NCBI RefSeq assembly: GCF_016887965.1
Contig: NZ_JAFDVD010000004.1
Span: 62,001 to 126,000 of the forward strand
Length of the DNA: 64,000 nt
Reading direction: 5' to 3'
From: Phycicoccus sonneratiae
GTDB taxonomy: Bacteria; Actinomycetota; Actinomycetes; Actinomycetales; Dermatophilaceae
The position numbers and the translations under genes are program-made. Under the pieces are notes generated by a model. The model ran no database searches. It was not told the DNA's origin and was given only the letters and a program-made list of their open reading frames with translations. Positions 1-64,000 of the stretch are shown in pieces. Every line of letters begins with the position of its first letter. Within the stretch, counting starts at the first letter, position 1.

Positions 1-2
1 GC

Positions 3-1031
3 CTGGAGTTCATCCCCGACGGGCTGGTCGCGGCCATCGGCCCCGACCGCACGGTGCGCTTCATGAACAGCCGCGCCGAACGCATCACCGGTCTGCGGGC
101 CGCCGACGTCGTCGGCCGCGACCTCGTCGAGGCGCTCCCGCTCCAGGACCTCGGGGGCGACTCGTGGTGGGAGCTCACCGACCCGTGGCACGGCCTCGAG
201 ACCCGCACCGGCCACCGTGAGCGGCTGCTCGTCCTCCCGTCGGGCCGCGAGCTGCTCGTCACCGCCCAGTACAACCGTCGCGGCCGCGGCCGCGGCCAGC
301 CGGTCGTCTCCGTCGTCCTCGGCCTGCGCGACGCCGAGGGCCGGCGCCGCGCCGAGAAGGAGAGCGCGGCCCTGCTCACCTCGGTGGCCCACGAGCTCCG
401 CTCGCCGCTCACCGGCGTCAAGGGCTTCTCCTCGACCCTGCTGCGCAACTGGGAGCGCTTCACCGACGAGCAGAAGCGGCTGATGCTCGAGACGATCGAG
501 GCCGACGCCGACCGGGTCACCCGCCTGATCACCGAGCTCCTCGACACCTCGCGGATCGGCACCGGACGGCTCACCGTGCACCCGGTGCCGGTCGCCGTCC
601 TGCCCCGGATGGAGGCCCAGGTCGAGCGGCGGGTGGCCGCCGGGGCCGACCGCGACCAGTTCGAGCTGCACGTCGGCGACGGCGTCGACGTCGTCTGGGC
701 CGACGCCGACCGCCTCGAGCAGGTCCTCACCAACCTCGTCGACAACGCCCTGCGGCACGGCCGGGGGAGGGTGAGCATCTCGGCCGAGCGCTCGCACTGG
801 GACGGGCCGGCCGCCGTCGACGTCGTCGTCTCGGACGACGGCGACGGCATCGCACCCCAGCACCGCGAGCTCGTCTTCTCGCGGTTCTGGCAGGCCGGCG
901 CCAAGCACGGCACCGGCCTCGGCCTCTACCTCGTGCGCGGCCTCGTCGAGGCGCACGGGGGCGAGGTCGTGGTCGAGGAGGCGCCCACCGGTGGTGCCCG
1001 CCTGCGGGCCACCTTCCCCGACCTCGAGTGA
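3..1031 (+). CDS. Sensor histidine kinase, 5' end outside window
   Basis: This is the C-terminal part of a two-component sensor kinase; the frame is open to the left edge, so the true start is missing. Counting from the GTG at 54, residues 1-95 look like a PAS sensor domain. A HisKA helix follows with the phosphorylated His at about residue 113 (SVAHELRSPLTG). The ATPase domain shows an N box (NLVDNALRHG), a G1 box (DDGDGIA) and a G2 box (GTGLGLYLV). It would autophosphorylate and pass phosphate to a response regulator not seen here. No membrane segment lies in the visible part. It converges with the catalase gene, one base separating the two stops. The signal is unknown. Confidence 0.85.
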   Translation: MEFIPDGLVAAIGPDRTVRFMNSRAERITGLRAADVVGRDLVEALPLQDLGGDSWWELTDPWHGLETRTGHRERLLVLPSGRELLVTAQYNRRGRGRGQPVVSVVLGLRDAEGRRRAEKESAALLTSVAHELRSPLTGVKGFSSTLLRNWERFTDEQKRLMLETIEADADRVTRLITELLDTSRIGTGRLTVHPVPVAVLPRMEAQVERRVAAGADRDQFELHVGDGVDVVWADADRLEQVLTNLVDNALRHGRGRVSISAERSHWDGPAAVDVVVSDDGDGIAPQHRELVFSRFWQAGAKHGTGLGLYLVRGLVEAHGGEVVVEEAPTGGARLRATFPDLE

Positions 1032-1032
1032 C

Positions 1033-2598
1033 TCAGCGGCGCGCCGACTCCTCCAGCGGCTCGCGGACCTCGGCCTTCTCCTCGTCGGGCGCTCCGGGGA
1101 TCGGGTCGCCCGCACCGGCGCGGACCTTCTCCTCGATGCGCTTGCCGGTCTCCTCGTCGACGTTCTTCCAGTAGACGAACGCCCGCTCGAGGACGTCGTC
1201 GCGCACCCCGCCGAGGGCGCCGGCGACGGTCTCGACGAAGCGGTCGCGCTGGGCGTCGTCGAAGACGTCCCGCACGAGCATCCCCGGCTGGGTCCAGTCG
1301 TCGTCCTCGGCGTGGAGGACGTAGGCCTGCCGGACCATCTCGCCGTCGGCCTCCCACCCCTCGGCGACCGGGCCCTGGAACGTCGAGTGCCCGCGCCCCA
1401 TGCTGTTCGGGATGTAGGTCGGGCCGCCCTTGACCTCGTGGTTCATGGCGCCGTCGAAGACGAGGTGGTTGGCCTTCTCCTCGACCTCCGGCAGCGGCCG
1501 GTTGACCGGGAGCTGGTGGGCGTTGGTGCCCACCCGCGCCCGGTGCGCGTCGGCGTAGGAGAAGACCCGCGCCAGGAGCATCTTGTCGGGCGAGAAGCCG
1601 ATGCCCGGGACGATGTTGCTCGGCGCGAAGGCGGCCTGCTCGATCTGCGCGAAGTGGTTGACCGGGTTCTCGTTCAGCTCGAACGTGCCCACCTCGACGA
1701 GCGGGTAGTCCGAGTGCGGCCAGACCTTGGTCAGGTCGAACGGGTTGTAGCGGTAGTCCTTCGCGTCCGCGTACGGCATCGCCTGGATGAACATCGTCCA
1801 GCGGGGGTTGTCGCCGCGGTCGATCGCCTCGAACAGGTCGCGGCGGTGGAAGTCGGAGTCGGCACCGGAGATCCTCTCGGCCTCCTCGTTCGTGAGGTTC
1901 TCGACCCCCTGCTGGGTGTGGAAGTGGAACTTCACCCAGTGCTTCTCGCCGGCCGCGTTGCTCATGAGGTAGGTGTGCGAGCCGTAGCCGTTCATGAACC
2001 GCCACGAGCGGGGCAGTCCGCGGTCGCCCATGAGGTAGGTGACCTGGTGGGCCGACTCGGGGGAGCCCGTCCAGAAGTCCCACTGCATCGTGCCGTCGCG
2101 CAGGCCGGAGTCGGCGAGCCGCTTCTGGCTGCGGATGAAGTGGGGGAACTTCATCGGGTCGCGGAGGAAGAACACCGGGGTGTTGTTGCCGACGAGGTCC
2201 CAGTTGCCCTCCTCGGTGTAGAAGCGCACCGAGAACCCGCGCACGTCGCGCCAGGTGTCGGGGGAGCCCAGCTCGCCGGCGACGGTCGAGAAGCGGGCGA
2301 GCGTGCGGGTCGTCGCGCCGGGACGGAAGACCGCCGCCTTCGTGTACCGGGTGATGTCGCCGGTCACCGTGAAGGTGCCGAACGCGCCGGAGCCCTTGGC
2401 GTGCGGCTTGCGCTCGGGGATGTTCTCGCGGTTGAAGTGGGCGAGGGTGTCGAGCAGGTGGACGTCGTGGAGCATCAGCGGGCCGTTCGGCGAGAGGCTG
2501 AGGCTGTGCTCGTCGCTCTCGGCCGGGGCACCGTTGGCCATCGTCGACCCGGTCGGGGTGCCGAGGTCCTCGGGGTGGGCGTACGGGTCGGTCGTCAT
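1033..2598 (-). CDS. katA: Heme catalase
   Basis: A monofunctional heme catalase (521 aa) that converts hydrogen peroxide to water and oxygen in the cytoplasm. Key residues are present: distal His66 ([12 protein letters not shown]), Asn138/139 (GNNTPVFF) and the proximal heme ligand Tyr348 ([10 protein letters not shown]). The length fits the small-subunit catalases. The ATG at 2598 is preceded by a GAGGAG ribosome site 6 nt upstream. A promoter with a 17-bp palindrome over its -35 box lies at 2632-2662, so repression by a peroxide- or metal-sensing regulator is likely. The gene stands alone between a convergent kinase and a divergent transporter. The catalase call is firm; the katA symbol is generic. 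Confidence 0.95.
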
Positions 2599-2631
2599 CG
2601 CTGCTCCTCAGGGTCGGGTCCTCGTCCTGCC

Positions 2632-2660
2632 ACCCTCGCACCGTGTCTTGAACGAGTCAA
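2632..2660 (-). promoter_or_regulatory. Catalase promoter
   Basis: On the minus strand a -35 TTGACT (2655-2660) is followed after 17 bp by a -10 GAGGGT (2632-2637), which keeps the A and final T of TANNNT. It sits about 35 bp before the catalase ATG. Confidence 0.55.
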
Positions 2661-2662
2661 GA
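2646..2662. promoter_or_regulatory. 17-bp palindromic operator at catalase promoter
   Basis: An inverted repeat with TCTTGA and TCAAGA arms and a 5-bp centre covers the catalase -35 box, a typical repressor position. The TCTTGACT...CAAGA form resembles the FurA-type boxes of actinobacterial catalase genes; this assignment is inference from memory of the family. No fur gene lies in the window. Confidence 0.5.
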
Positions 2663-2717
2663 GAAGGTGCCACCAGCTCGCGTGCCCGCCCGAATGGCGA
2701 GGGGCGCACCGGGATGC

Positions 2718-2723
2718 CAGAGT
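2718..2723 (+). promoter_or_regulatory. -10 box, probable leaderless start of MFS gene
   Basis: CAGAGT followed by 6 nt and the GTG at 2730. It matches the TANNNT-N6-start layout of other genes here, with C for the first T. Confidence 0.35.
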
Positions 2724-2729
2724 GTGCGG

Positions 2730-3944
2730 GTGACGACGGTGACCCTCGCGCCGTACCGGCGTGTCCTCTCCAGGCCGTCACTGCGCCGCATCCTCGTGCT
2801 GGGCACCCTGACCCGCATCCCGATGTTCGCGACCCCCGTCCTCGTCGCGCTGCACGTCGTCACCTCGCTCGGCCACACCTACGCGATGGCCGGCCTCGTC
2901 GGTGCCGCGGTCACGGCCGCCGTCGCGGTCAGCGGGCCGTGGCGCGGGCGGCTCCTCGACCGGCACGGCCTGCGCGCGGTGGTCGGCCCGTCGGTGCTCG
3001 TCTCGGGGCTGTGCTGGGGGATCGCTCCGTGGGTCGGGTACTGGGCGCTGCTCGTGCTCGCCACCGTCGCCGGCCTCTTCGCCGTCCCCATCTCCTCCGT
3101 CGTCCGCCAGGCCCTCATCGCCGAGGTCGCCGAGGGCGACCGGCGCACGGCGATCGCCCTCGACTCCGCCGCCGTCGAGCTGTCCTTCATGGTCGCGCCG
3201 GCGCTCGCCGTGCTCGCGACCACCCAGTGGTCGACCGCCTGGGTGCTCTTCGTCGTCCAGGTCCTCGCCGTCGTCGCCGGCCTCGGGGTCTGGCTCCTCG
3301 ACCCGCGGCTGCGCAGCGAGGCCGAGCCGGGGCACGCCCGGCACACCGTCCGCGTGACCACCTGGCTGCGCGGGCCGCTGCTCACCGTCCTCGTCACCGT
3401 CGCCGCCACCGCCGTCATCCTCTCGGGCAGCGACCTCGCCTTCGTCGGCACCGTGCGCGGCTTCGGCCAGACCGCGCTGCTCGGGCTGGTCCTCGCCCTG
3501 TGGGGGCTCGGCTCGCTCGTCGGCGGCCTGCTCTACGGGGCGCTGTCGCGCGACGTGCCCTCCCGCTGGCTGCTCCTGACGCTCGCCCTCGTCACCGTCC
3601 CCATGGCGGCGGCGGGGTCGGTGGTCCTGCTCGGGGTCCTCGCCCTCGTCGCCGGGCTGCTCTGCGCCCCGACCATCACGGCCACCGTCGACGAGACGGC
3701 CCGGCTCGTGCCGGCCGAGGTGCGCGGCGAGGCGATGGGCTGGCACAACTCGGCGCTCACCGCCGGGGGTGCGCTCGGTGCGCCCTTCGCCGGGCTCGTC
3801 ATCGACCACTACGACGGTGGCGCGGGGTTCCTCGCCGTGGCCGCCGTCGGGTTCGTCGTCGCCCTCGCGGCCTTCGCGGTGCGTCCGAGCCGCCGCGGGG
3901 CGCAGGCGCCGGTCGAGGCGCCGGCGCGGGCCGCGCACCGATGA
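2730..3944 (+). CDS. MFS transporter
   Basis: A major facilitator superfamily permease of about 404 aa in the cytoplasmic membrane. The protein is strongly hydrophobic with roughly 12 predicted membrane spans and a typical MFS loop after span 2 (GPWRGRLLDRHGLRAV). A soluble loop of about 30 residues near the middle (DPRLRSEAEPGHARH) separates the two six-helix halves. The substrate cannot be told from sequence; related actinobacterial proteins are usually annotated as drug or sugar exporters. I chose GTG 2730 because a CAGAGT -10 box lies 6 nt upstream; GTG 2724 and an earlier GTG at 2667 are possible. It diverges from the catalase gene and appears monocistronic. Confidence 0.8.
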   Translation: MTTVTLAPYRRVLSRPSLRRILVLGTLTRIPMFATPVLVALHVVTSLGHTYAMAGLVGAAVTAAVAVSGPWRGRLLDRHGLRAVVGPSVLVSGLCWGIAPWVGYWALLVLATVAGLFAVPISSVVRQALIAEVAEGDRRTAIALDSAAVELSFMVAPALAVLATTQWSTAWVLFVVQVLAVVAGLGVWLLDPRLRSEAEPGHARHTVRVTTWLRGPLLTVLVTVAATAVILSGSDLAFVGTVRGFGQTALLGLVLALWGLGSLVGGLLYGALSRDVPSRWLLLTLALVTVPMAAAGSVVLLGVLALVAGLLCAPTITATVDETARLVPAEVRGEAMGWHNSALTAGGALGAPFAGLVIDHYDGGAGFLAVAAVGFVVALAAFAVRPSRRGAQAPVEAPARAAHR

Positions 3945-3976
3945 CACGCGGCCCCGTCCCCGGGCGCCGGCAGCGC

Positions 3977-3982
3977 TACGCT
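3977..3982 (+). promoter_or_regulatory. -10 box of leaderless pheST leader transcript
   Basis: TACGCT (TANNNT) ends 6 nt before the GTG at 3989, so transcription should begin at or next to that codon. Confidence 0.5.
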
Positions 3983-3988
3983 GGACCC

Positions 3989-4048
3989 GTGACCACCTCC
4001 GCGCGTCGATTTACCGGGCCCTCGGGCCCGGTGTCGCGCGCGTCCTGA
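3989..4048 (+). CDS. Probable leader peptide upstream of pheS (19 aa)
   Basis: A 19-codon ORF (VTTSARRFTGPSGPVSRAS) begins with GTG exactly 6 nt after a TACGCT -10 box, the layout of a leaderless mRNA. Its only Phe codon is TTT, rare in this genome where Phe is nearly always TTC, and it directly precedes a perfect hairpin (4013-4032) inside the ORF. pheS starts 119 nt after its stop. This suggests a translation-coupled attenuator sensing Phe-tRNA or initiation, as in other aminoacyl-tRNA synthetase leaders; only the geometry is seen and the regulation is inferred. It could be a chance ORF. Confidence 0.4.
   Translation: MTTSARRFTGPSGPVSRAS
4013..4032 (+). promoter_or_regulatory. Perfect hairpin in pheST leader
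   Basis: ACCGGGCCC and its exact reverse complement GGGCCCGGT are separated by only two bases (TC). The 9-bp GC-rich stem lies within the 19-codon leader ORF, just after its TTT codon. No T tract follows, so it is not a classical intrinsic terminator. Confidence 0.6.
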
Positions 4049-4128
4049 GCGCCGTCACCCCCACGGCCGGCCACGCGCCGGTCGTCCCACCGCCCGGGGG
4101 CACACCTCCGTCCCCGCGCGCCGCTCCC

Positions 4129-4134
4129 TAGACT
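4129..4134 (+). promoter_or_regulatory. Proximal pheST -10 box
   Basis: TAGACT about 34 nt before the pheS ATG would give a short leader of about 27 nt. It is a second possible promoter downstream of the leader ORF and hairpin. Confidence 0.4.
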
Positions 4135-4167
4135 CGGCCGCGCCCCCACCGACGAAGAGCGGAAGCG

Positions 4168-5261
4168 ATGTCCGGACCCAACACCAGCTACGACCCCGTC
4201 GAGGTCGCCGCGCTCGACCCGCAGGCGGTCGACGCCGCCGTCGAGGCCGCGCTCGCCGCCGCGGCCGCCGCGACGTCCCTCGAGGAGCTCAAGACCGCCC
4301 GGGGGGCCCACCAGGGCGACCGGAGCGCCCTCGCCCTGGCCAACCGCGAGATCGGTGCCCTGCCGCCGAGCGCCAAGGCCGAGGCCGGGAAGCGGGTCGG
4401 CCAGGCGCGCGGTCGCGTCGGGCAGGCCTTCGCCGCCCGCCAGGCCGAGCTCGAGACCGAGCGCGACGAGCGGATCCTCGTCGAGGAGGCGCTCGACGTC
4501 ACGCTGCCGACCGGCCGCCGCCCGCTCGGCCGACGCCACCCCATCGAGCTGATGAGCGAGCGCATCGCCGACCTCTTCACCGGGATGGGCTGGGAGATCG
4601 CCGAGGGCCCGGAGATCGAGGCCGAGTGGTTCAACTTCGACGCCCTGAACTTCGACGCCGACCACCCGGCGCGCCAGATGCAGGACACGTTCTACGTCGA
4701 CCCGCCCGAGGGTGGGCTGATCCTGCGCACCCACACCTCCCCGGTGCAGGCGCGCACCCTGCTCGAGCGCGGCGTCCCGGTGTACATCGCGGCGATCGGG
4801 CGGGTCTTCCGCACCGACGAGCTCGACGCCACGCACATGCCGGCCTTCCACCAGGTCGAGGGTCTGGCCGTCGACGAGGGCATCACGATGGCCCACCTCA
4901 AGGGCACCCTCGACCGGCTGGCCGCCGAGCTGTTCGGCGAGGACATCACCACGCGCCTGCGCCCGTCGTTCTTCCCGTTCACCGAGCCGAGCGCCGAGAT
5001 GGACCTGCGCTGCTTCGTCTGCCGCGGCGCGGACCCCGACTGCCGCACCTGCAAGGGCACCGGCTGGATCGAGTGGGGTGGCTGCGGGATGGTCAACCGC
5101 AACGTGCTCCTGGCCTGCGGGGTCGACCCCGACCGCTACACCGGGTTCGCGTTCGGCATGGGCATCGACCGCGCGCTGATGTTCCGCACGGGGGTCAGCG
5201 ACATGCGCGACATGATCGAGGGTGACGTGCGCTTCGACGCGCAGTTCGGGATGGAGATCTG

Positions 5262-5262
<1 letters not shown>
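4168..5262 (+). CDS. pheS: Phenylalanyl-tRNA synthetase alpha subunit
   Basis: Catalytic alpha subunit (364 aa) of the alpha2beta2 phenylalanyl-tRNA synthetase, which charges tRNA-Phe in the cytoplasm. Residues 1-100 form the Ala-rich coiled-coil tRNA arm. The class II core follows with motif 2 (FRTDELDATHMPAFHQ), a Cys-rich stretch (CFVCRGADPDCRTCKGTG) usual for PheS, and motif 3 (GFAFGMGIDRALM). The ATG at 4168 follows a purine-rich GAAGAGCGGAAG stretch. pheT starts inside the stop codon (TGATG), so the two subunits are translationally coupled. A leader ORF and hairpin at 3989-4048 may control expression. Confidence 0.97.
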
Positions 5263-10204
<4,942 letters not shown>

Positions 10205-10205
<1 letters not shown>

Positions 10206-11356
10206 TGTCGGTCACCACCCCTCGGGGGTTCCGCGCCTCCGGCGTCGTCGCCGGGCTGAAGTCCTCCGGCCGGCCGGACGTCGCCCTCGTCGTCAACGAC
10301 GGTCCCGACCACCACGCCGCGGCGGTCTTCACGAGCAACCGGGTCGAGGCCGCGCCGGTCACCTGGTCGCGCACCGTGGTCGCCGACGGGCGGGTCGACG
10401 CCGTCGTCCTCAACAGCGGTGGCGCCAACGCCTGCACCGGCGCACCCGGCTTCCAGGACACCCACCGCACGGCCGAGCACGTCGGCTCGCTGCTCGACGT
10501 CGCCCCCGGTGACGTCGTCGTCTGCTCCACCGGCCTCATCGGCGAGCGGCTGCCGATGGACCGCCTGCTCGACGGCATCGACGCGGCGACCGACGCCCTC
10601 GCCGCCGACGGTGGCCCGGTCGCCGCCGAGGCGATCATGACGACCGACACCGTCGCCAAGACCGCCCACGCCGACCGCGACGGGTGGTCGGTCGGCGGGA
10701 TGGCCAAGGGCGCGGGGATGCTCGCGCCGGCCCTCGCGACGATGCTCGTCGTCGTGACCACCGACGCCGTCGTCGACCCCGCGGTCCTCGACCCGGCCCT
10801 GCGGGAGGCGACCCGCACGACCTTCGACCGGGTCGACTCCGACGGCTGCATGTCGACGAACGACACCGTCGTCCTCCTCGCCTCCGGGGCCTCCGGCGTC
10901 GAGGTCGGCGAGGCCGAGCTCACCGAGGCGGTCGCCGCCGTGTGCGCCGACCTCGCCCGGCAGCTCGTCGCCGACGCCGAGGGCGCGCACCACGACATCG
11001 CCGTCGAGGTCCGCACCGCGGCCTCGGAGGACGACGCCCTCGAGGTCGCCCGCGCCGTGGCCCGCAACACCCTGTTCAAGTGCGCCGTGTTCGGCAACGA
11101 CCCCAACTGGGGGCGGGTCCTCGCCGCCGTCGGCACGACGACCGCCGCCTTCGACCCCGCCGCCCTCGACGTCTCGATGAACGCGGTGCAGGTCTGCCGG
11201 GCCGGCGGAGTCGGGGAGGACCGCTCCCTCGTCGACCTGTCCGGCCGCGAGGTGCGCGTCGTCGTCGACCTCCACGCCGGCGACGCCACCGCGACGATCT
11301 GGACCAACGACCTGACGCACGACTACGTCCACGAGAACTCGGCGTACTCCACGTGA
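10205..11356 (+). CDS. argJ: Glutamate N-acetyltransferase / N-acetylglutamate synthase
   Basis: Bifunctional ornithine acetyltransferase (383 aa) that moves the acetyl group from N-acetylornithine to glutamate, closing the cyclic arginine pathway. The self-cleavage nucleophile is Thr179 in [14 protein letters not shown]; the precursor splits into alpha and beta chains there. Other conserved segments are [18 protein letters not shown] and GNDPNWGR. The presence of argJ explains why no argE deacetylase is needed. Whether it also uses acetyl-CoA cannot be read from the sequence. The ATG shares one base with the upstream stop. Confidence 0.96.
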
Positions 11357-11382
11357 GCGCCCCCACGAGCGAGAAGGTCCCG

Positions 11383-12330
11383 ATGACGCCACCCGAGCGG
11401 CAGGCCCTGCGCGGCGCGATCGACGCCGCCGCGCTGCGCGTCGCCCAGTCCAAGGCCCAGACCCTCGTCGAGGCGCTGCCCTGGCTCGAGCGCTTCCGCG
11501 GCGCCCTCGTCGTCGTCAAGTACGGCGGCAACGCGATGACCGACGACGCGCTCAAGGCCGCGTTCGCGCAGGACGTCGCCTTCCTGCGGTTCGCCGGCCT
11601 GCGCCCGGTCGTCGTCCACGGCGGCGGTCCGCAGATCAAGGGGATGCTCGACCGGCTCGGCCTGGAGTCCGAGTTCCGCGGCGGCCTGCGCGTCACGACG
11701 CCCGAGGTCATGGACGTCGTCCGAATGGTCCTCACCGGCCAGGTCGGGCGCGAGCTCGTCGGGCTGCTCAACCAGCACGGGCCGGTCGCGGTCGGGCTCT
11801 CCGGCGAGGACGCTGGGCTCTTCGGGGCTCGCCGCCGCGGGGTCACCGTCGACGGGCAGCACCACGACATCGGGCTCGTCGGCGACGTCGTCGAGGTCGA
11901 CCCCGGCGCCGTCCTCGACCTCCTCGACGCCGGCCGCATCCCCGTCGTCTCGACGATCGCCCCCGACCTCGACGAGGACGGCCAGGTGCTCAACGTCAAC
12001 GCCGACACCGCCGCCGCGGCGCTGGCCGCGGCCCTCGGCGCCCGCAAGCTCGTCGTGCTCACCGACGTCGAGGGGGTCTATGCCCGCTGGCCCGACCGCG
12101 GCTCGCTGCTCTCCGAGCTGCGCGTCTCGGCCGCCCGCGAGCTGCTCACGACGGTCGACGCCGGCATGATCCCGAAGCTCGAGGCGTGCATCCGTGCCGT
12201 GGAGTCCGGTGTGCCGCAGGCGCACGTCGTCGACGGCCGCCAGCCGCACAGCCTGCTCCTCGAGGTCTTCACCTCCGAGGGCATCGGCACGATGGTCCTG
12301 CCCGACGAGGAGGGGAGCGAGGATGCCTGA
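11383..12330 (+). CDS. argB: Acetylglutamate kinase
   Basis: Phosphorylates N-acetylglutamate, the controlled second step of the pathway (315 aa). Amino acid kinase fold with [10 protein letters not shown] (phosphate-binding Lys), [11 protein letters not shown], and [15 protein letters not shown] near the C-terminus. About 40 residues precede the kinase core as an Ala/Leu-rich helix, which in the family marks arginine-inhibited hexameric enzymes, so feedback inhibition is likely. ATG 11383 is chosen because GAGAAGG lies 5 nt upstream; a GTG at 11353 overlapping the argJ stop is an alternative adding 10 residues. Confidence 0.95.
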
Positions 12331-13536
12331 CGCCGCACCGGCCACGCACACCGAGGAGTACCTCGGCCGCTACGAGTCCGCCCTCGTCCAGGTCTTCGGC
12401 CGCCCGCAGCTCGTCCTCGAGCACGGCGACGGCGCGTGGGTCTGGGACGTCGACGGGCGCCGCTACCTCGACCTCGTCGGAGGCCTCGCGGTGAACGCGT
12501 TGGGGCACAACCACCCTGCGCTCGTCGCCGCCGTGTCGAAGCAGGCCGGCCAGCTCGTGCACGTGTCGAACTTCTATACGTCCGTCCCGCAGGTCGAGCT
12601 CGCCGAGCGCATCCTCCGGGTCGCGGACGCGCCCGTCGGGTCGGCGGTCTTCTTCTGCAACAGCGGGGCCGAGGCGATCGAGGCGGCGGTCAAGCTGGCC
12701 CGGCGCACCGGCCGCACCGGCATCGTCGCCGCCGAGGGCGCCTTCCACGGCCGCACCACCGGCGCCCTCGCCCTCACCCACAAGCCCGCCTACCGCGAGC
12801 CGTTCGAGCCGCTCCTGCCCGGCGTCGTCCACGTGCCGTGGGGCGACGTCGCGGCCCTCGAGGCGGCGGTCGGCCCGGACACCTCGGCCGTGGTCCTCGA
12901 GCCGATCCAGGGCGAGGGCGGGGTCGTCCCCGCCGCGCCCGACTTCCTCCGGGCCGCCCGCCGGGTCACGGCGGAGGCGGGCGCACTCCTCGTGCTCGAC
13001 GAGATCCAGACCGGCGTCGGGCGCACCGGATCGTGGTTCGCGTTCCAACAGGCCGGGGTCATCCCCGACGCGATGACGCTGGCCAAGGGCCTCGGCGGCG
13101 GCATCCCCATCGGCGCCCTCGTGACGTTCGGCCCGGAGGTCAGCGGGATGCTCACCGCCGGCCAGCACGGGTCGACCTTCGGCGGCAACCCGCTCGCCTG
13201 CGCGGCCGGGCTGGCCGTCCTCGACACCATCGAGTCCGAGGGCCTGCTCGCCCACGTCCGCTCCGCCGGCGAGCACCTCGAGCGGCGCATCGACGGCCTC
13301 GACGACCCGCGCGTCACCGGCATCCGGGGCAGCGGGCTGCTCCGGGCCGTCACGCTCGCGGGCGACTGGGCCCCCGCGGTCGCGGCCCACGGGCGCGAGG
13401 CCGGACTCATCCTCAACCCCGTCGCCCCGGACGCGGTCCGGCTCGCCCCGCCGCTCGTCGTCACCACCGACCAGCTCGACCTGTTCGTCGACGCCCTGCC
13501 CGGGCTGCTCGACCTGGCCACCGAGGAGACCCCGCG

Positions 13537-13540
<4 letters not shown>
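12323..13540 (+). CDS. argD: Acetylornithine aminotransferase
   Basis: PLP-dependent class III aminotransferase (405 aa) converting N-acetylglutamate semialdehyde to N-acetylornithine, and possibly acting in lysine synthesis. Motifs seen: [15 protein letters not shown], the PLP-binding Asp in [13 protein letters not shown], Schiff-base Lys255 in [11 protein letters not shown], and [13 protein letters not shown]. The ATG lies 8 nt inside argB and is preceded by a strong AGGGGAGCGAGG ribosome site, which decides the start. The stop overlaps the argF start (ATGA). Confidence 0.95.
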
Positions 13541-16417
<2,877 letters not shown>

Positions 16418-16419
16418 CC

Positions 16420-17025
16420 GTGCTCGCCGGGCTGCTCGCGGGGGACGTCCTCGACGTCGCACCGCGGCTGCTCGGGGCCCGGCTCACCCACGCCGGGGTC
16501 ACCGTCCGGCTCACCGAGGTCGAGGTCTACGCGGGCTCGGCCGACCCGGGGTCGCACGCCTTCCGCGGCCGGACGCCGCGCACCGAGGTGATGTTCGGCC
16601 CGGCCGGCCGGCTCTACGTGTACTTCACCTACGGGATGCACTTCTGCGCCAACGTCGTCACCGGTCCGGCGGGGGAGGCCTCGGCGGTCCTGCTGCGCGC
16701 GGGCGAGGTGGTCGACGGCCACGGCCTCGCCGCCGGACGGCGGGCCGGGGTCCGGGAGCGGGACTGGGCCCGCGGTCCGGCCCGGCTCGCCACCACCCTC
16801 GCGCTGGGACGGGCCGAGAACGGTCTCGACCTGCTGGACCCCGCGACCGACGGCCGCCTCGAGCTGCCCGACGGCCCGACGCCGCCGGGGGTCGTCGCCA
16901 CCGGTCCGCGGGTCGGGGTGAGCGGTGCCGGCGGCGACGGGACGGCCTTCCCGTGGCGGTTCTGGCTCGCCGACGAGCCGACGGTCAGCGCCTACCGGGC
17001 GGCCACTCCGCGCCGACGGGGCTGA
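16420..17025 (+). CDS. 3-methyladenine DNA glycosylase (AAG/Mpg family)
   Basis: A 201-aa alkyladenine DNA glycosylase that removes alkylated purines in base excision repair. Family features: TEVEVYAGSADPGSHAFRG (catalytic Glu followed by Tyr), PRTEVMFGPAGRLYVYFTYGMHFCANVV, and LLRAGEV. GTG 16420 follows the argH stop by 2 nt, so it is the tail of the arginine transcript. Its last 41 bp overlap the 3' end of the convergent FAD monooxygenase gene. Confidence 0.9.
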   Translation: MLAGLLAGDVLDVAPRLLGARLTHAGVTVRLTEVEVYAGSADPGSHAFRGRTPRTEVMFGPAGRLYVYFTYGMHFCANVVTGPAGEASAVLLRAGEVVDGHGLAAGRRAGVRERDWARGPARLATTLALGRAENGLDLLDPATDGRLELPDGPTPPGVVATGPRVGVSGAGGDGTAFPWRFWLADEPTVSAYRAATPRRRG

Positions 17026-18025
17026 GCCGCACGGCCCGGTCGCGCAGGGCGTGACCCCGGCCGGCGAGCGCTCCGCGCATCACGAGGCCCGAGGCGGCCC
17101 GAGCGGCCTGGGTCGCGGGCAGCCGCCGGGCCTGCCACCCGACGAGCGAGCCCCCGCCCGCCACGTGCTCCGCCAGGGTGACCGCGTCGAGGAGGGCCTC
17201 GCCGGCGCCGCGGCCGAGGTTCGGGGTCATCGCGTGGGCCGCGTCGCCGACCACGACGTACCGTCCGCGGGCGTAGCGGCGCAGGGCAGGGGCCAGCCAG
17301 AGCCGCGTGGCGCTCGCGCCCGGGGCGTCGGCGAGCAGCCGGCGGACCACCTCGGCGGCCTCCGTGGCGAGGGCGCGGGCCTCGGCGAGCACCGGCGCGG
17401 GGTCGAGGGGCTCGGGTGCCGCCGCGCTCGCGTGGGAGGTGAACCAGTAGCCGCCGCCCGGGGTCGGCACGAGCCCGACGAGCAGCCCGGGACCCCAGTA
17501 CTCGCCGACCGTGCCGGGGTGCGGGGGAGCGTCGAGCCGACCCCGCAGCGCGACCCAGGGGGTCGGGACGCGCTCGGCCCGGTCCCGGTCCACGAGGCCG
17601 CGCACCCGGCTGCGGACACCGTCCGCACCGACGACGAGGTCGGCGTCCAGGCCGGACGGGTCGTCGACCTCCTCGTGGACCACCCGCACCCGGGACGGGA
17701 CGACCGCCGCCAGCGTCGCGAGCAGGGCCGGGCGCGGGACCGCGAGCAGGTGGGGGTCGTGGGCGCGCGTCAACGGCCGGCCGTCCAGCGCGAGGAGGCG
17801 TCCCGGGCCGACGGGTGAGCCGGCCCGCACCATCGCGTCGAGCACGCCGAGGCGGTGCAGCGCCGGGCGCACCCACGGGCCGAGGACGAGCGAGGACCCC
17901 CAGCCCGCGCGCTCCGGCTGGGCCTCGTGCACGACGACCTCGACGGACGGCGGGAGGGCCGCGGCCAGCGCCAGGCCGGCCACGCCACCACCGACCACGG
18001 CGACCTTCCGGACCGGTGCGCTCAC
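16985..18025 (-). CDS. FAD-dependent monooxygenase
   Basis: A 346-aa flavoprotein of the p-hydroxybenzoate hydroxylase / UbiH-like group. It shows the N-terminal FAD-binding VAVVGGGVAGLALAAAL (GxGxxG), the DG motif GADGVRSRVRG and the GD motif VVVGDAAHAMTPNLGRGAGE. It would hydroxylate an aromatic or polyketide-like substrate using NAD(P)H and oxygen; the substrate is unknown. The GTG start overlaps the phosphotransferase stop (GTGA), so the two form an operon. The 3' end overlaps the convergent DNA glycosylase gene by 41 bp. Confidence 0.87.
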   Translation of the reverse strand: MSAPVRKVAVVGGGVAGLALAAALPPSVEVVVHEAQPERAGWGSSLVLGPWVRPALHRLGVLDAMVRAGSPVGPGRLLALDGRPLTRAHDPHLLAVPRPALLATLAAVVPSRVRVVHEEVDDPSGLDADLVVGADGVRSRVRGLVDRDRAERVPTPWVALRGRLDAPPHPGTVGEYWGPGLLVGLVPTPGGGYWFTSHASAAAPEPLDPAPVLAEARALATEAAEVVRRLLADAPGASATRLWLAPALRRYARGRYVVVGDAAHAMTPNLGRGAGEALLDAVTLAEHVAGGGSLVGWQARRLPATQAARAASGLVMRGALAGRGHALRDRAVRLSPVGAEWPPGRR

Positions 18026-18939
18026 GGGTGGGTCTCGTCGAGGAGGCGCCGCAGGGTCCGGCCCATGACGTCGGCGAGGGGGTGGCGCCGCGGCGTGTAG
18101 TAGACGACGCCGCCGAGGGCCTGCTCGAGCGCGTTGGCCCGCGCGCGCTCCCACGTGGCGTCGTCGGCGCCGACGGCCTCGCGGAACACCGCCCGGGCCG
18201 CGGGGCCGAGCAGCGACCAGCCCGCGACGAGGTCGAGGGCGGGGTCGGCGAGCGACCCGTACCCCCAGTCGATGACCGCGGCCAGGCGGGCACCGTCGAC
18301 GAGCACGTTGCCCGGGATGAGGTCGCCGTGGGTGAGGACGTACGGCACCTCGTCGTGCGCGGCGGACCGGCTGCGGTGGACGAGGTGGCGCACGGCGTCG
18401 ACGTCGACCCATGCGGGCAGCGGACCGTCGGACCCGGAGAGCCACCGCTCGGACCGCTCGAGCACGCCCTGGAGCGGTCCGCCCCGCTGCCCGGCGTTCC
18501 GGCGGGGGACCGGCAGCGGCGGCGCAGCCCGCAGCGCGAGGACGAGGCCGGCGAGGTCGGCGGCGAGGCGCTCGCCCCGGGGGTCCTCGAGCTCGCGCCG
18601 CGCGGCCCAGGCGTCCGATCCGCCGAGCCAGCGCAGCACGGCCCAGGTGTAGGGGTAGCCGGCCGTCGGGGCGCCGACGTGCACGACCTCCGGGACCGGG
18701 ACGGGCACGTGGGGTGCGACGTGGCGCAGGTGCCCGACCTCGTCGAGCAGGCTCCGCGCGGCCGACTCCTTGCGGGGGACGCGCAGGACGAGCCCGTCGC
18801 CGAGGCGCTGCACGACGTGGTCGGTGCCCGTGGCGCCGACGGGGTGCAGCGGCAGGTCGGCCCAGCCGGGGACGGTGGCCACGAGGGCCCGCAGCGTCGC
18901 GGGGGAGGTGTCGGCCTCGTCGTCGTGGATGCGTCGCAC
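18022..18939 (-). CDS. Aminoglycoside phosphotransferase (APH) family protein
   Basis: A 305-aa kinase-like protein with the APH/choline kinase fold. The catalytic loop is VLTHGDLIPGNVLVDG and the metal-binding Asp is in AAVIDWGYGSLADPALDL. An N-lobe with LVLRVPRKESAARSLLDEVGHLR is present. Most chromosomal members phosphorylate unknown metabolites or natural products rather than aminoglycosides, so resistance should not be assumed. GTG 18939 is favoured because TGGGAT lies 6 nt upstream. Coupled to the FAD monooxygenase, which hints at a shared modification or detoxification pathway. Confidence 0.82.
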   Translation of the reverse strand: MRRIHDDEADTSPATLRALVATVPGWADLPLHPVGATGTDHVVQRLGDGLVLRVPRKESAARSLLDEVGHLRHVAPHVPVPVPEVVHVGAPTAGYPYTWAVLRWLGGSDAWAARRELEDPRGERLAADLAGLVLALRAAPPLPVPRRNAGQRGGPLQGVLERSERWLSGSDGPLPAWVDVDAVRHLVHRSRSAAHDEVPYVLTHGDLIPGNVLVDGARLAAVIDWGYGSLADPALDLVAGWSLLGPAARAVFREAVGADDATWERARANALEQALGGVVYYTPRRHPLADVMGRTLRRLLDETHP

Positions 18940-18945
18940 CCGCCC

Positions 18946-18951
18946 ATCCCA
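18946..18951 (-). promoter_or_regulatory. -10 box, probable leaderless start of APH gene
   Basis: TGGGAT followed by 6 nt and the GTG at 18939 on the minus strand; it keeps the outer T residues of TANNNT. Confidence 0.3.
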
Positions 18952-19045
18952 CCCGGTGGTGGCGGTCGCGTCCACCGGGTTCCGACGTGGGAGGCTGGGA
19001 CGGCCGGTGACCGCCGGCGCGCACCGAGCCGGAGGGACGACCACC

Positions 19046-20320
19046 GTGACCGACATCCTCGACGAGCTGCAGTGGCGGGGGCTGGTGGCGCAGACCACCG
19101 ACGAGTCCGCGCTGCGCCGGGCACTCGCCGACGGGCCGATCACGGCGTACTGCGGCTTCGACCCCACCGCCCCGTCGCTGCACTTCGGCAACCTCGTCCA
19201 GCTCGTCCTGCTGCGCCACCTCCAGCGCGCGGGGCACCGCGTCATCTGCCTCGTCGGCGGCTCGACGGGCCTCATCGGGGACCCCCGGCCCTCGGCCGAG
19301 CGGGTCCTCAAGACCAAGGAGCAGACGGCGGAGTGGGTGGCCCGCATCCAAGACCAGGTGCGCCCGTTCCTCGACACCACCGGTGACAACCCGGCGGTGT
19401 TCGTCAACAACCTCGACTGGACCGAGGGGCTGTCGGCGCTCGACTTCCTCCGCGACGTCGGCAAGCACTTCCGGGTCAACCAGATGGTCCGGAAGGAGGC
19501 GATCGCGGCGCGGCTGAACTCCGACGAGGGGATCTCGTACACCGAGTTCAGCTACCAGCTGCTCCAGGGCCTGGACTACCTCCAGCTCTTCCGCGACTTC
19601 GGCTGCACGCTGCAGACGGGCGGCAACGACCAGTGGGGCAACCTCACGGCCGGGTCCGACCTCATCCACCGGGTCGAGGGGGCCTCGGTGCACCTGCTGA
19701 CGACGCCGCTGCTCACCGACAGCTCGGGGGAGAAGTTCGGCAAGAGCGCCGGCAACGCCATCTGGCTCTCGGCGGAGATGACCAGCCCCTACGCCTTCTT
19801 CCAGTACTGGCTCAACGTCGAGGACGCCTCGGTCGGGACGCTCCTGCGGGTCTTCACCGACCGGACGGCCGACGAGGTCGCCGATCTCGAGCGGCAGACC
19901 GCCGAGGAGCCGTGGCGGCGGGCCGCCCAGCGCACCCTCGCGGCCGACGTCACGACACTGGTCCACGGCGCGGACGCGACCGCGGCGGTCGAGGCGGCGA
20001 GCGAGGCGCTCTTCGGCAGGGGTGACGTCCGCGCGCTCGACGGACCGACGCTCCGTGACGCGGCGGCCGAGCTGCCGGGCGGTCCGGTGCGGGTCGGGAT
20101 GTCGGTCGTCGACGCCCTGGTCGCCGTGGGTCTGGCCGAGTCCCGCAACGCGGCCCGGCGGACGATCGGCGAGGGTGGCGCGTCGGTGAACGGCACGAAG
20201 GTGAGCACCGACGAGGCCGTGCTCGGGGCGGACGACGTCCTCGCGGGCGGCGTCGTGCTGCTGCGGCGGGGGCGCAAGAACCTCGCCGCCGGGCGGTTGG
20301 AGCCCGCCGACGCCGTCTGA
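19046..20320 (+). CDS. tyrS: Tyrosyl-tRNA synthetase
   Basis: Class I aminoacyl-tRNA synthetase (424 aa) charging tRNA-Tyr. The HIGH-like motif is LHFGN in PSLHFGNLVQL, and the KMSKS-like loop is KFGKS in GEKFGKSAGNAIWL. The tyrosine pocket includes YCGFDPTAPS and QTGGNDQWGN. The C-terminal 60 residues form an S4-like RNA-binding domain (SRNAARRTIGEGGASVNG). GTG 19046 follows GGAGGGAC with good spacing. It stands alone and is closed by a strong intrinsic terminator. Confidence 0.97.
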   Translation: MTDILDELQWRGLVAQTTDESALRRALADGPITAYCGFDPTAPSLHFGNLVQLVLLRHLQRAGHRVICLVGGSTGLIGDPRPSAERVLKTKEQTAEWVARIQDQVRPFLDTTGDNPAVFVNNLDWTEGLSALDFLRDVGKHFRVNQMVRKEAIAARLNSDEGISYTEFSYQLLQGLDYLQLFRDFGCTLQTGGNDQWGNLTAGSDLIHRVEGASVHLLTTPLLTDSSGEKFGKSAGNAIWLSAEMTSPYAFFQYWLNVEDASVGTLLRVFTDRTADEVADLERQTAEEPWRRAAQRTLAADVTTLVHGADATAAVEAASEALFGRGDVRALDGPTLRDAAAELPGGPVRVGMSVVDALVAVGLAESRNAARRTIGEGGASVNGTKVSTDEAVLGADDVLAGGVVLLRRGRKNLAAGRLEPADAV

Positions 20321-20333
20321 CGACGAATTCTCC

Positions 20334-20368
20334 CGATGAAACCCGCTGCGCTGCAGCGGGTTTCGTCG
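20334..20368 (+). terminator. Intrinsic terminator after tyrS
   Basis: GAAACCCGCTG (20338-20348) pairs perfectly with CAGCGGGTTTC (20354-20364) around a 5-nt loop. Four more outer pairs (one G-T) extend the stem to 15 bp. Only two T residues follow immediately. It insulates tyrS from the rRNA promoters. Confidence 0.85.
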
Positions 20369-20407
20369 TTGCGGAGGCTGTCGGACCCGTCGGCGGGCGG
20401 GGCCGAT

Positions 20408-20437
20408 TTGTGTTCTGCGCGAGGAGTCATCTAATGT
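20408..20437 (+). promoter_or_regulatory. rRNA operon promoter P1
   Basis: TTGTGT (20408-20413), 18 bp, TAATGT (20432-20437), lying about 560 bp before mature 16S. Confidence 0.5.
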
Positions 20438-20575
20438 TCTCGACGTCAGCCCGAGAGGGAGGAACGGACACCAAGCGGCAGGGCCGAACAGCCCCGCACC
20501 AAGTGGCCGGTCCCGCGAGCTGGCTCCCACTCCCGAAGGGTCTCGACCCGGACGCTGAGCGCCCGGAAGAGCCGG

Positions 20576-20606
20576 TTGGAGGAAGCCCCCGAGAGGGTGC
20601 TAGAGT
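20576..20606 (+). promoter_or_regulatory. rRNA operon promoter P2
   Basis: TTGGAG (20576-20581), 19 bp, TAGAGT (20601-20606). The -10 box is good; the -35 box is weaker. Confidence 0.5.
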
Positions 20607-20667
20607 TGGGACACCGCGAAGATCCAAGCGCGATCAAGGCCGGCCGCTCCAAGAGCGGGTCACGGAT

Positions 20668-20697
20668 TTGACGCCCAAGCAGAACCGCGGGTAAGTT
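20668..20697 (+). promoter_or_regulatory. rRNA operon promoter P3
   Basis: TTGACG (20668-20673), 18 bp, TAAGTT (20692-20697). The closest match to consensus of the three upstream promoters. Confidence 0.6.
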
Positions 20698-20785
20698 TGA
20701 ACAGTTGCTTCCAGCGACTGGGAGAACACACGGAAGTAGCCCCGACGACGAGCTCGCAGAGCGAAGCGTTGGTGCGCGTCCGAAC

Positions 20786-20801
20786 CTTGAGAACTCAACA
20801 G
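20786..20801 (+). promoter_or_regulatory. BoxA-like antitermination element in rrn leader
   Basis: CTTGAGAACTCAACAG is repeated almost unchanged in the 16S-23S spacer (22822-22836). The TTGAGAACT element is conserved in actinobacterial rRNA leaders, where Nus factors are thought to act. Confidence 0.6.
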
Positions 20802-20802
20802 C

Positions 20803-20817
20803 GTGTCAAAAATCGAT
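20803..20817 (+). other. 5' arm of 16S precursor processing stem
   Basis: These 15 nt pair with 22600-22615 in the spacer (one G-U pair, one bulged A at 22607). The stem encloses 16S and is the expected RNase III substrate. Confidence 0.65.
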
Positions 20818-20902
20818 GCCAATTACCTCGTCGCATCGTCTTCGCGAAGGCGGCCATCAGGTCCGTCGAGCGGGTCGGTGCACGAAAATCCTTTGGTTGA
20901 CA

Positions 20903-20931
20903 ACGAACAACAGCGAAAGCTGGTTGTTCGT
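20903..20931 (+). other. Hairpin in rrn leader
   Basis: A 9-bp stem (AACGAACAA-type arm with TTGTTCGT-type arm), a one-base bulge, then AGC/GCT closed by a GAAA tetraloop at 20915-20918. It lies between the BoxA-like element and 16S and may aid folding or processing. Confidence 0.5.
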
Positions 20932-20993
20932 GCTCAGCCAGTGAAACAACCCTCCAAGGGTAACGATTTCTCGGTTCTGCCGAGAGTCACACA

Positions 20994-22525
<1,532 letters not shown>

Positions 22526-22821
22526 AGCACTGGTCGCGCAAGCGATCCAGAGCCTGGTCTGACCGCGACTGTCGGTCAGCAGGTGCTCATGGGTGGAAGA
22601 TCGATTATTTGGCACCGAGCAGCGCTCGGCCAGCAAGTACAGCTCCTTTAAGGAGAGTGGAACGCGGCCGGCGGGGCACGGTGCCTGACACGTTGTTGGG
22701 TCCTGAGGGCTCGGGCGTCATGCTCACCTCAGGCCGTACTACGGCCCAGGACCTTCACCGCGGACGAACCGCCGAGCGCGAGCTCGGTAGGCGCCGGCAC
22801 CGGTGAGGGCCCGCCCGTATG

Positions 22822-22836
22822 TTGAGAACTACACAG
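22822..22836 (+). promoter_or_regulatory. Second BoxA-like element, in the spacer
   Basis: TTGAGAACTACACAG repeats the leader element TTGAGAACTCAACAG with two differences and again sits directly before a processing-stem arm. Confidence 0.6.
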
Positions 22837-22848
22837 TGGACGCGAGCA
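22832..22848 (+). other. 5' arm of 23S precursor processing stem
   Basis: CACAGTGGACGCGA (22832-22845) is an exact complement of 26004-26017 beyond the 23S end; three further pairs including a wobble extend it. It should form the RNase III stem around 23S. Confidence 0.7.
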
Positions 22849-22866
22849 TCTTAAAATCTTTGTGCA

Positions 22867-25980
<3,114 letters not shown>

Positions 25981-26060
25981 CACACCCAAAAGACTTTGCG
26001 TGTTCGCGTCCACTGTGCAGTTCCCGAGATACGGTCGGGAACGACTGACATCTCCATAGA

Positions 26061-26178
26061 GTTTCGGCTGTCATAGCGAAGGGGAAACGCCCGGCTCCAT
26101 TCCGAACCCGGAAGCTAAGCCCTTCAGCGCCGATGGTACTGCACTGGTGACGGTGTGGGAGAGTAGGACGCAGCCGGA
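26061..26178 (+). rRNA. rrf: 5S ribosomal RNA
   Basis: About 118 nt. The 5' CGGCTG pairs with CAGCCG at the 3' end, and the conserved CGAACCCGGAAGCTAAG segment lies in the middle. It follows 23S by about 80 nt and is closed by a terminator. Confidence 0.95.
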
Positions 26179-26189
26179 CAAACATTGCA

Positions 26190-26223
26190 AGAAAGGGCCC
26201 GTCGTTCGCGACGGGCCCTTTCT
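26190..26223 (+). terminator. rRNA operon terminator
   Basis: A perfect 15-bp stem (AGAAAGGGCCCGTCG arm, 26190-26204) closed by a TTCG tetraloop (26205-26208). The right arm ends in TTTCT, acting as the U-rich tail. Confidence 0.9.
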
Positions 26224-26225
26224 CA

Positions 26226-26253
26226 TTGCCTTGATGACCGGCGACCGTAGACT
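26226..26253 (+). promoter_or_regulatory. Promoter of TPR-HAD operon
   Basis: TTGCCT (26226-26231), 16 bp, TAGACT (26248-26253), placed immediately after the rRNA terminator and 35 bp before the GTG at 26288. Confidence 0.45.
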
Positions 26254-26287
26254 TCAGGTGCCGTGCGCCGTGACGAAAGGACCGACA

Positions 26288-27268
26288 GTGGCCGAGGACC
26301 AGCAGCGACCCTCCCGTGGTGGACGCCCCGGCGGCGACGGGGGGCGAGCGCGGCGTGCGGCCGGCCCGCGCCGCGAGGACCGCGGGGTGTCGGGCGGGCG
26401 CGGGGGTCGCTCCGGTGGCCCTGCCGGACGCGGTGGCGGCCAGGGTGGCGCCCGTGGACCCCGTCGGGACGCAGAGGAGCAGCGCGGCGGCGGTAGCCGC
26501 CTCGCCCCGAAGTCTCCGCGGCTGCCCGAGCCGCGGTTGCCCGACGAGGTCACCGGCAAGGAGCTGGACCGCGGGGTGCACCAGCAGCTGCGGACCCTGT
26601 CGAAGGAGAACGCCGAGGGGGTCGCGCGGCACCTCGTCATGGTGTCGGTGTTCCTCGAGGCCGACGAAGTCGAGACCGCGCTGGCCCACGCGGAGACGGC
26701 GGTGCGCCGGGCCGGTCGGGTGCCGGCCGCGCGCGAGGCGCTCGGGATGGTGGCCTACCGCATGGGGGACTTCGGGCGTGCGCTCACCGAGTTCCGGACC
26801 GTGCGCCGGCTCAGTGGCTCCTCGCACCTCCTGCCGCTCATGGTCGACTGCGAGCGAGGGCTCGGACGGCACACCCGGGCCCTCGAGCTCGCCGCGTCGC
26901 CGGAGGCCAAGGAGCTCGGTGACGCCGAACGCATCGAGCTCGCCATCGTGGTCTCCGGCGTTCGCCGCGACCTCGGCCAGCTCGACGCCGCGCTGCTGGC
27001 CCTCCAGGTTCCGGCGCTCAAGCGCGGTCGCAAGGCCGGGGTGCACCGTCTCCAGTACGCCTACGCCGACACCCTCCTCGCGCTCGGGCGCACCGACGAG
27101 GCTCGGGAGTGGTTCCTGCGGGTCGTCGAGGGTGACGCCGACGGCGAGACCGACGCGGTCGAGCGCCTCGAGGAGCTCGACGGGGTCGCCCTCACCGACC
27201 TCGGGGACGGTGAGGACGAGGTCGAGCTGGCCGGGGAGCCGCCGGTCGCGGACGAGCCCCGCGCGTGA
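26288..27268 (+). CDS. Tetratricopeptide-like protein with Arg/Gly-rich N-terminus
   Basis: A 326-aa protein in two parts. Residues 1-80 are disordered and rich in Arg and Gly (RGGRPGGDGGRARR, RGGGQGGARG), resembling nucleic-acid-binding RGG regions. Residues 105-300 are helical with TPR-like repeats (for example AREALGMVAYRMGDFGRALTEF and YADTLLALGRTDEAREWF). The C-terminal 30 residues are acidic. The function is unknown; a protein- or RNA-binding role is a guess from composition. GTG 26288 is chosen because GAAAGGA lies 7 nt upstream. The stop overlaps the HAD gene start by 4 nt. Confidence 0.8.
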   Translation: MAEDQQRPSRGGRPGGDGGRARRAAGPRREDRGVSGGRGGRSGGPAGRGGGQGGARGPRRDAEEQRGGGSRLAPKSPRLPEPRLPDEVTGKELDRGVHQQLRTLSKENAEGVARHLVMVSVFLEADEVETALAHAETAVRRAGRVPAAREALGMVAYRMGDFGRALTEFRTVRRLSGSSHLLPLMVDCERGLGRHTRALELAASPEAKELGDAERIELAIVVSGVRRDLGQLDAALLALQVPALKRGRKAGVHRLQYAYADTLLALGRTDEAREWFLRVVEGDADGETDAVERLEELDGVALTDLGDGEDEVELAGEPPVADEPRA

Positions 27269-28209
27269 GCGCCCTGGCCGACCGCTACGCGGCGGTCGTC
27301 TGCGACCTCGACGGCGTCGTCTACCGCGGGCCCACCGCGGTGCCGCACGCCGTGCAGTCCCTCGGCTCCCTCGCCGTGCCCGTCGTCTACGCGACGAACA
27401 ACGCCTCCCGTCCACCGGCCGCCGTCGCCGGCCACCTCACCGAGCTCGGCCTGTCGGTGACGGACGCCGACGTCGTCACGAGTAGCCAGGCCGCCGCGTG
27501 GCTGCTCGGCCGCGACGGCGTCGCGTCGGGGTCGGCGGTGCTGGCCGTCGGTGGCCCCGGGGTCGCTGATGCCCTCGCGGAGGCCGGATTCGTGGCCGTC
27601 CGCCGGGTGGCCGAGACCGAGCACGAGGTGGCCGCCGTCGTCCAGGGGTACGGGCCGGACGTGACGGCCGCCGACCTCGCCGAGGCCGCCTACGTCGTCG
27701 AGGCGGGCGGGCTGTGGGTGGCGACGAACACCGACGCGACCCTGCCGACCGACCGGGGGGTCGCGCCGGGCAACGGTTCCCTCGTGGCGGCCGTGGCCCG
27801 GGCCGTGGGTGCGGACCCGGGGGTCGTCGCCGGCAAGCCGCACCCGCCGCTCTACCTCCTGGCCGCCGAGCGTCTCCGGGTGACGCCGGATCGGGTTCTC
27901 GCCGTGGGGGACCGGCTCGACACCGACATCGAGGGTGCGGTCGGCGCCGGGACCGACTCGTTGCTCGTGCTGACCGGGGTCGACGACCTCGATGCCGTGC
28001 TCGTCGCACCACCCGAGCGCCGGCCGACCTTCGTCGCCCCCGACCTGCGCTGGCTGCTCGACGACCCCGGAGCGGGGGAGCCGTCGCTCGACGAGCTGGC
28101 CGCTGCGGTGCGCGAGGCGCACGACGCGCTCGACGCCGACGACGCGACACCGGCCGAGGACGCGCGGGAGCGGGCGCGAGGGCTGCTGCGTCGGATGGCC
28201 GCCCGGTAG
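27265..28209 (+). CDS. HAD-IIA family phosphatase
   Basis: A 314-aa haloacid dehalogenase-type hydrolase of the NagD / phosphoglycolate phosphatase group. Motif I is VVCDLDGVVYRG (nucleophile Asp), motif II is ATNNASR, the Lys of motif III is in GKPHPPLY, and motif IV is VGDRLDTDIEGA. It probably dephosphorylates a small metabolite; the substrate cannot be assigned. A charged helical tail of about 40 residues follows the domain. Translationally coupled to the TPR protein (GTGA). Confidence 0.88.
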   Translation: MSALADRYAAVVCDLDGVVYRGPTAVPHAVQSLGSLAVPVVYATNNASRPPAAVAGHLTELGLSVTDADVVTSSQAAAWLLGRDGVASGSAVLAVGGPGVADALAEAGFVAVRRVAETEHEVAAVVQGYGPDVTAADLAEAAYVVEAGGLWVATNTDATLPTDRGVAPGNGSLVAAVARAVGADPGVVAGKPHPPLYLLAAERLRVTPDRVLAVGDRLDTDIEGAVGAGTDSLLVLTGVDDLDAVLVAPPERRPTFVAPDLRWLLDDPGAGEPSLDELAAAVREAHDALDADDATPAEDARERARGLLRRMAAR

Positions 28210-28212
28210 CGT
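28207..28212 (+). promoter_or_regulatory. -10 box before the H1-like gene
   Basis: TAGCGT overlaps the HAD stop codon and lies 48 nt before the ATG at 28261, giving a leader of about 40 nt with an AGGAGGACCC ribosome site. Confidence 0.35.
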
Positions 28213-28260
28213 GACCCCGAGAGCGGGGCCGCCGGCTACCCGCCCGATCGAGGAGGACCC

Positions 28261-29001
28261 ATGGCCAAGCGCTCCGTCCGCGCGTACGTCGAGCTCGCGT
28301 CCGGGCTCGGCGAGATGACCCGAGCTCGCGCCGTCGAGGCCGCCCAGGAGCTCGTGACCCTCGCCGGCTCGAAGGGCTCCTCGACCAAGGTCGCCAAGCA
28401 GGTCGAGAAGCTCGCCGGCGACCTGCTCTCGGCCGCGGAGCAGAACCGCGCCCAGGTCGTCGGGCTCGTGCAGCGCGAGGTCGAGACCGCGGTGTCGCGG
28501 GTCGACGTCTCGCGGCTGCTCGGCGAGGTCCAGTCGCTCGGGGCGACGGTCGCCGGCCTCGCCGCGCAGGTCGACGAGCTGGCCCGGTCGGTCGGTGGCC
28601 GTGCCGCGCGCGCCCCCCGGGCCGGCCTCGCCGAGGTGGCCGAGCCGGTGCTCGGCGACCCGCCGGCCACGATGGCCGCGACCCCACCGCGCTCGACGCC
28701 GGCGCGCAAGGCTCCGGCGCGCAAGGCTCCGGCGCGCAAGGCTCCGCCCCAGAAGGCCGCGGCCGCGAAGACGGCGGCGAAGAAGGCGCCCGCGAAGAAG
28801 GCGCCCGCGAAGAAGTCCGCGACCAAGACGTCGGCCGCGAGGAAGTCGTCCGCCACGAAGGCGCCGACGACGTCGGCCGCGAAGAAGTCCACCGCGAAGA
28901 AGTCCACCGCGAAGAAGTCCACCGCGAAGAAGTCCACCGCCACGAAGACGCCGGCGAAGAAGTCCGTGGCGAAGAAGACGACGAAGAAGGCGGGCGCGTG
29001 A
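28261..29001 (+). CDS. Histone H1-like Lys/Ala-rich protein
   Basis: A 246-aa protein with two different halves. Residues 1-115 are predicted helical with a coiled-coil character (SLGATVAGLAAQVDELARSV). Residues 135-246 are a low-complexity basic tail of AKKxA and AKKST repeats, like histone H1 and the tails of actinobacterial HU/HupB. It probably binds DNA or another polyanion; the helical half also recalls phasin-like proteins. A perfect ribosome site (AGGAGG) precedes the ATG. The tail is encoded by tandem 15-bp repeats (28701-28745 and 28879-28938). The stop overlaps the next start. Confidence 0.75.
   Translation: MAKRSVRAYVELASGLGEMTRARAVEAAQELVTLAGSKGSSTKVAKQVEKLAGDLLSAAEQNRAQVVGLVQREVETAVSRVDVSRLLGEVQSLGATVAGLAAQVDELARSVGGRAARAPRAGLAEVAEPVLGDPPATMAATPPRSTPARKAPARKAPARKAPPQKAAAAKTAAKKAPAKKAPAKKSATKTSAARKSSATKAPTTSAAKKSTAKKSTAKKSTAKKSTATKTPAKKSVAKKTTKKAGA
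28701..28745 (+). repeat. Three tandem 15-bp repeats in H1-like gene
   Basis: GGCGCGCAAGGCTCC is repeated three times without change, encoding three ARKAP-type units. Identical codons suggest recent duplication and possible length variation between strains. Confidence 0.9.
28879..28938 (+). repeat. Four tandem 15-bp repeats in H1-like gene
   Basis: GCGAAGAAGTCCACC is repeated four times without change, encoding four AKKST units. Unit length is a multiple of three, so copy changes keep the frame. Confidence 0.9.
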
Positions 29002-29180
29002 GCGAGCAGCCCGACGCCGCGGCCGAGGGGGAGGCACCTCCCGAGACCGGCGACATCGTCATCGACTCCGCGCTCGGCGACCTCGCCGCCGTCCCCGAGG
29101 ACGACCTCGACGGCCGGCTCGCCGCGGGCGAGGAGGTCCAGCGCACCCTGCGCTCCCGGCTCGGCGACCTCGGCGGCTGA
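28998..29180 (+). CDS. Small acidic protein upstream of tlyA
   Basis: A 60-aa acidic protein (rich in Asp, Glu, Ala) with the core GDIVIDSALGDLAAVPEDDLDGRL. GTG 28998 overlaps the H1-like stop (GTGA). Similar short proteins occur just before tlyA in related actinobacteria, which supports it as a real gene. No function is known. Its acidic nature beside a very basic protein may mean interaction, but this is speculation. Confidence 0.65.
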   Translation: MSEQPDAAAEGEAPPETGDIVIDSALGDLAAVPEDDLDGRLAAGEEVQRTLRSRLGDLGG

Positions 29181-29205
29181 CATCGCCCGACTCGACGCCG
29201 AGCTC

Positions 29206-29988
29206 GTGCGGCGCGGTCTCGCACGCTCCCGGGGCGACGCGCGGGAGCTCGTCGAGCGCGGCGTGGTGCGCGTCGCGGGGGCGCCCGCCCGCAAGCCGTC
29301 GCACCCCGTGGAGGCCGACACCGACCTCGTCGTCGAGGCCGACGGCCCGCGCTGGGTCGGTCGGGCCGCCCACAAGCTGCTCGCCGCGCTCGAGCGCTGG
29401 ACCCATGACGGCCTGACGGTCGAGGGCCGGCGCTGCATCGACGTCGGCGCGTCCACGGGCGGGTTCACTCAGGTGCTGCTCGCGCACGGCGCCGCGCACG
29501 TCGTCGCCCTCGACGTCGGCCACGGCCAGCTCGCCCCGGAGGTGGCCGACGACCCGCGCGTCGAGGACCGGTCCGGCACGACCGTCCGCGGCCTCACGGC
29601 CGCCGACGTCGGCGGCCCCTTCGAGCTCGTCGTCGCCGACCTGTCGTTCATCTCCGTCACGCTCGTCGCGCCTGAGCTCGCCGCCCTGACCGCCCCGTCC
29701 GGCGACCTCGTCGTCCTCGTCAAGCCGCAGTTCGAGGTCGGCCGGCGCCGGCACGGCGTGGTCACGAGCACGGCCGACCGGGTGGCGGCGCTCGACGGGG
29801 TGCTCCGGGCCCTCACGGACCGGGGCCTGCACGTCCACGGCCTCGCGCCCAGCCCGATCTCCGGAAGCACCGGCAACGCCGAGTACCTCGTGTGGGCCCG
29901 GTCGGTGCCGTCGGACACAATGACACCGGACGAGGTCCGCGCCGCCGTGCGCGAGGCCACCGAGGCGACCGCGGGAGGAGCACGATGA
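29206..29988 (+). CDS. tlyA: TlyA-type rRNA 2'-O-methyltransferase
   Basis: S4-domain plus FtsJ-like methyltransferase (260 aa from the first GTG). TlyA methylates ribose 2'-OH groups in 16S and 23S rRNA and its loss gives capreomycin resistance in mycobacteria. The SAM-binding loop is CIDVGASTGGFTQVLL; ADLSFISV and LVKPQFEVG follow. The S4 domain appears to begin upstream of the GTG: the same frame reads DIARLDAELV just before it, matching the usual TlyA start, but no ATG, GTG, TTG or CTG occurs there. ATC at 29182 may be the real start. Overlaps the NAD kinase start by 4 nt. Confidence 0.88.
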   Translation: MRRGLARSRGDARELVERGVVRVAGAPARKPSHPVEADTDLVVEADGPRWVGRAAHKLLAALERWTHDGLTVEGRRCIDVGASTGGFTQVLLAHGAAHVVALDVGHGQLAPEVADDPRVEDRSGTTVRGLTAADVGGPFELVVADLSFISVTLVAPELAALTAPSGDLVVLVKPQFEVGRRRHGVVTSTADRVAALDGVLRALTDRGLHVHGLAPSPISGSTGNAEYLVWARSVPSDTMTPDEVRAAVREATEATAGGAR

Positions 29989-30920
29989 GCACCCCCTCGC
30001 GCCGTGTCCTGCTCGTCACCCACCAGTCCCGCCCCGACGCCCAGGAGCTCGCGGCCGCCGTCGCGTCCCGTCTGCTCGGCGCGGGCATCGGCGTCTGCGC
30101 CCCCGAGACCGACCTGGCGGGCACCCCGCTCGGTGCCGTCGAGGGGGTCGGGGCGGTCGCCGAGGACGGCGCGGGCCTCGACTGCGAGCTCGTCTGCGTG
30201 CTCGGTGGTGACGGCACCATCCTGCGGGGCGCCGAGATCTCGCGCGGCTCCGGTGCGCCCCTCCTCGGGGTGAACCTCGGCCACGTCGGCTTCCTCGCCG
30301 AGGCCGAGCGCGAGGACCTCGACGCCACGGTCGAGCGCATCTGCGCCCGCGACTACACGGTCGAGGAGCGGATGACCCTCGAGGTGCGGGCCCGCCTCGA
30401 CGGCGACCCGGTCTTCAGCTCCTGGGCGCTCAACGAGGTGAGCGTCGAGAAGGCCTCCCGCGAGCGGATGCTCGAGCTCACCGTCGAGATCGACGGGCAC
30501 CCGCTGTCCACGTGGGGCTGTGACGGTGTCGTCGTCGCGACCCCCACGGGGTCCACCGCCTACGCCTTCTCGGCCGGCGGACCCGTCGTCTGGCCCGACG
30601 TCGAGGCCGTCCTCCTCGTGCCCATCAGCGCCCACGCGCTCTTCGCCCGGTCGGTCGTCGTCGGCCCGCAGTCGCACCTGGCGGTCCAGCTGCTCGCGCA
30701 CTCCGACGCCTCGGCCGTCCTCTGGTGCGACGGACGCCGGGCGGTCACCCTGCCGCCGGGGGCGCAGGTCGAGGTCCAGCGCTCCGATCAGCCGGTGCGC
30801 CTCGCCCGCCTCTCCGAGGCCGCGTTCACCGACCGCCTCGTCCGCAAGTTCGACCTGCCGGTCCACGGCTGGCGCGGCGCGGCCCGCCAGCGCGCGGCGG
30901 AGGAGGGCCCCGCGCGGTGA
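29985..30920 (+). CDS. nadK: NAD kinase
   Basis: ATP- or polyphosphate-dependent NAD kinase (311 aa) making NADP in the cytoplasm. The GGDG motif is at residues 74-77 (VLGGDGTILRGAE), with NLGHVGFLAE and the second conserved segment TPTGSTAYAFSAGGP. The ATG overlaps the tlyA stop (ATGA), and recN overlaps its own stop (GTGA). The tlyA-nadK-recN order is conserved across bacteria. Confidence 0.96.
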   Translation: MSTPSRRVLLVTHQSRPDAQELAAAVASRLLGAGIGVCAPETDLAGTPLGAVEGVGAVAEDGAGLDCELVCVLGGDGTILRGAEISRGSGAPLLGVNLGHVGFLAEAEREDLDATVERICARDYTVEERMTLEVRARLDGDPVFSSWALNEVSVEKASRERMLELTVEIDGHPLSTWGCDGVVVATPTGSTAYAFSAGGPVVWPDVEAVLLVPISAHALFARSVVVGPQSHLAVQLLAHSDASAVLWCDGRRAVTLPPGAQVEVQRSDQPVRLARLSEAAFTDRLVRKFDLPVHGWRGAARQRAAEEGPAR

Positions 30921-32605
30921 TCGAGGAGATCCGGATCCGCGACCTGGGGGTCATCGACGAGGCCGTCCTGCCGCTGCACCGGGGGCTCACCGTCCTCACC
31001 GGCGAGACCGGCGCCGGCAAGACGATGGTCGTCACGGCCCTCGGCCTGCTGCTCGGGGGCCGGGGCGACTCCGGCCTCGTGCGCGCCGGCGCGCAGCGCA
31101 CGGTCGTCGAGGGGCTCGTCGACCTGCCCGAGGGGCACGCCGCCCTCGTCCGGGCCGAGGAGGCGGGCGCCGACACCGCCGAGGGCCTCGTCCTCGTCCG
31201 CTCGGTCACCGCCGACGGGCGCTCGCGGGCCCACGTGGGCGGCCGGGCCGCTCCCGTCGGGGTGCTCGCCGAGCTCGCCGAGCACCTCGTCGCCGTCCAC
31301 GGCCAGGCCGACCAGTGGCGGCTGCGCCGCGCCGACGAGCACCGGGAGGTCCTCGACGCCTTCGGCGGCCCCGACCTCGCCGCTGCGCTCGAGGAGTACC
31401 GGCAGGTGCACACCGAGCTGCTCGGCGTCGAGTCCGAGCTCGAGGAGCTCCGGGCGGCCGCCGCCGAGCGCGCCCGCGAGGCCGAGACCCTCCGGGTCGG
31501 CCTCGAGCGCATCGAGGCCGTCGACCCGCAGCCGGGGGAGGACGAGTCGCTGCGCGCCGAGTCCGACCGGCTCGGGCACGCCGAGGAGCTGCGCACCGCG
31601 GCCGGAGGAGCCCACGACGTCCTCAGCGGCGAACCCGACGGTGGCGCCGGCGGGGCCGGGGTCGTCGAGGCCCTCGCCGCGGCCTCGGCCCGCATCGCCG
31701 CCGCGTCGGCCAACGACGCCGCCCTCGCGGCACTCGGCACGCGCGTCGACGAGCTGCGCTACCTCGCCGCCGACGTCGCCGCCGACCTCGGGGCCTACCT
31801 CGCCGACGCCGACGTCGATCCCGCCCGGCTCGACCAGGTCGAGCAGCGGCGGGCGGCGCTCGGTGACCTCACCCGGCTCTACGGCCCGGGCGTCGACGAC
31901 GTCCTCGCGTGGGGGAGTGCCGCCGCGGCCCGCGTCACCGAGCTCGAGGGCACCGGCGACCGGATCGGCGAGCTCGAGGAGCGGGCCGCTGCCCTCGGGA
32001 CGCGTCGCGAGGCCGCGGCCGCCGTCCTCGGCGAGCACCGCCGCACGGCCGCCGAGGCGCTCGGGGCGCGGATCACCGACGAGCTCGGCCACCTCTCGAT
32101 GGGTGCGGCCACCGTCACGGTCGCCGTCGAGGACACCGGCCGCTACGGCGCCGAGGGGCGCGAGGCGGTCGAGGTCCGGCTCGCCTCCGGCCCGGGGACC
32201 CAGCCTCGCTCGGTCACCAAGGCCGCCTCCGGGGGTGAGCTCTCGCGGGTCATGCTCGCCATCGAGGTGGCCACCGCGGACGCCGTCACCTCTGTCCCGA
32301 CCTTCGTCTTCGACGAGGTCGACGCCGGCGTCGGGGGCCGGGCGGCGGTCGACGTCGGGGCCCGCCTCGCGGCCCTGGCCCGGCACGCCCAGGTCGTCGT
32401 CGTCACCCACCTCGCCCAGGTGGCGGCCCACGCCGACCGCCACCTCGTCGTCGAGAAGTCCGACGACGGGCACGTGACCCGCAGCATGGTCCACGCGGTG
32501 GAGGGCGAGGAGCGCGTCGCCGAGCTGGCCCGGATGCTCGGGGGTTCGGGCACCCGCGCCGCCCTCGACCACGCGCGCGACCTCCTCGGTCGCGCCCGCG
32601 CCTGA
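30917..32605 (+). CDS. recN: DNA repair protein RecN
   Basis: SMC-like ATPase (562 aa) that helps repair double-strand breaks. Walker A is GETGAGKT (29-36), the ABC signature is ASGGELSRVMLA and Walker B is FVFDEVDAGVGG near the C-terminus. The middle (about 150-390) is a Glu/Ala-rich coiled coil. The GTG overlaps the nadK stop by 4 nt. In many bacteria recN is SOS-induced; no LexA box was recognised here because it sits inside an operon. Confidence 0.96.
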   Translation: MIEEIRIRDLGVIDEAVLPLHRGLTVLTGETGAGKTMVVTALGLLLGGRGDSGLVRAGAQRTVVEGLVDLPEGHAALVRAEEAGADTAEGLVLVRSVTADGRSRAHVGGRAAPVGVLAELAEHLVAVHGQADQWRLRRADEHREVLDAFGGPDLAAALEEYRQVHTELLGVESELEELRAAAAERAREAETLRVGLERIEAVDPQPGEDESLRAESDRLGHAEELRTAAGGAHDVLSGEPDGGAGGAGVVEALAAASARIAAASANDAALAALGTRVDELRYLAADVAADLGAYLADADVDPARLDQVEQRRAALGDLTRLYGPGVDDVLAWGSAAAARVTELEGTGDRIGELEERAAALGTRREAAAAVLGEHRRTAAEALGARITDELGHLSMGAATVTVAVEDTGRYGAEGREAVEVRLASGPGTQPRSVTKAASGGELSRVMLAIEVATADAVTSVPTFVFDEVDAGVGGRAAVDVGARLAALARHAQVVVVTHLAQVAAHADRHLVVEKSDDGHVTRSMVHAVEGEERVAELARMLGGSGTRAALDHARDLLGRARA

Positions 32606-32615
32606 GCCGGTCTGG

Positions 32616-32621
32616 CACGAT
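32616..32621 (+). promoter_or_regulatory. -10 box, probable leaderless start of steA
   Basis: CACGAT followed by 7 nt and the ATG at 32629; C replaces the first T of TANNNT. Confidence 0.35.
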
Positions 32622-32628
32622 GGTGCAG

Positions 32629-33807
32629 ATGTCCATCCGCCTCCCTCACCGCCGCGACCGCGACCCCTCGTCCGGGGGCCACGGCCCGGCCCGTGTCGAC
32701 CGGCGGACCAAGAACCTCACGAAGCGGCTCAAGGCCGGCGACGTCGCGGTCATCGACCACGAGGACATCGACCGGGTCAGCGCCGAGGCGCTCGTCGCCT
32801 GCCGCCCGGTCGCCGTCGTCAACGCGGCGTCCTCGATCTCCGGGCGCTACCCGAACCTCGGTCCCGAGATCATCGTCGCCGCCGGCATCCCGCTGCTCGA
32901 CGCCGCCGGTCCGGAGGTGATGACCCTCAAGGACGGAGCCCCGCTGCGCCTCGAGGCAGGCGCCCTCCACGGGGAGGACGGGCCGGTCGGTCACGGGCAC
33001 CTGCTCGACGCCGACGCCGTCCAGGAGGCGATGACCCTCGCGCGCGCCGGCCTGTCCACCGAGATCGAGGCCTTCGCCGAGAACACCATGGACTACCTGC
33101 GCCAGGAGCGCGAGCTGCTCTTCGACGGGGTCGGCGTCCCGGACATCCGCACCGACCTCGACGGCCGCCACGTGCTCATCGTCGTGCGCGGCTACCACTA
33201 CAAGGAGGACCTCGAGATCCTCCGGCCCTACATCCGCGAGTTCAAGCCCATCCTCATCGGCGTCGACGGCGGGGCCGACGCCCTCATCGAGGCGCGGCAC
33301 ACCCCGGACCTCATCGTCGGCGACATGGACTCGGTGTCCGACAGCGCGCTGCGCTCCGGGGCCGAGATCGTCGTCCACGCCTACCGCGACGGCCGTGCGC
33401 CGGGCCTCGAGCGCGTCCGCGAGCTCGGGGTCGAGCCGGTCGTCTTTCCGGCGACCGGCACGAGCGAGGACGTCGCGATGCTGCTCGCCGACGACAAGGG
33501 CGCCACCCTCATCGTCGCCGTCGGGACCCACGTCACCCTCGTCGAGTTCCTCGACAAGGGGCGGTCCGGGATGGCCAGCACCTTCCTCACCCGGCTGCGG
33601 GTGGGGGGCAAGCTCGTGGACGCCAAGGGGGTGAGCCGTCTGTACCGGACGCGCATCTCCTCGTTCAGCATCCTGCTCATGCTCGCCGTCGCCGTCATCG
33701 CGCTGGGCGCGGCGCTGTGGTCCACCGCCGGTGGCCGCGCGCTGCTCCAGGTCCTCGCGGCCAAGGCCGACGACCTGTGGACCCTGCTCGGAGGAGTGTT
33801 CGGGTGA
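32629..33807 (+). CDS. steA: SteA-like cytokinetic-ring / envelope protein
   Basis: A 392-aa protein matching the actinobacterial SteA family (Rv1697-type, thiamin-pyrophosphokinase-like fold). Recognisable segments are NAASSISGRYPNLGPEII, VDGGADALIEARHTPDLIVGDMDS and GTSEDVAMLLADDKGA. One membrane helix near residues 347-368 anchors the C-terminus. In Corynebacterium, SteA and SteB act together at the division site and influence cell separation. ATG 32629 is favoured by a CACGAT -10 box 7 nt upstream; ATG 32620 is in frame. Coupled to the next gene (GTGA). Confidence 0.85.
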   Translation: MSIRLPHRRDRDPSSGGHGPARVDRRTKNLTKRLKAGDVAVIDHEDIDRVSAEALVACRPVAVVNAASSISGRYPNLGPEIIVAAGIPLLDAAGPEVMTLKDGAPLRLEAGALHGEDGPVGHGHLLDADAVQEAMTLARAGLSTEIEAFAENTMDYLRQERELLFDGVGVPDIRTDLDGRHVLIVVRGYHYKEDLEILRPYIREFKPILIGVDGGADALIEARHTPDLIVGDMDSVSDSALRSGAEIVVHAYRDGRAPGLERVRELGVEPVVFPATGTSEDVAMLLADDKGATLIVAVGTHVTLVEFLDKGRSGMASTFLTRLRVGGKLVDAKGVSRLYRTRISSFSILLMLAVAVIALGAALWSTAGGRALLQVLAAKADDLWTLLGGVFG

Positions 33808-34760
33808 TCGACTTCCGCTACCACATCGTCTCGATCGTCTCGATCTTCCTCGCCCTCGCGGTGGGGATCGTCCTCGGGGCCGGACCGCTCCAGGGCGAGA
33901 TCGGGTCGACCCTGACCAACGAGCTCGCGGGGCTGCGTAAGGACAAGGCGCAGCTCAACGACCAGCTCGACACCGCCCGCAAGGGGGCCGAGGCCCGCGA
34001 CGCCTACCTCACGGCCACCTCCGGCCGCGTCCTCGACGGCGCGCTCCAGGACCGCAGCGTCGCCCTCGTCGTGCTGCCGGGGGCCGACGCGTCGGTCAGC
34101 GAGTCCCTCGTCGAGACCCTCGGCACCGCCGGGGCCCGGCTGGCCTCGACGACCTCGGTCGCCCAGGAGTGGGTGAGCACCGACGAGACGACCGCCGGGG
34201 CCCGCGACCGGGCGGTCGCCGACGTCGCCAAGCAGACCGGGGCCGACACCTCGGCGGGCTCGGCACAGGCCCAGGACGTCCTGCTCGCGACCCTGCTCAC
34301 CCGCACCGCCCCGGCCGGCGACGCCGGACCGGACGACACGACCGCCCGCACCGGCCTCGAGGCGCTCGCCGACGCCGGGCTCATCTCGCTCGACGCCCCC
34401 GACTTCACCCGCGCCGACCTCGTCGTCGTCGTCGGCGGGGCGGTCACCGAGGGCGACCAGGCCGCGCGCACGCAGGAGGCCGGCCGGTGGGTCGCGCTCA
34501 CCGTGGCCCTCGACACCCGCTCGCGCGGCGCGGTCGTCGCGTCCGACCTGACGACGCAGACCACCGGCACGCCCGTGCTCACCACGCTGCGCGACACCTC
34601 CTCGGCCGTCTCGGAGGTCTCGGGGGTCGACGACGCCGCCGGGCCGATGGGCCTGGCCAGCGTGGTGTTCGCGCTCGTCGAGCAGTCCGGGGGCAAGACC
34701 GGCCAGTACGGGCTGGGCGCCGGCACCGACGCCGCCTTCGCGCCGGTCCCGCAGTCGTGA
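33804..34760 (+). CDS. steB: SteB / MctB-like membrane protein
   Basis: A 318-aa protein of the SteB family, also called copper transporter MctB in mycobacteria (Rv1698). It has one N-terminal membrane helix (residues 6-28, VSIVSIFLALAVGIVLGAGP), a coiled coil (about 36-70) and a large extracytoplasmic domain. Mycobacterial MctB is linked to copper tolerance, the corynebacterial protein to cell separation with SteA. Position directly after steA supports the call. The GTG overlaps the steA stop by 4 nt. Confidence 0.83.
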   Translation: MIDFRYHIVSIVSIFLALAVGIVLGAGPLQGEIGSTLTNELAGLRKDKAQLNDQLDTARKGAEARDAYLTATSGRVLDGALQDRSVALVVLPGADASVSESLVETLGTAGARLASTTSVAQEWVSTDETTAGARDRAVADVAKQTGADTSAGSAQAQDVLLATLLTRTAPAGDAGPDDTTARTGLEALADAGLISLDAPDFTRADLVVVVGGAVTEGDQAARTQEAGRWVALTVALDTRSRGAVVASDLTTQTTGTPVLTTLRDTSSAVSEVSGVDDAAGPMGLASVVFALVEQSGGKTGQYGLGAGTDAAFAPVPQS

Positions 34761-35578
34761 GGGGCCGCCCGGTCCTCGCGGGTCTGCTCGGCGGGCTCGC
34801 CGCGGCCGGCGCCCACCGGGTGCTCACCGACCGGGTCCGCTCCTCCCGCTGGACGCGCACGAACCACGCCGGATCCGAGGTCACGCTGCTCGAGGGACCC
34901 GCGTGGGTCGCGGGTGGTGTGCTCGGTGCGGCCCTCGGCGGCCCGGCCGGGGCGCTCGCGGCCGGGGCCTCCGGGGCGCTCGGCGCCCTCGACGACCTCG
35001 CCGGCGACGGCTCCTCCAAGGGGCTGCGGGGCCACCTCGGCGCAGCGGCGCGGGGACGGGTGACCACCGGTGCGGTCAAGGTCGTCGGGCTCGGGGTCAC
35101 CGGGCTGGTCGCCGCGGTCCTGCTCGACCGGGACCGCGACGACGTGCGCGCGCTCGACACCCTCGTCGGGGGTGCGACCGTCGCCGGGGCCGCCAACCTC
35201 GTCAACCTCCTCGACCTGCGCCCCGGGCGCGCGCTCAAGGCCACGGTGCTCGCCGCCGCCCCGCTGCTCCTCTGGCCCGCGGCCACCCCGCACGCCGTCC
35301 GGTCGCGGGTGCACGCGGCCGCGGCGGCCGGTGCCGCGCTCGGGGTCCTGCGTCCCGACCTCGCCGGCACCGCGATGCTCGGCGACACCGGCGCCAACGC
35401 GGCCGGAGCACTGCTCGGCACGGCCCTCGTCGGACGCACCGGACGGCGCGGCCGGGTGCTGGCGCTCGCCGTCCTCACCGCGGCGACCCTGGCCTCCGAG
35501 AAGGTCAGCTTCACGGCGGTCATCGAGTCGACCCCGGGGCTGCGCGAGCTCGACGCCTGGGGACGTCCGGCCCGATGA
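34757..35578 (+). CDS. MraY/WecA-like membrane glycosylphosphotransferase homologue
   Basis: A 273-aa polytopic membrane protein. Three segments resemble the polyprenyl-phosphate glycosyl-1-phosphate transferases: an Asp pair followed by Lys (GALDDLAGDGSSKGLRGH), the Asn/Asp segment NLVNLLDLRPGRALK and AMLGDTGANAAGALLG. MraY and WecA use these residues for Mg and the lipid phosphate. It is shorter than MraY (about 360) or WecA, with perhaps 7-8 helices. The neighbours, a MurJ-type flippase and a glycosyltransferase, suggest making a lipid-linked sugar; substrate and activity are unproven. Overlaps steB and murJ by 4 nt. Confidence 0.65.
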   Translation: MRGRPVLAGLLGGLAAAGAHRVLTDRVRSSRWTRTNHAGSEVTLLEGPAWVAGGVLGAALGGPAGALAAGASGALGALDDLAGDGSSKGLRGHLGAAARGRVTTGAVKVVGLGVTGLVAAVLLDRDRDDVRALDTLVGGATVAGAANLVNLLDLRPGRALKATVLAAAPLLLWPAATPHAVRSRVHAAAAAGAALGVLRPDLAGTAMLGDTGANAAGALLGTALVGRTGRRGRVLALAVLTAATLASEKVSFTAVIESTPGLRELDAWGRPAR

Positions 35579-37203
35579 CCGAGCGCAAGCTCGCCGCCGG
35601 CATCGCCGGGGCCGCGGGCCTCATCGCCGTCGTGACCGTCGTCGCGCGGGCGGCCGGCTTCGCCCGGATCCTCGTCTTCGCGGACTCGGTGCGCGCCCAG
35701 GGCGTCGGCGAGATCTACCAGAGCGTCAACGCCCTGCCGAACGTGCTCTTCGAGGTCGCCGCGGGCGGGGTGCTCGCGGCCGTCGCCGTGCCGCTCATCG
35801 CGCACCGCCTCGGCGCGGGCGAGCGCGAGCGGGCCGACCACCTCGCGTCGGTGCTGCTCACCTGGGCGCTCGTCGTGCTCGTGCCGCTGGCCGCCGTGCT
35901 CTGGCTCGCCGCGCCGCTGCTGTCGGGGTGGATCATCGACGACTTCGACCCCCGGGCCCACGAGGTGGGCACGACCCTGCTGCGCATCTTCGCCGTGCAG
36001 GTCCCGCTCTACGGCGTCGGCATCATCCTCACCGGGCTGCTCCAGGCGCACCGGCGCTTCCTCGCCGCGGCCCTGGCCCCGCTCGTCTCCTCGGTCGTCG
36101 TCCTCGCCTCCTACCTCTGGTACGGCACCCTGACCGATGGCGAGGTCTCGCCCTCGGTCGTCGACGGCGGCGCGGTCGCGGTGCTCGGGTGGGGCACCAC
36201 GCTCGGCGTCGTCGTCCTGTCGCTGCCGCTGCTCGTCCCGGCCCTGTCCACGGGCTGGCGGTGGCGCCCGGCCCTGCGGCTCGAGCGTGAGGACGCCGTC
36301 CGGATCCGGGCGCTGGCCGGCGCCGGGGTGCTGGCCCTGGCCGCCCAGCAGCTCGCGGTGCTCGTGACGCTGTGGCTGCTCAACCACACGGGCACCCGTG
36401 GCTCGTTCACCGTCTACCAGTACGTCCAGGCGGTGTACCTCCTGCCGTACGCGGTGCTCGCCGTCCCCGTGGCGGTCAGCGCCTTCCCCGCGCTCGCCGC
36501 GCGCACCGGCGCCGGCGAGGACACCTCGGCCACCCTCGCGCGCTCGCTGCGGGCGGTCCTCGTCCTCACCGGGCTGGCCGCCGGGGTGCTCATCGCCGCG
36601 GCGCCCACCATCGGCGCGTTCTTCACGACCCTCGACGCCAGGCGCGGGACCGAGGGCGCCAGCCCGGAGGCGCTCGCCGCCCTCGCGCCCGCGCTCACCG
36701 CGTACGCACCCGGCGTCGTCGGCTTCGGCGTGGCCGCCCTGCTCACCCGCGCGCTCTACGTCCGCGGCCGCCCGCTCGACGCCGCCTGGGCGGTCGGCCT
36801 CGGCTGGGCGATGGCCGCCCTCGTCCCGCTCGTCCTCGTCGGCACGGACCGCGGGGCGGACACGACGCTGCGCGTGCTCGGCCTCGCCTCGACCCTCGGG
36901 ATGACCGCCACGGCGCTCCTGCTCGTCGTCCTCGTGCGCCGGGCCTGGGGGCCGGAGGTCAGCCGGGGGCTCGGTCGCACGGCCGGGGCGCTCGTCGTCG
37001 CCCTCGCGCTCTCGCTCGTCGTCGGCGACCTCGTGACCCGCGGCCGCACCTACGACGGGCTGCTCGACGCGGTCCTCTGGGGGCTGCTCGCCGGGGCCGC
37101 CGCGCTCGTCGCCGGGCTGCTCTCGGTGTTCTACGGCGACCGCCGGATGATGGGCGAGATCCGCGACCGCGGACGCGCCCGTCGGCGGGGGAGTGCCTCG
37201 TGA
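35575..37203 (+). CDS. MurJ/MviN-type lipid flippase
   Basis: A 542-aa membrane protein with about 14 predicted helices, in the MurJ/MVF group of the MOP superfamily. The N-terminus (AAGLIAVVTVVARAAGFARILVFADSVRAQGVGEIYQSVNA is the start region, residues 13-53) matches the family, as does PNVLFEVAAGGVLAAVAVPL split over helix 2. MurJ moves lipid II across the membrane. Actinobacteria usually have a separate large MviN near the origin with a kinase-like tail, so this one may be a paralogue serving a different lipid-linked glycan. Overlaps its neighbours by 4 nt each. Confidence 0.8.
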   Translation: MTERKLAAGIAGAAGLIAVVTVVARAAGFARILVFADSVRAQGVGEIYQSVNALPNVLFEVAAGGVLAAVAVPLIAHRLGAGERERADHLASVLLTWALVVLVPLAAVLWLAAPLLSGWIIDDFDPRAHEVGTTLLRIFAVQVPLYGVGIILTGLLQAHRRFLAAALAPLVSSVVVLASYLWYGTLTDGEVSPSVVDGGAVAVLGWGTTLGVVVLSLPLLVPALSTGWRWRPALRLEREDAVRIRALAGAGVLALAAQQLAVLVTLWLLNHTGTRGSFTVYQYVQAVYLLPYAVLAVPVAVSAFPALAARTGAGEDTSATLARSLRAVLVLTGLAAGVLIAAAPTIGAFFTTLDARRGTEGASPEALAALAPALTAYAPGVVGFGVAALLTRALYVRGRPLDAAWAVGLGWAMAALVPLVLVGTDRGADTTLRVLGLASTLGMTATALLLVVLVRRAWGPEVSRGLGRTAGALVVALALSLVVGDLVTRGRTYDGLLDAVLWGLLAGAAALVAGLLSVFYGDRRMMGEIRDRGRARRRGSAS

Positions 37204-38276
37204 AGGTCCTGCTCGTCATGGGCACCAGCGCCGGCGGCGTCGGGGCGCACGTGCGAGGGCTCGCCCGGCTGCTCGACGGCGCCGGCCACCACGTCGTCGT
37301 CGCCGGGCCGGCCGAGGCGGCCGAGCGCTTCCGGCTCGCCGAGCACGCGACGCCCGTGCCGCTCGAGGTCACCGACCGGCCGCACCCGGTCCGCGACGTC
37401 CGGGCCGTGCGCGACCTCGCCGAGCTGGTCCGGGGCGCCGACATCGTCCACGCCCACGGGCTGCGGGCCGGGGCGCTCGCGGTGCTCGCCGGCACGGGGT
37501 CCCCGGTGCCGCTCGTCACGACGCTGCACAACGCCGCCCCGACCGGCCGGGTCACGGGCACGGTCTACGCCGGGCTCGAGCGGGTCGTGGCTCGCGGCTC
37601 GGACGTCGTCCTCGGGGTGTCCGCCGACCTCGTCGCGCGGATGCGCCGCCTCGGCGCGCGCCGCACCGGGCTGGCCGTCGTCCCGGCGCCGCCGTTCGCC
37701 GCGCCGGCCCGCGACCGGTACGCCGTGCACGCCGAGCTCGGCATCGACGCGCGGACCGCCCTCGGCGTCGTGCTGGCGCGCCTCGCGCCGCAGAAGGGCC
37801 TCGACCTGCTCCTCGACGCCCACCGCGACCTCGGCGACCTCGACCTGCTCACCGTCGTCGCCGGCGACGGCCCGCTGCGCGCACCGCTCCAGCGCCGCAT
37901 CGACGCCGAGGACCTGCCGGTGCGCCTGCTCGGCCGGCGCGACGACGTCCCCGACCTGCTCGCCGCCGCCGACGTCGTCGTCTCGAGCGCACTCTGGGAG
38001 GGGCAGCCGGTCGGGCTCCAGGAGGCGCTGCACGCCGGAGCCGCCATCGTCGCCACCGACGTCGGGGGCACCGCGGCCGTCGTCGGTGACGCCGCCGTCC
38101 TCGTCCCGGGTGGCGACCCGGTGTCGCTCTCGCGGGGCATCCGCGACGTCGTCACCCACGGGGGAGTGCGGGACGACCTGCGCTCCAAGGCGGTCGAGCG
38201 CGCCGCGCACCTGCCCACCGAGGACGAGGCGCTCGCCGCCGCGCTGGACACCTACCGCGAGGCCGGCGCCGGATGA
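37200..38276 (+). CDS. Family 4 glycosyltransferase
   Basis: A 358-aa GT-B glycosyltransferase. The N-terminal domain has a Gly-rich loop ([18 protein letters not shown]) and [12 protein letters not shown]; the C-terminal domain has [21 protein letters not shown] and the nucleotide-sugar motif [21 protein letters not shown] with its Glu. It should add a sugar from a nucleotide or lipid donor on the cytoplasmic face. With the upstream MraY-like and MurJ-like genes it forms a three-gene envelope-glycan block. The GTG overlaps the flippase stop. Confidence 0.87.
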
Positions 38277-38278
38277 CG

Positions 38279-38284
38279 TATCGT
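38279..38284 (+). promoter_or_regulatory. pyrG -10 box, probable leaderless transcript
   Basis: TATCGT followed by 8 nt and GTG 38293; the box sits in the 16-bp gap after the glycosyltransferase gene. Confidence 0.45.
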
Positions 38285-38292
38285 TGAAGCCC

Positions 38293-39994
<1,702 letters not shown>

Positions 39995-40008
<14 letters not shown>

Positions 40009-40651
40009 GGCGCCCGAGCCGCTCGCCGACCGGCTCGAGCGCCGGCCGGTGCTCGCGTCGACGCTGGCCTTCGAGGGGCGCGCCTGGGACGTGCGCACCG
40101 ACCGGGTCGACCTCGGCGAGGCCGGGGTCGTCACCCGCGACTGGGTCGAGCACACCGGCGCCGTCGCGGTGCTCGCGCTCGACGAGGACGAGCGGGTCGT
40201 CGTCATCCAGCAGTACCGGCACCCCGTGGGCGCCTTCGACTGGGAGATCCCGGCCGGCCTGCTCGACGTCGACGACGAGCCGCCGCACCTCACCGCCGCG
40301 CGCGAGCTGCACGAGGAGGCCGACCTCACGGCCGGGTCGTGGGCCACGCTCGTCGACCACTGGGCCTCGCCCGGCGGGTCGAGCGAGGGGCTGCGGATCT
40401 TCCTCGCCCGCGACCTCGCCGAGGTGCCGGATGGGGAGCGGCACGAGCGCCACGGCGAGGAGCTCGGCATGCCGGTGCGCCGGGTGCCGCTGGCCGAGCT
40501 CGTCGACGGTGTCCTCGCCGGCCGCCTGCACAGCCCGACCCTCGTCATCGCCGTGCTCGCCGCCGAGGCGCTGCGGGCCCGGGAATGGGAGGGGCTGCGG
40601 GCCGCGGACGCGCCGTGGCCGGCCCGCAGCCCGGGGCGCTCCGCCCGCTGA
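39995..40651 (+). CDS. Nudix hydrolase (ADP-ribose pyrophosphatase-like)
   Basis: A 218-aa Nudix protein resembling ADP-ribose pyrophosphatases. The Nudix box reads [18 protein letters not shown] then HEEADL: the REx2EE core is kept, with one extra residue before the first Glu and Asp where Gly is usual near the end. EIPAGLLD before it is typical of ADP-ribose hydrolases. It probably hydrolyses ADP-ribose or a related nucleoside diphosphate. The ATG lies inside pyrG (14-nt overlap), so translation is coupled. Confidence 0.88.
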
Positions 40652-40745
40652 CCGTTCGCGCGGTCCGCGGTTGACGGGTCCGCCGGCGGGGTACCGGACC
40701 CCCGTGACGACGACGAGCGCGACCGGCGCGTGGGAGGATGAGTCC

Positions 40746-41231
40746 GTGGGCGAGAGCTTCGGGGCGGGCAGGGGCTCGGCCGCGTGGCTCAAGGTCTCCC
40801 GAGGCTCCGACCAGCCCCTCGACCGCGGATCACGCTGTCCCTGTGGGGGACTCCCGTCCGGCGCGTCGCTCGGCGAGTGCTGCGCCCCGGTCATCGAGGG
40901 AGAGCGGCTCGCACCGACCGCGGAGGCGCTGATGCGCTCCCGGTACACCGCGTACGCCCTGGCCGACGGTGACCACCTGCACCGCACCTGGCACCCGCGC
41001 ACCCGTCCCGCGGGGGTCGACCCCGAGCCGTGGGTCCGCTGGGTCGGCCTGGAGGTGCTCGACGTCGTCGACGGCGAGGCGGGGCAGGACGCCGGCGTCG
41101 TCGAGTTCCGGGCGCGGTGGGTCGCCGGCGAGGGTCGCACGCGGCAGCGGGGCGAGGTCCACGAGCGCAGTGCCTTCGCGCGGCGGGCGGGACGCTGGTT
41201 CTACGTCGGACCGGAGCCGAGCGACCCCTGA
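40746..41231 (+). CDS. YchJ/UPF0225 family protein with SEC-C-like Cys motif
   Basis: A 161-aa protein with an N-terminal Cys cluster (CPCGGLPSGASLGECC, metal-binding SEC-C-like) followed by the YchJ core (EALMRSRYTAYALADGDHLHRTWHP). The family has no proven function; an NTF2-like fold is known. GTG 40746 is chosen because GGGAGGA lies 7 nt upstream. A GTG at 40704 would add 14 residues and also has a -10-like TACCGG 6 nt before it. Confidence 0.75.
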   Translation: MGESFGAGRGSAAWLKVSRGSDQPLDRGSRCPCGGLPSGASLGECCAPVIEGERLAPTAEALMRSRYTAYALADGDHLHRTWHPRTRPAGVDPEPWVRWVGLEVLDVVDGEAGQDAGVVEFRARWVAGEGRTRQRGEVHERSAFARRAGRWFYVGPEPSDP

Positions 41232-41247
41232 CGTCACCGGTCGGTGG

Positions 41248-41253
41248 TACGAA
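41248..41253 (+). promoter_or_regulatory. -10 box, probable leaderless start of VOC gene
   Basis: TACGAA followed by 6 nt and the ATG at 41260; last position differs from TANNNT. Confidence 0.3.
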
Positions 41254-41259
41254 CGGGGC

Positions 41260-41985
41260 ATGGAGCTGGAGAACCTCGTCCTCGACGCCCACGACCCCCG
41301 CCGGCTCGGCGCCTTCTGGGAGGCGCTGCTCGGCGGGCGCCGGGTTACCGACGAGCCCGACGTCGTCGAGACGCGCCTCTCGCCCGAGGGCGCACCCGTC
41401 CTCGACCTGTGCATGACGCGGGTCCCCGAGCCGGTCGCCCCGCACCCCCGGTTGCACCTCGACCTGCTCGGCGGCGACCGGCAGGACGAGGTCGTGCGGC
41501 AGGCGCTCTCCCTCGGCGCCCGCCACCTCGACATCGGCCAGGGCGACGTGCCGTGGGTCGTCCTCGCCGACCCCGAGGGCAACCCGTTCTGCGTCATGGA
41601 GCACCGCGCCGAGTACCGGCCCGGCAGCCCGGTCGCGGCGCTCCCGCTCGACAGCGCCGACGTCGACCGCGACCTCGCGTTCTGGACCGCCCTGTCCGGG
41701 TGGGTCGCCGAGGACACCGCGATGCCCGCGGCGCTGCGCCACCCGAGCGGTCACGGGCCGCTCCTCGAGCTCTGCCCCGAGCCCCGCCCGAAGCCCCCCG
41801 GCACGAAGAACCGCCTCCACCTCGACGTCCGGCTCGCGGCCGGGGAGGACCTCGACGACGCCGTCGCGCAGGCCCTCGACCTCGGCGGCCACGAGTACGA
41901 CCCCGGCTGGGGGCCGCTGCCGTGGCGGCTGCTCACCGACCCGTCGGGCAACGAGGTGTGCCTCCTGCCCCCGCCGCGCGCCTGA
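41260..41985 (+). CDS. VOC family (glyoxalase-like) protein, two domains
   Basis: A 241-aa protein made of two tandem glyoxalase/bleomycin-resistance-like domains (about 1-115 and 125-240). Each ends with a similar strand: WVVLADPEGNPFCVME and WRLLTDPSGNEVCLLP. His and Glu residues at the usual metal-ligand places occur (RLHLDLL, RLHLDV, FCVMEH). Functions in this family range widely, so only the fold is called. It faces the convergent M16-type gene, with 3 bp between the stops. Confidence 0.82.
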   Translation: MELENLVLDAHDPRRLGAFWEALLGGRRVTDEPDVVETRLSPEGAPVLDLCMTRVPEPVAPHPRLHLDLLGGDRQDEVVRQALSLGARHLDIGQGDVPWVVLADPEGNPFCVMEHRAEYRPGSPVAALPLDSADVDRDLAFWTALSGWVAEDTAMPAALRHPSGHGPLLELCPEPRPKPPGTKNRLHLDVRLAAGEDLDDAVAQALDLGGHEYDPGWGPLPWRLLTDPSGNEVCLLPPPRA

Positions 41986-41988
41986 GGG

Positions 41989-43503
41989 TCAGCCCCTGCG
42001 GCCGCGGCGTCCTGCGAGCCGACCGGCGAGCCCGCGCCGCGCGGCGGCCGGCGCCTCGGCCGGCCGGGGCAGCCGGTCGGCCGTCCGTGCGGGCAGTCGC
42101 ACCACGCGGGCCGCGTCGACCGCCTCGTCGATGCGCGCCACCTCGTCCGGTCCCAGCTCGTACACGGTCGGCTCGACGTGCACCCGGAAGCCGTCGCGCC
42201 CGACGAGCCACCGGCCCCCGTCGGCGAAGGACTCCATCGCGGCGAGGTCGCGGTAGCGCACCGTGACGAGCCCCGCCGCCGAGCGGAGCGTGACCCCCTC
42301 GACCCCGATGACGAGCGTGGTCCGGCCACCGCCGCGCACCGGGTGCTCGCGGCCCTCGACCGCGCTCGACGAGGAGGCGGGGACGGCCGAGAGGCCGGCC
42401 CAGTCCAGTCCCGGTGTCGGCACCTGCACGAGCGCGCTGTCGTGGAGCGCCTCGGCCGCCGCGCGCACGGCGTCGGCGCTCACCGCGTGGAGGGCGGCCA
42501 CCCGCTCGGCGCGCGAGGGGGTCGGGCGGCCGAGGAGGTGGTCGACGGCCCGCGCCTCGAGCAGGGCGGGGTCGTGGTCGGGGCGGTCGGCGTCGTGCTC
42601 GGCGAGGGTGACCGCCTCGCGGTCCCCGGCCCCGAGGCGGCCCCAGCGGACTCGGGCGAGGGCGTCGACCACGGCACCGGCGAGGCCGTCGCGCAGGTGC
42701 GGGGTGCCGGTGGCGAGGACCCGGACGAGGGCGGAGCGGGCGTCGTGGGCCTCGACCCGCACCTGCGCCGTCGCGCCCGACGGGGCGAGCTCGTGGGCCA
42801 GCGCGCGCTGCAGGAGCCGCCCGAGGACGTCGGCGGCGGGTCCCCGGGGGACGAGGCCGGTGAGCTGGACGACGTCGGTGCCCGGTACGGCGAACCACGC
42901 CGGCGTGCGGGGCAGCACCGGCGCGGTGTCCGGCAGCGGTGGCAGGTCACCCTGGGGGAGCGCGAGGTCGAGCCCGTACGGCGCCTCCCGGCCGCTGACC
43001 CAGAGGACGACGTTGGCCTGCGTGAAGGCCGCCGAGGCCCAGATGCCCACGAGGTCCTCGTCGAGGCCGTCGAGGCCGATCTCGGGGTAGGACGCGAGGC
43101 CGCGCCCGGTGGCGCCCCAGCGCATCATCGCCGCGGCCCGGACCTGGGCGTCCGGGCGTGCCTCCTCCTCGGCGCGGAGGGCGTCGCGGGCTTCCTCGAG
43201 GTGCTCGAGGGGCGGTCGGCGCAGGGCCCCGCACACCGTGTTGAGGACGTCGGCCACGTGCTCGGGGCTGCCCTCGGCGGAGAACGAGGTGACGACGTCG
43301 TCGAGGGCGCGGTACCGGTGGACGGCCTCCAGCCCGGCGGCCCGCAGGGCGAGGTGCTCGACGAGGTGGGTGACGCCCCGGACGGCGAGGTTCTCGTCCG
43401 CGCCGCCGACGCGGAAGACCAGACCGGCGGCGCAGCCGCCGTCGTCGCGCGGGGCGTGCAGGGCGGGTAGCCCGCAGACCCGCGTCTCGTGCACGGCCGT
43501 CAT
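41989..43503 (-). CDS. M16 family peptidase-like protein
   Basis: A 504-aa protein whose N-terminal domain carries the inverted zinc motif HLVEH (residues 46-50, HxxEH) of M16 metallopeptidases, in the family context GVTHLVEHLALR. A second M16-like domain follows to about residue 375. The C-terminal part (about 385-470) looks like a small beta-rich PH-like domain (TTLVIGVEGVTLRSAAG, VTVRYRDLAAME). The known processing peptidases lack such a tail. The ATG overlaps the upstream stop (ATGA), so it is translated together with the helical protein. Substrate unknown. Confidence 0.7.
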   Translation of the reverse strand: MTAVHETRVCGLPALHAPRDDGGCAAGLVFRVGGADENLAVRGVTHLVEHLALRAAGLEAVHRYRALDDVVTSFSAEGSPEHVADVLNTVCGALRRPPLEHLEEARDALRAEEEARPDAQVRAAAMMRWGATGRGLASYPEIGLDGLDEDLVGIWASAAFTQANVVLWVSGREAPYGLDLALPQGDLPPLPDTAPVLPRTPAWFAVPGTDVVQLTGLVPRGPAADVLGRLLQRALAHELAPSGATAQVRVEAHDARSALVRVLATGTPHLRDGLAGAVVDALARVRWGRLGAGDREAVTLAEHDADRPDHDPALLEARAVDHLLGRPTPSRAERVAALHAVSADAVRAAAEALHDSALVQVPTPGLDWAGLSAVPASSSSAVEGREHPVRGGGRTTLVIGVEGVTLRSAAGLVTVRYRDLAAMESFADGGRWLVGRDGFRVHVEPTVYELGPDEVARIDEAVDAARVVRLPARTADRLPRPAEAPAAARRGLAGRLAGRRGRRG

Positions 43504-44450
43504 CGGCCGGCCCCCTCGGCGAGGGCGGAGGCGCGCAGCGTCGCGAGGGCGTCGCTGTGGTGGCCGGCGGCCGACCACGTGGGGCCGTCGACGAGGTCGC
43601 CGAGCGCCCGGAAGTGGGCGCGGGCCCGGTCGGGGCGACCCGCCACGCCGAAGAGGACGGCGAGCTCGGTGTGCGGGCGGACCCAGGCGAAGTGCGACGG
43701 GCACGGCAGGGCGCGGAAGCGGTCGGCGACGTCCTCGAGCTCGGTGAGCACGCCCGCGTCCTTGAGGTAGCCGCGCTCGCGGCCCGAGCCCTCGAGCCGC
43801 CAGCGGGCGAGGTGCGCGGCGGCGAGGACGGTGGCCTCGACGCCTCCCGCGGGGGCCGCGGACGATGCCTCACGGGCGGCGGCGAGCGAGGCGTCCCACG
43901 ACCCCCCGGGCGGAGGTGCCAGGGCCCGCACGAGGAGGCGGCGACCCTCGGTGTGCCCGGGCTCGAGGGCGGCGAGGCGGGCGTGGCGGCGGCGGACCTC
44001 ACCCGCCGGCAGCCCGAGGAGGGCCGCGGACCACAGCCGGAGGACCCACGGCTGGGGGTCGCCCGGGTCCTCCGCGCAGAGACGCAGGAGCACCTGCTCG
44101 GCGCGTCGCAGCCGCTCGTGGACCTCGGCGAAGCGGTCGGCGGTCAGCTCGGACCCCGGCTGCCCGACGGCCTCCTCGGTGGCGAGCAGGAGCCGGTGGG
44201 CCGCGAGGGTGCGGGCGGCGTGGTCGTGGGGGTCCTCGGCGAGCCGGGCGGCGACGACCTCGTCGAGGCCCTCGCTGCGCGCGAGGACGTCCCACGCGAC
44301 GCCCTGGTCGGGGGAGCGACGGTCGCCGACCAGGGCGATGTCGTCGACGGCGCCGCCGAGGTCGCCCGCGAGGGCGCGCCGACGGATCCGCTCGAGGTCG
44401 GGGAAGACCGTCGCGAGGTCGGTGACCGGCGGAGGTGCCGGGTCAGCCAT
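43500..44450 (-). CDS. Helical repeat (TPR-like) protein
   Basis: A 316-aa soluble, Ala/Leu/Arg-rich protein with TPR-like helices, for example LLRLCAEDPGDPQPWVLRLW and HTELAVLFGVAGRPDRARAHFRAL. No catalytic motif was recognised. ATG 44450 is chosen because TAGCAT lies 7 nt upstream, making a leaderless mRNA; an ATG at 44459 is inside that box. It is translationally coupled to the M16-type gene, suggesting a partner or adaptor role, which is inference. Diverges from aspS. Confidence 0.7.
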   Translation of the reverse strand: MADPAPPPVTDLATVFPDLERIRRRALAGDLGGAVDDIALVGDRRSPDQGVAWDVLARSEGLDEVVAARLAEDPHDHAARTLAAHRLLLATEEAVGQPGSELTADRFAEVHERLRRAEQVLLRLCAEDPGDPQPWVLRLWSAALLGLPAGEVRRRHARLAALEPGHTEGRRLLVRALAPPPGGSWDASLAAAREASSAAPAGGVEATVLAAAHLARWRLEGSGRERGYLKDAGVLTELEDVADRFRALPCPSHFAWVRPHTELAVLFGVAGRPDRARAHFRALGDLVDGPTWSAAGHHSDALATLRASALAEGAGR

Positions 44451-44457
44451 GCCCCGC

Positions 44458-44463
44458 ATGCTA
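44458..44463 (-). promoter_or_regulatory. -10 box, leaderless start of TPR-like gene
   Basis: TAGCAT (full TANNNT match) followed by 7 nt and the ATG at 44450 on the minus strand. Confidence 0.5.
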
Positions 44464-44541
44464 GGGCGGCGGCCGCGCTGCCCGCAGCGGGACGGGCCGG
44501 GAGCGCGCGAATCTCGGTTCGGGGTGCCCCCGGCCCATCCG

Positions 44542-44547
44542 TAGGAT
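44542..44547 (+). promoter_or_regulatory. aspS -10 box
   Basis: TAGGAT; predicted start near 44555 gives a 32-nt leader with GAAGGA as ribosome site. Confidence 0.5.
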
Positions 44548-44586
44548 GGTCGCCGTCCCCTCCCCGACAGACGAAGGACCCCTTCC

Positions 44587-46416
44587 GTGCTCCGCACCCA
44601 CGAGGCCGGCACCCTGCGTGCCGCCCACACCGGCCAGACCGTCACGCTCACCGGCTGGGTGGCCAAGCGGCGTGATCACGGCGGGGTGGCGTTCATCGAC
44701 CTGCGCGACGCCAGCGGCGTCGTCCAGGTCGTCGCGCGCGACGAGGTGCTCACCGGGTCCGCCCACGACCTGCGCAGCGAGTACGTCGTCAAGGTCACCG
44801 GCGAGGTCACCGCCCGCGAGGAGCGCAACGTCAACGCCGACCTGCCGACCGGCGAGGTCGAGGTCGTCGCCGCCGAGATCGAGGTCCTCAACGCCTCGGC
44901 TCCGCTGCCCTTCCAGGTCGACGAGCGGGTCACCGTCGGCGAGGAGGCCCGCCTCAAGCACCGGTACCTCGACCTGCGCCGTCCGGGCACGCACTCGGCC
45001 GGCCACGCCGTCCGGCTGCGGAGCAAGGTCAGCGCCGCCGCGCGCCGGGTCCTCGAGGCCCGCGACTTCGTCGAGATCGAGACCCCGACCCTCACCCGGT
45101 CCACGCCCGAGGGCGCCCGCGACTTCCTCGTGCCCGCGCGCCTCGCGCCCGGCTCCTGGTACGCGCTGCCGCAGAGCCCGCAGCTGTTCAAGCAGCTGCT
45201 CATGGTCGCCGGGATGGAGCGGTACTACCAGATCGCCCGCTGCTACCGGGACGAGGACTTCCGCGCCGACCGCCAGCCCGAGTTCACCCAGCTCGACATC
45301 GAGATGTCCTTCGTCGAGCAGGACGACGTCCTCGAGCTCGGCGAGGCCGTGGTCCGCGAGATCTGGCAGCTCATCGGTGTCGAGCTGCCGACCCCCTTCC
45401 CGCGGATGACCTACGCCGAGGCGATGCGCCGCTTCGGGTCCGACAAGCCCGACCTGCGCTTCGGCCAGGAGCTCGTCGAGTGCACGGAGTACTTCTCCGA
45501 CACCCCGTTCCGCGTCTTCCAGGCCGAGTACGTCGGAGCGGTCGTCATGCCCGGCGGCGCGAGCCAGCCGCGCAAGCAGCTCGACGCCTGGCAGGAGTGG
45601 GCCAAGCAGCGCGGCGCGCGCGGCCTGGCCTACGTGCTCGTCCAGGAGGACGGCACGCTCGGCGGCCCGGTGGCCAAGAACCTCTCCGAGACCGAGGTCG
45701 CCGGCCTCGCGGAGCACGTCGGGGCCACGCCCGGAGACTGCGTCTTCTTCGCCGCCGGCGCCACCCGCTCCTCGAGGGCGCTGCTCGGGGCGGCGCGCCT
45801 CGAGATCGGCAAGGGCTGCGGGCTGATCGACGAGGACGCCTGGGAGTTCCTCTGGGTCCTCGACGCGCCGCTCTTCGAGCCGGCGTCCGAGGCCGTCGCC
45901 GCGGGTGACGTCGCCGTCGGGTCGGGGGCGTGGACGGCCGTGCACCACGCCTTCACCTCGCCGAAGGCCGAGTTCCTCGACACCTTCGACACCGACCCGG
46001 GCCCGGCGCTCGCCTACGCCTACGACATGGTGCTCAACGGCAACGAGCTGGGCGGCGGGTCGATCCGTATCCACCGCCGCGACGTCCAAGAGCGGGTCTT
46101 CCAGGTGATGGGCCTGTCGCCCGAGGAGGCCCAGGAGAAGTTCGGCTTCCTCCTCGACGCCTTCCAGTTCGGCGCCCCGCCGCACGGCGGCATCGCCTTC
46201 GGCTGGGACCGCATCGTCATGCTCCTCGGCGGCTTCGACTCGATCCGCGACGTCATCGCCTTCCCGAAGTCCGGCGGCGGCTACGACCCGCTCACCGACG
46301 CGCCGGCGCCCATCACGGCGCAGCAGCGCACGGAGGCCGGCATCGACGCGAAGCCCGAGCCGAAGGACGCCACCCCGCCGCAGGGTGCGCCCGAGGTGAA
46401 CCCGAAGCAGTCGTGA
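44587..46416 (+). CDS. aspS: Aspartyl-tRNA synthetase
   Basis: Class IIb synthetase (609 aa). An N-terminal OB-fold anticodon domain ([23 protein letters not shown]), the catalytic core with motif 2 ([24 protein letters not shown], read in two parts), the bacterial GAD insertion (about 290-420), and motif 3 ([15 protein letters not shown]). Many actinobacteria use a non-discriminating enzyme together with GatCAB; this cannot be decided here. GTG 44587 follows GAAGGA. A 30-residue charged tail closes the protein. The next gene overlaps by 4 nt. Confidence 0.96.
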
Positions 46417-47018
46417 CCGGGCTCCGGGCCCTGCTGTGGGATGCCGACGGCGTCCTCCAGCACACGCCTCCCGGCTGGCTCGAGGAGCTCGAGGCGGCCG
46501 GTGGTCCGGGGTTCGCCGACGAGGTGTTCGCGGCCGAGCTCCCCGCCCTCCGAGGCGACGGCCGACTGCGCGAACGGCTCGCGGAGGTCCTCGCCGGGCG
46601 TCCGGGGACGACGATCGGCATCGAGGAGCTGCTCGGGTTCTGGGAGCGGGCGCTCCCGGACGAGGCGGCGCTCGCGCTGGTCGGCGAGGTCCGGGACGCC
46701 GGCGTGCGGTGCGCGCTGGCCACGAACCAGCACGACCACCGGCGGGCGTGGATGCGCGACGCGCTGGGGCTGGACCGCCGCTTCGACGACGCCTTCTACT
46801 CCTGCGAGCTGGGCGTCGCGAAGCCGGAGCCGGCGTACTTCGAGCACGTCCTCGACGTGCTCGGGGCGGCGCCGGGCGACGTCGGGTTCGTCGACGACAG
46901 CCCGGCGAACGTCGACGCCGCCCGGGCGCTGGGCCTCCGGGCGGTCCGGCACGACCCGGCGAGCGGTGCGCCCGCGCTACGGGCCCTGGTGGGGTCGCTG
47001 ATCGGCCGGCCCCTCTGA
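46413..47018 (+). CDS. HAD family hydrolase
   Basis: A 201-aa HAD-like phosphatase. Motif I is [10 protein letters not shown] (Asp nucleophile), motif [12 protein letters not shown], the Lys in [14 protein letters not shown] and motif [15 protein letters not shown] helical cap lies between motifs I and II. Substrate unknown. GTG 46413 overlaps the aspS stop (GTGA). It converges with the alpha/beta hydrolase; a 7-bp inverted repeat (CTGACCG / CGGTCAG, 47015-47049) spans both ends and may help termination. Confidence 0.87.
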
Positions 47019-47045
47019 CCGCGTTCGCCGTCGGGGTGGGATCGG

Positions 47046-47870
47046 TCAGCGGGCGAGGAAGGCCAGCAGGACGCGGTTGAACTCCTCGGTGTGGGAGTCG
47101 TTGATGCCGTGCGGCCCGCCCTCGACGACGTGCAGCTCGGCGCCGGTGACCTGCTCGGCGGTGCGCTGCCCGGAGACCTCGAGCGGCACGATGCCGTCGG
47201 AGTCGCCGTGGACGACGAGGGTCGGCACGGTGACCTTCGCGAGGTCGGCGGTGAAGTCCTCGGTCCAGCTGCGGATGCACTCGGCGGCCGCGTGCACGTC
47301 GGCCTGCGCGGCGAGGGCCAGGGCCGCCTGCCGCTGCTCCTCTGTGACCGCGAGCTCCTCCCCGGCGGTGTAGAAGTTCGTGACGAACCCGTCGAGGAAG
47401 CCGGGCGGGTCCGCGCGCAGCTGACCCTGCATCCCCTCGACCGTGGCGTCGTCGAGCGCGCCGTCGGGGTGCTCGTCGTCCTTCTTCAGGCACGGCGGGA
47501 TGGCCGCGGCGAAGACGGCCGCGCGCACCCGGTCCTCGCCGTGCGTCCCGATGTAGCGCGCGACCTCACCGCCGCCCATCGAGAACCCGACAAGCGTGAC
47601 GTCGGTGAGGTCGAGCCCCCGCAGGAGGGCGTCGAGGTCGCCGGTGAGGGTGTCGTAGTCGTAGGACGAGCCCTCGCCGGGCTTGCCGGACTGCCCGAAG
47701 CCGCGTCGGTCGTAGGTGACGACGTGGTGGCCGGCGTCGAGGAGGGCCGGCACCGTGGCCGACCACGACGCGCCGCTCAGCGGCCAGCCGTGGACGAGGA
47801 CGACGGTGCTGCCGTCGCCGCCGTGGTCGTCGTAGTGGATCTCGTGGGAGCCGTTGCTGACGGTGGGCAT
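47046..47870 (-). CDS. Alpha/beta hydrolase (non-heme chloroperoxidase/esterase type)
   Basis: A 274-aa alpha/beta hydrolase. The oxyanion segment is VLVHGWPLSG, the nucleophile elbow is GFSMGG (Ser97), the acid is in VVHGDSDGIVP and the His in EGGPHGIND. The sequence resembles cofactor-free haloperoxidases and arylesterases; natural substrate unknown. AGAGGTG lies 5 nt before the ATG, and TAGGGT (47902-47907, minus strand) overlaps the upstream gene's stop as a possible -10 box. Confidence 0.9.
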   Translation of the reverse strand: MPTVSNGSHEIHYDDHGGDGSTVVLVHGWPLSGASWSATVPALLDAGHHVVTYDRRGFGQSGKPGEGSSYDYDTLTGDLDALLRGLDLTDVTLVGFSMGGGEVARYIGTHGEDRVRAAVFAAAIPPCLKKDDEHPDGALDDATVEGMQGQLRADPPGFLDGFVTNFYTAGEELAVTEEQRQAALALAAQADVHAAAECIRSWTEDFTADLAKVTVPTLVVHGDSDGIVPLEVSGQRTAEQVTGAELHVVEGGPHGINDSHTEEFNRVLLAFLAR

Positions 47871-47901
47871 GTCGCACCTCTCTGCGGGGACGGATGCCCC
47901 C

Positions 47902-47907
47902 ACCCTA
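47902..47907 (-). promoter_or_regulatory. -10 box of alpha/beta hydrolase gene
   Basis: TAGGGT on the minus strand, predicted start near 47895, leader of about 25 nt; it overlaps the acetyltransferase stop codon TAG. Confidence 0.4.
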
Positions 47908-48696
47908 GGCACGCTCGCCGGGCCGGAGGGCCTGCGTGTCGACCCAGCGGCTGCGCCATCGCATCCCGGTCGTGAAGCCGAGCCGCTCGTAGACGCGGCG
48001 CGCGGAGTCGTTGTCGGCGAACATCCCGAGGGCGCACGCGCCGGCCTCCTCGACGCCCCGCCGGGTCAGGGCCGCCGTCACGGCCGCGCCGAGGCCGGAG
48101 CGGCGCCGGTCCGTCGCCACGGCGATGCCGGCGAGCGTCGGCGTGCCGGCCTCCGAGGGCTCGCTGCCGCCGCACGCGAGGAGGCTCCCGTCGTCGTCGC
48201 GCACCCCGAGCCACAGCTGCCCGGAGCGGGCGAACGGCTGGCCGTGGGTGCGCGGGCTGTGGGCCTCGAGGAAGGCCGTCGCCTCCGCCCGGTCGGCCGG
48301 GTGCAGCGCCACGACCCGCCCCTCGCCGGGCACCGCCGGGGGAGCGGTGCGGGTCCACATCCAGTCCCAGTCGCCGCCGCGCGTGCCCAGCGGCAGGTGC
48401 CGCTCGACGAGGTGCTGGTGCTCGCGCGGCGCGCTGAGGTGGTGGAACCCGTTGCCCAGGAACCAGTCCCGGACGCGGTCGTCGGCGAACAGGGTCTCGA
48501 TGCCCGAGGCGTCGCCGAGCACCGCCGCCCCGGGCACCCCGTGGTCGGACCGGCGCGGGACGACGACCGCCCGCCCGGAGTCCTCGACCGACCACCCCGG
48601 GCCGGACAGCCCGGACCCGACGTCGAGCACCGCCACCGGGTGCGCGTCGGTGAGGCGGACCAGCTCGGCGGCGGTCGTCAGCGGGCGGACGCTCAC
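47905..48696 (-). CDS. GNAT family N-acetyltransferase
   Basis: A 263-aa protein. The C-terminal half (about 130-255) carries the acetyl-CoA site: GIAVATDRRRSGLGAAVTAAL (R/QxxGxG/A type) and ALGMFADNDSARRVYERLGF, an FR47-like GNAT. The N-terminal half is a degenerate or second GNAT-like domain. It would acetylate an unknown amine. GTG 48696 overlaps the MMPL gene stop by 4 nt, so it is cotranscribed with the exporter. Confidence 0.85.
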   Translation of the reverse strand: MSVRPLTTAAELVRLTDAHPVAVLDVGSGLSGPGWSVEDSGRAVVVPRRSDHGVPGAAVLGDASGIETLFADDRVRDWFLGNGFHHLSAPREHQHLVERHLPLGTRGGDWDWMWTRTAPPAVPGEGRVVALHPADRAEATAFLEAHSPRTHGQPFARSGQLWLGVRDDDGSLLACGGSEPSEAGTPTLAGIAVATDRRRSGLGAAVTAALTRRGVEEAGACALGMFADNDSARRVYERLGFTTGMRWRSRWVDTQALRPGERA

Positions 48697-50906
48697 TCGG
48701 TGATCCCGACGCGCGCGTGCAGCCGGCGCAGGGGCGCGGGCGCCCACCAGTTCGCCCGCCCGAGGACGGCCATCGTCGCGGGGACGAGGAGCATCCGCAC
48801 GAGCGTGGCGTCGATGGCGATGGCGAGCACCAGCGCGACGCCCATCTGCTTCATGATGAGCAGGTCGCCGGCCGCGAACCCCGCGAAGACGATGACCATG
48901 AGCAGCGCGGCCGAGGTGATGATCCGCCCCGAGCGCTGCAGGCCGAGGACGACCGCCTCGTGGGTGCTGCGGCCCTGCTCGTGCAGCTCGACGATGCGCG
49001 AGAGGAGGAAGACCTCGTAGTCCATCGAGAGGCCGAACCCGAAGGCCACGACGAGCAGCGGGATGGTGTTCTCCAGCCCGCCCGCCGACGTGAAGCGCAG
49101 CAGCGACTCGAGGTGGCCCTCCTGGAAGATCCACACGGTGACCCCGAGGCTGGCCCCGAGCGAGAGCACGTTCATCACGAGGGCCTTGACGGGGACGACG
49201 ACCGACCCGGTCATGAGGAAGAGCAGGACGAGCGTCGCGAGCACGACGGCCCCGACCGCCCAGGGGGCCCGCTCGGCGACGGCCTGCCGGAAGTCGAGGA
49301 TGCCCGAGGCCTGGCCGACGACCCAGGAGTCGAACGGCGGCCGGTCGGCGCGCAGCGAGTCGACGAGGGCGCGCGACGCCTCGCCCGTGCCGCTGTCGCC
49401 GGTGTGGAACGGCACGGTGACGACGCCGCCGTCGAGGACGCGGACGGGGTCGATCGAGCTCACCCCCGGGCGCCCCGCGGCGTCGGCGGCCCAGCTCCGG
49501 ACCTCGGCCTGGGGGGCACGGGCGACGACCACCACCTGCGCCCCGGCGAGCGTCGGGTAGCCGTCGGCGAGGTCCTCGAAGAAGGTCCGCTCCGGCGTGC
49601 CCTTCGGGAGCAGCTCGGCGCCGGAGGCGGTGAGGAGCATCCCGCTGACCGGGGCGGCGAGGACGAGCAGCAGGGCCGACACCACGCCGATGACGACCCA
49701 CGGCAGGCGGTGCACGCCCTCGGCGAGGCGGGAGAACAGCCCCGTGTCGGACGCGACCTCGGTGCCCCGGCGCAGCAGCCGCCGCGCCCCGAGGACGCAG
49801 AGCGCCGGCACGAGCGAGAGCGCCACGGCGAGGGCCACGACGACGACGGACACCCCGGCGAGCGAGACCGCCCGGACGAAGTCGATGTCGAGGAACAGCA
49901 GGCCGGCGAGCGAGATGGCCACCGTGAGCGCCGAGAACACGACGGTGCGCCCGGCGCGGTCGAGCGTGCGACCGGTCGCCTCGGTGACCTCCGCCGCGGT
50001 CGCGTCCGCCGCCGGTCGGCCGGCGAGCAGGGTCCGCATCTCCTCGCGGAACCGGCTGACGACGAGGAGCCCGTAGTCGATGCACAGCCCGAGCGCGAGC
50101 ACGGTGACGACGTTGACGGCGGTCGCGTCGAGGTCGAGGAGGTAGGAGAAGCCGAGGAGCGAGGCCAGCGCGCCGGAGATCGAGGCGATCGCCCCGAGCA
50201 CCGGGAACCCCGCGGCGAGGAAGCCGCCGAAGACGACGACCATGACGGCGAAGCTCACCGGCAGCGCGATGCCCTCGCCGCGCTGGCCGTCGACCTTGAC
50301 CTGGTGGACGATCCGGTCGACGAGCCCGCGCAGCCCGCCACGCTCCGACGAGGAGGCACCGGTCTCGCGGACCATCCGGTCGAGGACGGCGTCGACCTCG
50401 GCGGTGGCGGCGTCCTCCTGCTCGGCGGTGTCGTCCGGGTCGAAGGTGACGACGGTGGCGAAGCCGCCGGACCCGGGGTCGCCGTGCAGGAACATCGGGC
50501 GGGCCGCGGCCGAGGAGGGGCCGTCCGGGACGACGAACGGGTTGACCGCGCTCGTCACGGTGTCGACGGCGAGCAGGTCGCGCACGCCGGCGGCGGCCGC
50601 CCGGGCCACGGCGGGGTCGCCGGTGTCGACGCCCTCGACGAGGAGGGTGTGGGTGCTGAAGCCGCTGCCGCCGGCCTCGGAGAGGACGGCGCGGCCGGCC
50701 TGGTTCTCGCCGTCGACGACGATCTCACCGGTGTCGAGCCGGTCGAACAGGCTCGGGGTGCCGAGGCCGCCCAGGGCCACCGCGAACCCCGCCGCGATGA
50801 GGACGAGCCAGCCGATGACCACCGGGCGGGCGTGCGCCGCGACGAACCGGCCCCACCGCTCGAGGGCCGGCCGGCCGTGCCCGGCGCGCCTGCGCGTGGC
50901 GTCCAT
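48693..50906 (-). CDS. MMPL family RND-type exporter
   Basis: A 737-aa membrane protein with about 12 predicted helices in two repeats, each with a large extracytoplasmic loop between helices 1 and 2 (residues 55-220 and 420-530). Conserved MMPL segments include LGLCIDYGLLVVSRFREE and FGFGLSMDYEVFLLSRIVE. In mycobacteria these pumps export lipids; in other actinobacteria the cargo may be lipids, siderophores or drugs. ATG 50906 has GACTCT 6 nt upstream. It is coupled to the acetyltransferase and diverges from the DinB-like gene. Confidence 0.9.
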   Translation of the reverse strand: MDATRRRAGHGRPALERWGRFVAAHARPVVIGWLVLIAAGFAVALGGLGTPSLFDRLDTGEIVVDGENQAGRAVLSEAGGSGFSTHTLLVEGVDTGDPAVARAAAAGVRDLLAVDTVTSAVNPFVVPDGPSSAAARPMFLHGDPGSGGFATVVTFDPDDTAEQEDAATAEVDAVLDRMVRETGASSSERGGLRGLVDRIVHQVKVDGQRGEGIALPVSFAVMVVVFGGFLAAGFPVLGAIASISGALASLLGFSYLLDLDATAVNVVTVLALGLCIDYGLLVVSRFREEMRTLLAGRPAADATAAEVTEATGRTLDRAGRTVVFSALTVAISLAGLLFLDIDFVRAVSLAGVSVVVVALAVALSLVPALCVLGARRLLRRGTEVASDTGLFSRLAEGVHRLPWVVIGVVSALLLVLAAPVSGMLLTASGAELLPKGTPERTFFEDLADGYPTLAGAQVVVVARAPQAEVRSWAADAAGRPGVSSIDPVRVLDGGVVTVPFHTGDSGTGEASRALVDSLRADRPPFDSWVVGQASGILDFRQAVAERAPWAVGAVVLATLVLLFLMTGSVVVPVKALVMNVLSLGASLGVTVWIFQEGHLESLLRFTSAGGLENTIPLLVVAFGFGLSMDYEVFLLSRIVELHEQGRSTHEAVVLGLQRSGRIITSAALLMVIVFAGFAAGDLLIMKQMGVALVLAIAIDATLVRMLLVPATMAVLGRANWWAPAPLRRLHARVGITE

Positions 50907-50912
50907 GGGCAC

Positions 50913-50918
50913 AGAGTC
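50913..50918 (-). promoter_or_regulatory. -10 box, possible leaderless start of MMPL gene
   Basis: GACTCT followed by 6 nt and the ATG at 50906 on the minus strand; keeps A2 and T6 of TANNNT. Confidence 0.3.
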
Positions 50919-50969
50919 CCACGCGGCACCCGGCCGGCGCCGGGCGCCCCGCGGGCGCGGACGCGTCGC

Positions 50970-50975
50970 TACCGT
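50970..50975 (+). promoter_or_regulatory. -10 box, leaderless start of DinB-like gene
   Basis: TACCGT followed by 6 nt and the ATG at 50982. The same box and spacing recur at 52959. Confidence 0.5.
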
Positions 50976-50981
50976 GGCGAG

Positions 50982-51497
50982 ATGCCCGCCACGCGTACCC
51001 GCCCACCGAAGGTCGCCGACGAACGCACCCAGCTGCTCGGCTGGTACGACCTCCAGCGCGGCATCTGCCGGCTCAAGGCCGAGGGGCTCACCGACGACCA
51101 GGCGCACCGCGCGCTGCTGCCGACCTCGCCGCTGATGACCGTCGCCGGCATCGTGTCGCACCTCGCGTGGGCCGAGGACCTCTGGTTCCGCGAGGTGCTG
51201 CTCGGGGAACCGGGGCTGGCCCGGGGCTTCGAACCCGGGGCGCCGGACGACGCCGAGTTCCGCGTCGAGGGGGTGCCGCTCGCGACCCTCCTCGAGGAGT
51301 ACGACGCCGCCTGCGCCCGGTCCGACGCCGCCATCGCCGGGCGCTCGCTCGACGACACCGGCAGCACCGTCCTGCACGCGGTCGGCGAGGCGTCGCTGCG
51401 CTGGATGCTCCACCACATGCTCGAGGAGACCGCCCGGCACGCCGGCCACCTCGACCTGCTCCGCGAGATGCTCGACGGCGAGGTCGGCTACTACTGA
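50982..51497 (+). CDS. DinB/DUF664 family protein
   Basis: A 171-aa four-helix-bundle protein of the DinB/YfiT (DUF664) group. Metal-ligand His residues are at IVSHLAWAED, MLHHMLEET and RHAGHLDLLREM. Members are thiol-dependent enzymes in some cases (mycothiol-dependent maleylpyruvate isomerase relatives), others are unknown. It has its own leaderless promoter and diverges from the MMPL exporter. Confidence 0.87.
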   Translation: MPATRTRPPKVADERTQLLGWYDLQRGICRLKAEGLTDDQAHRALLPTSPLMTVAGIVSHLAWAEDLWFREVLLGEPGLARGFEPGAPDDAEFRVEGVPLATLLEEYDAACARSDAAIAGRSLDDTGSTVLHAVGEASLRWMLHHMLEETARHAGHLDLLREMLDGEVGYY

Positions 51498-51513
51498 CGT
51501 CGTCCCCGCCGGA

Positions 51514-51519
51514 TAGCGT
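51514..51519 (+). promoter_or_regulatory. -10 box, leaderless start of rarA
   Basis: TAGCGT followed by 6 nt and GTG 51526. Confidence 0.5.
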
Positions 51520-51525
51520 GAGGCC

Positions 51526-52944
51526 GTGAGCCAGGACGGGACCGACCTCTTCGGCGCCGCGGCGCAGGACGCCCGCGGCGAGGTCGCCGGCGGCGTCGTG
51601 CCGCCGCTCGCGGTCCGGATGCGTCCACGGTCCCTCGACGAGGTCCGGGGCCAGGCCGAGGTGCTGCGCCCCGGCAGCCCCCTGCGCCGGCTGATCGAGG
51701 GTGGTGGCGGCGCGGCCGGTGCCCTGTCGGCGATCCTCTGGGGGCCACCGGGTACCGGCAAGACCACGCTCGCCCACCTCGTCGCCACCGCCGCCGACCG
51801 CGAGTTCGTCGAGCTGTCGGCGGTCACCGCCGGGGTCAAGGACGTCCGCACGGTCATGGACGGCGCCGCGCGCACGCGCGACCTCTACGGGCGCCAGACC
51901 GTCCTCTTCCTCGACGAGATCCACCGCTTCACCAAGGCCCAGCAGGATGCCCTGCTGCCCGGGGTCGAGAACCGGCTCGTCGTCCTCGTCGCCGCCACCA
52001 CCGAGAACCCGTCCTTCTCGGTCATCGCGCCGCTGCTCTCGCGCTCGATGCTCGTCACGCTCGTCCCGCTCACCGACGACGAGGTCGCCGACGTCCTCAG
52101 GAGCGCCGCCGCCGACGAGCGTGGCCTCGACGGCGCCTACGCCCTCGCCGACGACGCCCGCGAGCACCTCGTCCGGCTCTCCGGCGGCGACGCCCGCCGG
52201 GCGCTGACCTTCCTCGAGGCCGCCGCCGGGGTGGCCGACGACTCGCTCGCGCCGGGCGCCGAGCGGCCGGACGTCCTCGAGGTCACGCTCGCGCACACCG
52301 AGCAGGCCGTCGCGCACGCCGCCGTCCGCTACGACCGCACCGGCGACCAGCACTACGACGTCGCGAGCGCCCTCATCAAGTCGATGCGCGGCTCCGACGT
52401 CGACGCCGCCCTGCACTACCTCGCCCGGATGCTCGAGGCGGGGGAAGACCCGCGCTTCATCGCCCGCCGCATCGTCATCGCGGCGTCCGAGGACGTCGGG
52501 ATGGCCGACCCCACGGCGCTCCAGACCGCCGTCGCGGCGATGCACGCCGTCGCCCAGATCGGGATGCCCGAGGCGCGGATCATCCTCGCGCAGGCCGTCG
52601 TCCACAACGCGCTCGCGCCGAAGTCCAACGCGGCCTACGGCGGCATCAACGCGGCCATCGCCGACGTCCGCGCCGGGCGAGGCGGGCCGGTGCCGCTGCA
52701 CCTGCGCGGCAGCGGGTACGGCGGCGCCGACCGGATCGCCCAGGCCACCGCGGCGGCCACCGGGCGGGGCCGCGCCCCCTCGTACGTCTACGCCCACGAC
52801 GAGCCCGACGGCGTGGCCGCCCAGCAGTACCTCCCCGACGACCTCGCCGAGGGCACCGACTACTACCGGCCCACCGACCGCGGCTTCGAGGCCCGGCTCC
52901 AGGAGCGCTGGCGCTGGCTCCGCGAGCGGCTCGGCCGGGGGTAG
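51526..52944 (+). CDS. rarA: Replication-associated recombination protein A (MgsA/WRNIP1 family)
   Basis: AAA+ ATPase (472 aa) acting at stalled forks. Walker A is GPPGTGKT (73-80), Walker [10 protein letters not shown] (127-135), sensor 1 AATTENPSF and the Arg finger region LSRSM. The C-terminal part (about 270-460) is the helical tetramerisation domain, with [17 protein letters not shown] and [16 protein letters not shown] 51526 with a TAGCGT box 6 nt upstream gives a leaderless mRNA. Often located next to alaS in actinobacteria, as here. Confidence 0.95.
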
Positions 52945-52958
52945 TCGGCGGCGCCGCC

Positions 52959-52964
52959 TACCGT
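52959..52964 (+). promoter_or_regulatory. -10 box, leaderless start of DksA/TraR-like gene
   Basis: TACCGT followed by GGGGAG and the ATG at 52971; the purines are too close to act as a ribosome site. Confidence 0.5.
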
Positions 52965-52970
52965 GGGGAG

Positions 52971-53285
52971 ATGGACACCGACGCCGCCCTGGCCGCCCAC
53001 GAGGACCGGCTCGTCGCCGAGCTCGCCACCCTGACGGCCACGCCGCCCGAGGGGGAGAACCTCTCGTTCGGCAAGCGCATCGGGGACGGCACCTCGCTGG
53101 CGGTCGACCGCCTGTCGGCCGTCGCGGTGCAGGAACAGCTCCTCGACGCCCTGGCGCAGGTCCGTCGGGCCCGCGGACGCGTCGCCGACGGCACCTACGG
53201 CACCTGCGAGGTGTGCGGCGACCCGATCCCCGCGGCGCGGCTCGAGGCGCGGCCGTGGGCGGTCCGGTGCGTCCGGCACGCGTGA
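52971..53285 (+). CDS. DksA/TraR-type zinc-finger protein
   Basis: A 104-aa protein with a helical N-terminus and a C-terminal DksA/TraR zinc finger: Cys79 and Cys82 (CEVCGDPIP), then LEARPWAVRC with Cys100. The fourth ligand is His103 (CVRH) rather than the usual Cys, so a C3H site is expected. DksA relatives bind RNA polymerase with ppGpp in proteobacteria; the actinobacterial role is not established. Single gene with its own promoter. Confidence 0.85.
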   Translation: MDTDAALAAHEDRLVAELATLTATPPEGENLSFGKRIGDGTSLAVDRLSAVAVQEQLLDALAQVRRARGRVADGTYGTCEVCGDPIPAARLEARPWAVRCVRHA

Positions 53286-53353
53286 TCAGCCCGGGCCCCG
53301 GCCCGCACCGGCGGTGCACGAGAACCCCGGCGACCGGCCCCGGGCCCGGCCGG

Positions 53354-53359
53354 TAGGGT
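53354..53359 (+). promoter_or_regulatory. -10 box, leaderless start of DUF948 gene
   Basis: TAGGGT followed by 7 nt and the ATG at 53367. Confidence 0.5.
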
Positions 53360-53366
53360 CGGCGCC

Positions 53367-53732
53367 ATGGACGTCACCCTCGGAGGCATCGCCGGGCTCA
53401 TCGCCGCGCTCGCGTTCGCGTACCTCGTCGTGCGGGTCGCCGGGCTGGTCGGCAAGGCCGGTCGCATCCTCGACGAGACCCGCGAGAGCGTCCGGACGAC
53501 CACCGAGAACGTCCAGCCCACCCTCAAGAGCCTCACCGACACCGTCGGGCTGACCAACGACCAGCTGACCCGCGTCGATGCGATCACCAGCTCGGTGTCG
53601 ACGATGACGACCAACGCCTCGGCGCTCACCTCCGTGTTCGCGGCGACCGTCGGGTCGCCGCTCATCAAGGTCGCGGCGTACAGCTACGGCGTGCGCACCG
53701 CGGTGCGCGGCCTGCGGAAGGCATCGCGATGA
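53367..53732 (+). CDS. DUF948 membrane protein
   Basis: A 121-aa protein with one N-terminal membrane helix (residues 5-27, GGIAGLIAALAFAYLVVRVAGLV) followed by a heptad-like helical region (ETRESVRTTTENVQPTLKSL) typical of DUF948. The family is widespread next to alaS in actinobacteria but has no known function. The stop overlaps the next ATG (ATGA). Confidence 0.8.
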   Translation: MDVTLGGIAGLIAALAFAYLVVRVAGLVGKAGRILDETRESVRTTTENVQPTLKSLTDTVGLTNDQLTRVDAITSSVSTMTTNASALTSVFAATVGSPLIKVAAYSYGVRTAVRGLRKASR

Positions 53733-54091
53733 GGATGCGCACCGTCCTCCTCGGCGCCGCGGTCGTGGGGGCCGGCTACCTCCTGTGGCGCCGGCCGGCG
53801 ACGCAGCGCTTCGTCGCGACCGTCCGCGACGCCGCCACCGAGCGCGAGGCGCAGCTGCGCGAGGCGGTCGAGACGGCGGTCCGCGAGGACGCCACGACCC
53901 GCGCGCCCCGCCACGCGGCCGGTGCGCGCGTGCCCGACCTCGACGTCGACGCCGGCTGGGACCGCGACCGCCCGGCCCTCGCCGACGGCGACCGCGGGCG
54001 CAGCCTGAGCCCCGAGGAGGCCCGCGCGCTGCTCCTCGACCCCGCCGGCCACGCCCGCGCGGACGGGCCCGACGGCGGACGAGCTCGGTAG
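53729..54091 (+). CDS. Small membrane-anchored hypothetical protein
   Basis: A 120-aa protein with a short N-terminal hydrophobic helix (TVLLGAAVVGAGYLLW, residues 5-20), a charged helix and an Asp/Arg-rich tail. It is the usual companion of the DUF948 gene before alaS in related genomes. Function unknown. ATG 53729 overlaps the DUF948 stop by 4 nt. Confidence 0.7.
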   Translation: MRMRTVLLGAAVVGAGYLLWRRPATQRFVATVRDAATEREAQLREAVETAVREDATTRAPRHAAGARVPDLDVDAGWDRDRPALADGDRGRSLSPEEARALLLDPAGHARADGPDGGRAR

Positions 54092-54145
54092 GGGCCACCC
54101 GCCCCCGCCTCCGCACGCCCGCCCGTTCCCCCGTGCGTCCCGCCC

Positions 54146-54151
54146 TACGAT
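54146..54151 (+). promoter_or_regulatory. alaS -10 box
   Basis: TACGAT; predicted start near 54158 gives a 38-nt leader. No clear Shine-Dalgarno sequence precedes the ATG at 54196. Confidence 0.45.
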
Positions 54152-54195
54152 GGCGGCCTGCCCGCGCACGGCCCACACCCCAGGACTGACACGAC

Positions 54196-56891
<2,696 letters not shown>

Positions 56892-56892
<1 letters not shown>

Positions 56893-57425
56893 TGTCCGCG
56901 CCCGCGGAGGGTCGAGAACGCGGCGTCCGGCTGGGCGTCGACGTCGGGTCGGTGCGCGTCGGTGTCGCCCGCAGCGACCCCGACGGCCTGCTCGCGACCC
57001 CCCTCGAGACCGTGCCGCGCACGGCCGAGGGGCCGGCCGCGGCCGGCGACGAGGACCTCGAGCGGGTGGCCGCCCTCGTCGCGGAGCACGGCGCCGCCGG
57101 TGTCGTCGTCGGGCTGCCCCGTTCGCTCTCCGGGGACCAGGGGCCCGCAGCGGCCCGGGCGCGCACGTATGCTTCCGTGCTGGCGGCGCGCATCGCCCCC
57201 GTCCCGGTCCGGCTCGTCGACGAGCGGCTCTCGACGGTCGAGGCGCACCGCGCGCTCCGCGACAGCGGGGTCGCCGGGAGGCGGCAGCGCGCCGTGGTCG
57301 ACCAGGCCGCGGCGGTGCTCATCCTCCAGTCGGCCCTCGACGCCGAGCGGACGACCGGGTCCCCTGCGGGGGAGCGGGTCGGAGGACGACGGCGCAAGCC
57401 ACGGACGAAGGGCACGACGACGTGA
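56892..57425 (+). CDS. ruvX: Putative pre-16S rRNA nuclease / Holliday junction resolvase (YqgF)
   Basis: A 177-aa RNase H-fold protein of the YqgF/RuvX family, acting in 16S rRNA 5' maturation and possibly recombination. Active-site segments: [37 protein letters not shown] and [11 protein letters not shown] basic, Arg/Lys-rich tail of about 25 residues follows. Its ATG shares one base with the alaS stop and its stop overlaps mltG by 4 nt. Confidence 0.93.
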
Positions 57426-58597
57426 GCCAGGACTTCACCGAGACGATCTTCGGTGACGAGACCCCGCGCCGTGCCCCGCGCACCCGTCGCGAGGTGCAGC
57501 AGCGGCGTCGCCGCCGGAAGCCGCGCCGCGGACGTCGCCTCCTCGCCGTGCTCCTCGCCGTCGGCCTCATCGGCGGCGCCGCGTACGGCGCCTGGACGGT
57601 GCTCGGCCCGAGCGTCAGCGGTCTCTTCGGTGGCAGCGACGGCGGCGAGGTCGACTTCGCCGGTCCCGGCGAGGGCGAGGTCGAGGTCGTCGTCAAGCAG
57701 GGCGACACCGGCGAGGCCATCGCCTCCACCCTGCGCGACGCCGGCGTCACGAGGACCCGCACCGCCTACCTCGACGCGGCCGCGGCCGACCCGACCTCGG
57801 CGGCCAAGATCCAGCCCGGCACCTACCTGATGCTCAAGGGGATGAAGGGCGTCGACGCCTTCGCCCTGCTCGTCGACCCCGCGAACCGGCTCGCGCAGCG
57901 GGTGACGATCCGCGAGGGCCTCTGGAAGAACGAGACCTTCGCCGCGCTCTCGAAGGCCACCGGCGTCCCGGTCGCCGAGTACACGAAGGCGGCCAAGGAC
58001 GCGAAGGCGATCGGCCTGCCGTCCGCCGCCGACGGGAACGTCGAGGGCTGGCTGTTCCCGGCGAGCTACGAGTTCGACGACAAGACCACGGCCACCGACC
58101 AGCTCAAGCAGATGGTCGCGCTCACCGTCAAGGCGCTCGAGGACGCCGGCGTCGCGGAGAAGGACTGGGAGCGCACGCTGACCATCGCCTCGATCGTCGA
58201 GGGCGAGGTGAGCGGCGACGCCGACCGCGGCAAGGTCGCCCGCGTCGTCCTCAACCGGCTCGACGGCGGCCCGCCGAGCTACGGCCTGCTCCAGATGGAC
58301 TCCACGGTCCACTACGCCGCCCAGCAGCGCGGCAAGGCGGGCACCACCGACTCCCAGCGCGCGAGCGACAGCCCGTACAACACCTACAAGGTGCAGGGCC
58401 TGCCGCCCGGCCCGATCGGCAACCCGGGCAAGGCCTCGATCGAGGCGGCCGCCAACCCGGCCGACGGCGACTGGGTCTTCTTCGTCACCGTCGACCCGAG
58501 CACCGGCGAGACGAAGTTCGCCTCGACCTCGGCCGAGCACGACCGCAACGTCCAGGAGTTCCAGCAGTGGTGCTCCGACAACCCCGGCAAGTGCTGA
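57422..58597 (+). CDS. mltG: Endolytic transglycosylase MltG (YceG)
   Basis: Membrane-bound lytic transglycosylase (391 aa) that cuts nascent peptidoglycan and sets strand length. Residues 1-39 are cytoplasmic and very basic, one membrane helix spans about 40-61, then a LysM-like region and the YceG catalytic domain. The catalytic Glu260 is in [23 protein letters not shown] (read as two halves); the second conserved stretch is [11 protein letters not shown]. The GTG overlaps the ruvX stop. The last codons overlap aroE. Confidence 0.94.
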
Positions 58598-59418
58598 GGG
58601 CGGCGGTCCTCGGCTCCCCGGTCGCGCACTCGCTCTCCCCGGTCCTGCACCGGGCGGGGTACGCGGCGGCCGGGCTCGACGGCTGGGAGTACGGCCTCCA
58701 CGAGGTCGACGCCGCGGGGCTGCCCGGTTTCGTCGGAGGTCTCGACGGCTCGTGGCGCGGGCTGTCGCTGACCATGCCGCTCAAGGAGGTCGCGCTCGAC
58801 GTCGCCACGACGGCGTCGGAGCTCGCCCGGCGCGCCGGGGCGGCGAACACCCTCGTCCGCCGGTCCGACGGCGGGTGGGACGCGACGAACACCGACGTCG
58901 CCGGGCTGGCCGCCGCCCTGCGCCCGCACCTGGCCGGCATCCCGGCGCGGGCGCTGGTGCTCGGGGCGGGGGCGACCGCCCGGTCGGCGGTGCTGGCCCT
59001 CGCCGGGCTCGGTGTCACGACGCTCACCGTCCGGGCCCGGGACACCGGGCGGGCGGCCGACCTGCTCGCCTGGGCGCTCGACGCCGGGGTCGGCATCCGC
59101 AACGGATCGGTCGCGGCGATCGACCCGTGGGTGAGCACCCGCGACGACGTCGTCGTCTCCACCGTCCCGCCGGCCGCCGCCGAGGCGGTCGCCGCCACCG
59201 TGCCCGAGCAGCACGGCGGGGTCTTCCTCGACGTCGTGTACGCCGGCTGGCCCACCCCGCCCGCGCGGGCCGCCGCGGCCGCGGGGATGACCGTCGTCTC
59301 CGGGCTCGACATGCTCGTGCACCAGGCCGCCGAGCAGTTCGCGCTCTTCACCGGGCAGCCCGCCCCGGTCGAGGCGATGCTCGCGGCCGGGCGCCGGGCC
59401 GCCGGGGTCGGCCCGTGA
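58591..59418 (+). CDS. aroE: Shikimate dehydrogenase
   Basis: NADP-dependent shikimate dehydrogenase (275 aa), fourth step of the shikimate pathway. The substrate site has GSPVAHSLSPVLH and the catalytic Lys in MPLKE; the paired Asp is in NTDVAG. The cofactor loop is LGAGATARSAVLAL. I chose GTG 58591, which overlaps the mltG stop by 7 nt; a GTG at 58567 would add eight residues and overlap mltG by 31 nt. Coupled to the prepilin peptidase gene (GTGA). Confidence 0.93.
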   Translation: MLRAAVLGSPVAHSLSPVLHRAGYAAAGLDGWEYGLHEVDAAGLPGFVGGLDGSWRGLSLTMPLKEVALDVATTASELARRAGAANTLVRRSDGGWDATNTDVAGLAAALRPHLAGIPARALVLGAGATARSAVLALAGLGVTTLTVRARDTGRAADLLAWALDAGVGIRNGSVAAIDPWVSTRDDVVVSTVPPAAAEAVAATVPEQHGGVFLDVVYAGWPTPPARAAAAAGMTVVSGLDMLVHQAAEQFALFTGQPAPVEAMLAAGRRAAGVGP

Positions 59419-60098
59419 CCCCGTGGTGGGTGGTGCTCGCGGGGGCGCTCGTCCTCGGCGTCGTCGGGCACCTCACCGGGCGCGAGCTGGCGACCGGCGG
59501 CTACCGCATCGAGGAGGACGAGGCCGAGCATCCGCCGGGGAACCCGTGGTGGACCGGCCCGGCCACCGGGGCGCTGGCCGGCGTCGCCGCGTGGTCGGTG
59601 CAGGACCTCGGGGGATGGGCCGCCCTCCCGCCGTTCCTCCTCTTCGCCTGGCTCACCGTCGCGCTCGTGTGGATCGACCTCGACGTCCACCGCCTGCCCG
59701 TCGGCCTCGTCGTGCCCGGGGGCGCCGCGCTCCTCGTGCTGGTCGCCCTCGCGGTGCTCGCCACCGGCGGCCCGCGGTGGCAGGGCACGCTCATCGGCGC
59801 CGCGCTGATGGGCGGCTTCTACCTCGTCCTGTTCCTCCTGCCCGGCGGCGGGGTGGGCTTCGGCGACGTCCGGCTCGCGCCCGTCATCGGGGCGCTCCTC
59901 GGCTTCCTCGGCACGACGCACGTCGTCATCGGGATGTGCGCCGGCTTCCTCGTCGGGGGGCTGGCGGCCGTCGCGATGCTCGTCCTGCGGCGGGTCGGCC
60001 TGTCGTCGCACATCGCCTACGGGCCCGCGATGTGCCTCGGCGCCTGGTTCTCCATCGCCTTCACGCCTCGCATCGTGATCGCCCTCGGGGGCGGCTGA
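59415..60098 (+). CDS. A24 family prepilin peptidase, methylase domain absent
   Basis: A 227-aa membrane aspartic peptidase of the type IV prepilin peptidase family, with about 6-7 helices. Active-site Asp88 is in VWIDLDVHRLP and Asp151 in the GxGD motif GFGDVRLAP. The N-terminal cytoplasmic methylase domain with its CxxC pairs is absent, as in the short peptidases of Flp/Tad systems. No pilus genes lie nearby, but a copy inside the aro operon is common in actinobacteria. GTG 59415 overlaps aroE. Confidence 0.88.
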   Translation: MTPWWVVLAGALVLGVVGHLTGRELATGGYRIEEDEAEHPPGNPWWTGPATGALAGVAAWSVQDLGGWAALPPFLLFAWLTVALVWIDLDVHRLPVGLVVPGGAALLVLVALAVLATGGPRWQGTLIGAALMGGFYLVLFLLPGGGVGFGDVRLAPVIGALLGFLGTTHVVIGMCAGFLVGGLAAVAMLVLRRVGLSSHIAYGPAMCLGAWFSIAFTPRIVIALGGG

Positions 60099-60109
60099 GG
60101 CGCCCGTGA

Positions 60110-60115
60110 CAGGAT
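60110..60115 (+). promoter_or_regulatory. -10 box, possible leaderless start of aroC
   Basis: CAGGAT followed by 7 nt and ATG 60123, in the 24-bp gap after the peptidase gene. Confidence 0.35.
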
Positions 60116-60122
60116 TGCCGGC

Positions 60123-61352
60123 ATGCTGCGCTGGTTGACCGCGGGCGAGTCGCACGGACCCGCCCTCGTCGCGACGATCGAGGGCCTGCCCGCCGGGGTC
60201 GAGGTCGGCACGGCCGACGTCGCCGCCGCGCTGGCCCGGCGCCGGCTGGGGTACGGCCGGGGGGCCCGGCAGAAGTTCGAGCAGGACGAGGTCGAGATCC
60301 TCGGCGGGGTGCGCCTCGGGTCGACCCTCGGGTCCCCGGTGGCCATCCGGATCGGCAACACCGAGTGGCCGAAGTGGCGCACGGTCATGAGCCCGGACCC
60401 GGTGTCGTCCGCCGACTACGCGGCCGCCGACGACGTCAACGCCGAGAAGGAGGTCGCCCGCAACCGTCCGCTCACCCGACCGCGGCCCGGCCACGCCGAC
60501 CTCGTCGGGATGCAGAAGTACGGCTTCGACGACGCGCGGCCGGTGCTCGAGCGGGCCTCGGCGCGCGAGACCGCCGCCCGGGTGGCGCTCGGGGCCTTCG
60601 CCTCCGCGCTGCTCGAGCAGGCCTACGGCATCCGGCTCGTGTCGCACACGGTCGCCATCGGGTCGGCCGGGGTGCGCGACGACGCGCCGCTGCCCGGGCC
60701 GGACGACGTCGAGGCGCTCGACGCCGACCCCGTGCGCGCCTTCGACCCGGCCGGGTCGGCCGCGATGGTCGCCGAGGTCGACGCCGCCCGGCGCGACGGG
60801 GACACGCTCGGCGGGGTCGTCGAGGTCGTCGCCGTCGGGGTGCCGCCGGGGCTGGGCTCGCACGTGCACTGGGACCGCCGGCTCGACTCGCGCCTCGCCG
60901 CCGCGCTCATGGGCATCCAGGCGATCAAGGGGGTCGAGGTCGGCGACGGCTTCCGCACCGCCGCGCGCCGGGGGTCGCAGGCGCACGACGAGATGGAGCG
61001 CGACGCCTCCGGGGTCATCCGGCGGCGCACGGGCCGGGCCGGTGGCACCGAGGGCGGGATGTCGGTCGGCGGCGTGCTGCGCGTCCGGGCCGCGATGAAG
61101 CCGATCTCCACCGTGCCGCGGGCGCTCGACACCGTCGACACCGCGTCCGACGAGCCGGCGACGGCCATCCACCAGCGCTCCGACGTGTGCGCGGTGCCGG
61201 CCGCCGGCGTCGTCGCCGAGGCGATGGTCGCGCTCGTGCTCGCCGAGGCGTGCCTCGAGAAGTTCGGCGGCGACTCGCTCGCCGAGACCGCGCGCAACCA
61301 CCGCGCCTACCTCGACGCCATCCCCGCCGCGATGCGCACGTGGGACGCCTGA
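60123..61352 (+). CDS. aroC: Chorismate synthase
   Basis: FMN-dependent chorismate synthase (409 aa), the last common step to aromatic amino acids. Signatures: [18 protein letters not shown] at the N-terminus, [16 protein letters not shown], and [11 protein letters not shown] with ALDTVD later. The reduced-flavin binding Arg/His residues fit the family. It begins the aroC-aroK-aroB group; a CAGGAT box just before it may give a separate transcript. Its stop shares one base with aroK. Confidence 0.97.
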
Positions 61353-61858
61353 TGCCGCGCGTCGTCCTCGTGGGCCCGCCCGGGTCGGGCAAGACCACCG
61401 TCGGTCGGGCCGTCGCCGACCTGCTCGGGGTCGGGTTCCACGACACCGACGCCGCGGTCGAGTCCGCGGCGGGGCGCAGCATCTCCGACATCTTCGTCGA
61501 GGACGGCGAGCCGGCGTTCCGGGCCCTCGAGCGGGCCGAGGTCGCGCGGGCGCTGGCGGCCGAGCCGGGCGTGGTGGCCCTCGGCGGTGGGGCGCCGGTC
61601 GACCCGGAGACCGAGCCGCTGCTCGCCGGGCACGCCGTCGTCTTCCTCGACGTGGGCATCGCCGACGCCGCCAGGCGGGTCGGCTTCGATCGCTCGCGCC
61701 CGCTGCTCGCCGTCAACCCGCGCGCGTCGTGGGTGCGGCTCATGGGGGAGCGGCGGCCGGTCTACGAGCGCGTGGCCACGCACGTCGTCGACACCGCGGG
61801 GCGTCCGGTCGAGGACGTCGCGGCCGAGGTCGTGGGCCTGCTCGGGGCACCGGCGTGA
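61352..61858 (+). CDS. aroK: Shikimate kinase
   Basis: Phosphorylates shikimate with ATP (168 aa). P-loop GPPGSGKTTVGR (8-19), shikimate-binding FHDTDAAVE, and ALGGGAP. The lid region contains FDRSRPLL. Length is normal. ATG shares a base with the aroC stop; its stop overlaps the aroB GTG by 4 nt. Confidence 0.96.
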   Translation: MPRVVLVGPPGSGKTTVGRAVADLLGVGFHDTDAAVESAAGRSISDIFVEDGEPAFRALERAEVARALAAEPGVVALGGGAPVDPETEPLLAGHAVVFLDVGIADAARRVGFDRSRPLLAVNPRASWVRLMGERRPVYERVATHVVDTAGRPVEDVAAEVVGLLGAPA

Positions 61859-62928
61859 GCGAGCCGGTGGTCATCGCCGTCGGCGACCTGCACGACGTCG
61901 TCGTCGGCCGCGGGGTGCTGGAGCGGGTGCCGGGGCTCGTGCCCGACGCCGCGCGGCAGGTGCTCGTCGTCCGTCCCGAGGGGCTCGAGCGGTACGCCTC
62001 CGCCGTCGCGGCCGGGCTGCGGGACGCGGGGCTGGTGGTCCACGAGGCGGCGGTGCCGGACGCCGAGCGGGCCAAGACCTCGGCCGTGGCCGCGGAGCTG
62101 TGGGCGGTGCTGGGGCAGCACGCGTTCACGCGCACCGACGTCGTCGTGTCGGTCGGCGGGGGGACGGTCACCGACCTCGCGGGGTTCGTCGCGGCCACTT
62201 GGCTGCGCGGCGTGCCCGTGGTCCACGTGCCCACGACGCTGCTCGCGATGGTCGACGCCGCCGTCGGGGGCAAGACGGGCATCAACACCGCCGAGGGCAA
62301 GAACCTCGTGGGGGCGTTCCACTCACCGGCCGGGGTCGTCTGCGACCTCGACGTGCTGGAGACGCTGCCGCCGGCCGACCTCGTCGCCGGGCTGGCCGAG
62401 GTCGTCAAGGGCGGGTTCATCGCCGACCCGCGCATCCTCGAGCTCGTCGAGGGCGCGCCGGCGGACGCGGCGCGGTGGGACTCCCCGGTGCTCGCCGAGC
62501 TCGTGCGCCGCAAGGTCGCCGTCAAGGCCGAGGTCGTGGCGGCCGACCCGCGCGAGGCGTTCCGGCGCGAGGTCCTCAACTACGGGCACACGCTCGGGCA
62601 CGCCGTCGAGCAGGTGTCGGGCTTCGGCGTGCGGCACGGCGAGGCGGTGGCGGTCGGGATGGTCTTCGCCGCCGAGCTCGGGCACCGCACCGGCACCGTG
62701 TCCGACGAGCTGCTCGCGCGGCACCGGTCGGTGCTCGCCGCCGTCGGGCTGCCGACGACCTACGACGGGGCGTCCTTCGAGGCGCTGCTCGCGGCGATGG
62801 CTCGCGACAAGAAGTCGCGCGGGTCGCTGCTGCGCTTCGTCGTCCTCGACGGCCTGGCGAACCCGGTGCGCCTCGAGGGGCCCGACGAGTCGCTGCTGCG
62901 CGCCGCGCTCGACGCCCTCGCCCCCTGA
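61855..62928 (+). CDS. aroB: 3-dehydroquinate synthase
   Basis: NAD- and zinc-dependent 3-dehydroquinate synthase (357 aa), second step of the shikimate pathway. The NAD site is SVGGGTVTDLAGFVAATW; HVPTTLLAMVDAAVGGKTGIN follows. Zinc ligands are the Glu in GLAEVVKGGF and His residues in LNYGHTLGHAVE and RHGEAVAVG. With aroC, aroK and aroE this gives four of the seven pathway genes. A long hairpin follows the stop. Confidence 0.97.
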   Translation: MSEPVVIAVGDLHDVVVGRGVLERVPGLVPDAARQVLVVRPEGLERYASAVAAGLRDAGLVVHEAAVPDAERAKTSAVAAELWAVLGQHAFTRTDVVVSVGGGTVTDLAGFVAATWLRGVPVVHVPTTLLAMVDAAVGGKTGINTAEGKNLVGAFHSPAGVVCDLDVLETLPPADLVAGLAEVVKGGFIADPRILELVEGAPADAARWDSPVLAELVRRKVAVKAEVVAADPREAFRREVLNYGHTLGHAVEQVSGFGVRHGEAVAVGMVFAAELGHRTGTVSDELLARHRSVLAAVGLPTTYDGASFEALLAAMARDKKSRGSLLRFVVLDGLANPVRLEGPDESLLRAALDALAP

Positions 62929-62936
62929 CCCCTCGT

Positions 62937-62980
62937 TCGAGGTGAAACCCGGACCCGGATCCGGTCCGGTATCACCTCGA
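62937..62980 (+). terminator. Long hairpin after aroB, possible terminator
   Basis: TCGAGGTGA (62937-62945) pairs exactly with TCACCTCGA (62972-62980). An inner stem of 8 bp with one bulged C (62947-62955 with 62963-62970) follows. The structure has no T tract, so it could be a Rho-aided or U-less terminator or a processing site. Confidence 0.5.
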
Positions 62981-63029
62981 CCCGCCCAGCGGAGGCCGGT
63001 GGCGGTCGGGGAGGGGGCCCGCGTGGCGG

Positions 63030-63035
63030 TACGAT
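63030..63035 (+). promoter_or_regulatory. efp -10 box
   Basis: TACGAT; start predicted near 63042 gives a leader of about 79 nt, containing a hairpin and a 12-bp direct repeat (63069-63098). Confidence 0.5.
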
Positions 63036-63068
63036 GGCCGCTGATCCCCGGCCCCTCGTGGGGCTGAC

Positions 63069-63098
63069 GCGCGCCCACCGTCGGGTGCGCGCCCACCG
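63069..63098 (+). repeat. Direct repeat and hairpin in efp leader
   Basis: GCGCGCCCACCG occurs at 63069-63080 and 63087-63098. The same DNA can fold as a GCGCGC/GCGCGC stem continued by ACC/GGT with two bulged C and a GTCG loop (63069-63092). Confidence 0.6.
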
Positions 63099-63120
63099 AT
63101 CCGAAAGCGACACCAGCGAA

Positions 63121-63681
63121 GTGGCATCGACCAACGACCTCAAGAACGGCCTCGTCCTCAACCTCGAGGGCCAGCTGTGGTCCGTCGTGGAGTTCCAGCA
63201 CGTCAAGCCCGGCAAGGGCCCGGCCTTCGTGCGCACGAAGCTGAAGAACGTCCTCTCCGGCAAGGTCGTCGACAAGACCTTCAACGCGGGCGTCAAGGTC
63301 GAGACGGCCAACGTCGACAAGCGGACGATGCAGTACCTGTACAACGACGGCACCGACTTCATCTTCATGGACGGTGACACCTACGACCAGCTGCCGATCA
63401 GCCCCGAGGTCGTCGGCGACGCCGCGAAGTACCTCCTCGAGAACCAGGACGCGATCGTCGCCCGCCACGACGGCACCGTCCTCTACGTCGAGCTCCCGGC
63501 GTCCGTGGTCCTCGAGATCACCTACACCGAGCCGGGCCTCCAGGGCGACCGCTCCACCGGCGGCACCAAGCCGGCCACCCTCGAGACCGGCGCCGAGATC
63601 GCCGTCCCCCTCTTCCTCGAGACGGGCACGAAGATCAAGGTCGACACCCGCGACGGCTCCTACCTCGGCCGGGTCAGCTGA
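63121..63681 (+). CDS. efp: Elongation factor P
   Basis: Translation factor (186 aa) that relieves ribosome stalling at consecutive prolines. Three beta-barrel domains: KOW-like I (1-63), II (about 66-128) and III (about 130-186, ending [12 protein letters not shown]). The tip loop of domain I is VKPGKGPAF with Lys32; EF-Ps with this PGKGP loop, found in actinobacteria, are known to work without modification of the Lys. GTG 63121 with GAAAGCGA upstream fits the family N-terminus; an in-frame ATG at 63034 lies in the promoter. Confidence 0.96.
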
Positions 63682-63684
63682 CCC

Positions 63685-64000
63685 GTGGCCGCCCGCACCA
63701 AGGCCCGCAAGCGCGCCCTCGACCTGATGTTCGAGGCCGAGCAGCGGGGTCTCGCCCCCGCGGACCTGCTGCGCGAGCGGCTCGCGAAGCCGGTCACCGA
63801 GCACGCCCTCGCCGAGCTGACCGCCGACCTCGTCACCGGTGTCTCCGAGCACCGCGACCAGCTCGACGAGCTGATCACCACGTACGCGCAGGGCTGGACC
63901 CTCCAGCGGATGCCGGCCGTCGACCGCGCCATCCTGCGGCTCGGGGCCTTCGAGGTCCTGTACTCGCCGGACGTGCCCGAGAACGTGGCCATCAGCGAGT
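63685..64000 (+). CDS. nusB: Transcription antitermination protein NusB, 3' end outside window
   Basis: First 105 residues of NusB, which binds BoxA RNA with ribosomal protein S10 during rRNA transcription antitermination. The N-terminus ARTKARKRALDLMFEAEQRG is the Arg-rich BoxA-binding helix, and WTLQRMPAVDRAILRLGAFE is the conserved core. GTG 63685 starts 3 nt after the efp stop, so both genes are in one transcript. Two BoxA-like elements are present in this window's rRNA operon. Confidence 0.93.
   Translation, partial: MAARTKARKRALDLMFEAEQRGLAPADLLRERLAKPVTEHALAELTADLVTGVSEHRDQLDELITTYAQGWTLQRMPAVDRAILRLGAFEVLYSPDVPENVAISE

Follow-up and report, generated by a model that had tools for sequence, protein, structure and literature searches.

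The DNA analysed here (the window) is a stretch of 64 kb from Phycicoccus sonneratiae, in which pheS (4168–5262; Pfam PF01409 and PF02912) is followed by pheT (5262–7811; PF17759, PF03147, PF03484 and PF03483); all features described here lie on the plus strand. Upstream of pheS is a putative promoter, P1, whose −10 hexamer TACGCT (3977–3982) is separated by 6 nt, GGACCC (3983–3988), from the GTG start codon (3989–3991) of a leaderless-type mini-ORF. This ORF (3989–4048) has 19 codons (VTTSARRFTGPSGPVSRAS) and ends with TGA (4046–4048). Its only Phe codon is a TTT (4010–4012), which together with the preceding CGA makes up the conserved Arg-Phe core of the leader (4007–4012), and directly 3′ of the TTT lies an inverted repeat, ACCGGGCCC-TC-GGGCCCGGT (4013–4032). 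An earlier sequence-only reading of the locus had listed the hexamer, the 6-nt spacing, the GTG, the 19 codons and the stop, together with a perfect 9-bp stem with a 2-nt spacer inside the ORF, and all of these are present in the sequence.

Arm B of a covarying long-range helix begins 5 nt past the TTT (4018–4027), and its partner, arm C′ (GCCCGGGGGC), is found at 4092–4101, with a hairpin between the two arms (4063–4085) that is predicted by MFE folding only. The hexamer TAGACT (4129–4134), 3′ of the element, is a putative second promoter of pheST, P2, recognised from its recurrence by inspection. A histidine kinase gene (54–1031; Pfam HisKA and HATPase_c) also lies in the window, set apart from pheS by genes for a catalase and an MFS protein; the same kind of gene is the immediate 5′ neighbour of pheS in many relatives.

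Conservation and reading frame of the leader

The sequence-only reading had made its case depend on conservation in close relatives, and the leader was indeed found 5′ of pheS in 10 of the 12 Phycicoccus genomes; of the other two loci, L003 is truncated at the edge of its contig and L012 has no leader. Across the family, genus included, the leader is present in 35 of 92 pheS upstream regions, a set from which the 93rd, L003, was dropped because of the contig end, and in which L027, a locus also cut by a contig end, carries the leader and is counted; L032 has none. Outside the family but within the order, 14 of 60 regions carry the leader (one in f3, nine in f9, one in f13 and three in f14), these 60 having been hand-picked among the matches listed, to cover families, with f3 represented by one genome and f4 left out. 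A single leader was seen in 51 further regions of the class, picked in the same way: L273 (f54) has an in-frame leaderless-type ORF ending CGRFRRR*, P2 and the full 8-nt B/C′ core, and its congener L333 is without the leader. Both L027 and L273 stand outside the frame and helix statistics (48 leaders, 102 loci).

A 19-position pattern matched 58 stretches in a named genome collection. Nineteen of them have pheS 120–292 nt 3′ of the motif, and these come from Knoellia, Pedococcus, Phycicoccus, Nostocoides and Janibacter, together with two MAGs labelled Intrasporangiaceae or Actinomycetota; the remaining 39 belong mostly to different phyla and had no pheS in the stretch examined. It is conservation that raises the leader above chance. 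A 14-mer with one mismatch allowed, applied over the order, was rejected as too loose, since it matched 112 of 297 genomes and its control matched too; some of its matches do sit 5′ of pheS.

When a [TC]ANNNT box followed 5–8 nt later by ATG or GTG was sought within 66 nt, 47 of the 48 leaders proved to have a leaderless-type start in the CGA-TTT frame, against 1 and 2 for the other two frames, which bears out the earlier proposal of a short coding ORF with such a start. The frame is open from the start codon through CGA-TTT in every leader found (34/34 in the family, 14/14 in other families), although the invariance of CGATTT is partly built in, as leaders were detected by this word. Between 5 and 19 codons precede Phe, giving chains of 6 to 20 residues through Phe, and there is usually one Phe codon per leader. 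In L073 and L084 the ORF reads MSGRRFS* and stops one codon past Phe, so translation as far as Phe seems to have been kept. From comparisons of this kind we have little doubt that the element is conserved and translated, and the −10-to-start spacing, as the one line of support, suggests that the mRNA may be leaderless.

The Phe codon was said to be a rare one standing right before the stem, and the counts agree: TTT accounts for none of the 76 Phe codons of five genes in the window, and in pheS of 20 leader-bearing loci TTT stands at 4/353 and CGA at 15/628. When leaderless-type ORFs containing a Phe codon of either spelling were sought in 152 regions, no clear leader using TTC emerged, and the remaining matches were kinase ends or chance-like, with the possible exception of L217 (f10), where another leaderless-type ORF, VSTARYFL*, carries TTT about 150–170 nt 5′ of the PheS match. 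In L344 (f55), an upstream frame at least 142 codons long has CGA-TTT in its last codons (..TVRARFS*), 74 nt 5′ of the PheS match, and this ending resembles the MSGRRFS* of L073 and L084.

The local hairpin and the long-range helix B:C′

Perfect 9-bp inverted repeats with spacers of 0–6 nt occur 11 times in the 64 kb, twice with a 2-nt spacer, so that the hairpin alone proves nothing. A 2-nt loop is impossible in RNA, and the predicted form is an 8-bp hairpin with a CUCG loop (4013–4032). An alignment of 29 sequences has B:C′ paired in 97.9% of cells and the local hairpin in 81.9%; sliding B:C′ by −1 or +1 reduces its pairing to 58.9% and 61.6% of cells, respectively. Being less conserved than B:C′, the perfect hairpin was rejected as the main element. 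One part of the sequence-only reading stands, a Phe codon beside an RNA pairing element before pheS, whereas the identification of that element with the 9-bp hairpin is not supported in the form given.

In 30 of the 34 family leaders the C′ partner matches at 9 of 9 positions, and G-U pairs are common in B:C′. Compensatory changes are found in L006 (GCCCCTGGG/CCCAGGGGC), L111 (GCCTCCGGC/GCCGGAGGC), L113 (GCCTTCGGG/CCCGAAGGC) and in L100 and L108 (GCCCTCGGA/TCCGAGGGC). For these five loci and L120, downstream regions from loci with another core never fitted as well (0 of 31–33 swaps), whilst for the commonest core partners of other sequence fitted equally in 2–9 of 15 swaps. Over 102 loci (48 with the mini-ORF and 54 of the kinase type described below), in neither group did any of 5000 partner permutations do as well; when each distinct core was represented by a single locus, 0/5000 permutations were as good for the mini-ORF group (n = 17) and 2/5000 for the kinase type (n = 11). 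The own-minus-swapped signal has a single peak by offset, 5 nt past TTT. Full pairing of the 8-nt core is seen in 42/48 mini-ORF and 37/54 kinase-type loci, and is missing in 6/48 and 17/54. Such covariation makes it very likely that B and C′ pair in RNA. The two structures use the same bases, and for the window RNA the local hairpins are predicted to be 8.4 kcal/mol more stable than the fold with B:C′.

A helix from C′ to sequence further downstream, as a terminator or a Shine-Dalgarno sequestor, received no support from covariation: own-minus-swapped values ranged from −2.2 to +1.1 at all offsets in four groups, covering 75 of 97 loci (15 had no good C′ and 7 belonged to an unscored group). 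By inspection there is no U-run 3′ of C′. MFE folding was rejected as a route to the output structure, its results being heterogeneous. The MFE folds of L226–L228 pair C′ with bases at the Shine-Dalgarno sequence, which at these loci would speak for an output at the level of translation, and a pairing of C′ toward the Shine-Dalgarno region was seen by eye in L224. Pairing of GTGCCGTG with ACGGCATAC was also noted by eye in some members of the family; it is absent in the genus of the window.

The module in the tail of a histidine kinase gene

The module also sits inside the last 12–14 codons of the histidine kinase gene beside pheS, where it encodes ...FRFTLP.... The pattern TTCCGATTTAYSBTGCCC was matched once each in 54 of 345 genomes of the class, with no match for the reversed-pattern control. 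The motif was directly 5′ of pheS in all 50 of these 54 loci that were read (49 by tblastn, at 74–359 nt, and L315 by coordinates), and in 46 of the 50 a helix of at least 6 bp begins 4–6 nt past TTT. The local hairpin looks weak in this form by inspection. Leaderlessness, a part of the sequence-only reading, is not essential, because the module also occurs within full-length kinase genes. Outside the motif the kinase ORFs have TTT at 2/220 and CGA at 17/1139; on the pheS side of kinase-type loci TTT is less rare, at 26/525 in a count not cut at the stop codon.

A TTC counterpart of the pattern, less strict at one position, had matches in 10 of 98 genomes, and judged by coordinates the match in G045 is the only one near pheS. 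Among 47 kinase tails 5′ of pheS collected with a text pattern, CGATTT is present in 11 of 43 without a mini-ORF and in 0 of 4 with one; the pattern missed two tails with CGATTT, L257 and L282. Tails without CGATTT served as a negative control for the helix, with 6/33 fully paired and scores of 15.7 (own) vs 14.1 (swapped), as against 5/10 fully paired and 19.1 vs 15.1 for tails with CGATTT. Two of those six fully paired tails are CGA-TTC tails, and across the five CGA-TTC tails the B/C′ core matches at 8 of 8 positions in L247, L250 and L334, at 7 in L188 and at 6 in L104. Since three of the CGA-TTC tails keep the full core, the amino acid rather than the DNA word seems to be selected, as if either Phe codon can serve. 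This evidence is thin, because the CGA-TTC tails have a common core and L230, with no Phe codon at the motif position, is yet fully paired in its core.

From Arg-Phe to the stop codon there are 11 residues in 26 of the 34 family mini-ORFs (1–14 in the rest), 4–11 in the 14 mini-ORFs of other families and 10–12 in all 50 kinase tails. These similar lengths and a common R-F-T-x-P pattern suggest that the mini-ORF arose from a kinase tail by break-off or duplication. We would propose tentatively, with slightly more doubt than belief, that an attenuator with a single helix and a single Phe codon was born within the last codons of an unrelated full-length gene, such that ribosomes finishing the kinase would sense Phe-tRNA for pheST, and that in several families the tail was copied or cut off, acquired its own promoter and start codon and is now a leaderless mini-ORF.

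A possible attenuator of pheST and its alternatives

The sequence offers three of the things that an attenuator calls for: a short ORF (or the end of an ORF) 5′ of pheST, a cognate Phe codon and a helix within reach of a stalled ribosome. The leader probably senses Phe-tRNA; we also lean, a little less firmly, towards its being a translation-dependent Phe-codon attenuator of pheST, and the direction proposed, with Phe-tRNA shortage raising pheST expression, could equally well prove right or wrong. The rare codons CGA and TTT are read slowly, and ribosomes on the mini-ORF or the kinase tail would arrive at this slow CGA-UUU pair. With ample Phe-tRNA the ribosome would pass, and the RNA could then fold into B:C′ or, where there is a mini-ORF, into the local hairpin; the folded RNA would reduce what the upstream promoter contributes to pheST, through less read-through or less translation. 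Were Phe-tRNA short, the ribosome would wait with UUU in the A site and cover roughly the next 12 nt, which would mask most of arm B, and pheST expression would rise. The consulted part of PMC4833913 states that a ribosome covers about 12 nt past the codon that it is reading. Waiting at UUU, it would then lie over the 5-nt spacer and some 7 nt of B, so that B:C′ could hardly form, and the fixed 5-nt spacing in the mini-ORF and kinase forms is consistent with masking of B.

The arrangement could also work by competition between hairpins, a ribosome stalled at UUU blocking only the local hairpin and leaving the 3′ portion of B to pair with C′ in the ON state. It would be in keeping with this that the local hairpin of the window begins directly past UUU, that B:C′ extends to 11–16 bp, mostly 3′ in B, in L084, L120, L208, L212 and L185, and that in L226–L228 and, by eye, in L224 C′ has a further pairing, with a stretch that touches the Shine-Dalgarno sequence. 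However, the helix starts 5 nt past UUU, within reach of the ribosome, in both forms, there is little local hairpin in the kinase form by inspection and the pairing of C′ to downstream sequence is without covariation; we regard competition as rather unlikely beside masking. It is quite improbable that the element is instead a regulatory site in DNA, with CGATTT and the near-palindromic B and C′ as operators for a protein regulating pheST and the ORF incidental. Nucleotide conservation is high, and in several groups both arms come close to being palindromic, but an operator leaves unexplained the in-frame start codon in 47/48 leaders, the many G-U pairs in B:C′, the several f35 kinase tails which pair though non-palindromic and the full retention of B/C′ in three of the five CGA-TTC tails.

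Arg-Phe is present in every leader found, partly owing to detection by CGATTT, and might belong to an arrest peptide whose nascent chain itself stalls the ribosome. The residues before Arg-Phe are variable, though, and the chain to Phe varies from 6 to 20 residues, and we give this explanation very little weight. Least credible of all is control by a T-box or another known riboswitch, even if a synthetase operon with a structured leader invites the comparison: an Rfam search with positions 3900–4300 of the window gave no match with E up to 1, T-box included, and none to the proteobacterial Phe leader of Rfam, whilst eight relatives gave one match only, below the gathering score, to the unrelated CC3552 on the opposite strand of L259. 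T-box riboswitches place synthetase genes under the control of tRNA charging, and in this they resemble the masking attenuator favoured here; the conserved reading frame and the lack of an Rfam match set the pheST leader apart.

The E. coli pheM-pheST attenuator has several Phe codons, a leader led by a Shine-Dalgarno sequence and an intrinsic terminator. A leader with Phe codon(s) before pheST is shared with the actinobacterial loci, in which none of the other E. coli features, the several Phe codons, the Shine-Dalgarno-led leader and the intrinsic terminator, was found. Classical attenuator leaders carry several cognate codons, whereas there is usually one Phe codon here, a point against an attenuator. 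Going by its title, the work of Canestrari from 2020 reportedly concerns polycysteine leaderless short ORFs of mycobacteria, which would be leaderless amino-acid-responsive attenuators as proposed here, but for cysteine, with several codons and at other operons.

In its consulted parts, the survey of Seliverstov in 2005 names pheST as a gamma-proteobacterial attenuator case and states that RNA structures conserved upstream of phenylalanine operons were not seen in Actinobacteria (PMC1262725). In the actinobacterial attenuators and the LEU element which it describes, a leader peptide goes, as here, with RNA segments that can pair in alternative ways, and for some of them no terminator is obvious (PMC1262725). 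Streptomyces lividans has leader peptides before synthetase genes, leuL2/leuS, trpL2/trpS, alaL/alaS and thrL/thrS, of which leuL2, trpL2 and thrL are described as leaderless in the consulted sections of PMC8079986. These are likewise short ORFs before an aminoacyl-tRNA synthetase gene, and in trpL2, as in the pheST leader, there is a single cognate codon and the hairpins lack a U-rich stretch; in the same sections, none of the eight leaders listed is for Phe, and neither a helix at a fixed 5 nt past the codon nor embedding in a neighbouring gene is described (PMC8079986). The searched parts of PMC13236596, PMC5784534, PMC3890552 and PMC2965389 do not mention pheS, and no description of an actinobacterial pheST attenuator was found in titles and abstracts of mostly non-subscription literature. 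Thus leader-peptide control of synthetase genes is already known, and what is new is the usually single Phe codon, the one covarying helix at fixed spacing and the home in a kinase gene in many genomes. If true, this would bring Phe-tRNA-responsive control of pheST to Actinobacteria, where the consulted parts of the 2005 survey report no conserved structure (PMC1262725). It also raises the general questions of whether the tail of a coding gene can be an amino-acid sensor for its neighbour and whether a stalled ribosome can act by masking a single helix, and it points to a way in which evolution could turn the tail of a protein into a leader peptide, which would show the birth of such a leader.

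The TAGACT of P2 is found directly 5′ of the pheS start codon in several relatives that have no leader and is missing in others; where present, P2 would, we infer, supply basal pheST expression. The Knoellia-type leaders L016–L020, L023, L110 and L115 are without TAGACT by inspection, and several of them have a predicted G+C-rich hairpin shortly 5′ of the pheS start. In L013 and L014 (G007) the PheS match is split into two pieces that overlap, as though pheS were broken by a frameshift or by an error in sequencing. Most f37 loci (L291–L312) have a CCTTTGGCACCTTTGYGTCC-like stretch just after TAGACT, which could be a leaderless ORF started by TTG or another leader element. Finally, the words GGCATAC and GTATGCC turn up repeatedly close to pheS across the family, whether or not a leader is present (for example in L100, L069, L032 and L089).
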